Below are positions 1-39,805 of a stretch of 39,805 bases of DNA, one piece after another. A model generated the notes under the pieces. It made no database searches. It was not told the origin of the DNA and saw only the letters and a list, made by a program, of their open reading frames with translations. The first letter of the stretch is position 1. Every line of letters starts with the position of its first letter. The stretch comes from an uncultured bacterium (GTDB taxonomy: Bacteria > Verrucomicrobiota > Kiritimatiellia > RFP12 > UBA1067). Position numbers and translations under genes: made by a program. Location of the stretch: positions 1 to 39,805 of the forward strand of contig CACZDG010000043.1 of assembly GCA_902779865.1 (NCBI GenBank). Reading direction: 5' to 3'.

Positions 1-22
1 CAAACCAAAAAGGAGACAGCAA

Positions 23-793
23 ATGTCAGAGAGAAACCAGATACCCGAATGGAGCGGCGGGAAGCTCGAAAACGGCGAGTTCCTCAACTACTCCAAGGAA
101 GTCTCGCGCATCGCGCATGGCTTCGACGCTGCGAAGGTGCCGCTGGGCGACCGTCTCGCGACCCTCGACGCCGCGAACGTGAAGCTCACGGACTTCATCA
201 ACGAGTCCCGCAAGTACGGCGAAACCGCCGAGATCGCGAAGCTCGATTCCCGCCGCGACATCATCTTCCGCGCCGTCTGGAAGTTCGTAGAGACGCTTTC
301 CGAGCTGGACGGCGATAACGAGTTCGACTTCTCCGCCCGCCGCGTGCAGGCCGCGCTCGCCCCGTACAAGGGTCTCAACGCCCACCCCCTCACCAAGGAG
401 ACGGAGGAAATCAAGGGCCTGATGTACGACCTTCTGGAAAAGGAGGGCAGCATAAGCGGCGAGGTTGGGTTCATTGGGCTGACCGCCGCGCTCAGCGAGC
501 TTGCCGCAGCCAACGACGCATTGTCCGAGAAGTACAATGCGCGGACGGACGCGGGCATCGGGCGCGAAGCCGAGAAAGGTGGCGAAACCACCGTGTCGCT
601 GCGCAAGTCGGTCGCCGAGATGGTCGTGGACGTCTTCGCGACGGTCAATGCGCTCGACCGCGTGATGCCGTCCGACGCGACGGCAGCGGCGGTGACGTCG
701 CTTTCCGCGCTTGTTTCGCAGTTCAAGACCATCGCCTCGCAGGGCGGAAAACGTCACGAAGAGCTAGAACCAGTTCCGCCAAATAACGCTTAA
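23..793 (+). CDS. DUF6261-like hypothetical protein
   Basis: A 256-residue soluble protein with no signal peptide or membrane segment. It is rich in Ala, Glu, Lys and Leu and is probably all-helical. The middle pattern (KLDSRRDIIFRAVWKFVETL, about residues 73-92) and the overall length recall the DUF6261 family seen mostly in gut bacteria, whose function is unknown. The start at 23 is supported by an AGGAG ribosome-binding site at 11-15. It is followed by a repeat-rich non-coding stretch rather than an operon partner. Base composition matches the housekeeping genes downstream. The family assignment is from memory of family character; no catalytic motif is visible. Confidence 0.7.
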   Translation: MSERNQIPEWSGGKLENGEFLNYSKEVSRIAHGFDAAKVPLGDRLATLDAANVKLTDFINESRKYGETAEIAKLDSRRDIIFRAVWKFVETLSELDGDNEFDFSARRVQAALAPYKGLNAHPLTKETEEIKGLMYDLLEKEGSISGEVGFIGLTAALSELAAANDALSEKYNARTDAGIGREAEKGGETTVSLRKSVAEMVVDVFATVNALDRVMPSDATAAAVTSLSALVSQFKTIASQGGKRHEELEPVPPNNA

Positions 794-840
794 AACCGCC
801 AAAATAGGTAGTTTTAAAAATTGGGCGGCGTTTCCGCGCC

Positions 841-987
841 CAAAAGAGGTCCCGCCAAGTTTTTGGTGGGACTTTTTCCGTCGGAAAAAGCTTCCCCAAA
901 ATTTTGGCGGGGCTTCCGCCGCCGGAAAAAGCTTCCCCAAAATTTTGGTGGGACTTCCGCCGCCGGAAATAATCCCACCAAAACTTG
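841..987. repeat. 41-bp imperfect tandem repeat, palindromic
   Basis: A unit built from CCCCAAAATTTTGG, a CTTCCGCCGCCGGAA palindrome and a short A-run recurs at exactly 41 bp: the CGGAAA core starts at 882, 923 and 964, with a more diverged copy upstream from about 849. Each unit contains two inverted repeats, so both strands can fold. Open frames across it on both strands are by-products of the repeat. It lies between the DUF6261-like gene and the topoisomerase gene and could be a REP/BIME-like intergenic element. Confidence 0.75.
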
Positions 988-1024
988 TGTAGCGGCTGTT
1001 CTGGAAGCGGAGTTTCCGCCGGTG

Positions 1025-1059
1025 TGGTGGGCGGCTCGCCGGGACGGCTCGCCCCACCA
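1025..1059. repeat. GC-rich intergenic hairpin (GGGCGGCTCGCC type)
   Basis: An imperfect inverted repeat with TGGTGGGC on the left arm and GCCCCACCA on the right, enclosing CTCGCCGGGACGGCTCG. Related GGTAGGG-containing GC-rich palindromes occur at 21988-22025, 23110-23125 and 23460-23515, so this looks like one member of a dispersed intergenic family. It has no T-tract and is therefore not a typical intrinsic terminator. The rest of 794-1180 shows no gene. Confidence 0.55.
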
Positions 1060-1180
1060 TCTACATTGTTCCGCCTATGATTAACACAGAGGCACAGAGA
1101 ATAATGGCGGCGTTCCAAGTCAGTGTGCCGCTCAATGCGTCGAGTGCGTTCATTTCACCCAACATAACATCACTAAATTA

Positions 1181-1189
1181 TGGTATAAT
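1181..1189 (+). promoter_or_regulatory. extended -10 promoter of the topoisomerase gene
   Basis: TGGTATAAT at 1181-1189 is a perfect extended -10 (TGnTATAAT). The start codon is 52 nt further on. No good -35 hexamer is visible, as expected for extended -10 promoters. The same nonamer recurs before purC, hisS, tRNA-Ser and the AAA-ATPase gene. Confidence 0.75.
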
Positions 1190-1240
1190 ATGTGTCGTTT
1201 CACGGAATGAGATTTTGCCATTTCGGTTTGAACAGATAGT

Positions 1241-3508
1241 ATGAGCAAGAACAGTAAGAACAACGAACCGCCGAGTCTTTTTGACTCGCTCGACATTTTC
1301 GCTGCGCCGGAGCCGCCCGCCGCAGAGGCGCAGCCTGTCGCGAAGAAGCAGCGTCCTACGCCCGAACCTGTTGCGAAGAAGCCTGTCCCCGAACCAGAGC
1401 CGGAGGTTGCAGAAGAGGCTGCGTCAGAACCACCACCTCCGCCGTCCGTGCCATCTACCCAGCGCGTGGACCCGCCGCCGGGTCTTACGGGGCATGGTCC
1501 GCTACGCGACCTCTTCGACTTCAACTTCCGCCAGTATTCCGCATACGTGATATGCTCGCGCGCGATTCCGGCGGTCGAGGACGGCCTCAAGCCCGTGCAG
1601 CGGCGCATTCTCCACTCGCTTTGGGAAAAGGACGATGGCAAGTATACGAAGGTGGCGAACATCGTCGGCCACGCCATGCAGTACCACCCGCACGGCGATG
1701 CGTCCATCGGCGACGCGATCGTGGTACTCGCGAACAAGCTGTGGGGCGAGGGCAAGGGTTACCTCATCGACGGGCAGGGAAACTTCGGTAACCTCTACAC
1801 GGGAATGCCCGCCGCCGCCACGCGTTACATCGAGTGTCGTCTCACGGACCTTGCGCGCAAGGAGGTGTTCAACAAGAAGACGACGGAGTTCGTGCCAAAC
1901 TACGATGGACGCAAGGAGGAGCCCGTGCTCCTTCCGGCGAAGATACCGCTACTCCTGATGATGGGCGCGGACGGCATCGCCGTGGGTCTTGCCACTTCCA
2001 TCCTGCCGCACAACTTCATTGAGCTTCTTGAGGCGGAGATCGCCCTCATCCAGAAAAAGCCGTTCCAGCTCTACCCGGACTTCCAGACCGGCGGCGTGGT
2101 TGACGTGAGCGAATACCAGGATGGTCTCGGCAAGGTGAAGGTGCGCGCCGTCATCGAAAACCGCGACAAGAACAAGCTCGTGATCACCGCGCTCCCGTGG
2201 GGCAAGACCACGGACTCGCTCATTGACAACATTGAGGACGCGATCAAGAAGAAGAAGGTGAAGGTTCGCAAGATACACGACCTCACCGCCGAGAACGTGG
2301 AGATCGAGCTGGAGCTCGCCACGGGCGAGTCGCAGGACAAGGCGAAGACGGCGCTCTACGCCTTCACCGACTGCGAGCGTTCCATCTCCTCGCGCCCGAT
2401 CGTGCTCGACGAGGGGCGTCCGAAGATGATGACCATCACGCAGATCCTTCAGAAGAACGTGGATCGCCTCATGGCCCTCACGCGGCGCGAGCAGGAAATC
2501 AGGCTCGCGGAACTTGACGACCTCTTCCACGCGCGCACGCTCGACCGCATCTTCGTGGAGGAGCGCATCTACAAGCGCATCGAAAAAGAAAAGACCTACG
2601 AAGGCGTGCAGAAGGCCGTGATCGACGGCTTCAAGCCGTTCCGCGCCGAACTGCGCCGCGACGTGACGATGGACGACGTGGAGCGTCTCCTCAAGATTCC
2701 GATCCGCCGCATCTCCCAGTTCGACATCGACAAAAACCGCGACGAAATCAAAAACATCCTCGCCGAGGAAAAGCAGGTGAACGACAACCTCGTGCATCTG
2801 CGCGCGTTCGTGGTGAAGTACCTCAAGGGACTCGTGAAGGACTACCACAAGAAGTACCCGCGCTGCACGCAGGTGTCCACCGCGCCGTTCAAGCAGGTTG
2901 ACGTGCGCAAGCTCACGTCGAGCGAGCTCACGATCCGCTACGACAAGGAAACCCACTTCGTCGGCGCAGGGCTCAAGACGGGCGACGAACTCTTCAAGTG
3001 CTCCTCGCTCGACAAGCTGGTATTCGTGTGGAAGGACGGGCGGTACAAGATGTCCGCGCCGGTGGACAAGATTTTCGTCGATAAGGACCTCCTTGAGGTA
3101 TTCGTCTTCAACCCCGAGAAAGACCGCGACAAGGAGTTTTCCTGCGTTTACGAGGAGCCGCTTTACGGATTCTCGTACATCAAGCGTTTCACGTTCGGCG
3201 GCATGATCAGCAACAAGGAATACCGCCTCGCTCCGGCGAAGAGCAAGCTGCTCTTCTTCGAGGCCGGGTGCCCCGAGAATCTCTACGTGAAGTTCAAACC
3301 CGCGAAGGGGCAGAAGATACACCAGATGCTGTTCGAACCGCTGGAGCTCGTGGACAAGGGCGGCGGCGAGAAGCGTCCGGTGGTGGAGCTTCGCGGCGCG
3401 ACTGCGCGCGGCATCCAGCTTACCACAAAGGCCATCGCCCGCATCTCGCCCACGAAGGGCAGCTGGTGGGACGAGGGGGAAGGTTCATCGAAGGGCGTGT
3501 TGCTGTAG
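1241..3508 (+). CDS. parC: DNA topoisomerase IV / gyrase-type subunit A
   Basis: This 755-residue protein is the breakage-reunion subunit of a type IIA topoisomerase. Residues 1-90 are a Pro/Glu/Ala-rich low-complexity extension. The catalytic core begins near residue 88 (LFDFNFRQYSAYVICSRAIP), with DGLKPVQRRIL and QYHPHGDASIG. The active-site Tyr is Y196, within ATRYIECRL, preceded by the expected Arg. The C-terminal part after about residue 560 is short and lacks clear GyrA-box repeats, which favours a ParC-like (decatenating) role over gyrase. No parE/gyrB lies next to it in the window. The ATG at 1241 fits the promoter at 1181, although the ribosome-binding site is weak. The ParC/GyrA distinction is an inference. 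Confidence 0.9.
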   Translation: MSKNSKNNEPPSLFDSLDIFAAPEPPAAEAQPVAKKQRPTPEPVAKKPVPEPEPEVAEEAASEPPPPPSVPSTQRVDPPPGLTGHGPLRDLFDFNFRQYSAYVICSRAIPAVEDGLKPVQRRILHSLWEKDDGKYTKVANIVGHAMQYHPHGDASIGDAIVVLANKLWGEGKGYLIDGQGNFGNLYTGMPAAATRYIECRLTDLARKEVFNKKTTEFVPNYDGRKEEPVLLPAKIPLLLMMGADGIAVGLATSILPHNFIELLEAEIALIQKKPFQLYPDFQTGGVVDVSEYQDGLGKVKVRAVIENRDKNKLVITALPWGKTTDSLIDNIEDAIKKKKVKVRKIHDLTAENVEIELELATGESQDKAKTALYAFTDCERSISSRPIVLDEGRPKMMTITQILQKNVDRLMALTRREQEIRLAELDDLFHARTLDRIFVEERIYKRIEKEKTYEGVQKAVIDGFKPFRAELRRDVTMDDVERLLKIPIRRISQFDIDKNRDEIKNILAEEKQVNDNLVHLRAFVVKYLKGLVKDYHKKYPRCTQVSTAPFKQVDVRKLTSSELTIRYDKETHFVGAGLKTGDELFKCSSLDKLVFVWKDGRYKMSAPVDKIFVDKDLLEVFVFNPEKDRDKEFSCVYEEPLYGFSYIKRFTFGGMISNKEYRLAPAKSKLLFFEAGCPENLYVKFKPAKGQKIHQMLFEPLELVDKGGGEKRPVVELRGATARGIQLTTKAIARISPTKGSWWDEGEGSSKGVLL

Positions 3509-3517
3509 GACTGCTGT

Positions 3518-4117
3518 ATGGGCGGTGCAAGGATATTCCGTCTGGCGCTGCGCGATTCGCTGCCAGTGCTGATGGGCTACACGACGATGGGTTTCGTCGC
3601 GGGCGTGTTGCTTGCGGCGAAAGGGAACGTGGTGCTTGCGCCCCTGTGGGGGTTTCTTTCAAGCGCGCTGTGGGTCACGGGCACGATGAGCATCGCGGGC
3701 GTGCCGCACATCGCCGCGCGCATTTCCATCCTCGCTTTCGCGCTCATGACGCTCGCGGTAAACTTCCGCTACGCCTTCTACGGCTTTTCGATGCTCGGAC
3801 GGTGGAAGGACGTGCCGTTCCTGCACAAGTGCTACCTAATCCTCATGCTGACCGATGAAAACTACGCGCTTGAGGTGGCGTCGCCGATCAAAGACCCTCG
3901 GGCGCACCTTGCCTACTGTACGTATCTTTCGGCGCTCAACCACTCATATTGGATTGCGGGCGTGGTATCCGGCGCGGTCACCGTGGCGCTGCTCGGGATG
4001 ATGGTCGATCCCGATGCCATCCGCAGTTGGACGAACGGGATGGAATTCGCGATGCTTGCTCTTTTCCTCGTCATATTCACCGATCAGATCAGGGGGTTCA
4101 TCCGCCATGGGAAATGA
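3518..4117 (+). CDS. azlC: AzlC family branched-chain amino acid exporter, large subunit
   Basis: A 199-residue membrane protein with about five hydrophobic helices. It carries the AzlC hallmarks: an N-terminal RDSLPVLMGYTTMGFVAG segment and a NFRYAFYGFSML segment near residue 90. It is expected to form a two-component exporter of branched-chain amino acids with the AzlD-like protein encoded immediately downstream, with which it overlaps by 11 bp. It is somewhat shorter than the usual 220-240 residues. It starts only 9 nt after the topoisomerase gene and has no promoter of its own, so it is probably read through from 1181. Substrate is inferred from the family only. Confidence 0.88.
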   Translation: MGGARIFRLALRDSLPVLMGYTTMGFVAGVLLAAKGNVVLAPLWGFLSSALWVTGTMSIAGVPHIAARISILAFALMTLAVNFRYAFYGFSMLGRWKDVPFLHKCYLILMLTDENYALEVASPIKDPRAHLAYCTYLSALNHSYWIAGVVSGAVTVALLGMMVDPDAIRSWTNGMEFAMLALFLVIFTDQIRGFIRHGK

Positions 4118-4436
4118 AATCCTCTACATGGCCGGAATCGTCGCGGCCGGATTCGTGGTCAACTTCGGACTTCGTGCGCTGCCGTTTCTCTTTTTCGGTG
4201 CGCGGAAGGGACCGCTGCCGCCGTGGGTCGAGAAGTTCGGTGCGTTCGTATCGCCCGTGATAATCGCCTGCCTGATAGTATATTCATTTGCCGGGGTGCA
4301 GTGGCGAACGGCCTGCCCCTACATAGCGGCCGCAGTTACGGTGGGGCTTCAGATATGGCGGCGCAATCCGCTTCTATCCATTGTGGTTGGCACGCTGGTG
4401 TATATGGCCGCCGTACGCATTGCAGGCGCAGCGTAG
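4107..4436 (+). CDS. azlD: AzlD family small subunit of amino acid exporter
   Basis: A 109-residue protein with four predicted membrane helices and the AzlD-type motif VNFGLRALPFLFF near the N-terminus. The start ATG at 4107 sits behind a CAGGGGG ribosome-binding site at 4089-4095 inside azlC; longer upstream versions of the frame would run through azlC and are not credible. The 11-bp overlap indicates translational coupling, in keeping with the obligate AzlC-AzlD pairing known for this family. Confidence 0.86.
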   Translation: MGNEILYMAGIVAAGFVVNFGLRALPFLFFGARKGPLPPWVEKFGAFVSPVIIACLIVYSFAGVQWRTACPYIAAAVTVGLQIWRRNPLLSIVVGTLVYMAAVRIAGAA

Positions 4437-4522
4437 TGGCCCCTTATACAATCCTTTTACAAAACTTATACAAAAAATAGACCTTTCGCATACCGTTATG
4501 CTGCAACTTCCTTGCGGCGTTT

Positions 4523-4531
4523 TGCTATATT
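4523..4531 (+). promoter_or_regulatory. possible extended -10 promoter of the RAYT gene
   Basis: TGCTATATT (TGnTATATT) lies 36 nt before the transposase ATG. It is followed by a CCGGC...GCCGG inverted repeat (4541-4555) and a GAAAGGA ribosome-binding site, so the leader could fold just upstream of the start. Confidence 0.45.
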
Positions 4532-4567
4532 AATCCGCGCCGGCCAAAGCCGGGAAAGGATTAAGGT

Positions 4568-5854
4568 ATGGAAAAGCAAGAAAGTGAAATCGTTGGCGAA
4601 AAAACAATCGCCGTATATCGGCCTGGCGAGGGCTTCCGGTGCGAGACGAAGCCATCTATGCTCAGGCGATGCCGAGGTTGGGATTACCGCCAGCCCTGCA
4701 TATACATGATCACACTCGTATTGGCCGATCGCCGCTCGCAGGCGCTGGGGAAACTGAAACTTGGAGCTTCCGCTCCAAGCACAGAACAGGCCGCTCCAAG
4801 CACAGAACAGGCCGCTCCAAGCACAGAACAGGCCGCTCGAAACACCGGGCAAGTCATTTCAGTGCCGGCGGCGGCAGCCCCCTGTTCTGTGCCGGCGGCG
4901 GTAGCCGCCGGATACATCAACCTCTCGCCGGCTGGCGAGGCGGTTATGCGCGAGTGGCTTGATATCGCTGCGCACCATCCGGAAGTAAAACCGCTTTTCA
5001 TGCAGGTGATGCCAGACCACGTGCATTTCATATTGCAGGTTTTACGCCCGATGGAAAAGCCGCTTGGCAATCTGATAGGTGGATTCAAGACCGGCAGTTC
5101 AAAGGCGGCGATTGGCGGGCCGGGGCTTTGGGCCGAGGGTTTTCAGGATATGATCCTTTTTCATGAAGGCCAGCTTGATGCGATGTTTCGCTACCTTCGC
5201 GATAATCCCCGCCGGCTCGCGATGAAGCGGCTTAACCCGAACCTTTTCAAGGTTAGGCGGAATTTCGAGGTGAAGTTGGCACAGCAAACCACAGCTCACT
5301 TTTCTGCCATTGGCAATCACTTCCTCCTTGAAGTGCCGATTAAGTTGCAGGTACAGTGCTCACGCTCGCTTTTCGCTTATAGTCGGCAGCCAAAACCAGG
5401 CGGCGGCAAGAAAATCTCGCGCGATGCGCATGGCAATCCCATTGCCGCCTTCACGACGCCGGCCTTTGAGGAAAAGCGCGATGAACTGCTCGCTGCCGCG
5501 AAGCACGGGGCGGTTTTGGTTTCACCGTGCATATCAGATGGCGAGCGCGAAATCGCACGCCTCGCATTTGCCGCCGGTGCGAATATTATCGCTCTGAAAA
5601 ACATGGGCTTTTCGCCGCTATACAAACCCGGTGGGATGCTATTTGACAAAACGGCCAATGGCAAGCTGTTACTGCTCGCACCAGCCGCATGGCCATACCA
5701 GACGGCCGAAAAGCCCATGACACGCTTCGATGCCTGTGTTTTGAATAGGATAGCTCAGCTGATTGCAGGAGAGGGTGCAGTCGAAATCAACTATAAGGGA
5801 GTGATGCCAAACTACGTTGATCGCCTTGTGCGTGAGGCGATAGGGCGCGGATAA
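4568..5854 (+). CDS. REP-associated tyrosine transposase (RAYT) with DprA-like C-terminal domain
   Basis: A 428-residue Y1-type transposase fusion. The Y1_Tnp domain starts near residue 45 (CIYMITLVLADRR) and has the HUH metal motif H151-V-H153 (VMPDHVHFIL). The likely nucleophile is Y209 in FRYLRDNPRR. An APSTEQA heptapeptide repeated three times and an Ala/Pro-rich linker are inserted between strands of the domain. Residues 290-428 resemble a SLOG/DprA-like Rossmann domain (GAVLVSPCISDGEREIARLA, then KPGGMLFDKTANGKLLLLAP). I recall similar two-domain proteins in Bacteroidetes. RAYTs act on REP-type palindromes as domesticated single-copy genes; no IS-like ends are seen here. The ATG at 4568 follows a good GAAAGGA site. 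Confidence 0.8.
   Translation: MEKQESEIVGEKTIAVYRPGEGFRCETKPSMLRRCRGWDYRQPCIYMITLVLADRRSQALGKLKLGASAPSTEQAAPSTEQAAPSTEQAARNTGQVISVPAAAAPCSVPAAVAAGYINLSPAGEAVMREWLDIAAHHPEVKPLFMQVMPDHVHFILQVLRPMEKPLGNLIGGFKTGSSKAAIGGPGLWAEGFQDMILFHEGQLDAMFRYLRDNPRRLAMKRLNPNLFKVRRNFEVKLAQQTTAHFSAIGNHFLLEVPIKLQVQCSRSLFAYSRQPKPGGGKKISRDAHGNPIAAFTTPAFEEKRDELLAAAKHGAVLVSPCISDGEREIARLAFAAGANIIALKNMGFSPLYKPGGMLFDKTANGKLLLLAPAAWPYQTAEKPMTRFDACVLNRIAQLIAGEGAVEINYKGVMPNYVDRLVREAIGRG
4772..4834 (+). repeat. 21-bp perfect tandem repeat x3 inside the RAYT gene
   Basis: Three identical 21-bp units beginning GCTCCAAGCACAGAACAGG lie at 4772-4792, 4793-4813 and 4814-4834. The period is a multiple of three and adds an APSTEQA-type heptad in frame. 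It lies between structural elements of the Y1 domain, so copy number could vary without breaking the frame. Confidence 0.9.
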
Positions 5855-5912
5855 TTCGGCAACCCCGGAGATTCCGAAAAATCCGAAGGCCATTACGCCC
5901 AGTGTAAAGCTG

Positions 5913-5939
5913 GTTACTCGGTAATTACGTACTATGTAA
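5913..5939. promoter_or_regulatory. paired palindromes, possible activator sites upstream of gdhA
   Basis: GTTAC-TCG-GTAAT (5913-5925) abuts TTACGTA-C-TATGTAA (5925-5939), both near-perfect dyads. A GTAAAGC direct repeat at 5904 and 5936 is spaced 32 bp, about three helical turns. They lie about 80-105 bp upstream of the start predicted from the sigma-54-like promoter, where enhancer-binding proteins commonly bind. The binding role is inferred. Confidence 0.4.
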
Positions 5940-5971
5940 AGCGTGTTGGCTTAACTTCGATTATCCACCGG

Positions 5972-5986
5972 AAAAGCGCTGCTTTT
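5972..5986 (+). terminator. small hairpin with T-run after the RAYT gene
   Basis: AAAAGC-GCT-GCTTTT forms a six-base stem with a three-base loop and is followed by two more T residues. It is weak because four of the six pairs are A-T, but it is placed between the transposase gene and the gdhA promoter. Confidence 0.35.
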
Positions 5987-5990
5987 TTAC

Positions 5991-6006
5991 TGGCACGGAT
6001 TATGCT
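5991..6006 (+). promoter_or_regulatory. sigma-54-type promoter of gdhA
   Basis: TGGCACGGATTATGCT matches the -24/-12 consensus TGGCACGnnnnTTGCW at every fixed position but one, with GG and GC at the required spacing. Transcription would start near 6017, giving a leader of about 38 nt before the gdhA ATG, which has a good AAGGAGA site at 6040-6046. This fits nitrogen-responsive control of ammonia assimilation. Confidence 0.65.
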
Positions 6007-6054
6007 AGTGAATAACCAAGGGTGGAGTGTCCACTCGACAAGGAGAAATTAGAA

Positions 6055-7419
6055 ATGAGCAAATACGTTGAGCGCGTCCTAAAGGAAACGGCCGCGCGGA
6101 ATGGCAATGAACCGGAGTTCATGCAGGCGGTGGAGGAAGTGCTCCTCACGCTTGATCCGGTTCTCAAGACTAACCCGCAGTACGAGAAGAACGCGATTCT
6201 CGAGCGTATGGTGGAGCCCGAGCGCGTGATCATGTTCCGCGTGCCGTGGGTGGACGACAAGGGCATCGTGCGCGTGAACCGTGGCTACCGCATCCAGATG
6301 AACAGCGCAATCGGCCCCTACAAGGGCGGCCTCCGCTTCGACCCCACGGTGAACCTCGGCGTGCTGAAGTTCCTCGCGTTTGAGCAGGTTTTCAAGAATT
6401 CGCTTACCACGCTCCCGATGGGCGGCGGCAAGGGCGGCTCCGACTTCAACCCGAAGGTGAGCCCCCATACGCCCGGCAAGCGTTGCAGTGACGCCGAAGT
6501 GATGCGTTTCTGCCAGAGCTTCATGACGGAGCTTTTCCGCCACATCGGTCCCGATACTGACGTGCCTGCGGGCGACATGAACGTGGGCGGCCGCGAGATT
6601 GGCTATCTCTTCGGGCAGTACAAGCGCCTCGCAAACGAGTGGACGGGCGTCCTCACGGGCAAGGGGCTTTCGTTCGGCGGCTCGTTGATTCGTCCTGAGG
6701 CGACCGGCTACGGCGATATCTACTTCGCCGAGAACATGCTCGCCGTGAAGGGCGATACCCTTGAAGGCAAGACGTGCGTGATTTCCGGTTCGGGCAACGT
6801 GGCGTCGTTCGCCGCCGAGAAGCTCATGCAGCTCGGCGCGAAGGTAGTGACGCTCTCCGACCGCAGCGGCACGCTCTACGTGAAGGAAGGCTTCACGCCG
6901 AAGCTCCTCAAGCAGGTGATGAACCTCAAGAACGTGAAGCGCGGCGAACTGAGCGAGCTCGCCAAGGCCGGCAAGTTCGTGAAGGGCGCGAATCCGTGGC
7001 AGGTCGCGGACAAGGTTGACTGCGCGTTCCCGTGCTCGCGCCAGAACGAGCTGAACGGCAAGGATGCCGCCTACCTCCTCAAGCATGGCTGCATGCTCGT
7101 GGGCGAGGGCGCCAACATGCCTTCCACGCCGGATGCAGTCGAGGCGTTCCTCGGCGCGAAGATCCTCTACTCGCCGGGCAAGGCGTCGAACGCCGGCGGC
7201 GTCGCCACTTCCGGCCTTGAGATGTCGCAGAACTCCGAGCGCCTCAGCTGGACGCGCGAAGAGGTCGATACGAAGCTCAAGGGCATCATGAAGGCGATTC
7301 ACGACAACGCCTACGAGGCCGCCGCGAAGTACGGCCACAAGGGCAACTACGTGATGGGCGCGAACATCGCCGGATTCACGAAGGTCGCCGACGCCATGGT
7401 CGCCCAGGGCGTGTGCTGA
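6055..7419 (+). CDS. gdhA: NADP-type glutamate dehydrogenase
   Basis: A 454-residue hexameric-type glutamate dehydrogenase, which aminates 2-oxoglutarate to glutamate with ammonium. The substrate-binding segment contains PYKGGLRFDP and the catalytic-lysine motif PMGGGKGGSDFNPK. The Rossmann domain follows, with SGSGNVASFAAEKL, and LVGEGANMPSTPDA is present near the end. Length and motifs match the small bacterial NADPH-preferring class. The ATG at 6055 is chosen over a GTG at 6022 because AAGGAGA lies 8 nt upstream and the protein then begins with the family-typical MSKYVERV. It is a single gene, flanked by its own sigma-54-like promoter and a terminator. Confidence 0.96.
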   Translation: MSKYVERVLKETAARNGNEPEFMQAVEEVLLTLDPVLKTNPQYEKNAILERMVEPERVIMFRVPWVDDKGIVRVNRGYRIQMNSAIGPYKGGLRFDPTVNLGVLKFLAFEQVFKNSLTTLPMGGGKGGSDFNPKVSPHTPGKRCSDAEVMRFCQSFMTELFRHIGPDTDVPAGDMNVGGREIGYLFGQYKRLANEWTGVLTGKGLSFGGSLIRPEATGYGDIYFAENMLAVKGDTLEGKTCVISGSGNVASFAAEKLMQLGAKVVTLSDRSGTLYVKEGFTPKLLKQVMNLKNVKRGELSELAKAGKFVKGANPWQVADKVDCAFPCSRQNELNGKDAAYLLKHGCMLVGEGANMPSTPDAVEAFLGAKILYSPGKASNAGGVATSGLEMSQNSERLSWTREEVDTKLKGIMKAIHDNAYEAAAKYGHKGNYVMGANIAGFTKVADAMVAQGVC

Positions 7420-7440
7420 AGTGCCGGAACAGCGTGAATG

Positions 7441-7474
7441 CGCGGAACCGCCGGACATCCGGCGGTTCTTCGCG
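7441..7474 (+). terminator. hairpin terminator of gdhA
   Basis: AACCGCCGGA-CA-TCCGGCGGTT (7446-7467) is a perfect 10-bp stem, extended outward by CGCG/CGCG. The T-tract is short (TTCTTCGCGTTT), so it may act as an intrinsic terminator of moderate strength or as a 3' stabilising stem. Confidence 0.6.
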
Positions 7475-7510
7475 TTTCTGGCGAAAATGGTGGAAGCGCG
7501 AACAGTGTTG

Positions 7511-7519
7511 TGGTATAAT
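7511..7519 (+). promoter_or_regulatory. extended -10 promoter of purC
   Basis: TGGTATAAT lies 27 nt before the purC ATG and is followed by a GAAAGGA ribosome-binding site. It is identical in core to the promoters at 1181, 11413, 19558 and 34504. Confidence 0.75.
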
Positions 7520-7546
7520 GTTACCCGTTTCTGAAAGGATTATCAG

Positions 7547-8449
7547 ATGAAATACGACAAGAACCATGCGTTGCTTGAAACGAGCATACCGGGCCTTCCG
7601 TCGCCGAAGAGCGGGAAGGTGCGTGATGTGTTTGATCTCGGCGACACTCTCCTGATGGTGGTCACGGACCGCATTAGCGCGTTCGACGTGATCCTTCCGT
7701 GCGGCGTGCCGGACAAGGGCAAAGTGCTGAACCAGCTTTCACTCTTCTGGCTAGACTTCCTCGGCATGAAGAACCACCTAGTGACGGCGGACGTTGACCA
7801 GTACCCCGCCGCGCTCCAGTGCGTGAAGGACGATCTGCGCGGTCGCTCGATGCTCGTTAAGAAGGTGAACATGGTCGAGGTGGAGTGCATTGCGCGCGGT
7901 TACCTCACCGGCAGCGGCTGGAAGGAGTACCAGAAGTCGGGCACGGTCAACGGACAGAAGCTCCGCGAGGGATACCAGAACGCGTCGAAGCTTGACGAGG
8001 TGCTCTTCACGCCCACCACGAAGGCGGCGATCGGCGACCATGACGAGGCGATCAACTATGCGCAGACCGAGGCGCTTGTGGGCGCGGACACGGCGAAGCT
8101 CCTGAAAGACGCCACGATTGGCCTCTACACGAAGGCGGCGGACTATGCCCTCAAGCATGGCATCATCATCGCGGATACGAAGTTCGAGTTCGGCAAGGAC
8201 GCTGACGGTTCGCTGATCCTCGCGGACGAGGTGCTCACGCCGGACAGCTCCCGCTTCTGGCCGCAGTCCTCCTACGCGGTGGGCGCGAATCCGCCGTCGC
8301 TCGACAAGCAGTTCGTGCGCGACTGGCTCGACTCGATCCACTTCAACCACCAGCCGCCGGGCCCGGTGCTGCCGGACGACGTAATCGCCCGCACCCGCGA
8401 GATCTACGTGAAGGCTTACGAGGAGCTTAGTGGAAAGAAGCTGGTCTGA
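7547..8449 (+). CDS. purC: SAICAR synthetase
   Basis: Phosphoribosylaminoimidazole-succinocarboxamide synthase, step 7 or 8 of purine synthesis, joining CAIR and aspartate with ATP. The N-terminus carries the family signature SGKVRDVFDLGD with VVTDRISAFDV. VECIARGYLTGSGWKEY and LADEVLTPDSSRFW follow. At 300 residues it is the longer, Ade1-like class, not the ~237-residue E. coli form. It is transcribed from 7511. Its last 20 bp overlap the next gene, an unusual partner for a purine gene. Confidence 0.95.
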   Translation: MKYDKNHALLETSIPGLPSPKSGKVRDVFDLGDTLLMVVTDRISAFDVILPCGVPDKGKVLNQLSLFWLDFLGMKNHLVTADVDQYPAALQCVKDDLRGRSMLVKKVNMVEVECIARGYLTGSGWKEYQKSGTVNGQKLREGYQNASKLDEVLFTPTTKAAIGDHDEAINYAQTEALVGADTAKLLKDATIGLYTKAADYALKHGIIIADTKFEFGKDADGSLILADEVLTPDSSRFWPQSSYAVGANPPSLDKQFVRDWLDSIHFNHQPPGPVLPDDVIARTREIYVKAYEELSGKKLV

Positions 8450-8777
8450 CGAGGCCCGTGCGACGCTGGACGCCTATCCGTGGAAGAATCCCGCGGACAA
8501 GGAACGCGCCGCGCGCGAGGCGGAGATGGTGAGTTTCGGCGAGTCCGTCGAAACGGCAGACCTCCCTCTTGCCGTGCGGCACTGGGCGGCGAAACGGTCC
8601 CGTCCCCGTTACGTCTGGAACGGCGAAAGCTGGGCGGACCTCGTGAACGGTTTCGAGAAGGCCATACTCGAACAGGCAATGGCAAAGGCGAACGGTCGCA
8701 TCTCGGTGGCCGCGCGCCTTCTAAAGACGACGCCGAGAATCATTTCATACAAAGCAAAAAAACACGGAGTAAAGTAA
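8430..8777 (+). CDS. Fis/NtrC-type helix-turn-helix small DNA-binding protein
   Basis: A 115-residue protein whose last ~45 residues form a Fis-family HTH (HTH_8), as found at the end of NtrC-type activators: FEKAILEQAMAKANGRISVA followed by RLLKTTPRIISYKAKKHG. The N-terminal 70 residues contain no receiver or AAA+ domain, so this is a stand-alone DNA-binding module, possibly nucleoid-associated like Fis. It starts at GTG 8430 behind AGGAGC, 20 bp inside purC, and ends 1 nt before ybaB. Its position in front of another nucleoid-associated gene is suggestive. Confidence 0.75.
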   Translation: MERSWSDEARATLDAYPWKNPADKERAAREAEMVSFGESVETADLPLAVRHWAAKRSRPRYVWNGESWADLVNGFEKAILEQAMAKANGRISVAARLLKTTPRIISYKAKKHGVK

Positions 8778-8778
8778 A

Positions 8779-9096
8779 ATGGGATTCTTCGACCAGGTAA
8801 AGCAGGTAATGCAGATGCGAAGCGAGGCAAAGAGGATTCAGTCTGAGATCGAGAAGATATCGGCCGAATACTCTAACGGCGGCATCACCGCCACGGCGCG
8901 TGGCGACATGACGATAACATCGATCAAGATCGCCCCCGATACGTGGGCGGAGGTGTCGTCCGGCAAGACGGAGCGTTTCGAGACCATGCTCTTCAACGTC
9001 ATCAACGGCGCGCTCAAGAGCGTTAAGAAGATGACGCAGGAGCAGATGGCGCAGATGATGAAGGCTGACGGAGCTGGCGGTCTCTTCGGGCAGTGA
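8779..9096 (+). CDS. ybaB: YbaB/EbfC nucleoid-associated protein
   Basis: A 105-residue member of the YbaB/EbfC family, a small dimeric DNA-binding protein. It has the expected N-terminal helix rich in Met, Gln and Lys (FDQVKQVMQMRSEAKRIQSE), a GGITATARGDM strand region, and a C-terminal helix ending in a Met/Gln-rich tail. It is followed with a 1-nt overlap by recR, the classic conserved ybaB-recR pair, which confirms both. Confidence 0.92.
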   Translation: MGFFDQVKQVMQMRSEAKRIQSEIEKISAEYSNGGITATARGDMTITSIKIAPDTWAEVSSGKTERFETMLFNVINGALKSVKKMTQEQMAQMMKADGAGGLFGQ

Positions 9097-9707
9097 TGCT
9101 CGCGCCAATCGAAAGTCTCGTGCGGAGCCTCGGCCGATTGCCCGGCCTTGGCCACCGTAGCGCGGGGCGCGCCGCGCTTGCGCTGTTGCGTGAGCCGGAG
9201 CGCCTGCTGGAGCCGCTTGCGCTCGCCTTGCGCGACGCGCGCGCAAACGTGTGCGCCTGTTCCCGGTGCGGCGCGTTTACGGTACGCGGCGAGAACCCTT
9301 GTGCGTTCTGCACGGACGCGACGCGCGAGGGCTCGGTGGTGTGCGTGGTGGAGGAGGCTGCGGACGTAGTGACGGTCGAATCGTCGGGGGCGTTCCACGG
9401 GCGTTATCACGTGCTCGCTGGGAAGCTCTCGCCGGTACGGCACTGCGGACCCGAGAAACTGCGTATCGCGGAGCTCAAGGACCGCATCGCGCGCGAAGGG
9501 TTCGACGAGGTGCTGCTGGCGCTTTCCACTGATATGGAAGGAGATGCGACGGCAGGCTACATCGTGGAGACGCTGCGCGATTTTCCGTCTGCATCGTCGC
9601 CTGTGAAGGTGACGCGCCTTGCGTTCGGGCTGCCGGCCGATTCGGGCGTATCGTATTCCGATCCGCTCACGCTCAGGCGGGCGATCGCTCATCGCTGCCC
9701 CGCATAG
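9096..9707 (+). CDS. recR: Recombination mediator protein RecR
   Basis: RecR acts with RecO/RecF to load RecA on gapped DNA. The protein has an N-terminal helix-hairpin-helix (LGRLPGLGHRSAGRAALAL), a four-Cys zinc finger (CSRCGAFTVRGENPCAFC), then a Toprim domain (VVCVVEEAADV, RYHVLAGKLSP). Length, about 203 residues, is normal. The start is at 9096 in the TGATG overlap with ybaB; a GTG at 9093 is also possible. Toprim metal residues were not checked individually. Confidence 0.94.
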   Translation: MLAPIESLVRSLGRLPGLGHRSAGRAALALLREPERLLEPLALALRDARANVCACSRCGAFTVRGENPCAFCTDATREGSVVCVVEEAADVVTVESSGAFHGRYHVLAGKLSPVRHCGPEKLRIAELKDRIAREGFDEVLLALSTDMEGDATAGYIVETLRDFPSASSPVKVTRLAFGLPADSGVSYSDPLTLRRAIAHRCPA

Positions 9708-9720
9708 AATTGGAAAGCAC

Positions 9721-11370
9721 ATGGACCAGATGTTCAATATCGTCGTAACGCTGTGCGGTGGCCTCGGCCTCTTCCTTCTGGGCATGCGCCATCTATCCGA
9801 CGGATTGCAGTCCGCGAGCGGCGAGCGCATACGGCGCATCATCGGCTTCACCACGACGAACCGTCCCGCAGGGGTCGTGACGGGCATCGTATCAGCAATC
9901 GTCGTGCAGTCTTCATCTGTTGTTTCGGTGATGTTGGTGGGATTCGTCACCGCCGGGCTGATGTCGCTCGCACAGGCGGTGAACGTGCTGGTGGGCGCGA
10001 ACATTGGTACTACGGCGACGGTGTGGTTGATGGCGTTCGCGCCGAGTCCGGAGATCCTCGGCCTCGCGCTTGCCGTAATCGGCAGCCTAACGTATTTCCC
10101 ATTCCGGCGCGGGCGCATAAGGCACGTGGGGCTTGCGCTCATCGGGCTGGGGCTGGTGTTCCTCGGAATGGCCTTCATGAAACAGGGCGTCGCGCCGATA
10201 CGCGAGTCGCCGGAACTGAGTGCGGCGCTGGGGTCGCTCGCCGCAACCTCACTTGCATCGGCGGCGGCGGTAGCGTTTGTGTCGATGGTGTTTACCGCGG
10301 TTATCCAGAGCTCAGCGGCGGCGATCGTGATATTCATGACTTTCGCCACGGAGGGCCTGATCACAGGCGAGACCGCAATCGCAGCGTTGTTTGGCGCGAA
10401 CATCGGCACCACCGCGACCGCATGGCTTGCGTCCATTGGAGCGCCGGTCGGCGCGAAGCGCACGGCCCTCGCCAACACGCTGATGAACATCATCGGCTCC
10501 ATTCTGTTCCTTCCGCTGGTCCTTACCGTGTTCGCACCGCTCGTGCGGTCCGTGTTCCCGTCGGCGTTCACGCCTACGCCAGAGGGACTGTTCCCGCGCA
10601 TCATGTTGCCGATAGCGGTGGTCGATACGCTGTTTTCATTCTTGCGTGGCGTTGTAATCCTTCCGTTCGCTCGACCGTTCGCCCGCCTCATCGAGCGCAT
10701 CATCCCCGAAAAGGCCGAGGAGAAACCGCACCTTTCCGTGCTGGACCCGAACGTGACAAGCCCGATCATCGCATGCGAACAGGCCTTCGTGGAGATCGAG
10801 TTCATGGCGGAAAGCGTTCTGGACATGCTCGCCCACGCGCGTCTGGCCATTGCGGGGAAGGACGTGGAGGAGTCGGAGAGGCACGTCTGCCGACGTGAGG
10901 ACGTGCTCGACAACGTGCAGCGCGAGGTGACGGTGTTCATCGGACGCGTCATGTCTCCGCGCATTTCGTCGGCCACTGCCCGCCTCGAGCAGCGGATTCT
11001 TCGTCTTGCGGACGTTCTTGAGTCGGCCTCAGACGAGATACGCAACGTCGTCAAGGCTCTGCGTCGGCTACGTGAAGCCGGCAAGGTTCCGCAGGGCGGC
11101 GACCTTGCGACGATCCTCGACATCCACGACCGCATCGAGTCGCTCGCGCAGTTTACGCCGGAGGAACTGCGCACGGGCGTTGCGAACGCGTCGGAGCGCC
11201 ACGAAATTTCCGAAGAGGTGAAGGAACGCGTTCTCGAAGCGCGTCGCGTTCAGATACTGCGTGTGGGCGTGGACAGCGGAGCGGGCACGGCCGGCGTACT
11301 TGCGGAGCTCGACCTCCTAAACGCCTACAACCGGCTGCGCGGCTTCTGTCTCGCAATCGGCGCGGATTAA
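9721..11370 (+). CDS. Na+/phosphate cotransporter with PhoU-like tail
   Basis: A 549-residue inner-membrane protein of the NptA/YjbB type (Na/Pi cotransporter II family). The two inverted halves each carry the family signature: VVQSSSVVSVMLVGFV plus VGANIGTT, and VIQSSAAAIVIFMTF plus FGANIGTTATAWL. Residues from about 345 on form helical bundles resembling PhoU, which may link transport to phosphate signalling. The ATG at 9721 is preferred over upstream in-frame starts because those would overlap recR and add a basic, non-family leader. The predicted role is sodium-driven phosphate movement. Confidence 0.9.
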   Translation: MDQMFNIVVTLCGGLGLFLLGMRHLSDGLQSASGERIRRIIGFTTTNRPAGVVTGIVSAIVVQSSSVVSVMLVGFVTAGLMSLAQAVNVLVGANIGTTATVWLMAFAPSPEILGLALAVIGSLTYFPFRRGRIRHVGLALIGLGLVFLGMAFMKQGVAPIRESPELSAALGSLAATSLASAAAVAFVSMVFTAVIQSSAAAIVIFMTFATEGLITGETAIAALFGANIGTTATAWLASIGAPVGAKRTALANTLMNIIGSILFLPLVLTVFAPLVRSVFPSAFTPTPEGLFPRIMLPIAVVDTLFSFLRGVVILPFARPFARLIERIIPEKAEEKPHLSVLDPNVTSPIIACEQAFVEIEFMAESVLDMLAHARLAIAGKDVEESERHVCRREDVLDNVQREVTVFIGRVMSPRISSATARLEQRILRLADVLESASDEIRNVVKALRRLREAGKVPQGGDLATILDIHDRIESLAQFTPEELRTGVANASERHEISEEVKERVLEARRVQILRVGVDSGAGTAGVLAELDLLNAYNRLRGFCLAIGAD

Positions 11371-11412
11371 CCCCCCGTCTTTTCAAAAGAAATTCCATGA
11401 ACGGGCATTTTA

Positions 11413-11421
11413 TGGTATAAT
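11413..11421 (+). promoter_or_regulatory. extended -10 promoter of hisS
   Basis: TGGTATAAT precedes the hisS ATG by 30 nt. An in-frame ATG at 11422 immediately follows the -10 box and would lie upstream of the transcription start, so 11452 is the start. A GGAGAAGGA site at 11436-11444 supports this. Confidence 0.75.
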
Positions 11422-11451
11422 ATGCCCATTCATTTGGAGAAGGAAAGAGAT

Positions 11452-12714
11452 ATGGCAGGACAGATTTCATTTGAGCCGCCGCGCGGGATGCGGGATTTCT
11501 ATCCCGAGGACATGGCGTGGCGCAACCGCGTGTTTGACGCGTTCAGGTCTGCGGCGGACGCTGCGGGCTTCGAGCCGTATGATTCGTGCGTTGTGGAAAG
11601 CTACGACCTGCTCGCTCGCAAGGCGGGCGAAGAGGTCGGGAACCAGATTTACCATTTCTTCGACAAGAGCGAGCGCCACATCGCGCTGCGTCCGGAAATG
11701 ACGCCTACGCTTGCGCGCATGGTCGCACAGCGGCAGGGTTCGCTTTCCTTCCCCCTCAAGTGGACTGCAATCGCGCAGTGCTTCCGCTATGAGCGCATGA
11801 CAAAGGGACGCAAACGCGAGCACTACCAGTGGAACATGGACATCATCGGCGAGGAAAGCGTCCTTGCCGAGGTGGAGGTGCTTGGCGCGGCGTGCGACGC
11901 CCTGCGTCGTATGGGGCTTTCGGACGCCGACTGGCGCATCCACGTTTCGTCCCGTGCGCTCCTAGCGGAGCTTCTCGCGGCGAGCGGCATTCCGGAGGAC
12001 CGCCACGCAAGCGTGTTCCTCGCTCTCGACAAGCGCGGAAAGATTCCCGACGAGGAGATCAAGTACATCCTCCAGCAGGGTGGCCTCGACGACGCCGGTA
12101 TCGCTAAGACCTTTGAGTTACTTGACGTGAAGGGGCTCGACGGCGCGGCGGCGCTCGTCGCGCCAGAGTCGCCCGCCGTGGCGCGTCTGCGCGAGCTGTT
12201 CCGTCTCGCGGGAATCGCGGGCTTCGCAGACCAGCTGCAGTTCGACATCGCGGTGATCCGCGGCCTCAGCTATTACACTGGCATCGTATTCGAGTGCTTC
12301 GACACGGCCGGCGAGTTCCGCGCGATCTTCGGCGGCGGACGCTACGATAGCCTGCTCACGACGATTGGCGGCGCACCTACTCCGGCGGTGGGCCTCGGAT
12401 TCGGCGACGTGGTGGTGACGGAACTTCTGAAGGCGCGTCTCGGCGCGGACGCCGCGCAGGCGAAGAAGGGCGTGTACGTTGGCTTCATGTTCCCCGAACA
12501 GCGGGACGCGGCGCTCGCGCTCGCGGCGAAGCTGCGTGCGGCGGGAGAGTGCGTGAACCTCGCGCTCCGCAAGCAGAAGCCAAAGCAGTTCTTTGCGCAC
12601 GCTGGCGCGTCCAGCTGTGCTAAGGCGGTGTTTATCGGTCCGGACGACGTGGCGAACGGAAGTGCGAAAATGAAGGATCTCGCCACGAGAGAAGAGACGT
12701 CCATTGAGCTATAA
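11452..12714 (+). CDS. hisS: Histidyl-tRNA synthetase
   Basis: Class II aminoacyl-tRNA synthetase charging tRNA-His; 420 residues, the usual size. It opens with the HisRS-typical PPRGMRDFYPEDM. Motif 2 is in FRYERMTKGRKREHYQWNMD, the histidine-binding loops are LSYYTGIVFECFD and GGGRYDSL, and a C-terminal anticodon-binding domain follows. RPEMTPTLARMVA is also canonical. It overlaps the next gene by 11 bp and begins a long chain of coupled genes reaching nagA. Confidence 0.96.
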   Translation: MAGQISFEPPRGMRDFYPEDMAWRNRVFDAFRSAADAAGFEPYDSCVVESYDLLARKAGEEVGNQIYHFFDKSERHIALRPEMTPTLARMVAQRQGSLSFPLKWTAIAQCFRYERMTKGRKREHYQWNMDIIGEESVLAEVEVLGAACDALRRMGLSDADWRIHVSSRALLAELLAASGIPEDRHASVFLALDKRGKIPDEEIKYILQQGGLDDAGIAKTFELLDVKGLDGAAALVAPESPAVARLRELFRLAGIAGFADQLQFDIAVIRGLSYYTGIVFECFDTAGEFRAIFGGGRYDSLLTTIGGAPTPAVGLGFGDVVVTELLKARLGADAAQAKKGVYVGFMFPEQRDAALALAAKLRAAGECVNLALRKQKPKQFFAHAGASSCAKAVFIGPDDVANGSAKMKDLATREETSIEL

Positions 12715-13321
12715 ACCTGATATATACGCAGCGGCGGCGATTGGGGAGCTGTCCGCCAGATTCACGCGGGTGCGCGCGGGAGTGGATATTGGATTCGGAG
12801 ACGCGGCAGTGTCGCAGTTGCTTCGCACGTCTTGTCCTGGGGTGTGGATGACCGTGGAGGACGGTTCCGCAGCGCGTTCTCGCGTGGCGGAGTCGATTGA
12901 TCCAAAGACCGTGCTCCAACTTGGAACCGGCGGGGAGATGCCGTTCGACGACCATCAGTTCGAAGTGGTGGTGCTTTGCGGGGCCATGTTTGACGGCGAC
13001 CGCGTGCGTGCGGAGAATCTCCTGCGCGAGACGCACCGCGTATTGCAGGGCGGCGGGTGCCTGATATTTACGGTTTGCGAGTCGGGTTCGGGAAACGGTG
13101 GGTTCACGCAGCGCGGCATATACGATTTGCTGAAGGACGGTTTCGACGTGGTGGGGTTGAAGCGTCCGCCATGGTGGAAGTTTGGCGCGGCAGGACGTAC
13201 GATGACGGTTTGCGCGCGTCGCAAGAACTGGCGTAGTCGTACGGCGCAGATCGTTGGTAAGTCGATGCCGGTGTCGCCTGCGATGCTTTCGACGCGTGAT
13301 CGAAAAGGAGGTGTGAGATGA
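12704..13321 (+). CDS. Class I SAM-dependent methyltransferase-like protein
   Basis: A 205-residue protein with a degenerate Rossmann methyltransferase core. VDIGFGD is a possible motif I, and MPFDDHQFEVVVLCG and LRETHRVLQGGGCLIFTV match the motif IV-V region of UbiE/Methyltransf_11 proteins. The C-terminal 40 residues are basic. The start is TTG 12704 inside the end of hisS; the stop overlaps the next ATG. Substrate is unknown. The weak motif I means methyl transfer is not certain. Confidence 0.65.
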   Translation: MSYKPDIYAAAAIGELSARFTRVRAGVDIGFGDAAVSQLLRTSCPGVWMTVEDGSAARSRVAESIDPKTVLQLGTGGEMPFDDHQFEVVVLCGAMFDGDRVRAENLLRETHRVLQGGGCLIFTVCESGSGNGGFTQRGIYDLLKDGFDVVGLKRPPWWKFGAAGRTMTVCARRKNWRSRTAQIVGKSMPVSPAMLSTRDRKGGVR

Positions 13322-14427
13322 TGGGAATGCTCCGAATGTTATGCGTGGCGGCGTGCTGCGCGACGGCGTGTTGTGCATTGGCGAGCCCTGAGAACGCGAT
13401 TATGCGCCTTTTGAACTCGAAGGCGTCGGGTTCGGTGCGCGGATACGCCGAAGCCGCCGAGGAAGTGGCGGCGGCGGCAAAGGAGGGGCGCCCGGTTTAC
13501 GCATTCGTACTGGCGCTTGTATCCCAGATGCCGTCCCCGCCGCCAGCGGCGCAACTTGACGATGCGACGCGGAAGAAGTATCTGGACGGCTGTCGCGACA
13601 GGATCAAGAAGCTCGCCTACGAGAAGAACAACTCGATGGCATGGTATCTCCTTTCGCTTGAGACCAACGACCGCGACATGATGCACCGTGCTGCGGATGC
13701 AGGCAACGTGCAGGCGCAGAACGCATGGGGCACGTACCTCGTGACACGTGCCATAGGCGAGATGTCGGAAACGAACGAAGTCGCACGTGTCCTCGGCCTC
13801 GCGCACGAGTACTTCAAAAAGGCGGCCGGACAGAACGACCCCAACGGACTTTACAACCTTGGAATGTGCCACCTACGCGGCCTTGGCACTCCGCGCGACG
13901 ACCAGAGCGCGTTCAACTGCTTCCGGTCTGCAGCAGAGAAGGGCCATCCAGAGGCAATCAACAACATTGGACTCTTCTTCCGCGAGGGGCGAGTTGTGGA
14001 GAAAGACCTGGAGCTCAGCGCGAAGTGGTTTGAGAAGTCCGCCACATACGAGAACCCATACGGGCAGTTCAACTTCGCCCTCGCGCTTCAGCGCGGCGAA
14101 GGCGTGGAGCAGGACGATGTTCGCGCTGCCGAGCTGCTTAAGAAGGCGTCGGACGGCGGATGCGTGGAGGCGATCGACGCATACGGCGTTGCGCTGTGGA
14201 AGGGGCGTGGCGTGAAGGAAGACGCTGCGGCCGCCTACAGGCTTTTCAAGCGTGCCGCCGAGGCTGGGTATCCGCCCGCGATGGAGAACCTGTCCACATG
14301 CTACCATCTCGGCAAGGGTGTGAGGCCCGACGAAAAGCTTTCCATGGAGTGGAAGATACGCTCCCGTGCCGTGCGCGGCGACCGCAACGCGCAGGCATGG
14401 ATTGAGCAGAACGCAAGGAAAAAATGA
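13318..14427 (+). CDS. Secreted or lipid-anchored Sel1-repeat protein
   Basis: A 369-residue protein with an N-terminal signal peptide (MLRMLCVAACCATACCALAS). Several Cys make a lipobox possible but not clear. From about residue 125 it consists of around six Sel1-like (TPR-related) repeats, for example YNLGMCHLRGLGTPRDDQSA and INNIGLFFREGRVVEKDLEL. Such solenoids scaffold protein-protein contacts in the envelope. The start has an excellent AAGGAGGT site and overlaps the previous stop (ATGA). The stop likewise overlaps ilvB, which is odd for an exported repeat protein and suggests coupling rather than shared function. Confidence 0.85.
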   Translation: MMGMLRMLCVAACCATACCALASPENAIMRLLNSKASGSVRGYAEAAEEVAAAAKEGRPVYAFVLALVSQMPSPPPAAQLDDATRKKYLDGCRDRIKKLAYEKNNSMAWYLLSLETNDRDMMHRAADAGNVQAQNAWGTYLVTRAIGEMSETNEVARVLGLAHEYFKKAAGQNDPNGLYNLGMCHLRGLGTPRDDQSAFNCFRSAAEKGHPEAINNIGLFFREGRVVEKDLELSAKWFEKSATYENPYGQFNFALALQRGEGVEQDDVRAAELLKKASDGGCVEAIDAYGVALWKGRGVKEDAAAAYRLFKRAAEAGYPPAMENLSTCYHLGKGVRPDEKLSMEWKIRSRAVRGDRNAQAWIEQNARKK

Positions 14428-16163
14428 AGAAGCAAACTGAAAAACAGGTGACGGGCGCGCAGGCGCTCGTGGATTCGCTCGCAAAGGCCGGCACGGAGGT
14501 GCTGTTCGGCTATCCGGGCGGTGCCGTCCTAGATATTTTCAACTGCCTCCCTGAAGCGCCGTTCCAGTTCGTTCTTGGACGACACGAACAGGGCAGCGTA
14601 CACATGGCGGACGGCTACGCCCGCGCGAAGGGCAAGCCCGGCGTGTGCCTCGTAACATCCGGTCCCGGCGCCACCAACACCATCACCGGCCTTGCCACCG
14701 CCAACATGGACGGCATCCCCCTCGTGTGCATCACGGGACAGGTCCCGTTGGACCAGATCGGCACGGACGCCTTCCAGGAGGCGGACATGAACGGCATCTG
14801 CCGCGCCGTCACGAAGCACAGCTTCCTTGTGCAGAGCGCGGACGAGGTGCCGGAGATCGTGGCCGAGGCGTTCTACATCGCGACGCACGGCAAGCCCGGC
14901 CCCGTCGTAATCGACATGCCGAAGAACGTACAGCGTGCGCTTACGTCGGCGCGTTACCCCGAACGCGTGTCGTTGCGGGCGTACCATCCCGAATCCACGG
15001 CAACGTCATCGCAGATGACCCGTTTTGCGAAGCTTGTCAACGAGGCGAAGCGACCGGTGATCTACGCGGGCGGCGGCGTGATTGCAAGCGGCGCCGCGCA
15101 GGACGTGGCGAACCTCGCGCACAAGGCGCAGATTCCGGTGGCGACTACGCTCATGGGACTCGGTGCGTTCGACGAGAACGACCCGCTTTCGCTGCGCCTC
15201 GCCGGAATGCACGGCACGGCTGCGGCGAACTACGCCATAAACGAATCCGACCTCGTGATAGCACTTGGCGTGAGGTTTTCCGACCGCGTCACGGGCAAGC
15301 TCGCCGCCTACGCGAAGCGCGCAAAGATCATCCACGTGGATTGCGACCCCGCGAGCATAAACAAGAACGTGCGCGTCCATCTCGGAATCGTGGCGGACGT
15401 GAAGGACGTGCTCACCACGGTAAACTCGCGTATCAAGTCGGCGGAGCACGCCGACTGGCTCGCGAAGATAGAGGAATGGAAAACGCGGCGTCCCGTTGCC
15501 TACAAGCAGATGCACAAAAACGTGATAATGCCGCAGGCTGTGATTGAAGCCGTGGACAAGGCCACTAAGGGCAGGGCCGTGGTGGTCACGGACGTGGGCC
15601 AGCACCAGATGTGGTCCGCGCAGTTCTTCCGTCATAACCGTCCGCGCCACTTCATCTCGTCCGGCGGCATGGGCACGATGGGCTTTGGCATCCCCGCCGC
15701 CATCGGCGCGGCGATCGCGCGTCCCGACCATACGACGGTTGCCATTTGCGGCGACGGCGGCGCGCAGATGACGTTCGAGGAGGTGGTCGTGGCCGTGGAG
15801 CACAAGTTGCCTGTCACGTTCATCGTGATCAACAACGCCTGCCTCGGCATGGTGCGCCAGTGGCAGGAGCTTTTCTACGGTAAGCGCTACTCTGGTTCAA
15901 TCCTCTCCGTGCGCGGCCGCATGGCCAACGAACACTTGGAGCAGGACCTCAAGTACGACTACCTGCCGGACCTCAAGAAACTCGCCGAGGCGCACGGGGC
16001 GGACGCCTACCGCGTTATCGACCCAGCGAAACTTGACGCGACCATCCGCAAGGCGGTCAACTCAGGGCGAACTTCCTTCGTGGAGGTGATCGTGGAGCCG
16101 CGCGCGAACGTGTATCCGATGCAGCCGGGTGGACAGCCGGTGGAAGGGATGATTTTCGAATGA
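14424..16163 (+). CDS. ilvB: Acetolactate synthase, large (catalytic) subunit
   Basis: Thiamine-diphosphate enzyme condensing pyruvate with pyruvate or 2-oxobutyrate, the first common step of branched-chain amino acid synthesis. It has 579 residues. The catalytic Glu lies in GRHEQGSVHMADGYAR, TSGPGATNTITGLA follows, and the TPP-Mg motif is GDGGAQMTFEEVVVAVEHKL ending in NN. C-terminal RANVYPMQPGG is typical of the biosynthetic enzyme. It overlaps the small subunit gene by 4 bp (ATGA). Confidence 0.96.
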   Translation: MKKQTEKQVTGAQALVDSLAKAGTEVLFGYPGGAVLDIFNCLPEAPFQFVLGRHEQGSVHMADGYARAKGKPGVCLVTSGPGATNTITGLATANMDGIPLVCITGQVPLDQIGTDAFQEADMNGICRAVTKHSFLVQSADEVPEIVAEAFYIATHGKPGPVVIDMPKNVQRALTSARYPERVSLRAYHPESTATSSQMTRFAKLVNEAKRPVIYAGGGVIASGAAQDVANLAHKAQIPVATTLMGLGAFDENDPLSLRLAGMHGTAAANYAINESDLVIALGVRFSDRVTGKLAAYAKRAKIIHVDCDPASINKNVRVHLGIVADVKDVLTTVNSRIKSAEHADWLAKIEEWKTRRPVAYKQMHKNVIMPQAVIEAVDKATKGRAVVVTDVGQHQMWSAQFFRHNRPRHFISSGGMGTMGFGIPAAIGAAIARPDHTTVAICGDGGAQMTFEEVVVAVEHKLPVTFIVINNACLGMVRQWQELFYGKRYSGSILSVRGRMANEHLEQDLKYDYLPDLKKLAEAHGADAYRVIDPAKLDATIRKAVNSGRTSFVEVIVEPRANVYPMQPGGQPVEGMIFE

Positions 16164-16408
16164 AAGAAGAAATACACAGGTTGAGTTGCTACGTGGAAAA
16201 CAAGCCGGGTGTCCTCGCCCGGATCGTGGGGCTCATCTCCGGTCGCGGCTACAACATCCAGACGCTCAGCGTCGGTCCCACGGAGGACGGCACCGTCTCG
16301 CGCATGAAGATCGACGTGCTTGGCAACGACAGGGTGATTGACCAGATCATCTTGCAGTTGCGCAACCAGGTGAACGTGATAGAGGTGATGTCCCGCAGAA
16401 AGGGCTGA
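16160..16408 (+). CDS. ilvN: Acetolactate synthase, small regulatory subunit (short form)
   Basis: An 82-residue single ACT domain (LSCYVENKPGVLARIVGLIS, then GRGYNIQTLSVGPT). It activates the large subunit and confers feedback control by valine. It lacks the C-terminal domain of ~160-residue IlvH-type subunits and resembles short IlvN/IlvM forms. It is coupled to ilvB by a 4-bp overlap and followed 1 nt later by aroE. Confidence 0.93.
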   Translation: MKEEIHRLSCYVENKPGVLARIVGLISGRGYNIQTLSVGPTEDGTVSRMKIDVLGNDRVIDQIILQLRNQVNVIEVMSRRKG

Positions 16409-16409
16409 C

Positions 16410-17267
16410 ATGACGAAGTTCGCGGTAATCGGCCACCCCGTGGCGCATTCGCTTTCCCCGGTTATCCACCGGGCCAATTTCGAGTCGATAGGGTTCGACG
16501 GCTCATACGAGAAGTTCGACGTTGCGCCGGAGGACGTCGAGGCGTTCGTACGCGGAAAACAGCGCGAGGGCTACGCCGGCCTTAACGTGACGGTACCGCA
16601 CAAACTCGCCGTGATTCCGCTTCTTGACCGCGTCGATGAAAGCGTGGCGCGATACGGCGCGTGCAATACGCTCAAGTTCGAGAAGGACGGCACGATCACC
16701 GGATACAACACAGACGTGATCGGCTTTGTAGAGGGACTGCGTGGAAACGGTTTCGAGCTTGCCGGAAAGTCGGTGTTCATCGTCGGCTGCGGCGGCGCCG
16801 GGAGCGCGCTTGCGACGGCGTGCTGCTACGAGAAGGCAGCCTCGCTGGTGTTGGCGGACCTCGATGACGCTCGCGTCGCAGCGCTTGCCGCAAAACTCAA
16901 TGCGCTTGGCACTGGTACGCTCGTGACCGCGCTTGCGGAGCCGAGAGCGGGTGCGTCGCTAGACGAGCGTAAAGCCGCATGGGGAAAATCCGCCGCAGTT
17001 GCCGAGTTGGTTGTTAACGCCACTCCGATGGGTTTGCATCCCGGCGAGCCGAGCGCTTTGCCGCCGGAGTGTTTCCACTCGGGGCAGTTCGTGTTGGACA
17101 TCGTCCCCACCGTCACGTTCCCACCCACGGCATCCGCAGCGAAAGCGGCTGGTGCCATGGCTACTGACGGGCTGGATTTCCTTGTCGCACAGGGCGCGAA
17201 GTCATTTGAGATATGGACGGGTCTGCACGCCGATCGCGCTGCCATGCGTGCCGCTTGCCGCAATTAG
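16410..17267 (+). CDS. aroE: Shikimate dehydrogenase
   Basis: NADP-dependent reduction of 3-dehydroshikimate to shikimate in the aromatic pathway. Substrate-binding motif GHPVAHSLSPVIH and the catalytic Lys of LNVTVPHKLAV are present, then GYNTDVIGF, the dinucleotide loop VGCGGAGSALA and VNATPMGLHP. At 285 residues it is of normal length. It sits in the overlapping amino-acid gene chain directly after ilvN. Confidence 0.95.
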   Translation: MTKFAVIGHPVAHSLSPVIHRANFESIGFDGSYEKFDVAPEDVEAFVRGKQREGYAGLNVTVPHKLAVIPLLDRVDESVARYGACNTLKFEKDGTITGYNTDVIGFVEGLRGNGFELAGKSVFIVGCGGAGSALATACCYEKAASLVLADLDDARVAALAAKLNALGTGTLVTALAEPRAGASLDERKAAWGKSAAVAELVVNATPMGLHPGEPSALPPECFHSGQFVLDIVPTVTFPPTASAAKAAGAMATDGLDFLVAQGAKSFEIWTGLHADRAAMRAACRN

Positions 17268-17311
17268 ATGTTGTGCTATAGAAACATTCATACAGAATAG
17301 ACGGAGCGGAA

Positions 17312-18400
17312 ATGGCGAAAAGATTCATAGTTGCATGCGGCGGAACGGGAGGGCACACCTTCCCTGGCCTTGCCGTGGCGCGGGAGTTGAAAAGACGCGG
17401 ACACGAAGTGGTCGTGTGGGTGTCTGGCCGGTCGATTGAGAATTCCGTGCTCGCTGGCTGGGACGGCCCCGTGTTCTCGACGGGCGCGCGCCAGCTGCGT
17501 CCGCGCAATTTCTTCCATCTGCTCATGTCCCGTATCCGCTGCGGGCGCGAAATGAAGCGTTTCCGTCCGCATGCGCTGTTGGCGATGGGCTCGTACTCCA
17601 GCCTCCCACCCGTTCTCGCGGCGGCTTCGCGCTCCGTGCCGGTGGTTCTGCACGAGGCGAACACCGTGCCTGGCCGTGCGGTGTGCTTCCTCGCCCGTTA
17701 CGCGAAGGTGGTGGCGACGACGTTCAAGGAGACGTCCGAATACCTTCGCGGCAGAAACACCGTCGTCACGGGATTGCCTGTCCGCGCCGAAATCGCGGGG
17801 CAGCCTCGTTTCGACGACATTCCCGCTGATGCGTTCTGCGTGTTCGTCACAGGAGGCAGCCAGGGTGCGCACCGCGTGAACGAGCTTGCGGTGCAGGCGC
17901 TTTCGCTCGTGCAGAGGGAGGTCGGGCGCAGGGGAATCAAACGTGAACTGCGCGTCATACACCAGACCGGCGCGGCAGACGAGGAAGTCGTGAAGGCAAA
18001 GTACGCTGAGGCCGGTGTCAACGCGCGCGTCTGCGCGTTCGAGCACGAAATGGGCCGTGCGTTCGCCACTGCCGATATTGTCATTGCCCGAGCTGGGGCT
18101 TCAACGTGTTTTGAACTTGCGCTCCTTGGGAAGCCGGCGTTCTTCATCCCGCTGCCTACCGCGCTGCGCAACCACCAGCATTTCAACGCCCTTGCGTTCG
18201 TGAAGGCAAAGGCGGCGGACGAGGGAATACAGGACGAACTCACCCCGCGTGCGCTAGCAAACTACATCTTCCACAAGATGAAGTGCCCCGAGGAACTTGC
18301 GCAGAAGGCGCGCGCGATGAAGTCCGTAGCCGTGCCCGACGCCGCCGCGAAGGTCGCGGATTTGCTTGAGAGTGTTTCAAAGGAGGAAAAGGAAAAATGA
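17312..18400 (+). CDS. murG: UDP-GlcNAc:lipid I N-acetylglucosaminyltransferase
   Basis: MurG converts lipid I to lipid II at the inner face of the membrane. It is a GT-B fold protein of 362 residues. The N-terminal motif CGGTGGHTFPGLAVA, the HEANTVPGRA segment, GGSQGAHRVNELAV and the donor-site region ADIVIARAGASTCFELALL are all intact. The start at 17312 follows a weak GGAGCGGA site, 44 nt after aroE. Its stop overlaps nagA (ATGA), linking wall synthesis to GlcNAc recycling. Confidence 0.95.
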   Translation: MAKRFIVACGGTGGHTFPGLAVARELKRRGHEVVVWVSGRSIENSVLAGWDGPVFSTGARQLRPRNFFHLLMSRIRCGREMKRFRPHALLAMGSYSSLPPVLAAASRSVPVVLHEANTVPGRAVCFLARYAKVVATTFKETSEYLRGRNTVVTGLPVRAEIAGQPRFDDIPADAFCVFVTGGSQGAHRVNELAVQALSLVQREVGRRGIKRELRVIHQTGAADEEVVKAKYAEAGVNARVCAFEHEMGRAFATADIVIARAGASTCFELALLGKPAFFIPLPTALRNHQHFNALAFVKAKAADEGIQDELTPRALANYIFHKMKCPEELAQKARAMKSVAVPDAAAKVADLLESVSKEEKEK

Positions 18401-19554
18401 AGACGCTGATAAAAAACGCACATGTGATCAGTCCAGACGTTGACCTTAAGAAGGCGAACGTCGTCATCGAGAAGGGCAAGATAAAGGCCGTTACGCGCGA
18501 GGCCGTCCCCGGCACGTTCGACACCGTCGTTGACGCCAAGGGCAAGTACGTCGTGCCCGGTTTCATCGACGTACACCTGCACGGCGCATGCGGTTACGAC
18601 GTTTGCGACGAGGACCGTCCCGAGGCAATCGAGAAAATCGCAGAGGCGAAGCTCGCGGAGGGCTGCACCACGTTCCTGCCGACCACGCTCACGGTCGCCA
18701 ACAAGACGCTCGTCGCCGCCGCAAAGCACCTAGCCGCGTACCAGAAGAACCAGCGGTTCGCGAAAGCCCCCGGGCTTCACCTCGAGGGTCCGTTCATCAA
18801 CCCCGCTTGCTGCGGTGCGCAGAACCCCGCGTTCGTGCGGAAGCCCGACATCAAGGAAGTGTTGAAGATCGCGAAGATCGCGCCCGTGTTGCAGGTCTCG
18901 TACGCGCCCGAGATGAAGGGCGGGGCCGAGTTCGCCGCCGCGTGCATCAAGAACGGTATCGTGCCGAGCTGCGGACACACCGGCGCAACGCTCGCGCAGC
19001 TGATGCCCGCCTACAAGAACGGCCTCCGCCACATGACGCACTTCTGCAACCAGATGACGAAGCTCCACCACCGCGAGATCGGCATGGTCGGCGCGGGCTT
19101 CCTCATCGACGACCTCGACACCGAGGTAATCTGCGACCGCATCCACCTCTGCGACGACATGCTGCGCCTCGTCTTCACGAAGCGTTCGCTCGCGCACGTC
19201 CAGATGATCACCGACTCCTTGCGCTGCTCGCACCTGCCTGACGGCTACGCCTTCGAGATGGGCGGGCTCAAGGTCATGCTCAAGGGCGGCGAGGCGCGTC
19301 TCGTGGAAGGCGGGAACCTCGCGGGCTCCACGCTTTGGATGAACAAGGGCCTCAAGAACATCCACGAAGTGACCGGTCTCCCGCTCAAGGACATCATCCG
19401 CGTCACGTCGTGGAACCAGGCGATTGGCCTCGGTCTCGGCAAGAAACTCGGCAAGGTGGAGAAGGGCTACATCGCCGACCTCGCCGTGCTTGATCCGAAG
19501 ACTTTTGACGTTTGCGCAGTATTCCTCGACGGAGTACTTCGCACGCGGGAATAA
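18397..19554 (+). CDS. nagA: N-acetylglucosamine-6-phosphate deacetylase
   Basis: An amidohydrolase-superfamily enzyme of 385 residues that makes glucosamine-6-phosphate from GlcNAc-6-P during amino-sugar recycling. Metal-site motifs are [22 protein letters not shown] (metal-binding Glu), CGHTGAT and THFCNQM. The catalytic Asp is in MITDSLRC. The position next to murG fits cell-wall turnover. The HFCNQM and TDSLR variants differ slightly from the commoner HLFNAM and TDA, so substrate range could differ. Confidence 0.93.
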
Positions 19555-19557
19555 TTG

Positions 19558-19566
19558 TGGTATAAT
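19558..19566 (+). promoter_or_regulatory. extended -10 promoter of tRNA-Ser
   Basis: TGGTATAAT begins 3 nt after the nagA stop; transcription would start near 19573, leaving a ~35-nt 5' leader with a GGGCGCGCTGAGCGCGCC hairpin before the tRNA. Confidence 0.7.
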
Positions 19567-19608
19567 ATACCCGTTTCCCAGACTGGGCGCGCTGAGCGCG
19601 CCGAATAC

Positions 19609-19696
19609 GGAGAGTTGGCGGAGTGGTCGATCGCGGCGGTCTTGAAAACCGTTGACCCGCAAGGGTCCGGGGGTTCGAATCCCTCACTCTCCGCCA
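19609..19696 (+). tRNA. tRNA-Ser (anticodon UGA), CCA encoded
   Basis: The acceptor strand GGAGAGT pairs with ACTCTCC, with discriminator G and an encoded CCA at 19694-19696. The anticodon loop CTTGAAA has the anticodon TGA at 19643-19645, on a 5-bp stem with one G-U pair. A long variable arm (TTGACCCGCAAGGGTCCGG) and the GGTTCGAATCC T-arm identify a class II serine tRNA decoding UCA. Confidence 0.96.
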
Positions 19697-19749
19697 TTCA
19701 AGGGGAAGTGGCGAAATTGTGCGCGATTGCAATTTCCGTAATTTCCCCA

Positions 19750-19778
19750 TTGACGGAAGGGACGGGTTTTGATACACT
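19750..19778 (+). promoter_or_regulatory. promoter of the CAU tRNA
   Basis: TTGACG (19750-19755), a 17-bp spacer and TACACT (19773-19778) form a plausible sigma-70 type promoter 15 nt before the tRNA. It carries the same TTGACG -35 as the promoters at 32541 and 36400. Confidence 0.6.
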
Positions 19779-19793
19779 CTTATTCGTTCTTTC

Positions 19794-19868
19794 GGCGAGA
19801 TAGCTCAATGGTAGAGCATCGGAATCATAATCCGCTGGTTGAGGGTTCGAGTCCCCCTCTCGCCACCA
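19794..19868 (+). tRNA. tRNA with anticodon CAU (elongator Met, or Ile2)
   Basis: GGCGAGA pairs with TCTCGCC; discriminator A and an encoded CCA at 19866-19868. The D-arm is AGCTCAATGGTAGAGC, the anticodon CAT lies at 19826-19828, and the T-arm is GAGGGTTCGAGTCCCCC. The first acceptor pair is a normal G-C, so it is not an initiator. Whether it is elongator Met or lysidine-modified Ile2 cannot be settled by eye. Confidence 0.92.
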
Positions 19869-19890
19869 TTAATAAGCGAAGAAACTCCCT

Positions 19891-20574
19891 GTGTTAGAAA
19901 TTGAAAAAACGGGCGAGATGCCGTTAGAGAACGTATGTGCGCTTCTGCGCGGCGGCAACCGCGTATTGTTGATGACGCGCCATGCCGAGCGTCCGCACAT
20001 TGACCATGAGGATCCGTCGTTTGGCTGGAATCTGCCAATCACCGAGGAAGGACAATCCACCAGTCGAGCTTTCGGCAATGAGCTGCGACGGTTCGCCGAC
20101 GTGGTGCAGTTCGCGTCAAGTCCGCTTCGCCGCACGGTGATGACGGTCTCGTGCATCGCGGAGGGAATGGGGATCGAGCATCCCGAAATCCCCACTTACG
20201 AATGCCTTGGCAACGGGTCGTTCTACTTTGCCGACGCCCATGCAATCTGGGAGGAGTTCCGCGACGGCAGCTTCTTCGGAAAGTGCTTCGACTATTTCGC
20301 GACTGGATCGGGCCGTGGCTTCGCCGACCTTAACGCCGCGTCCGATTCTTTGGAGGAATGGTGCGTCGATCACTTCACCGCGCCGTTGGCTGTGTTCGCC
20401 ACGCACGACCTCTACATTGCGGCGTTTCTCGCAGCACGCGGCGCGGTCGAGCGCTTCAACGAGGGAAACTGGCCGCGTTTTCTGGATTCGGCGGCCATCG
20501 TGATCGCACCGGACGGCGGACGAAGCTACGCGCTTGTGCGCGCGGGGCTTTCAGACCGAGCCACAGGCGTGTGA
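19891..20574 (+). CDS. Histidine phosphatase superfamily protein
   Basis: A 227-residue phosphoglycerate-mutase-like hydrolase. The catalytic motif is LMTRHAERP (RHxE, with Ala in place of the common Gly). It is followed by SSPLRRTVMT, an acidic EFRDGSF region and the second catalytic His in ATHDLYIAAFLAA. Substrate is unknown; candidates are small phosphate esters or phosphoproteins. The start is uncertain: GTG 19891 gives the listed length, ATG 19918 removes nine residues, and neither has a strong ribosome-binding site. It begins just after the tRNA. Confidence 0.82.
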   Translation: MLEIEKTGEMPLENVCALLRGGNRVLLMTRHAERPHIDHEDPSFGWNLPITEEGQSTSRAFGNELRRFADVVQFASSPLRRTVMTVSCIAEGMGIEHPEIPTYECLGNGSFYFADAHAIWEEFRDGSFFGKCFDYFATGSGRGFADLNAASDSLEEWCVDHFTAPLAVFATHDLYIAAFLAARGAVERFNEGNWPRFLDSAAIVIAPDGGRSYALVRAGLSDRATGV

Positions 20575-20599
20575 AACTTGCTTTAGAAAGGAATTGGTT

Positions 20600-21967
20600 A
20601 TGTCTCATTTCGAAGAACAGAGAGAGTCGATTCTCAAGGAATACTTTGAACTCCTGCGGTTTCCGACCGTAGGGGCGGAACCTACGCGGCTGAAGGACTG
20701 CGTTGACTGCGCCGTATGGCTCAAGAAATGGCTCGCACCGCAGGGCTTTGCTGTGGAATTGATGCAGGCTCCGAAGATGCTCGGCACTCCGCCGATTCTC
20801 TTCGCAGAACGCAAGGGCGACGAAGGCGCACCGGTCATACTCTTCTACGGACACTACGACGTGCAGCCGGCGGATCCGCTCGACGCATGGGAGACGCCTC
20901 CGTTCGAGCCTACGCTCAAGGACAACGGACGCGTGTACTGTCGTGGTGCGCAGGACGACAAGGGACAGTTCTTTTCCTCGCTGTGTGGAATGCGTAATTT
21001 CCTGAAGTCGCACACCGGGAACGTCCCTACGATCAAGATCGTTTTGGAAGGGCAGGAGGAAAGCGGAAGCACCGCGCTTACTGCGCTCGCGCCCACGATC
21101 AAGGACCGTCTTCGTGCGGACGTACTGCTCGTGTGCGATACCGGCGCGGCACCGGGGATGCGTCCGGCAATTGTGGCCGGGCTGCGCGGCGTCTCTCATT
21201 TCACGGTGCGCCTTGAGGCGGCGAGCTACGACCTCCACAGCGGCGAACACGGTGGAATCGCGCCCAATCCGGCGCAGGGCATCGCGGAGCTGATTGCGAG
21301 CCTGCATAATCCAGACGGCTCGATTGCCGTGCGCGGATTCTGCGACCGCGTCGTGCCGCCGACAGACGAAGAGCGCGAGGCGGCGGAGGCCGCTGCGGTT
21401 TCGCCGGAAGAGTACGAGAAGATCACTGGCGTACCTCCGGTTGGCGGGGAGCAGGGGCTCACGCTCACGGAACGTAACTCGTTCCGTCCCACAATCGAGG
21501 TGAACGGCATCCACACCGGTTACGGCGGGCCGGGCTCTAAGACGGTGATTCCCGCCGGTGCGATTGCTAAGATATCAATGAGGCTTGTGCCCGATCAGAA
21601 CCCGGATGAGGTGATGGCGGCGCTGGAGCGGCATTTGCGTCAGCACACGCCGCGCGGGATGAAGCTGTTCATTGAAGACCTCACCGGAGGTGCCGCAGGG
21701 TTCCGCCTGCCGCTCGCGTCGCCCGTATTCCGCCTTGCGGCGTCCGTGCTGGGCGAAATAGACCCTCGCGGCGCTGTGTACCAGTGGGACGGAGCGTCGA
21801 TTCCCGTCGTGTCCACGCTAAAGGCTTGTTCCGGCGCAGCGCCGTTGCTCGTCGGTTTCGGGCAACCTGAAGACCACATGCACTCCCCGAATGAATCGTA
21901 CGGACTCAACCAGTTCTCCCGTTCAATGGAGTGGGCCGAGCGTATCCTTGAAGCCCTTAGTTCTTAA
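20600..21967 (+). CDS. M20 family metallopeptidase (dipeptidase-like)
   Basis: A 455-residue zinc peptidase of the M20 class. Metal ligands sit in LFYGHYDVQPAD, RGAQDDKGQ, LEGQEESGS and VCDTGA; a dimerisation/lid domain follows from about 200 to 320, with a final His near PEDHMHSPNE. PFEPTLKDNGRVY is typical of the dipeptidase/CNDP-like subgroup. The ATG at 20600 has a GAAAGGA site. It is separated by only 25 nt from the phosphatase gene. The predicted role is cleavage of dipeptides in the cytoplasm. Confidence 0.92.
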   Translation: MSHFEEQRESILKEYFELLRFPTVGAEPTRLKDCVDCAVWLKKWLAPQGFAVELMQAPKMLGTPPILFAERKGDEGAPVILFYGHYDVQPADPLDAWETPPFEPTLKDNGRVYCRGAQDDKGQFFSSLCGMRNFLKSHTGNVPTIKIVLEGQEESGSTALTALAPTIKDRLRADVLLVCDTGAAPGMRPAIVAGLRGVSHFTVRLEAASYDLHSGEHGGIAPNPAQGIAELIASLHNPDGSIAVRGFCDRVVPPTDEEREAAEAAAVSPEEYEKITGVPPVGGEQGLTLTERNSFRPTIEVNGIHTGYGGPGSKTVIPAGAIAKISMRLVPDQNPDEVMAALERHLRQHTPRGMKLFIEDLTGGAAGFRLPLASPVFRLAASVLGEIDPRGAVYQWDGASIPVVSTLKACSGAAPLLVGFGQPEDHMHSPNESYGLNQFSRSMEWAERILEALSS

Positions 21968-21992
21968 AACATGGCGTGACTATATCTGGTAG

Positions 21993-22013
21993 GGCCCGCT
22001 AGCCGAGCGGGCC
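21993..22013. terminator. GC hairpin after the M20 peptidase gene
   Basis: GGCCCGCT-AGCCG-AGCGGGCC is a perfect 8-bp stem with a five-base loop. GGTAG and CTACC outside it can extend the fold. There is no T-tract, so it may be a Rho-dependent end signal or a member of the GGTAGGG palindrome family. Confidence 0.5.
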
Positions 22014-22018
22014 GACGC

Positions 22019-22067
22019 CACTACCCACTACCCACTACCCACTAGCCACCACCCACTAACCACGCAC
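22019..22067. repeat. heptanucleotide tandem repeat (CACTACC)x7, degenerate
   Basis: Seven consecutive 7-bp units at 22019-22067: three exact CACTACC, then CACTAGC, CACCACC, CACTAAC and CACGCAC. It leads directly into the promoter-bearing cassette at 22068-22120. A more degenerate CACCACCCGCCACCCACC stretch occupies the same position before the second cassette copy (24162-24186). Confidence 0.85.
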
Positions 22068-22072
22068 CTCAC

Positions 22073-22119
22073 AAAATCTTCGTCCGTGCTTCCCCTCTCG
22101 CCGCCGATTTGATATACTT
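22073..22119 (+). promoter_or_regulatory. promoter-bearing intergenic cassette, copy 1
   Basis: This segment, with core TCGTCCG and GCTTCCCC and then CGCCGCCGATTTG, ends in an extended -10 TGATATACT (22110-22118). It is closely repeated at 24184-24232. A small frame starts at 22129, 10 nt after the -10 box, implying an almost leaderless transcript that continues into the DUF1294 gene. Confidence 0.7.
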
Positions 22120-22128
22120 GCTTCCGCC

Positions 22129-22236
22129 ATGTTGAGGCAATCTTTCACAGACTTCATCTTCGCCACGAACACGGACGGGAGCGGCAAGGCCGCGTCCTAC
22201 GTCCGCGTGCTCGACATACAAGGAACGCGGTCATGA
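22129..22236 (+). pseudogene. 35-codon N-terminal gene remnant coupled to the next gene
   Basis: It encodes 35 residues, starting MLRQSFTDFIFATNTDGSGK and continuing with AASYVRVLDI. The DGSGKAxSY-x-RxLD pattern is, from memory, typical of N-termini of HNH-type or other restriction-like proteins, after which this frame stops early. It may be a truncated leftover kept because its stop overlaps the next start (ATGA), giving translational coupling. It could equally be a genuine leader peptide. Confidence 0.45.
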
Positions 22237-22565
22237 ACGGTGTCTTGTCTTGGTATGTGGCCCATCCGTGGGCGTTGATACCCACGGTGTATTTCGTGAT
22301 GAGCCTTGTCACGTTCATCGCCTACGCGGCGGACAAGCGCGCCGCCGTGCGCGGTGCGTGGCGTACGCCCGAATCCACTCTGCATACGTTCGAGTTGCTT
22401 GGAGGTTGGCCCGGCGCCTGGCTTGCGCAAAGGCTTCTGCGCCACAAGAGCATCAAGACATCGTTTCGGATTGTGTTCTTCGTGATGGTCGTGCTCAACC
22501 TTGCCGCCTTGGCATACGTCATCTACGGAATGACGTCCGGCGACTGGTTATTCTCGCGCCGGTAG
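22233..22565 (+). CDS. DUF1294 family membrane protein
   Basis: A 110-residue inner-membrane protein with N- and C-terminal hydrophobic helices. The DUF1294 core is AYAADKRAAVRGAWRTPEST, then LLGGWPGAWLAQRLLRHKS and KTSFRIVFF. Family function is unknown; members are often fused to cold-shock domains, but this one is not. The start is the ATGA overlap with the preceding remnant, and its only visible promoter is the one at 22110. Confidence 0.88.
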   Translation: MNGVLSWYVAHPWALIPTVYFVMSLVTFIAYAADKRAAVRGAWRTPESTLHTFELLGGWPGAWLAQRLLRHKSIKTSFRIVFFVMVVLNLAALAYVIYGMTSGDWLFSRR

Positions 22566-22609
22566 GGACGGCGTTGTCAACTCAATGAGAGATTCCAAGG
22601 CGGGAACAA

Positions 22610-23089
22610 ATGGCAAACGACATGGATAACGTGGCCCCAAGACTGACCACGCTTTGCTACATCGAGAAGGATGGCTGCTACCTGATCCTGTACCGCACCA
22701 AGAAGCAGCACGACGAAAACGGCGACAAGTGGATCGGCGTGGGTGGCAAGTTCGAGTACGGCGAAAGCCCCGAGGAATGCGCCTTGCGCGAGGTCAAGGA
22801 GGAAACGGGCCTCACCATGCTCAATCCGCGCTTTCGCGGGCTCGTCACGTTCGTCTCAGATGAATGGGGCGTGGAATACATGCATCTCTTCACCTGCACG
22901 GAGTTCGCCGGCGCGCTCACCGACTGCGACGAAGGCGAACTTGTGTGGCTGCCCAAGGCCGAACTGCTCACGAAGAAAATGTGGGAAGGGGACAGACTCT
23001 TCCTCAAGGCCCTTGACGAGCGAAACGACTTCTTCACCCTCAAGCTCCGCTACGAAGGCGAAGACCTCGTTGAATCCAAATTCGGCTGA
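22610..23089 (+). CDS. Nudix hydrolase (8-oxo-dGTP diphosphatase-like)
   Basis: A 159-residue MutT-type pyrophosphohydrolase. The Nudix box is complete: GGKFEYGESPEECALREVKE followed by ETGL, giving GX5EX7REVXEETGL. The N-terminus (TTLCYIEKDGCYLILYRTKK) and the KWIGVGGK context match the subgroup assigned to oxidised nucleotides, as in human MTH1-like and Bacillus proteins. A role in cleaning the nucleotide pool is likely. A GGCGGGAACAA region precedes the ATG, a weak ribosome-binding site. Confidence 0.9.
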   Translation: MANDMDNVAPRLTTLCYIEKDGCYLILYRTKKQHDENGDKWIGVGGKFEYGESPEECALREVKEETGLTMLNPRFRGLVTFVSDEWGVEYMHLFTCTEFAGALTDCDEGELVWLPKAELLTKKMWEGDRLFLKALDERNDFFTLKLRYEGEDLVESKFG

Positions 23090-23109
23090 CCCGTCTGTTG
23101 CGGTCACAC

Positions 23110-23372
23110 CCGTAGGGCGAACCGCCAGCAATGGCGTTACGTCCTCTCCTCGCAGAAAACACTTGCGCACTATCGCACACTCTTGTCCATCGAATACACC
23201 CTAGGGGCCGACAGAAAGTCTGATGCCACATACCTGGACGCATGTCGGATGAAACGCAATCATGTTGAGTATGACTACGTTGAATTTGGAATTCGTGCGT
23301 GAATTGCGTACGGACGTAATCTCCAGATTCCAGACGAAGTACCCCGCGTTTGGCGTTTCTGCCGAAGGTTGA
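23110..23372 (+). pseudogene. Frameshifted HEPN-like small protein remnant
   Basis: Codons from about 23110 read QQWRYVLSSQKTLAHYRTLL, SIEYTLGADRKSDATYLDAC and RMKRNHVEYDYV to about 23282. The frame then runs to a stop, while the shifted frame gives EFVRELRTDVISRFQTKYP and ends at the TGA 23370-23372. The two parts join sensibly if about 10 residues and the frame are lost. The KRNHVEYDY pattern recalls the small HEPN-fold proteins found near nucleotidyltransferases. No valid start codon is seen. Family assignment is from pattern memory. Confidence 0.5.
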
Positions 23373-23454
23373 TGTCAGGCGTCTTGGCACGACCTCCAGA
23401 ACGTTGTCTGGGACAATCCGCACGATTGGGCCGCGCCCGCCAACTGGGGCCGCT

Positions 23455-23515
23455 ATCCCGGTAGGGTCGCGCTCCCGCGCGGCCGCATGGTAGGGCGAGG
23501 CGTCCCGCCATTCCA
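23455..23515. repeat. GGTAGGG-type GC-rich palindrome pair
   Basis: Two GGTAGGG motifs (23459-23466 and 23489-23495) frame GCGCTCCCGCGCGGCCGC and are followed by CGAGGCGTCCCGCC. They are related to elements at 1025, 21988 and 23110. This stretch (23373-23613) shows no convincing gene. Confidence 0.5.
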
Positions 23516-23613
23516 TAAAAGAGCACAACGCACCTTTGGGGGGAATCGGTCGTTGACTTGAAGCGCAACCTGTTGGATTTTAGGCAATTATATGTCGTTC
23601 CCTTAGACATTGA

Positions 23614-23639
23614 GATTCTGCACACGTGAGTGCAGAATC
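23614..23639. repeat. perfect 10-bp inverted repeat
   Basis: GATTCTGCAC-ACGTGA-GTGCAGAATC is a perfect 10-bp stem with a six-base loop. It overlaps the GTG start of a weak small frame at 23626. It has no T-tract; it may be an operator, recombination site or RNA hairpin. Confidence 0.6.
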
Positions 23640-23829
23640 GCAGTTTGTGATGGCGGCAGATGTCGCTAATGTCAGCATGGATGTTCTGTATGACGTTGGA
23701 TTCAAGAAAGATGGTACAAATACGATGTTCACGACAATGGTTCGTGCTGCAATCCCAACCAATACCGTTACAATTGAAACGGTCCAGCAACTTGAAAATA
23801 TGCGTGGGAAGTGGTACGTCCGTCCGTAG
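23626..23829 (+). CDS. Doubtful small hypothetical protein
   Basis: A 67-codon frame with a GTG start sitting inside the inverted repeat at 23614-23639. The product (VANVSMDVLYDVGFKKDGTN, later ETVQQLENMRGKWYVRP) has ordinary amino-acid composition but no recognised family. No ribosome-binding site is clear. It could be the tail of a decayed gene, in line with the neighbouring HEPN-like remnant, or chance. Confidence 0.25.
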   Translation: MSAESQFVMAADVANVSMDVLYDVGFKKDGTNTMFTTMVRAAIPTNTVTIETVQQLENMRGKWYVRP

Positions 23830-23958
23830 CCCCGCACGGCTTGTCAAAAGTATGCGGTTTCGATGACCTTATCAAATCATCGCACATTGCAACGGCATGT
23901 AAATTGTGACACCACTGGTGACACAAAGCCGATAAAGGGTTCGGTTAAGGTCCCAAAT

Positions 23959-24112
23959 TCCTGTGTAGGGAAGTCAAAACTCCCGTGTAGGGGGATGAAA
24001 CCCTCCGTGTAGGAAGATCGTTCACCCCGTGTAGGGAGACCGTTTCCCAGTCCTAGGGAGATCGCACTCCAGTCCTAGGGAGCGTACACCCTAGTCCTAG
24101 GGAGAACGCACC
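23959..24112. repeat. 22-bp tandem array, seven units
   Basis: TAGG cores fall at 23966, 23988, 24010, 24032, 24054, 24076 and 24098, exactly 22 bp apart. Units 1-4 share CCGTGTAGGG; units 5-7 share CAGTCCTAGGGAG, which contains the palindrome CCTAGG. The last 8-9 bases of each unit vary. Since 22 is not a multiple of three, it cannot encode a peptide repeat, and there are no spacers, so it is not CRISPR. The period is about two helical turns, compatible with a protein binding one face of the DNA. Confidence 0.9.
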
Positions 24113-24183
24113 CCGATCGTGCGTACGGGCGGGCGCCCAACAGAGGCGCTTGTCTGTCACCACCCGCCACCCACCGGCGACCC

Positions 24184-24232
24184 ACAAATTTTTCGTCCGC
24201 GCTTCCCCGCGCGCCGCCGATTTGGTATACTT
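24184..24232 (+). promoter_or_regulatory. promoter-bearing intergenic cassette, copy 2
   Basis: Near-identical to 22073-22119 (shared TTCGTCCG, GCTTCCCC, CGCCGCCGATTTG and TATACTT), ending in the extended -10 TGGTATACT at 24223-24231. It is followed by a structured, terminator-ended stretch without a long frame, so it most likely drives an RNA gene. Confidence 0.7.
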
Positions 24233-24237
24233 ATTTC

Positions 24238-24495
24238 GCTTCGTTTGGAAGAACGTTGCAAGATAGCCCGGTGACGAGACCCGCCGTCGGGAGGGCCGAC
24301 AGGATCGGCCAGCGAATTGCAAACCTTGTCTCTTGAGAATTACCACCTCTGAAACGCCGACACGTGGCTTGCAAGACGATACCCTTTACCCTTGGGGTGT
24401 CGCCTTGTCAGGTAGTTGAGCGGGCTGTGGTAGGCCTTCAAGAGTGCGTGGCATAGGCGCGCCCCTCTAACCAGAACAGAGAGGTGCGCCTTTTT
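24238..24495 (+). ncRNA. Candidate structured non-coding RNA, ~255 nt
   Basis: The stretch has its own extended -10 promoter (24223-24231) and ends in a strong intrinsic terminator. Between them are three good hairpins. The first is CCCGGTGACG/CGCCGTCGGG (24267-24291, one mismatch). The second is GGCCGA-CAGGA-TCGGCC (24294-24310). The third is a long arm, GCAAGACGATACCC with GGGTGTCGCCTTGT (24371-24408, one mismatch). No frame of useful length crosses it. I could not match it to tmRNA, RNase P, SRP, 6S or a riboswitch; the key conserved motifs of those RNAs are absent. It lies immediately upstream of the restriction-modification cluster and may be a leader or an independent RNA. Confidence 0.55.
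24456..24495 (+). terminator. Strong intrinsic terminator
   Basis: GGCGCGCCCCTCT (24456-24468) pairs with AGAGAGGTGCGCC (24478-24490) with a single mismatch and one G-U across a nine-base loop, followed directly by TTTTT. It ends the candidate RNA and isolates the AT-rich cluster from upstream transcription. Confidence 0.85.
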
Positions 24496-24549
24496 GTTCG
24501 CAAACGAGAGACAGACGAGAGAGTGAAACTTCGCAGGTCAAAACCTGAT

Positions 24550-24687
24550 ATGCTGAAGCTTGGCGAATTATCCGACAAGTTAGAGGAGGGGTATGTCTCC
24601 ATGTTGAACGCTTTTAAGGTTATAGAATGTAAAAGGAGATGGTATGCGATACCTATTGAAAAGGTGTGGTCATCAAGAACTTGGTAG
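24550..24687 (+). CDS. Doubtful short protein overlapping the HNH gene
   Basis: A 45-codon frame (MLKLGELSDKLEEGYVSMLN onward, then ECKRRWYAIPIEKV) that overlaps the HNH start by 44 bp in another frame; a GTG at 24523 is an alternative start. The composition looks protein-like. It could be a small leader or control protein for the restriction cluster, but it lacks a clear helix-turn-helix and has only a weak ribosome-binding site. Confidence 0.25.
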   Translation: MLKLGELSDKLEEGYVSMLNAFKVIECKRRWYAIPIEKVWSSRTW

Positions 24688-25624
24688 TATGGGGCTGTCT
24701 ATCGGGCCTCAGCGAGGACAGTATCTGCTAATGGCTATAAAGCCAGAGGTGTTGTCCTTCTTTCCGCCATTGTCTGAGACTCGGCAAAATGATTTTCGGT
24801 TAGTGGCTTTTTACCCAGTCTATACCCACGACAAGGTATACTGCCGCTTCGTTTATCATAATGATAAGTTCCATGGTTCAACAGCGGCACACCCACGCAA
24901 TGAGTATCGGCTATATTTGAACCGGGAGCTTCAAGGCGGCCGACTCATGTATCAAGAAAACGGCATTGTTGTTCTTCGGATGGTTGATGAAACCAATTAT
25001 GATAATGGGTTGTATATTGACTATGCCAATCCTAGTGATCCGATGTATGCAGTTTACGATGCGTGTCTGAACGCTAATCGGTTAAAAGGAAGTGGCAACT
25101 ATGCTGTGTATGATGGCGTGATTAAGGAGTTTGAGGATGCTGTCGCAAAGGTAGTTAAAGCGGAACAAACAGTTAAGGTGGCTAAGGATGATGTTAAGTA
25201 CATCGCGAACAGTAAGACGGACATATCTCAATTGTTTACTGAAAAACAGTTTAGAGATTTTGTGTCTGTCGCTTATCAGCACAAGTGCGCGATAACGGGT
25301 ACGGTGATTGCGTATGAAGATATGAATAATTTGGAGACGGCGCACATACGTCCGAAATCACATGGAGGACCTTTCCTCCCTTGTAATGGGATGACCTTGT
25401 GTCGAGATTTCCATTGGGCGTTTGACCATGGTTTTTTGGCGTTGACAGATGATTTCCATGTTATGGTGTCGAAAAAGGCACCAAGTCCGTTGTTGCTCCC
25501 GTATGACAAAAAGCCTATTTTCATGCCGGAGGAACCATTTTTCCAACCCAAATTGGAGTACATTCAATACCATCGGAAAAATATCTTTGAACATTTTGCA
25601 CAAATAAGGTCAAGTTCAAAGTAG
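24644..25624 (+). CDS. HNH endonuclease, likely type II restriction enzyme
   Basis: A 326-residue protein. The C-terminal half carries an HNH (beta-beta-alpha-metal) nuclease: CAITG near 214, then LETAHIRPKSHGG with H234, then TLCRDFHWAFDHGFLALTDD with H257 and H262. The N-terminal 180 residues are likely the target-recognition part, with a helical segment before the nuclease. It starts at 24644 behind AAAAGGAG. It is followed 10 nt later by two cytosine methyltransferases, the typical neighbourhood of a restriction enzyme. AT-rich codon use contrasts with the flanking chromosome. The cleavage site cannot be predicted. Confidence 0.82.
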   Translation: MRYLLKRCGHQELGSMGLSIGPQRGQYLLMAIKPEVLSFFPPLSETRQNDFRLVAFYPVYTHDKVYCRFVYHNDKFHGSTAAHPRNEYRLYLNRELQGGRLMYQENGIVVLRMVDETNYDNGLYIDYANPSDPMYAVYDACLNANRLKGSGNYAVYDGVIKEFEDAVAKVVKAEQTVKVAKDDVKYIANSKTDISQLFTEKQFRDFVSVAYQHKCAITGTVIAYEDMNNLETAHIRPKSHGGPFLPCNGMTLCRDFHWAFDHGFLALTDDFHVMVSKKAPSPLLLPYDKKPIFMPEEPFFQPKLEYIQYHRKNIFEHFAQIRSSSK

Positions 25625-25634
25625 GGGCAGTGAG

Positions 25635-26687
25635 ATGAATGTAATTGATTTGTTTTCTGGCTGTGGTGGTTTGTCGAAGGGGTTTATGGATGCCGGTTGT
25701 GATGTACTGCTCGGTGTTGATATTGACCAAGCGGCATTGAATACTTTTGAGAAGAACCATCCTGGGGCGATTGGTTTGAAAGGAAGCCTTGCCGATGCAC
25801 CGACATTCAAGCAAATGGCGCAGATAATCGATAACCGGAATGTTGATCTTATTATTGGCGGGCCGCCATGTCAGGGTTTCTCTTTGACAGGTCCTAGGAA
25901 CTTTGATGATGAGAGAAACAAACTGTACTTATCGTACATAAAGGCAGTTGAACTTTTCAGGCCGAAGGGATTCATTATTGAAAACGTACCAGGTATGGCA
26001 ACCTTGTACAAGGGTGAGGTGAAGAATGAGATACTTAAGCGCTTTCGCAAGCTTGGATACAACATTGATTGCCGAGTCTTATGTGCAGCTGATTATGGCG
26101 TGCCGCAGATTAGGCGCAGACTTGTTTTCATTGGGCTTCAGAAGCAATATGGAGAGGTGTCATTCCCAGAACCAGTTGTTGACTCGAAGCATTACGTGAC
26201 TAGTCGTGAAGCGATTGATGATTTGCCGCCGTTAATAGATGATCTGGGTACAGAGATTTCTTCATACTGTCAGAAGGCGAGGACTGAATATCAAAAGAAG
26301 ATGCGTGGTAAATGTAACGTTCTATCGAATCACACCGCTACGGAGCATAAAGATTTCGTGAAGAAAGTGATTGCGCAAGTTCCGGAAGGAGGAAATTATA
26401 AAGACTTGCCTAAAGGCGTAGGAGAGCATAGACGGTTTCATATGGCGTGGACTCGGTGTGATGGCCATAAACCATCCAGAACGATTGATACTGGGCACAG
26501 GAATTATTTTCATTATGAATACAACAGGATTCCAACAGTCCGTGAAAGCGCACGATTACAATCTTTCCCCGATGACTTTGTGTTTGTTGGAACACGAACC
26601 CAACAATACAGGCAAGTAGGGAACGCGGTTCCGCCCTTGCTTGGATACGCTCTTGCAAAGCACCTAATCAGTCTGATAGAGAGGTAA
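25635..26687 (+). CDS. C5-cytosine DNA methyltransferase 1
   Basis: A 350-residue Dcm-type enzyme with motif I (IDLFSGCGGLSKGF), motif IV with the catalytic C79 (GGPPCQGFSLTG), motif VI with E116 (IIENVPG), motif VIII (QIRRRLVFIG) and C-terminal motif X (RQVGNAVPPLLG). The variable target region between motifs VIII and IX is fairly short. It protects one strand or one form of the recognition site of the adjacent HNH nuclease. The gap to the next methyltransferase is 1 nt. Confidence 0.95.
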   Translation: MNVIDLFSGCGGLSKGFMDAGCDVLLGVDIDQAALNTFEKNHPGAIGLKGSLADAPTFKQMAQIIDNRNVDLIIGGPPCQGFSLTGPRNFDDERNKLYLSYIKAVELFRPKGFIIENVPGMATLYKGEVKNEILKRFRKLGYNIDCRVLCAADYGVPQIRRRLVFIGLQKQYGEVSFPEPVVDSKHYVTSREAIDDLPPLIDDLGTEISSYCQKARTEYQKKMRGKCNVLSNHTATEHKDFVKKVIAQVPEGGNYKDLPKGVGEHRRFHMAWTRCDGHKPSRTIDTGHRNYFHYEYNRIPTVRESARLQSFPDDFVFVGTRTQQYRQVGNAVPPLLGYALAKHLISLIER

Positions 26688-26688
26688 T

Positions 26689-28068
26689 ATGGCGAAGTTG
26701 TCCACAATTGATTTGTTTGCCGGTTGCGGTGGATTGATGGATGGTTTTCAACAAAGCGGTTTTTTTGATACTCTTGCTTGCGTTGAATGGGAGTCCGCGC
26801 CATGTAAGAATCTCGTTAAAAGATTGAAAACCAAATGGGGACATGACAACGCAGACCGTGAGGTCTTGCGTTTCGACATACAACGTACTGATGAGTTGTT
26901 TCACGGATATTCTGATACAGAATATGGTGTTAGCAGGGGACTGGACGCTTTAGTAGACAAGAAGCAGGTTGATGTTCTTATAGGGGGGCCTCCGTGCCAG
27001 GCATACTCATTAGCCGGACGTATTCGTGATGAAAATGGAATGCGTGATGACTACCGCAATTACTTGTTTGAGAGTTACTTAAAGGTGGTGGAGCATTACC
27101 AGCCTGAATTCTTCTTATTTGAGAATGTCGTTGGGATGTTGTCTGCTGCGCCCGATGGAACACCAATTGCGGACAAGATTAAATCCAAATTCAATGAGGC
27201 AGGTTATGCGGTCATAGACGATTTTAGGCAGGCGGTGTTCTCTTTGCCCGACTATGGCATTCCACAGAACAGGAAAAGAATAATAATTCTTGGGGTACGA
27301 ATCAAGTCCTTCCCAAGTAATCATCAAAAGATTATTGATGATTTCTACAGCAACATAATGCCGTCTTACCACAAAGAAAAGAGAACCGTTCAAGACGCCA
27401 TTGGTGATCTGCCAAAATTTCAACCGACAGTTGAGGGAGAAAAGGTTATTTATCGTCTGCAAGGTAACACTATCGTTCCAAATCATACCCCAAGAGGTCA
27501 AAGCGCAAGAGATATTGCCGTGTTCAAGTTGCTCACTGAAGACATCGAGACAAAAAGATTTGAGTACACTTCAATCGAGAAACTCAAGGAGTTATACACC
27601 CGCATTACTGGAAAGAAAAGTAATATTCATAAATACTATGTCCTGCGTCGCGATGAGCAGAGTAATACTATTCCTGCGCATCTGTACAAAGATGGTTTTC
27701 GTCATATCCACCCGGACTCTTCGCAATGCAGAACGTTGACAGTCCGGGAAGCCGCCCGCCTCCAAACATTTGATGATGACTACGAGTTTATCGGCAGCAT
27801 GGGTGAGCAATATAAAATGATCGGGAATGCCGTTCCCCCTGCATTCGCCAAGATATTAGCACAGGCAATGGCGGAGATATACATTAATTACTGTCCTGAA
27901 AAAGTCCCAGAAAATTTCGGTAGAGATCGTGCCAAAAGTTATGTGCGTGAGCCAAGAATGGTTCAGCTTATGTTGGCTTTTGAACGGAAACGAAAATACT
28001 TAGCTCGCAAGAAGAACACATCGACACGGCAAAAGAGAAAAACAGTTAGGTGCCGCTACGTTAAATGA
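26689..28068 (+). CDS. C5-cytosine DNA methyltransferase 2
   Basis: A 459-residue Dcm-type enzyme clearly different from its neighbour. It has motif I (IDLFAGCGGLMDGF), motif IV with C103 (GGPPCQAYSLAGR), motif VI with E145 (FENVVGM), motif VIII (PQNRKRIIILGVR), a larger target-recognition region with SNTIPAHLYKDG, and motif X (KMIGNAVPPAFA). A basic tail of about 50 residues (KRKYLARKKNTSTRQKRKTV) follows. Two m5C enzymes beside one nuclease usually mean an asymmetric target site, one enzyme per strand. Confidence 0.95.
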   Translation: MAKLSTIDLFAGCGGLMDGFQQSGFFDTLACVEWESAPCKNLVKRLKTKWGHDNADREVLRFDIQRTDELFHGYSDTEYGVSRGLDALVDKKQVDVLIGGPPCQAYSLAGRIRDENGMRDDYRNYLFESYLKVVEHYQPEFFLFENVVGMLSAAPDGTPIADKIKSKFNEAGYAVIDDFRQAVFSLPDYGIPQNRKRIIILGVRIKSFPSNHQKIIDDFYSNIMPSYHKEKRTVQDAIGDLPKFQPTVEGEKVIYRLQGNTIVPNHTPRGQSARDIAVFKLLTEDIETKRFEYTSIEKLKELYTRITGKKSNIHKYYVLRRDEQSNTIPAHLYKDGFRHIHPDSSQCRTLTVREAARLQTFDDDYEFIGSMGEQYKMIGNAVPPAFAKILAQAMAEIYINYCPEKVPENFGRDRAKSYVREPRMVQLMLAFERKRKYLARKKNTSTRQKRKTVRCRYVK

Positions 28069-28074
28069 TCGACA

Positions 28075-28803
28075 ATGGCTGAAACACTCAAAATCAAGGA
28101 CTTGCCGCTTGAGTCTCGTCCACGCGAGGCGTTCATGCGTTCGGCCGATCCTCAAAAGGAAATACCGGATGCAATGCTTCTTGCTATCCTTATTAGAACA
28201 GGTCAAAAAGGATCAAGTGCCATTGACCTTGCCCATAGGCTCATCAGACACTTCGGTAGTGCGGCAAATCTCGTAGATGCGTCATGGCAGCAGATCGTCG
28301 CCGCCAAGGTTCCTGGCGTGGGAAAAGTTGCAGCCGTTCAGTTGGCGGCGGCATTTGCACTTGTTAAACGTAATGTCCGAACATCGCAGCGTTCATTCAA
28401 ACGTGCAGTGGAAACTTCCGATGACGTTGTGCGACAAGTCCTGTCCGCCGGTATTGACGAAAAGCAAGAAAATACATTTGCGCTCTATCTCGACACGCAA
28501 AGACGGCTTTTGTGCGAACCGCTGCTTGTGTTTCGGGGTGTCCTCGACGCAACGCCGCTTCATCCCCGCGACATATTCCGCCATGCGATACGCCTTGGAG
28601 CAGCATCCGTAATCATCGCTCACACACATCCAAGTGGCGATGCCATGCCAAGCGATGAAGATTTGTTGGAGACGAAACGACTCATCGAAACCGGCAAGAT
28701 GGTCGGTATCCCGCTTGACGATCATGTTGTCATCGGCTGTGGAACACGACACCATGTTTCGATACGTGGTGCTGGATTGGTCCACTTTGGCGATAACACA
28801 TAA
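28075..28803 (+). CDS. radC: RadC/JAB-domain protein
   Basis: A 242-residue RadC. An N-terminal UPF0758-type helix-hairpin-helix (PREAFMRSADPQKEIPDAML, VPGVGKVAAVQLAAAF) precedes a JAMM metalloprotease-like domain with H183-T-H185, S193 and D196 (AHTHPSGDAMPSDED). The metal motif is complete. RadC is common on mobile and defence islands, where it is often assigned an anti-restriction or repair-associated role, but its biochemistry is unsettled. It is encoded 6 nt after the second methyltransferase and shares the AT-rich style of the cluster, so this is an accessory copy. Confidence 0.93.
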   Translation: MAETLKIKDLPLESRPREAFMRSADPQKEIPDAMLLAILIRTGQKGSSAIDLAHRLIRHFGSAANLVDASWQQIVAAKVPGVGKVAAVQLAAAFALVKRNVRTSQRSFKRAVETSDDVVRQVLSAGIDEKQENTFALYLDTQRRLLCEPLLVFRGVLDATPLHPRDIFRHAIRLGAASVIIAHTHPSGDAMPSDEDLLETKRLIETGKMVGIPLDDHVVIGCGTRHHVSIRGAGLVHFGDNT

Positions 28804-28878
28804 GGCGAGCAGCGTCATGGATGTATTTTGTCTAAAGTTGCGTTATCGGAGAAGTGCCATGGGGGACAATTGTAAGAC

Positions 28879-30360
28879 ATGAAGGTCCTCTTTGATACAA
28901 ATATCTTCATCGCGTTGGAGACTCCCGGAGAAGTTCTGCCAGACACACTATCCGACATGGTTCGTATTGCAAGAGAACTTCACTACGACATCTGCTATCA
29001 TCATGCACAAATCGAAGATTTGATGCGTGACAAGGATGAGCAGAGAAAGGCGGCACAACTGTCTCGAATAAAACAGTATGCCCCATTGCAAAAGCCGCCC
29101 ATCCCTACTGGTGCAGACCTTAAAACGTTAGGATGGAAACAAAATAGTGAGCATGACAAGGTTGACAACATCTTGTTGTTTTCGGTCAAGAGGAGCGCTG
29201 TCTCATTTCTTGTCACAGAAGACAGGGGCATACATAAAAAAGCCGCAAAGGCCGGGTTGTCAGATCGCGTGTTCTTCACCGAAGACTTCCTTGCCTATCT
29301 TCGCAATGCCCAAAGAACAGATGGTTTTGTTTCATCAGGGACCTATGTTTTCGTGGAAAAGAAGTTTCTTTACGAAATTGATGTTGAGGACATCTTCTTT
29401 GATTCTCTACGACAAGGATACCCTGACTTCAATGATTGGTATCACAGGAAGTCTGAAGAAGGCAGACAGGCGTGGGCGATTCTTTCGGGGCAGGTTATAG
29501 GTGCGTTGTGCATCTACAAGGAGGAACGTGACGAGAAAGTTACCACGGCAGGAGAGATTTTGCGCGGAAGGTCTTTGAAACTCTGCACCCTCAAAGTAGC
29601 TGACCTTGGAAAGAAATACGGAGAGAGGCTTCTTTATGTTGCTTTCAATTATGCGACGGATAACAAGTTTGATTACGTTTATATTCAAGTCCAAGACGAA
29701 AAGCATGGGTACCTCATTTCCTTACTCACAGATTTTGGCTTTACCAAGTTCGGCGAATACAACAACGACACAACCTACGTCAAGGATATGCGTGTTGGTA
29801 TCTGGAAGGGATCGGTGGATAGGAATGATTATGTCCAATATGCGATTGCCCATTACCCACATATAATTGACATAGGAGTGAAGAAATACATTGTCCCAAT
29901 TAGGCCTAACTATCACGACTTGCTTTTCCCGGATAGAAATCAATATCAGGACTTGTTTCAGGGGGGCTTGTCAAGTGAATCCAATGCAATCAAGAAGGCG
30001 TATCTTTGCAAGAGCCCCATAAGGGATATACGGCCAGGGGATTTGCTTTTCTTCTATCGTTCAAAAGATTCGCAGAGCATTTGCAGCGTTGGCATTGTAG
30101 AGAAGATCAAGCGTTTTACTAATGCAGACGATTTGATTTCCTTTGTGTCGAAAAGAACGGTATACACACATGAGGAGATGAGAAAATTCATCAGTAAGGG
30201 TGAGGTGTTGGCAATACTATTTCGTCTGATTCGGTATTTGAAACAACCTGTCGAAAGAAAATCTCTGCTCAACAATGGTATAACAGGGCAGATACAGACC
30301 ATACGCGAGATGCCCGAGAGCGTATATCGCCAGCTCTTCAAAAAGGATTTGGGACTATGA
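28879..30360 (+). CDS. PIN-GNAT-EVE-like three-domain protein
   Basis: A 493-residue fusion. Residues 1-130 are a PIN nuclease with the acidic set D6 (LFDTNIF), E46, D93/D96 (EHDKVDNILL) and D115 (VTEDRGIH), all present, so RNase activity is expected. Residues about 140-315 look like a GNAT acetyltransferase fold (LCTLKVADLGKKYGERLL, then QDEKHGYLISLLTDFGF). Residues about 345-493 resemble an EVE/ASCH PUA-like domain (SPIRDIRPGDLLFFYRSKD, SVGIVEKIKRF). A nuclease toxin, an acyltransferase and a modified-base or RNA reader in one chain suggest a self-contained toxin-antitoxin-like or sensing nuclease. Its start is 75 nt after radC, and it overlaps the ASCH gene by 4 bp. Confidence 0.78.
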   Translation: MKVLFDTNIFIALETPGEVLPDTLSDMVRIARELHYDICYHHAQIEDLMRDKDEQRKAAQLSRIKQYAPLQKPPIPTGADLKTLGWKQNSEHDKVDNILLFSVKRSAVSFLVTEDRGIHKKAAKAGLSDRVFFTEDFLAYLRNAQRTDGFVSSGTYVFVEKKFLYEIDVEDIFFDSLRQGYPDFNDWYHRKSEEGRQAWAILSGQVIGALCIYKEERDEKVTTAGEILRGRSLKLCTLKVADLGKKYGERLLYVAFNYATDNKFDYVYIQVQDEKHGYLISLLTDFGFTKFGEYNNDTTYVKDMRVGIWKGSVDRNDYVQYAIAHYPHIIDIGVKKYIVPIRPNYHDLLFPDRNQYQDLFQGGLSSESNAIKKAYLCKSPIRDIRPGDLLFFYRSKDSQSICSVGIVEKIKRFTNADDLISFVSKRTVYTHEEMRKFISKGEVLAILFRLIRYLKQPVERKSLLNNGITGQIQTIREMPESVYRQLFKKDLGL

Positions 30361-30776
30361 TGATTCTACTTTCTATAAAGAAAGTCTATTGTGACTTGAT
30401 ATTAAATGGAACTAAACGATTTGAGTTCCGTAAATGTCTGCCGAATGGTCTCAGGAAGGGAGACGAGGTGGCCATATATTGCACGCGCCCTGTTTCAAGA
30501 GTTGTAGCCTATTTCAGAATTGCTGATATTATTCAAGCAACACGGCAGAGACTTTGGAGGCAGACGCGTCTTGCGGCGGGCATCAATTATGAAACATTTA
30601 TGCGCTATTTTAGTGTGACGAAACAAGCAAGCGCAATCAAAATCGGAAAACTATATGTACTGAAAACGCCTTTATCGTTAGTACGACTTCGTAGAAATAA
30701 AACCCCACCACAATCTTTTCTGTATTTGACTGAATCACAGGCCGAGAAGATGAGAGAATATGCACGGCATCACTAA
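30357..30776 (+). CDS. ASCH/PUA-like domain protein
   Basis: A 139-residue protein of the ASCH type. The opening LLSIKKVYCDLILNGTKRFE followed by FRK, and then GDEVAIYCTRPVSRVVAYFR, matches the ASCH/predicted-regulator pattern of RNA- or modified-nucleotide-binding beta-barrels. It overlaps the PIN-GNAT-EVE-like gene by 4 bp, so the two are almost certainly co-translated partners. ASCH proteins occur as toxins (some with RNase activity) and as readers; which applies here is unknown. Confidence 0.75.
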   Translation: MMILLSIKKVYCDLILNGTKRFEFRKCLPNGLRKGDEVAIYCTRPVSRVVAYFRIADIIQATRQRLWRQTRLAAGINYETFMRYFSVTKQASAIKIGKLYVLKTPLSLVRLRRNKTPPQSFLYLTESQAEKMREYARHH

Positions 30777-30800
30777 CGTGTACATGAGGTCATTTGATTT

Positions 30801-31796
30801 ATGACATCCACTATTTCGATTTCGTTAAGCCTTGACGAAAAAGGCTTCATAGACAGAGCTTGTCCGAGGTGTTCATACAGATTTAAGGTGAAGAATTCTT
30901 GCTGGCCGAAGTCCAAGATAGGAGGATTGCCTTGGGCAAGAACTTTCGCATATGCGTTCTGCCCAATGTGTGGTCACAAGGCGGTATCTGACAATTGGCA
31001 TACACCAGAACAGATTAAGGCTGCAAAGAAAATCGCAGTGGAAAAAGCAAAGCAACAGGTGCTTTCGCAAATAGACAAATCGCTTGTGCGGTTTTCCCGA
31101 TCCTTCTCTCACAATCCATTTGTCAAAATGGAATATAAACCGTCTTTTCCGTATCGGCATATAAACACAAGAACACCTTTCGACCAGGCCTTGGAGCGCA
31201 ATATAGTATGTTCAAAGTGTAACGCGTCATACGCAGTTGTTGGATCAGCATTCTTTTGTCCAGTGTGTGGAGAGAACACGGTCGTAGCATCATTCGCAAG
31301 TGCAATGTCAAATATCAATAAGGCACTTGATGCGTTACCTGCGGAAAAGAAAGTATTTGAAGAATTTGGTGGCGTTGACTTTGCCAGAGACCAGATCCGT
31401 CATTTAATAGAAAGATCGGTCGGAGACATCATTTCAACTTTTCAATCGTTCGCATTAAGATTGTACGAAGATCTTGGGGGGCATGGGGCAAAGCCGAATG
31501 ACTTTCAGATACTCGCTAAAGGAAGTGCATTATTTGAAAGCCTGACCGGCAAGGCATACTCTGAATGGGTGACAACAGATCAACTGAAATTCATGAATCT
31601 CATGTTTCAGCGACGACATCTGCTTGAACACAACAATGGATTGGTTGATCCGAGGTATCTTGATAAGACTAATGATCTCGGGTACAAGATAGGCGAACGG
31701 ATAGTTGTTCGTGTTGATGATGTTCGAAAGCTCCAGGCCATTACTCTTGCCCTTAGCAACGGTCTGCTATCACAACTTCAAGTGCCTAAACCATAA
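30801..31796 (+). CDS. Double zinc-ribbon protein with HEPN-like RxxxxH motif
   Basis: A 331-residue protein with two zinc ribbons: C21/C24 with C54/C57, and C137/C140 with C153/C156. A helical C-terminal region carries R272-HLLE-H277 within FQRRHLLEHNNGLVDPRYLD, the RX4-6H signature of HEPN ribonucleases. The RHxxxHNxGxVDxxYL context is common in predicted HEPN proteins. Zinc ribbons could bind nucleic acid or a partner. It ends the AT-rich cluster, 24 nt after the ASCH gene. HEPN assignment rests on the motif and predicted helicity only. Confidence 0.65.
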   Translation: MTSTISISLSLDEKGFIDRACPRCSYRFKVKNSCWPKSKIGGLPWARTFAYAFCPMCGHKAVSDNWHTPEQIKAAKKIAVEKAKQQVLSQIDKSLVRFSRSFSHNPFVKMEYKPSFPYRHINTRTPFDQALERNIVCSKCNASYAVVGSAFFCPVCGENTVVASFASAMSNINKALDALPAEKKVFEEFGGVDFARDQIRHLIERSVGDIISTFQSFALRLYEDLGGHGAKPNDFQILAKGSALFESLTGKAYSEWVTTDQLKFMNLMFQRRHLLEHNNGLVDPRYLDKTNDLGYKIGERIVVRVDDVRKLQAITLALSNGLLSQLQVPKP

Positions 31797-31905
31797 GTCC
31801 ATTTGCAGAATTGCGCGAATGTTCATAGGCCGTTACCTGTTTCGGACTCGTAGAACAACCTGTTGTACCCTAAACGGTTTGTGGTTGCCGAAATGAATGG
31901 GTTTG

Positions 31906-31914
31906 TGGTACACT
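31906..31914 (+). promoter_or_regulatory. extended -10 promoter of a micro-operon
   Basis: TGGTACACT lies 9 nt before the ATG at 31924, so the leader would be only about 3 nt long. Confidence 0.55.
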
Positions 31915-31923
31915 TGTTCCGCA

Positions 31924-32133
31924 ATGAAAAAGTATTTCATCCTCAAGTTGGACTCGTATGAGGGCGAGGGAAGCTCGTTGACGGTGGACGTCGACGGGTC
32001 GGACAGCATGTATGTCGTCTTGAATATTGAAGGCTCGTCGGCGGAGATTGTCGATTGGGGTTATCCAACGGTCGACGATCTTCTTGCGGCGTGGGACAAC
32101 GTGACGTTTGAGAATATGGGGGAGTTCAAGTGA
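31924..32133 (+). CDS. Small acidic protein
   Basis: A 69-residue, strongly acidic protein (MKKYFILKLDSYEGEGSSLT; VVLNIEGSSAEIVDWGYPTV), probably a small beta-rich fold. I do not recognise the family. The ATG at 31924 is chosen over an upstream ATG at 31897 because that one precedes the -10 box. Its stop overlaps the next GTG (GTGA), and a GGGGGAG site at 32117 serves the next gene. Confidence 0.6.
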   Translation: MKKYFILKLDSYEGEGSSLTVDVDGSDSMYVVLNIEGSSAEIVDWGYPTVDDLLAAWDNVTFENMGEFK

Positions 32134-32345
32134 CTGACGCTGAAAAACAGTCCTTGAGGTCGTATCTTGTGTCGGCCTTGCAGTTCGCAGTGGGGAACGA
32201 CTATGTTCATCTGGTCGCCGATTCGATATTGGATGATGTCGCTGCTGACATTGAGGCGGCGGCGGATGAAGACTACAATTCGGATGATGTCCGCATGGCG
32301 GTTGGCCGTGTCCTGTGCAGTCGATTGAAGGTCGAAATGCCATGA
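32130..32345 (+). CDS. Small acidic helical protein
   Basis: A 71-residue acidic, probably helical protein (RSYLVSALQFAVGNDYVHLV; VAADIEAAADEDYNSDDVRM). Family unknown. It starts with GTG overlapping the preceding stop and ends overlapping the following ATG, so three frames are chained by 4-bp overlaps. Such tiny acidic proteins are common on phage-like and mobile DNA. Confidence 0.6.
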   Translation: MTDAEKQSLRSYLVSALQFAVGNDYVHLVADSILDDVAADIEAAADEDYNSDDVRMAVGRVLCSRLKVEMP

Positions 32346-32551
32346 TTGCGAACGCCTTCACCTGCACCGGCTCGTATGCGATCTTGATTCTGTACGGGAT
32401 CAAGCGGACGGAGAACCGCAGCGCGTGGCCGGAGCCGTGCGAGGGGCGGGCGAGTCGAAGGGCGCGAGTCCTACAGTCGCTAGTGGTTGTGGCACAAACT
32501 GCCCATTTGTGGTCAATATGTGGCATACTTGCATTTGCCATTGACGCATAA
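32342..32551 (+). pseudogene. Truncated ASCH-domain gene
   Basis: The first ~38 residues (TCTGSYAILILYGIKRTENR then SAWPEP, EGRA) match the start of ASCH domains (a YAxLIL-x-GxKxxENR-x-WP-x-x-x-GR pattern). After this the frame continues into SRRARVLQSLVVVAQTAHLW, which no longer resembles the domain, and ends after 69 codons. It looks broken by a frameshift or deletion, with its 3' part replaced by the promoter region of abiEi. It is a second, degraded ASCH-type gene close to the intact one at 30357. Confidence 0.55.
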
Positions 32552-32570
32552 TGGCCGGAAATGGTATAAT
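32541..32570 (+). promoter_or_regulatory. Consensus-like promoter of the AbiE cassette
   Basis: TTGACG (32541-32546), an 18-bp spacer and TATAAT (32565-32570), preceded by TG (TGGTATAAT). The GTG start codon follows after 7 nt, exactly where transcription should begin. Confidence 0.8.
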
Positions 32571-32577
32571 TGCGTCC

Positions 32578-33120
32578 GTGACAGCATACGAGACCATATA
32601 CGACGAGGCCATCGGAAACTACGGGCTAATAACCGTATCTGCCGCCAAGGCACTCGGAATAAACGCCGCGACGCTTGCAAAGCTTGCGCATCGCGGGCGG
32701 CTTGAACGAATTGCGCACGGCCTCTACCGCATAGACAAGTATGTTCCAAGCCAAGGCGGGCTGGACGCATACGCCTGTGCCGTGGCAAGCCTCGGCGGCG
32801 ATTCCTATCTGTGGGGACCTTCCGCCATCGCCATCCGAAACCTCTGCCCTACAGATCCATCCGTGATCTACGTGGCCACTCCGGCAAGATACAGGGGCAA
32901 GCCGCGCGGCGGCGTGATCGTGAAGGACAGGACGCCGTGCGGCGACATCGACAACATCGAAGGCATCAGGGTGCAGGGCGTCTGCAGCGCAATTCTCTCC
33001 AGTCAGCACATGATCATGTTCGACAGGCTGCTTGACGCAGTCAATGTGGCGAAGGCCAAAAACCTCATCAACGCGGAACAGGCGCACGCAACGACGAAAG
33101 GACTTTACGTCAATGACTAA
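32578..33120 (+). CDS. abiEi: AbiEi-type antitoxin/transcriptional regulator
   Basis: A 180-residue protein of the AbiEi family. The N-terminal winged helix-turn-helix is GLITVSAAKALGINAATLAK followed by RGRLERIAHGLYRID. The middle (GPSAIAIRNLCPTDPSVIYV) matches the conserved AbiEi domain. It represses its own promoter and neutralises the nucleotidyltransferase toxin in type IV systems. The GTG at 32578 is favoured; an ATG at 32551 lies inside the promoter. It overlaps abiEii by 8 bp. Confidence 0.88.
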   Translation: MTAYETIYDEAIGNYGLITVSAAKALGINAATLAKLAHRGRLERIAHGLYRIDKYVPSQGGLDAYACAVASLGGDSYLWGPSAIAIRNLCPTDPSVIYVATPARYRGKPRGGVIVKDRTPCGDIDNIEGIRVQGVCSAILSSQHMIMFDRLLDAVNVAKAKNLINAEQAHATTKGLYVND

Positions 33121-33988
33121 GCGCCCCAATTCACGCGTCAACCTCGACAAGGCCATCATGAGGCTTTTCGGCAGCTACGACAAGTCGTTGGAGACTCGCG
33201 ACATCATGGCAAACGCGATAGTCGGCCAGATGCTCTGCGGGGCAGTCGTGAAAGGCGGAAGCGGACTCAAACTCCGCTACGGCATGAGCTGCACGAGGGC
33301 GACGGTTGACCTTGACACCGCATGTAGCGGTGACATCCCGCAGTTCATAGATACTCTCGCCGCGCGCTTGAAAGATGGGTGGAACGACTTTACCGGCGAG
33401 GTGGTCAGGCGTAACCCCGCGACGCCCAAGGATGTCCCGCAGCAGTACGTGATGAAGCCGTATGCCGTTCGCCTGATGTACAAAGGGCAGTCGTGGTGTA
33501 CGGTTGACCTTGAGGTCGGTTTCAACGAAATCGGCGATGCGGACGATTCGGAATATGCGCTTTCCGGCGAAGTGGCTGAAATCTTCACGCGGCTCGGATT
33601 CCCCGTTCCCGATTCCATCCCGCTCATGAAGTGCGAGTTTCAGGTCGCGCAGAAACTCCATGGCCTGACGGAACAGAACAGCCGCCGGGCGCACGACCTC
33701 ATCGACCTTCAGCTGATCGTCGAGAGGACGCCAATCGACCTTGCCGCGACAAGGCGAATCTGCGAGAGGCTTTTCGCGTTCAGGAGGCTTCAAACATGGC
33801 CGCCTAGGATTGTGATGAGGCAGGAGTGGGAATCGCTCTATCGGACGGCCAACGCAAAAGGCGGCGCGAAGCGTTCTTTGGCGGAGGCCATCGAATGGGC
33901 GAACGAACTCATCGCGCAGATTGCCAGTGGTGGGGAACAACAGGGCCCCGTCGGCGCAATAGCATCGACACAGGAACGCGAGAGGTGA
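33113..33988 (+). CDS. abiEii: AbiEii-type nucleotidyltransferase toxin
   Basis: A 291-residue AbiEii/AbiGii family toxin. Motif I is VVKGGSGLKLRYG with the downstream TRATVDLD acidic pair (the GS...DxD nucleotidyltransferase site). A second acidic strand is WCTVDLEVGF, and a C-terminal block CEFQVAQKLHGLTEQNSRRA then HDLIDLQ is typical. Family members transfer nucleotides (GTP-dependent or to tRNA) and arrest growth when the antitoxin fails. The ATG at 33113 overlaps abiEi. Key residues look intact. Confidence 0.9.
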   Translation: MTKRPNSRVNLDKAIMRLFGSYDKSLETRDIMANAIVGQMLCGAVVKGGSGLKLRYGMSCTRATVDLDTACSGDIPQFIDTLAARLKDGWNDFTGEVVRRNPATPKDVPQQYVMKPYAVRLMYKGQSWCTVDLEVGFNEIGDADDSEYALSGEVAEIFTRLGFPVPDSIPLMKCEFQVAQKLHGLTEQNSRRAHDLIDLQLIVERTPIDLAATRRICERLFAFRRLQTWPPRIVMRQEWESLYRTANAKGGAKRSLAEAIEWANELIAQIASGGEQQGPVGAIASTQERER

Positions 33989-33992
33989 TGTC

Positions 33993-34148
33993 ATGGGACT
34001 CGTGAAGACAAGAAGGCTTGCGGCGATGCGGAAGCAGCAGCGCGCGAAGGCGGGGATGAAGCCGCCGATGAAGGGTGGTGCCGGGAAAGGCGTTCCGCAT
34101 ATCCGTAGGCCGAGCCGCGAAGCATATCCACCGACCGAAGGTCGCTGA
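33993..34148 (+). CDS. Small basic hypothetical protein
   Basis: A 51-codon frame starting 5 nt after abiEii with a GAGAGG-type site. The product (MGLVKTRRLAAMRKQQRAKA, then GMKPPMKG) is very basic. No family is recognised. It may be a small nucleic-acid-binding protein of the AbiE operon, or the start of a gene whose body continues in the overlapping +1 frame (34075-34602) after a frameshift. Confidence 0.35.
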   Translation: MGLVKTRRLAAMRKQQRAKAGMKPPMKGGAGKGVPHIRRPSREAYPPTEGR

Positions 34149-34602
34149 CACCGCGAAGTCCATCCGCAAGTGGCGCTCCTTCGAGTTCGGCGACAGCCAG
34201 CTCGTTCCGTTCGAGAACGCCGCTAAGGACCTGGCGAACTCGATCATCCACGAATACATGGATCCCGGCGAGGCGGACAAGTTCATGGACAGTGTCCACG
34301 ATGCGCTGATAGCCGATGCGAACTGCGGCATATTCGTCTTTAACGGCACGACGTACGACCACTGTCCCGTCGATGAAGTGGTCTCTGCATTCAAGGACGC
34401 CGTGCGCGACACGAAGTCCCGGAAGGCCATCTCGTTCTGGATGAAGTTGTCAGTCCTTTGTCCTCAAAACTTGTGCGGCTGGATTGGCTTTTCGGGGAAA
34501 TTGTGGTATAATACGCGCCGTGGAAAGAAAACCGCTTCAGATTCCTTACGGCATATCCGACTTCAAGCGAATTCGGAGCGAGGGCTATTACTTCGTCGAT
34601 AA
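34075..34602 (+). pseudogene. Hypothetical protein, probably decayed or frameshifted
   Basis: A 175-codon frame whose middle looks like a real protein (KSIRKWRSFEFGDSQLVPFE, ANSIIHEYMDPGEADKFMDS, CGIFVFNGTTYDHCPVDEVV). Its end, after about residue 125, is noise running through the next promoter and into the ATPase gene. The GTG start lies inside the preceding basic frame. I read it as a damaged gene body; family unknown. Confidence 0.4.
34504..34512 (+). promoter_or_regulatory. extended -10 promoter of the AAA-ATPase gene
   Basis: TGGTATAAT is followed after 7 nt by the GTG start at 34520, the same geometry as abiEi (TATAAT-N7-GTG). This predicts a leaderless mRNA. Confidence 0.75.
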
Positions 34603-36277
34603 ATCCGCTTTCATCCGCACGCTGGAGTTGTCCGGGTCGTTCCTTTTCTTCGTTCGCCCGCGCCGGTTCGGCAAGTCGCTGTTCCTGAACATGCTCCGCT
34701 GCTACTACGACCTCGCGGAGAAGGACAATTTCGACGCGCTCTTCGGCGACCTCGACATCGGGAAGAATCCCACGGAGAACCGAAACCGCTATCAGGTGCT
34801 GACGCTTGACTTCTCGCAGGTGAACAAGGGCGATGGCGACACGCTTGCGGCGCGGTTCGAGAACTACATAGGCAAGTGCCTTGACGAGTTCATCGCAGTC
34901 TATGGCGAGAACTACGGCGTGGATTTCGTACAGGAGTTCAAGGGGGAGACGCCGGCGAACAAGTTTACAATGCTGACCGGGCGCGCCCGTACAAAAGGCC
35001 ACCACCTCTACCTGATGCTCGACGAGTACGACAACTTCACGAACGCGATGCTCCGCGCCGAGGGGAGCAACGATTACCGCTCCATCACGCACGGGCAGGG
35101 CTTCTACCGCGAGTGGTTCAAGTCGTTCAAGGGAAACTTCGACCGCATCTTCATGACGGGCGTCTCACCCGTGACGATGGACGACCTCACGAGCGGGTTC
35201 AACATCGCGTCCAATATCTCACAGTCGCCGCTCTGCAACTCGATGGTCGGTTTCTCCGAGGCGGAGGTGTTGAAGCTGTACACCGACTTCAAGGGCACGG
35301 GGATGTTCACGGACGGCGATCCTGCCGATATCGTGCGCGCGATCAAGCCGTGGTACGACGGCTACTGCTTTGCGCGGAAGAAGCGCGGCGAGGAGAGCGT
35401 GTTCAACAGCGACATGTCGCTCTATTACCTGAATGCGCTGGTCCAGACGGGCGATCCGCCCGAGGACTGGGTGGACCGGAACATCGCGACCGACTACGAC
35501 AAGCTCGAGACGATCGCCGCCATCCAGCGGCGAATCGACCCGGAACGGGCGGAGGACGTCATGTCACCGATCGAGGCCCTCGCCGCCGAGGGCGAGATCA
35601 GCTTCCCGCTCAAGGAGTCGTTCGACGCCGACGCGATCAGGGAACCCGACAACTTCCTCTCGCTCTTCTACTACTACGGCATCATCACGATGAAGGAACG
35701 GCGGCGCGGCGCGGACTGGTTTAAGATACCGAACGTCTGCGTCAAGCGGCAGGTGTTCGACTATCTCCGCAGCCGCTACGAACATTCCCGTTCCCCGAAC
35801 TGGCAGGAATGGGCTCACCTCGCGACCGGCTTTGCATACGATGGCGAGTGGCGTCCGTTCCTCGAACGCCTCGCGGCGGACTTCGCGGACACCACGCCGG
35901 TTCGCGGCGGCATCCAGGGCGAGCACCGCATCCAGGGCTACATGCAGGCGGAGTTCGGACACCTCGACTTCTACCTCATGGCCCCCGAAATGGAGCTGTC
36001 TCGCGGCTTCTGCGACTTCTGTCTCTTCCCGGAACGCTACCGCTCCGCCGACGTGCCGCACAGCTACCTCGTGGAGCTGAAGTTCTCCAAGGCGGACGCC
36101 TCCGAGGCGGACCTCGCCGCGAAGTACCAGGAAGCCCTCGACCAGCTCGCGAAGTACCGCGCCGACAAGTCGGTGCCGACGCTCGCGCGCGGCACGACGC
36201 TGCACCAGATCGTGTTCCAGTTCAAGGGCTCGGAGCTCGTCCGCATCGAGCAGATCGCCGAAGAACAGATGCCGTAG
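34520..36277 (+). CDS. AAA-ATPase-like / PD-(D/E)XK nuclease superfamily protein
   Basis: A 585-residue member of the AAA-ATPase_like + PDDEXK_9 (DUF1703) family. The N-terminus has the family-typical ISDFKRIRSEGYYFVDKSAF and a degenerate P-loop RPRRFGKSLFLNML. Walker B-like LYLMLDEYDNF and the FMTGVSPVTMDDL sensor region follow. Near the C-terminus GFCDFCLFP and SYLVELKFSK supply the D...ExK nuclease signature. These genes are highly amplified in gut Bacteroidetes and PVC genomes; the role is unknown, with selfish or defence-related roles suggested. GTG 34520 is used because upstream starts precede the promoter. Confidence 0.9.
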   Translation: MERKPLQIPYGISDFKRIRSEGYYFVDKSAFIRTLELSGSFLFFVRPRRFGKSLFLNMLRCYYDLAEKDNFDALFGDLDIGKNPTENRNRYQVLTLDFSQVNKGDGDTLAARFENYIGKCLDEFIAVYGENYGVDFVQEFKGETPANKFTMLTGRARTKGHHLYLMLDEYDNFTNAMLRAEGSNDYRSITHGQGFYREWFKSFKGNFDRIFMTGVSPVTMDDLTSGFNIASNISQSPLCNSMVGFSEAEVLKLYTDFKGTGMFTDGDPADIVRAIKPWYDGYCFARKKRGEESVFNSDMSLYYLNALVQTGDPPEDWVDRNIATDYDKLETIAAIQRRIDPERAEDVMSPIEALAAEGEISFPLKESFDADAIREPDNFLSLFYYYGIITMKERRRGADWFKIPNVCVKRQVFDYLRSRYEHSRSPNWQEWAHLATGFAYDGEWRPFLERLAADFADTTPVRGGIQGEHRIQGYMQAEFGHLDFYLMAPEMELSRGFCDFCLFPERYRSADVPHSYLVELKFSKADASEADLAAKYQEALDQLAKYRADKSVPTLARGTTLHQIVFQFKGSELVRIEQIAEEQMP

Positions 36278-36287
36278 GTAGCGACTA

Positions 36288-36313
36288 GTGGTTTGTGGCT
36301 CGTGCGAAACCAC
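36288..36313 (+). terminator. hairpin after the ATPase gene
   Basis: GTGGTTT and AAACCAC form a perfect 7-bp stem with a 12-nt loop, 10 nt after the stop. The nearest T-run (TTTTTT) lies about 30 nt further, so intrinsic termination is uncertain. Confidence 0.4.
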
Positions 36314-36399
36314 AAAAGAGGCTTCGCACAGAGGCTGGGATTTTTTGGTAGCGGAGGGTTGAGCGAAGAAGTGCATGCAAGGGGCGGGATACGATTGCA

Positions 36400-36429
36400 T
36401 TGACGCATCAGACTTTTTTTTGATATAAT
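36400..36429 (+). promoter_or_regulatory. promoter of the secreted-protein operon
   Basis: TTGACG (36400-36405), an 18-bp spacer containing a T-run, and TATAAT (36424-36429) with an extended TG. The ATTGACGCAT block is the same as at 32540-32549. The leader to the ATG is about 60 nt. Confidence 0.75.
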
Positions 36430-36495
36430 TTCCACCCAAGGGGAATTAGGCTTACCGGTCAATAAGCCCTTTCCCCCACAAAAAGGACCAATACA

Positions 36496-37488
36496 ATGCG
36501 TACACTGAAGCATCTTGCCGTCGCCGCCGCCATGGTCGGCCTCGTCGCACCTGTCCAGGCCGAGTATTATCCCGGCTCCACGGACTTCGAAGGGGATAGT
36601 CCGCTTGCGGACGCCTGTTGGAGCAACGTGGTCGAAGCCGCCATCGAGGCCGATGCGAGCGTCGCCGACGTCCCCCGGTCGCCGAATCTTCCGCCGTCTT
36701 TCGACAATGCGAGCCGCACGAACGTCCTTTCCCTCGACACTGACGCCCAGATCGTCCGCTATCTCCAGTCCGACCGGGCGGCACCTTCCGCGTCCACCAT
36801 CTATATCGACGTCCTGACGAAGGGCGACCCCCTCCTTGCTGACGCTTCTGTGCCCGACGTGGGCGACGACGACAAGATTTTCGTCTATTCGCGCGTCAGC
36901 CAGAGCGGCAGCGAAACCAACCTCTGCGTTTACGCAAAGGACGCCGCAGACGGCACGGCGCAGGAATTCGTCCTCACGAAGACCATCGGCAATGACGAGT
37001 GGCACCGTCTCGTGGTCAAGGCCACCGCCGCTGGATACCAGGTGTACTGCGACGGCACCGACGCCGCCGCCACGGACAAGCTGTACGAATGCTACCTGCT
37101 CAACTGCTCCATCAAGGCGCAGAATCCGGGCGGTGCGCTCAGCAACACTGCCATTGCGGTCACCAACGGCCTCGTCTCCATCACGGTGCGGCTCGACCGC
37201 CAGAAGCCGCTGGGTTTCATCAACGGCGTTCTCCATATCTATGGCACGGATGATCTCGCCGTCGGCTTCGGCAAAAGTCCGATATCGGAGGAGATCGTCA
37301 ACTTCGTCGATGGCGATTCGATCTTCGACATCGAACAGGCCGAAGGGCCCGTCACGCAGTCCGTGACCGCCATCTTCAGCCTGACCGATGTCACGGCCAA
37401 GTTCTTCAGCGCCGTCATCGAGTTCCCGATCGCCGGGGACCCGTGGGAAGATCCGAGGGAAGAGCCGTGGGAAGAGCCGGAAGAGTGA
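36496..37488 (+). CDS. Secreted LamG/concanavalin-like protein
   Basis: A 330-residue exported protein. A classical signal peptide (MRTLKHLAVAAAMVGLVAPV, cleavage after VQA) is followed by a beta-rich region with jelly-roll character: SVPDVGDDDKIFVYSRV region, NDEWHRLVVKATAAGYQVYC (typical LamG WHxxxVxxxxGxxxxYxDG element), and VSITVRLDRQKPLGFINGVL. The tail is acidic and Trp/Pro-rich (DPREEPWEEPEE) and has no sorting motif I recognise. A role in surface or polysaccharide binding is inferred. The next gene starts 5 nt after its stop. Confidence 0.7.
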   Translation: MRTLKHLAVAAAMVGLVAPVQAEYYPGSTDFEGDSPLADACWSNVVEAAIEADASVADVPRSPNLPPSFDNASRTNVLSLDTDAQIVRYLQSDRAAPSASTIYIDVLTKGDPLLADASVPDVGDDDKIFVYSRVSQSGSETNLCVYAKDAADGTAQEFVLTKTIGNDEWHRLVVKATAAGYQVYCDGTDAAATDKLYECYLLNCSIKAQNPGGALSNTAIAVTNGLVSITVRLDRQKPLGFINGVLHIYGTDDLAVGFGKSPISEEIVNFVDGDSIFDIEQAEGPVTQSVTAIFSLTDVTAKFFSAVIEFPIAGDPWEDPREEPWEEPEE

Positions 37489-37493
37489 GGAAT

Positions 37494-37751
37494 ATGGCAA
37501 CAAAATGCAGACATTGCGGTTCGACGAGCTACGGGCACGGATGCGCGTATGGCTCAAACCGGATTCACGAGCACCGTGACGACGAGAAGCACTGTGAATG
37601 GTGCGGCTCTTCAAGTTACGGACACGGGTGTGCGTACGGTCCAGACCGGATTCACCGGCATGGTCCGGGTGGCAACAAGTGCATCTGGTGTGGATCGACC
37701 TCAAACGGCTCGGGTTGTCCATACTCTCCTACGCACCGCCATGAAAAGTGA
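37494..37751 (+). CDS. Three-repeat Cys/His zinc-binding miniprotein
   Basis: An 85-residue protein built from three ~27-residue repeats: CRHCGSTSYGHGCAYGSNRI, CEWCGSSSYGHGCAYGPDRI and CIWCGSTSNGSGCPYSPTHR, the first two followed by HEH and HRH and the third ending in HEK. Each has CxxC, a third Cys and a closing His pair (the last repeat only partly), so each probably binds one zinc. I do not know the family; it may be a small RNA/DNA-binding or protein-contact module. The start follows a GTGAGGA site 5 nt after the preceding stop. It overlaps the next gene by 11 bp. Confidence 0.75.
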   Translation: MATKCRHCGSTSYGHGCAYGSNRIHEHRDDEKHCEWCGSSSYGHGCAYGPDRIHRHGPGGNKCIWCGSTSNGSGCPYSPTHRHEK

Positions 37752-38217
37752 TGACTACGGGCAGCTTGCCGAACAGCACGCCGACGCTGCGGAAGCGCTT
37801 CGCTCGGCGCTTGCCGAGCTGGAGTCGGGGAACGCGCTTTCGGACTTTGTCGAAGGACATGGACTCCAGAGCTGGTACTTCGTTTTCTCGTGGCACTCGG
37901 ACTGGCTGAACATAGAATACCGTCTGCCGTATGCACGGGTTCTGTCCGACGAGGATGAGGTGGACTTCGACAACGCCAGAATAGGCGCCGCGATCCGCAT
38001 GGCCATATTGCTCCTCGACTCGGTTTCCGCCGAATCGTTCCTGCACGACGGCGAGGCATCGCTTTCGGTGGAGGCGTACGAATCCGGCGCGCGGTACGCA
38101 ATAACAGGTCTGGACGGCGAAGAGATCGACTCCGCCGACGACTGGCAGCCACTAATCTCGCGCCTTGAAAACGATCTTCCTTCCGCCGGGGAAAGTCTTC
38201 AGATAATTTGGCCGTAA
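37741..38217 (+). CDS. Acidic hypothetical protein
   Basis: A 158-residue acidic protein with no signal peptide. It opens with a helical, Ala/Glu-rich segment (QLAEQHADAAEALRSALAEL), then SWYFVFSWHSDWLNIEYRLP and RIGAAIRMAILLLDSVSAES. Family not recognised. The ATG at 37741 overlaps the zinc miniprotein gene by 11 bp, so co-translation is likely. The upstream in-frame extension runs through that gene and is rejected. Confidence 0.65.
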   Translation: MKSDDYGQLAEQHADAAEALRSALAELESGNALSDFVEGHGLQSWYFVFSWHSDWLNIEYRLPYARVLSDEDEVDFDNARIGAAIRMAILLLDSVSAESFLHDGEASLSVEAYESGARYAITGLDGEEIDSADDWQPLISRLENDLPSAGESLQIIWP

Positions 38218-38272
38218 CCTTTTGCCATGTTGCGTGTAAACAAGGTGTGACTAAAAGAAAGGATATATTGCC

Positions 38273-39805
38273 ATGCCACTTACGGGCGTAAACATCAACA
38301 ACGTGTCGATGGACTACTTCCTTCGCGGCGTAGATGCCGCGAAGCCGCAGGGAGTTCAGTCGTCGCAGGTCCCGCAGGAGGGCGCGAACGCGCAGGTGGA
38401 CCAGAGGCAGGAGGCCGTCGGCAAGATGGTCTCGCAGCTGGACGTCCTTTTGATGAAGGCCGCCATGGCTTCGACGAAGGGACTTGACCGCAAGCAGATA
38501 AAGAGCTCCCTCCAGACGCTTGTGGACCAGGGGCTTCTCGACAAGGACTCGTTCAAGCTCCTCGCCAAAACCGCCGACACGGCCGCGAAGACGCTCAAGG
38601 CCCTCGACAAGTTCACCGGCAGGGAGCTTGCCACCGCCATCGGCTCGAACGGACAATACGACCTCAAGACGGCGGCGGGCAAGGCCGTCGCGGCGGCTGT
38701 CAAGGCGCAGCAGGATCTCTCCGCGCTTCTCGGACAGGTCGGCAAGATTGTGAACGCCGTGGTCCGGAACGAGGAACAGGTGCGGAGCGCGAACTCGAAG
38801 TACCAGGGCATCAGCGAAGACCTGATAAACGGGGTGAACGAGTTCACCATGATCTGCGACCGCCGGATGATGGAGATCGACCAGCTGGCCTGGCAGATGA
38901 AGAATTTCGCCGTCTATCTTGCGGCAAACGGAGAGACCTCCGATCCCAACATCACGGCCATTCTCAAGGCCAAGGTGAACGACCTCATGCCGCGCCAGGC
39001 GCTCGCAATGCACGGCACGGCGGATGCGCTCGCGGCGGTCAACGAGAGCGTCTCCGCGAAGCTCCGCCCGCTCGCGGAGAGGATCGACGCGTTCCGGAAC
39101 AATCCTTCGTCCACCCTCGGCGAGGCCGAATTCAACGCGCTGCAGAGCGACATCGCCACGATGAAGGCGGCGCTCCAGGACATCCGGAAGAACGGCGTCC
39201 AGGTCGGCGACGGGCGAATGGTGGTGGCGAGGGACATCATGAAGGCGCTCGAGGAGGAGGTCGCCAAGGCGGAGTCGCTTTTCGAGACCGCCCGCAGCGA
39301 GGAGGTCGCCAAGGCGGAGTCGCTTTTCGAGACCGCCCGCAGCGACGTGTCGCGCCGGATCCTAGACAACTACATCGCAACAACCATTTCGCTTCTGTAC
39401 GAGAATGAGGCCTACGAGGACCAGTACAACAACGGTACGACGCACCAGACGGCGTTTGCGCGCCGCGACGAGTTCATCCTGGCCATGAAAGCCGTCGCTG
39501 ACGCCGCCGTGGACGGCAAGAAGTCGGTCGACCACATCCAGAAGCTCGTCCATGATCTCGGCGCCAGGGCAAAACTGCTTCAAACAGCGGCACAACGGGT
39601 CGGAAACGCCTTGGGCTCGTCTGCCGAACGCTTCAACGCGATTTTCGGCCGTATGAAGAGTATCAGGCCCATCGTCATCGGCTTCGACAAGATCGTAGAC
39701 GAAGTGCGCAACAGCAAACGGCTCTTCTCCGCCTCCGAGGCGATGGGCGTCTTCAAGGGGACCATATCGGTTTCGTCCCTCATCGAGGCCCGTGCGCGCG
39801 GCCTG
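38273..39805 (+). CDS. Long helical protein, partial (runs off window)
   Basis: An open frame of 511 codons with no stop before the window ends. The start ATG 38273 has an AGAAAGGA site. The N-terminus (MPLTGVNINNVSMDYFLRGV) has no signal peptide and is polar, then Gln/Ser-rich; the rest is almost entirely helical and Ala/Lys/Glu/Asp-rich with probable coiled coils (KTADTAAKTLKALDKFTGRE, QDLSALLGQVGKIVNAVV). The style resembles secreted effectors or translocators of specialised secretion systems, or a structural filament protein; no family is certain. It contains a perfect 45-bp duplication. Confidence 0.75.
   Translation, partial: MPLTGVNINNVSMDYFLRGVDAAKPQGVQSSQVPQEGANAQVDQRQEAVGKMVSQLDVLLMKAAMASTKGLDRKQIKSSLQTLVDQGLLDKDSFKLLAKTADTAAKTLKALDKFTGRELATAIGSNGQYDLKTAAGKAVAAAVKAQQDLSALLGQVGKIVNAVVRNEEQVRSANSKYQGISEDLINGVNEFTMICDRRMMEIDQLAWQMKNFAVYLAANGETSDPNITAILKAKVNDLMPRQALAMHGTADALAAVNESVSAKLRPLAERIDAFRNNPSSTLGEAEFNALQSDIATMKAALQDIRKNGVQVGDGRMVVARDIMKALEEEVAKAESLFETARSEEVAKAESLFETARSDVSRRILDNYIATTISLLYENEAYEDQYNNGTTHQTAFARRDEFILAMKAVADAAVDGKKSVDHIQKLVHDLGARAKLLQTAAQRVGNALGSSAERFNAIFGRMKSIRPIVIGFDKIVDEVRNSKRLFSASEAMGVFKGTISVSSLIEARARGL
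39254..39343 (+). repeat. perfect 45-bp in-frame tandem duplication
   Basis: Bases 39254-39298 and 39299-39343 are identical and encode the 15-residue unit EEVAKAESLFETARS twice. Perfect identity at the DNA level points to a very recent duplication, or to an assembly artefact. Confidence 0.95.

Follow-up and report, generated by a model that had tools for sequence, protein, structure and literature searches.

A probable composite restriction and defence island behind a candidate regulatory leader RNA in an uncultured Kiritimatiellia bacterium

A block of seven genes, all encoded on the + strand at positions 24644–31796 of the window (the whole 39,805-nt stretch of DNA that was analysed), is best explained as a composite, probably acquired island lying behind a leader RNA that would control its transcription, most likely by premature termination; we assign this reading a probability of roughly 0.6. 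The island combines a type II-like restriction core with swappable defence genes. From gene 1 to gene 7, the successive intergenic gaps measure 10, 1, 6, 75, −4 and 24 nt. GC content is 0.446 in the block versus 0.600 in the remainder of the window, and GC3 ranges from 0.37 to 0.50 across the seven genes versus 0.74 to 0.82 in the four flanking genes measured. The gene count, gaps and AT-rich composition given in a first-pass annotation of this DNA are thus confirmed by ORF coordinates, GC and GC3, and its domain calls hold through Pfam for the HNH, methylase and RadC genes and through PADLOC for genes 5, 6 and the first half of gene 7. Downstream lies an AbiE pair with GC3 of 0.69–0.73, consisting of an AbiEi antitoxin-like gene (32551–33120, + strand), host-like in GC3 and outside the AT-rich block, and an AbiEii toxin-like gene (33032–33988, + strand), the true start of which is probably within the ORF. 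Scanning of positions 24300–32000 detected 11 promoter-like sites versus 13.0 in shuffled sequences and 5 terminator-like sites versus 6.4, i.e. no excess of either. The same scan revealed no promoter-like site between the leader and gene 1, so that, judging from the sequence, a single transcript carrying genes 1 to 7 is plausible.

The structured leader (model R1, 295 positions) maps to 24220–24514 on the + strand, upstream of gene 1 and outside the block. It begins with an extended −10 promoter-like sequence, TGGTATACT (24223–24231, + strand), which takes the form TGGTATAxT in six of the eight full-length copies identified. Toward its end is a terminator-like hairpin followed by a T-rich stretch (24456–24490, + strand; helix 9 in the covariation analysis), which the simple terminator scan missed because its loop limit was 8 and the loop here is 9; the T run is interrupted in genomes G582 and G584. 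About 290 nt of the leader are conserved across the eight full copies. Twelve base pairs have changed on both sides, a number matched by 1 of 500 shuffles, and the covariation score was reached by none of 500. Further pair types did not stand out, since 44 of 500 shuffles scored equally high, and most of the both-side changes are confined to two of the nine helices. Two or more TTGCAA-like repeats occur in 7 of the 8 full copies, these boxes not being present in all of them. The covariance models of Rfam 15 gave no match to the leader, and in region 23800–24700 no model matched even at an E limit of 1; the only matches at gathering score in the whole window were two tRNAs. This succession of promoter-like start, conserved structure and terminator hairpin ahead of an operon has the appearance of an attenuator-type layout, like that of attenuator and riboswitch leaders, from which the element differs in matching no Rfam 15 family and in being found ahead of defence genes.

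An 18-base leader pattern with 2 mismatches allowed proved too loose, as it hit 83 of the family's 115 genomes; DNA and covariance searches were therefore used instead. Full-length copies were found in 8 of the 115 genomes. All eight precede a defence-like operon on the same strand, at a distance of 0–144 nt, and these operons are mostly of different types; since two of the copies (G007 and G556) were reached via methylase similarity and that of the window via the seven-gene finding, the context of these three is biased by the route through which they were found. As a control, 48 random ORFs drawn from 90 (at least 200 aa) in eight stretches beside element loci of seven genomes were compared with PADLOC at E 1e-5. 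Together they matched 71 PADLOC families, and among the 25 families listed none matched more than one of the ORFs, a result that leaves the base rate of defence genes near these loci uncertain. Lying beside leader loci, the stretches may also be enriched in such genes. The 18-base core found in 12 viral contigs extended at best over 18–25 model positions and marked no element. When the leader itself was searched for, the one match in phages covered 41 nt of a capsid gene, and there was none in plasmids.

We consider that the leader most likely sets the level of operon transcription by premature termination. More tentatively, it may be the first of a new class of leader RNAs, serving this bacterial family as a shared regulatory switch: restriction, Mza-type and other defence operons of unrelated structure would each have been set behind it, and it would sense infection or establishment in a new host and control read-through; so understood, it would be the RNA counterpart of C proteins. 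C-protein control and the control of a defence island by RptR (PMC12255303) are likewise dedicated to restriction or defence genes, but C proteins and RptR are proteins and the element described here is a leader RNA. Titles and abstract openings of the literature disclosed no leader RNA common to unrelated defence operons.

It is possible, though doubtful, that the element does no more than supply a common strong promoter and 5′ untranslated region, carried along with mobile genes in this family, and exerts no termination control. Such an interpretation is consistent with the shortened copies, in which the parts retained are chiefly the promoter-like start and first hairpin, and with the observation that 9 of the 32 full and shortened copies stand before genes without a clear defence character, the 32 copies being what remains of 44 leader matches once 8 terminator-only matches in reverse orientation, L229:836, L224 and 2 duplicates are removed. 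Against it stand some 290 nt maintained across the eight full copies, together with compensatory changes and the retention of the terminator-like hairpin. We regard as unlikely a trans-acting small RNA, encoded by a gene apart from the operon and equipped with a terminator of its own, that would serve defence operons as, for instance, an antitoxin or a sensor; although the leader's discrete promoter-to-terminator organization would suit such a gene, the shared strand and the 0–144 nt spacing of all eight full copies ahead of an operon suit a cis-acting leader.

Behind the leader, genes 1–3 form the type II-like restriction core, and gene 4 follows them. Gene 1 (24644–25624, + strand) encodes an HNH endonuclease (Pfam HNH_2, E 1.1e-8), the HNH part of which resembles TagI (6ghs, E 1.7e-9). 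Its residues 4–90 match L140 (36% over 87 aligned columns), a protein that Pfam assigns to EcoRII-N/B3; Pfam finds no B3 match in gene 1 itself, so the B3 likeness is transitive, via L140 only. Genes 2 (25635–26687, + strand) and 3 (26689–28068, + strand) encode the C5-cytosine DNA methyltransferases M1 and M2 (PF00145, E 3e-72 and 8.4e-56, respectively), and gene 4 (28075–28803, + strand) encodes a RadC-like JAB protein (PF04002, E 3e-30). Methylase and nuclease genes stand together as in type II restriction-modification, and genes 1–3 resemble systems of this type in which an HNH nuclease is combined with a pair of m5C methylases, from which gene 1 departs through its N-terminal part, similar to an EcoRII-N/B3 protein only by way of L140. 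The type II layout proposed by the first-pass annotation is supported by the same HNH-M1-M2 order in the relative G556, with identities of 42, 85 and 71%, respectively. By the functions of their families, the two methylases would mark host DNA and the B3-like/HNH nuclease would cut unmarked DNA, RadC being an accessory.

Gene 5 (28879–30360, + strand) encodes a PIN-GNAT-EVE protein matched by PADLOC PDC-M11A (E 1.4e-128) over residues 1–488 of 493; the Pfam matches to EVE (E 0.0053) and Acetyltransf_1 (GNAT; E 0.022) are both under gathering scores. It overlaps by 4 bp gene 6 (30357–30776, + strand), which encodes an ASCH protein (PDC-M11B, E 5.2e-38) with an ASCH match under the Pfam gathering score. 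The PIN acidic residues D6, D93, D96 and D115 of gene 5 are kept in 20 of 20 sequences. A member of the gene-6 family is present in all 22 gene-5 loci, three of which carry a reduced gene 5 (PIN is missing in two and one is split), and adjoins gene 5 in 21, lying 351 nt off in the split one. For plasmids, 15 of the 33 records with a gene-5 match were taken, three with 8-kb and twelve with 10-kb flanks; phylum matches G150, G184 and the second of G324 (PIN part only) were excluded. Gene 5 alone had no relative in the scan of viral contigs, and its alignment A3 matched one viral contig, L139. The occurrence of PIN-GNAT-EVE and ASCH genes near type I restriction is already published (Bell et al. 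2020, PMC7641849), and that article credits Iyer et al. 2013 for (PIN)-GNAT-EVE and ASCH operons. These operons correspond to PDC-M11A/B, and genes 5 and 6 share their architecture and adjacency but lack the AAA_17 ATPase. Type I restriction neighbours, frequent yet non-obligatory for PDC-M11, are absent here, and a type II-like m5C core stands in their place. No literature naming PDC-M11 or PDC-M14 was found, and PIN-GNAT-EVE was found only in PMC7641849. Genes 5 and 6 are an independent two-gene unit. They probably act as an effector that attacks RNA, with PUA-like domains that would read modified bases, as inferred in the literature.

Gene 7 (30801–31796, + strand) encodes a Zn-ribbon/HEPN-type protein. 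PADLOC PDC-M14A (E 1e-17), a model of 152 positions, matches its first half (residues 1–159), to which gene 7 adds a C-terminal half containing the HEPN-type motif. HEPN ribonucleases carry the motif R-x4-6-H, which R272-H273-x3-H277 (RHxxxH) of gene 7 fits, and the predicted HEPN assignment rests on this motif. In the alignment rows, R272 is kept in 80 of 80 and H277 in 79 of 80; of 87 gene-7 loci 80 were taken, and because L070 has no ORF the alignment comprises 79 of these plus the window. Four CxxC pairs form two zinc-ribbon-like units, with the eight cysteines kept in 79–80 of the 80 rows, and a PDB-sequence profile search gave as its best match a Zn-ribbon protein (E 0.078). Gene 7 is independent of the other genes, and its product is probably an RNase. 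The conserved catalytic-type residues of genes 5 and 7 lend support to the two ribonucleases predicted in the cluster at first pass. On plasmids, a phospholipase D-like gene lies upstream of one gene-7 relative and a P-loop NTPase gene upstream of another; five neighbourhoods, from 15 matching plasmid records, contained no annotated gene-5 relative.

Tight spacing and a common AT-rich composition of all seven genes could be taken as signs of one integrated, two-layer system, in which the tail genes would cut RNA and arrest growth upon failure of restriction, ASCH/EVE domains sensing modified bases. The idea that HEPN toxins act together with restriction systems has been published, and RNase toxins beside restriction systems have precedent there (PMC3710099). 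We find this improbable given the gene neighbourhoods, tabulated over stretches of 7 to 21 kb (flanks up to 10 kb, often ended by the contig). Neither gene 7 nor relatives of genes 1–4 (phmmer, E 1e-5) occur in any of the 22 PIN-GNAT-EVE/ASCH loci, a pair resembling genes 5 and 6 lies near a gene-7 relative in 1 of 80 loci (L079, about 5.6 kb off), and in G556 the core is combined with a different tail, made up of a PDC-M26A-like protein and a nuclease resembling McrC. A three-gene tail module was accordingly rejected: within these stretches genes 5 and 6 recur together, but neither with gene 7, apart from L079, nor with the restriction core, in part the outcome that the earlier annotation had named as contradicting it. 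Nor does its statement that no named system was known hold for the tail, given the PADLOC entries PDC-M11A/B and PDC-M14A and the pair reported in PMC7641849; the sections of PMC12839542 and PMC10853773 consulted yielded no counterpart of the seven-gene set. The pair without gene 7, the solo gene 7 and the core with a different tail lead us to the composite island.

This island was probably acquired horizontally, and the low GC3 common to all seven genes fits acquisition in one piece as well as piecemeal. Viral carriage was rejected, the scans of viral contigs with genes 1, 5 and 7 having given no relatives and the gene-5 alignment only L139. It is most improbable that the leader merely marks a fixed chromosomal hotspot for defence gene insertion, conserved through its place: relatives of window flanking genes do lie near copies in G033 (M20), G532 (murG) and G550 (NUDIX and the gene at 19891), but 27 flanking ORFs have no relative at E 1e-15 in the stretches of G556, G007, G553, G582, G584, G032 and G564, the covariance search, run on the genus's 16 other genomes, found the leader in one (G007), G582, G584 and G556 hold several copies each, the leader matches of G582 and of G553 are spread over two contigs with shortened ones on the second, and with so few flanking genes in common between leader loci this explanation was set aside.

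For the seven genes the value of the analysis is corrective, as the restriction core is told apart from a two-gene module already known and from an HEPN-type gene that occurs alone, and we therefore claim no new seven-gene system. How bacteria keep immune systems quiet until they are needed is poorly known, and to our knowledge the known controls of restriction and immune systems are mostly proteins. An RNA leader common to unrelated restriction systems would be new and, if true, a single leader RNA for unrelated immune operons would provide one testable handle on immune quiescence.

The seven plus-strand, AT-rich genes at 24644..31796 described in the first-pass annotation were confirmed, with intergenic gaps of 10, 1, 6, 75, −4 and 24 nt. 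GC3 ranges from 0.37 to 0.50 in these genes and from 0.74 to 0.82 in four measured flanking genes. Gene 1 encodes an HNH endonuclease whose HNH part is similar to TagI (6ghs); its N-terminal residues 4–90 align with a 144-residue protein of locus L140 assigned to EcoRII-N/B3 by Pfam, and since Pfam found no B3 domain in gene 1 itself, its B3 likeness is transitive. Genes 2 and 3 encode C5-cytosine methylases (M1 and M2), gene 4 RadC, gene 5 a PIN-GNAT-EVE protein (PADLOC entry PDC-M11A) and gene 6 an ASCH protein (PDC-M11B). PDC-M14A matches the first half of gene 7, whose four CxxC pairs and RHxxxH motif are retained by almost every one of 80 sequences. An AbiEi/AbiEii type IV toxin-antitoxin-like pair lies directly downstream (32551–33988) and apparently outside the AT-rich block, given its host-like GC3 of 0.69–0.73. 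The source genome comprises 4.3 Mb in 272 contigs (completeness 92%, contamination 3.19%).

Tabulating the neighbours of tail homologues upheld only part of the proposal that genes 5 to 7 form a module attached to restriction-modification. Among 22 loci bearing gene-5 relatives (15 of 33 matching plasmid records and seven places in same-phylum genomes), all carry an ASCH gene of the gene-6 family, which abuts or overlaps gene 5 in 21 and lies 351 nt away in the split locus L129. Relatives of gene 7 were found at none of the 22 (profile search, E 0.01), and the suggested link to genes 1–4 was not borne out, with relatives likewise at 0/22 (phmmer, E 1e-5). Annotation places a type I-like restriction system in L138 and a CRISPR system in L129. 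Conversely, 80 gene-7 loci from genome contigs include RadC in three, an m5C methylase in one and a gene-5/6-like pair in one. The latter, at L079:9287-11880, is the sole such pair close to a gene-7 relative among the 80 loci; in it, a protein of 707 aa that is weakly similar to gene 5 adjoins a gene-6-type ASCH gene. These counts make gene 7 a free-ranging gene and genes 5 and 6 a self-contained pair. Bell et al. 2020 (PMC7641849) had already reported this pair: nearly every operon contains ASCH, an AAA_17 ATPase is often present, and type I restriction systems are frequent neighbours. According to that paper, none of the modules had been experimentally characterised.

Matches to gene 3 at E 1e-40 occur in four of 289 genomes of the class, the window's own included. 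In G556, a genome of the same family, an HNH gene (42% identity), M1 (85%) and M2 (71%; 75% over 408 residues in the gene-3 search) follow the window's order, with a PDC-M26A-like protein of 1016 aa and a McrC-like nuclease (DUF2357-PDDEXK_7) replacing genes 4–7, one example indicating that the restriction core is able to keep other company.

The stretch upstream of gene 1 is also conserved: G007 shares 90% identity with it across 324 nt, and G556 77% across 256 nt. This leader (24220–24514, plus strand) was used as a DNA query against 60 relatives, which added G033 and G032; the G032 copy then matched 14 of 115 family genomes, eight at full length (the window's own genome G000 and G007, G556, G033, G032, G553, G582 and G584). 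A covariance model found copies in 20/115 family genomes and, across the class, in 20/346, of which 19 belong to the family and the remaining one matches only a short terminator part; both searches used stricter filters that lose weak matches. The leader has no match in Rfam, and titles and abstract openings in the literature revealed nothing like it. L228 (G584:C31) and L145 (G556:C17) each carry four copies, one full and three shortened, on a single strand within 20 kb and followed by different genes, including nucleotidyltransferase-like ones. Within the window, a second promoter-like block (22088–22235) resembles the start of the stretch at 24200–24232 and is followed by sequence that by eye recalls the start of an HNH-type gene found behind shortened leaders elsewhere; it looks like a remnant ahead of a DUF1294 gene. 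Imperfect tandem repeats, seen by eye as GTGTAGGGA / CCTAGGGA-like units, lie upstream of the leader (23955–24110), and two parts of this stretch match G556. The tRNA-Ser and tRNA-Met genes at 19609–19868 precede the leader by about 4.4 kb and are possible landmarks for integration.

The eight full copies can be aligned over about 290 nt with a consensus of 67 pairs. Pairing holds in 96.2% of cells and the covariation score is 0.256 (each 0/500 shuffles as high), and 12 pairs changed on both sides (as many in 1/500), although kinship among sequences can by itself outscore such shuffles. Further pair types are unremarkable (44/500), several helices are nearly invariant, and helices 1 and 7 account for six and three, respectively, of the 12 both-side changes. 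Pairing collapses to 36–48% in slid versions of the alignment, and 24220–24505 folded alone gives z = −3.43. At its start the leader carries an extended −10-like motif, which reads TGGTATAxT in 6/8 copies. At its end is a GC-rich hairpin whose T-rich tail is broken up in G582 and G584; the hairpin loop exceeds the limit of a simple terminator scan, which did not list it. Two or more TTGCAA-like boxes occur in seven of the eight.

A defence-like operon follows every full copy (8/8, PADLOC candidates counted) on the same strand, 0–144 nt downstream. It begins with a B3-like/HNH gene and two m5C genes in G000 and, with the same core, in G556; an m5C methylase and a HATPase protein in G007; an m5C methylase in G033; an m5C methylase and HNH in G582; MzaB and MzaC in G584; a protein matching part of PDC-M33A in G032; and an ORF6N/PDC-S05 protein, then HNH, in G553. 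Because the finding started from the window, and G007 and G556 were reached by methylase similarity, the unbiased set is G033, G032, G553, G582 and G584: all five are defence-like, with an m5C methylase first in two. A RadC-like gene further down in G582 (L227:11883-12806; 36%, 125 residues) suggests that RadC may be a recurring companion, and an MjaI-type restriction endonuclease (L259:884-1498) immediately follows a shortened copy in the same genome.

Across 32 full and shortened copies, a restriction enzyme or its recognisable remnant comes first in 14, and another defence-like gene in nine, a generous class that includes four nucleotidyltransferase-like genes, one YhcG-type nuclease and one 985-aa HATPase protein ahead of an m5C methylase. 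The other nine are two NUDIX, two HTH-protein-like, one nitroreductase, one DUF1294-like and three unknown, two of these three lying outside the scan. For nine of the 32, the assignment was made from resemblance of the initial residues to a gene of the window or to one that had been scanned; two came from tblastn only. PADLOC matches among 48 nearby ORFs, taken as a control, were scattered and do not exactly fix the base rate of defence genes.

The make-up of the modules and the conservation of the leader are observed. As to function, the core probably restricts unmethylated DNA, the gene 5–6 pair and gene 7 probably attack RNA, and the leader's terminator most likely limits transcription until some signal favours read-through; the TTGCAA-like boxes could, speculatively, form competing pairs. 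Less likely, the leader is a plain promoter/UTR, a trans-acting RNA or a hotspot marker. The seven-gene cluster combines known or catalogued parts in a new way, and the leader is the surprising part of the locus.
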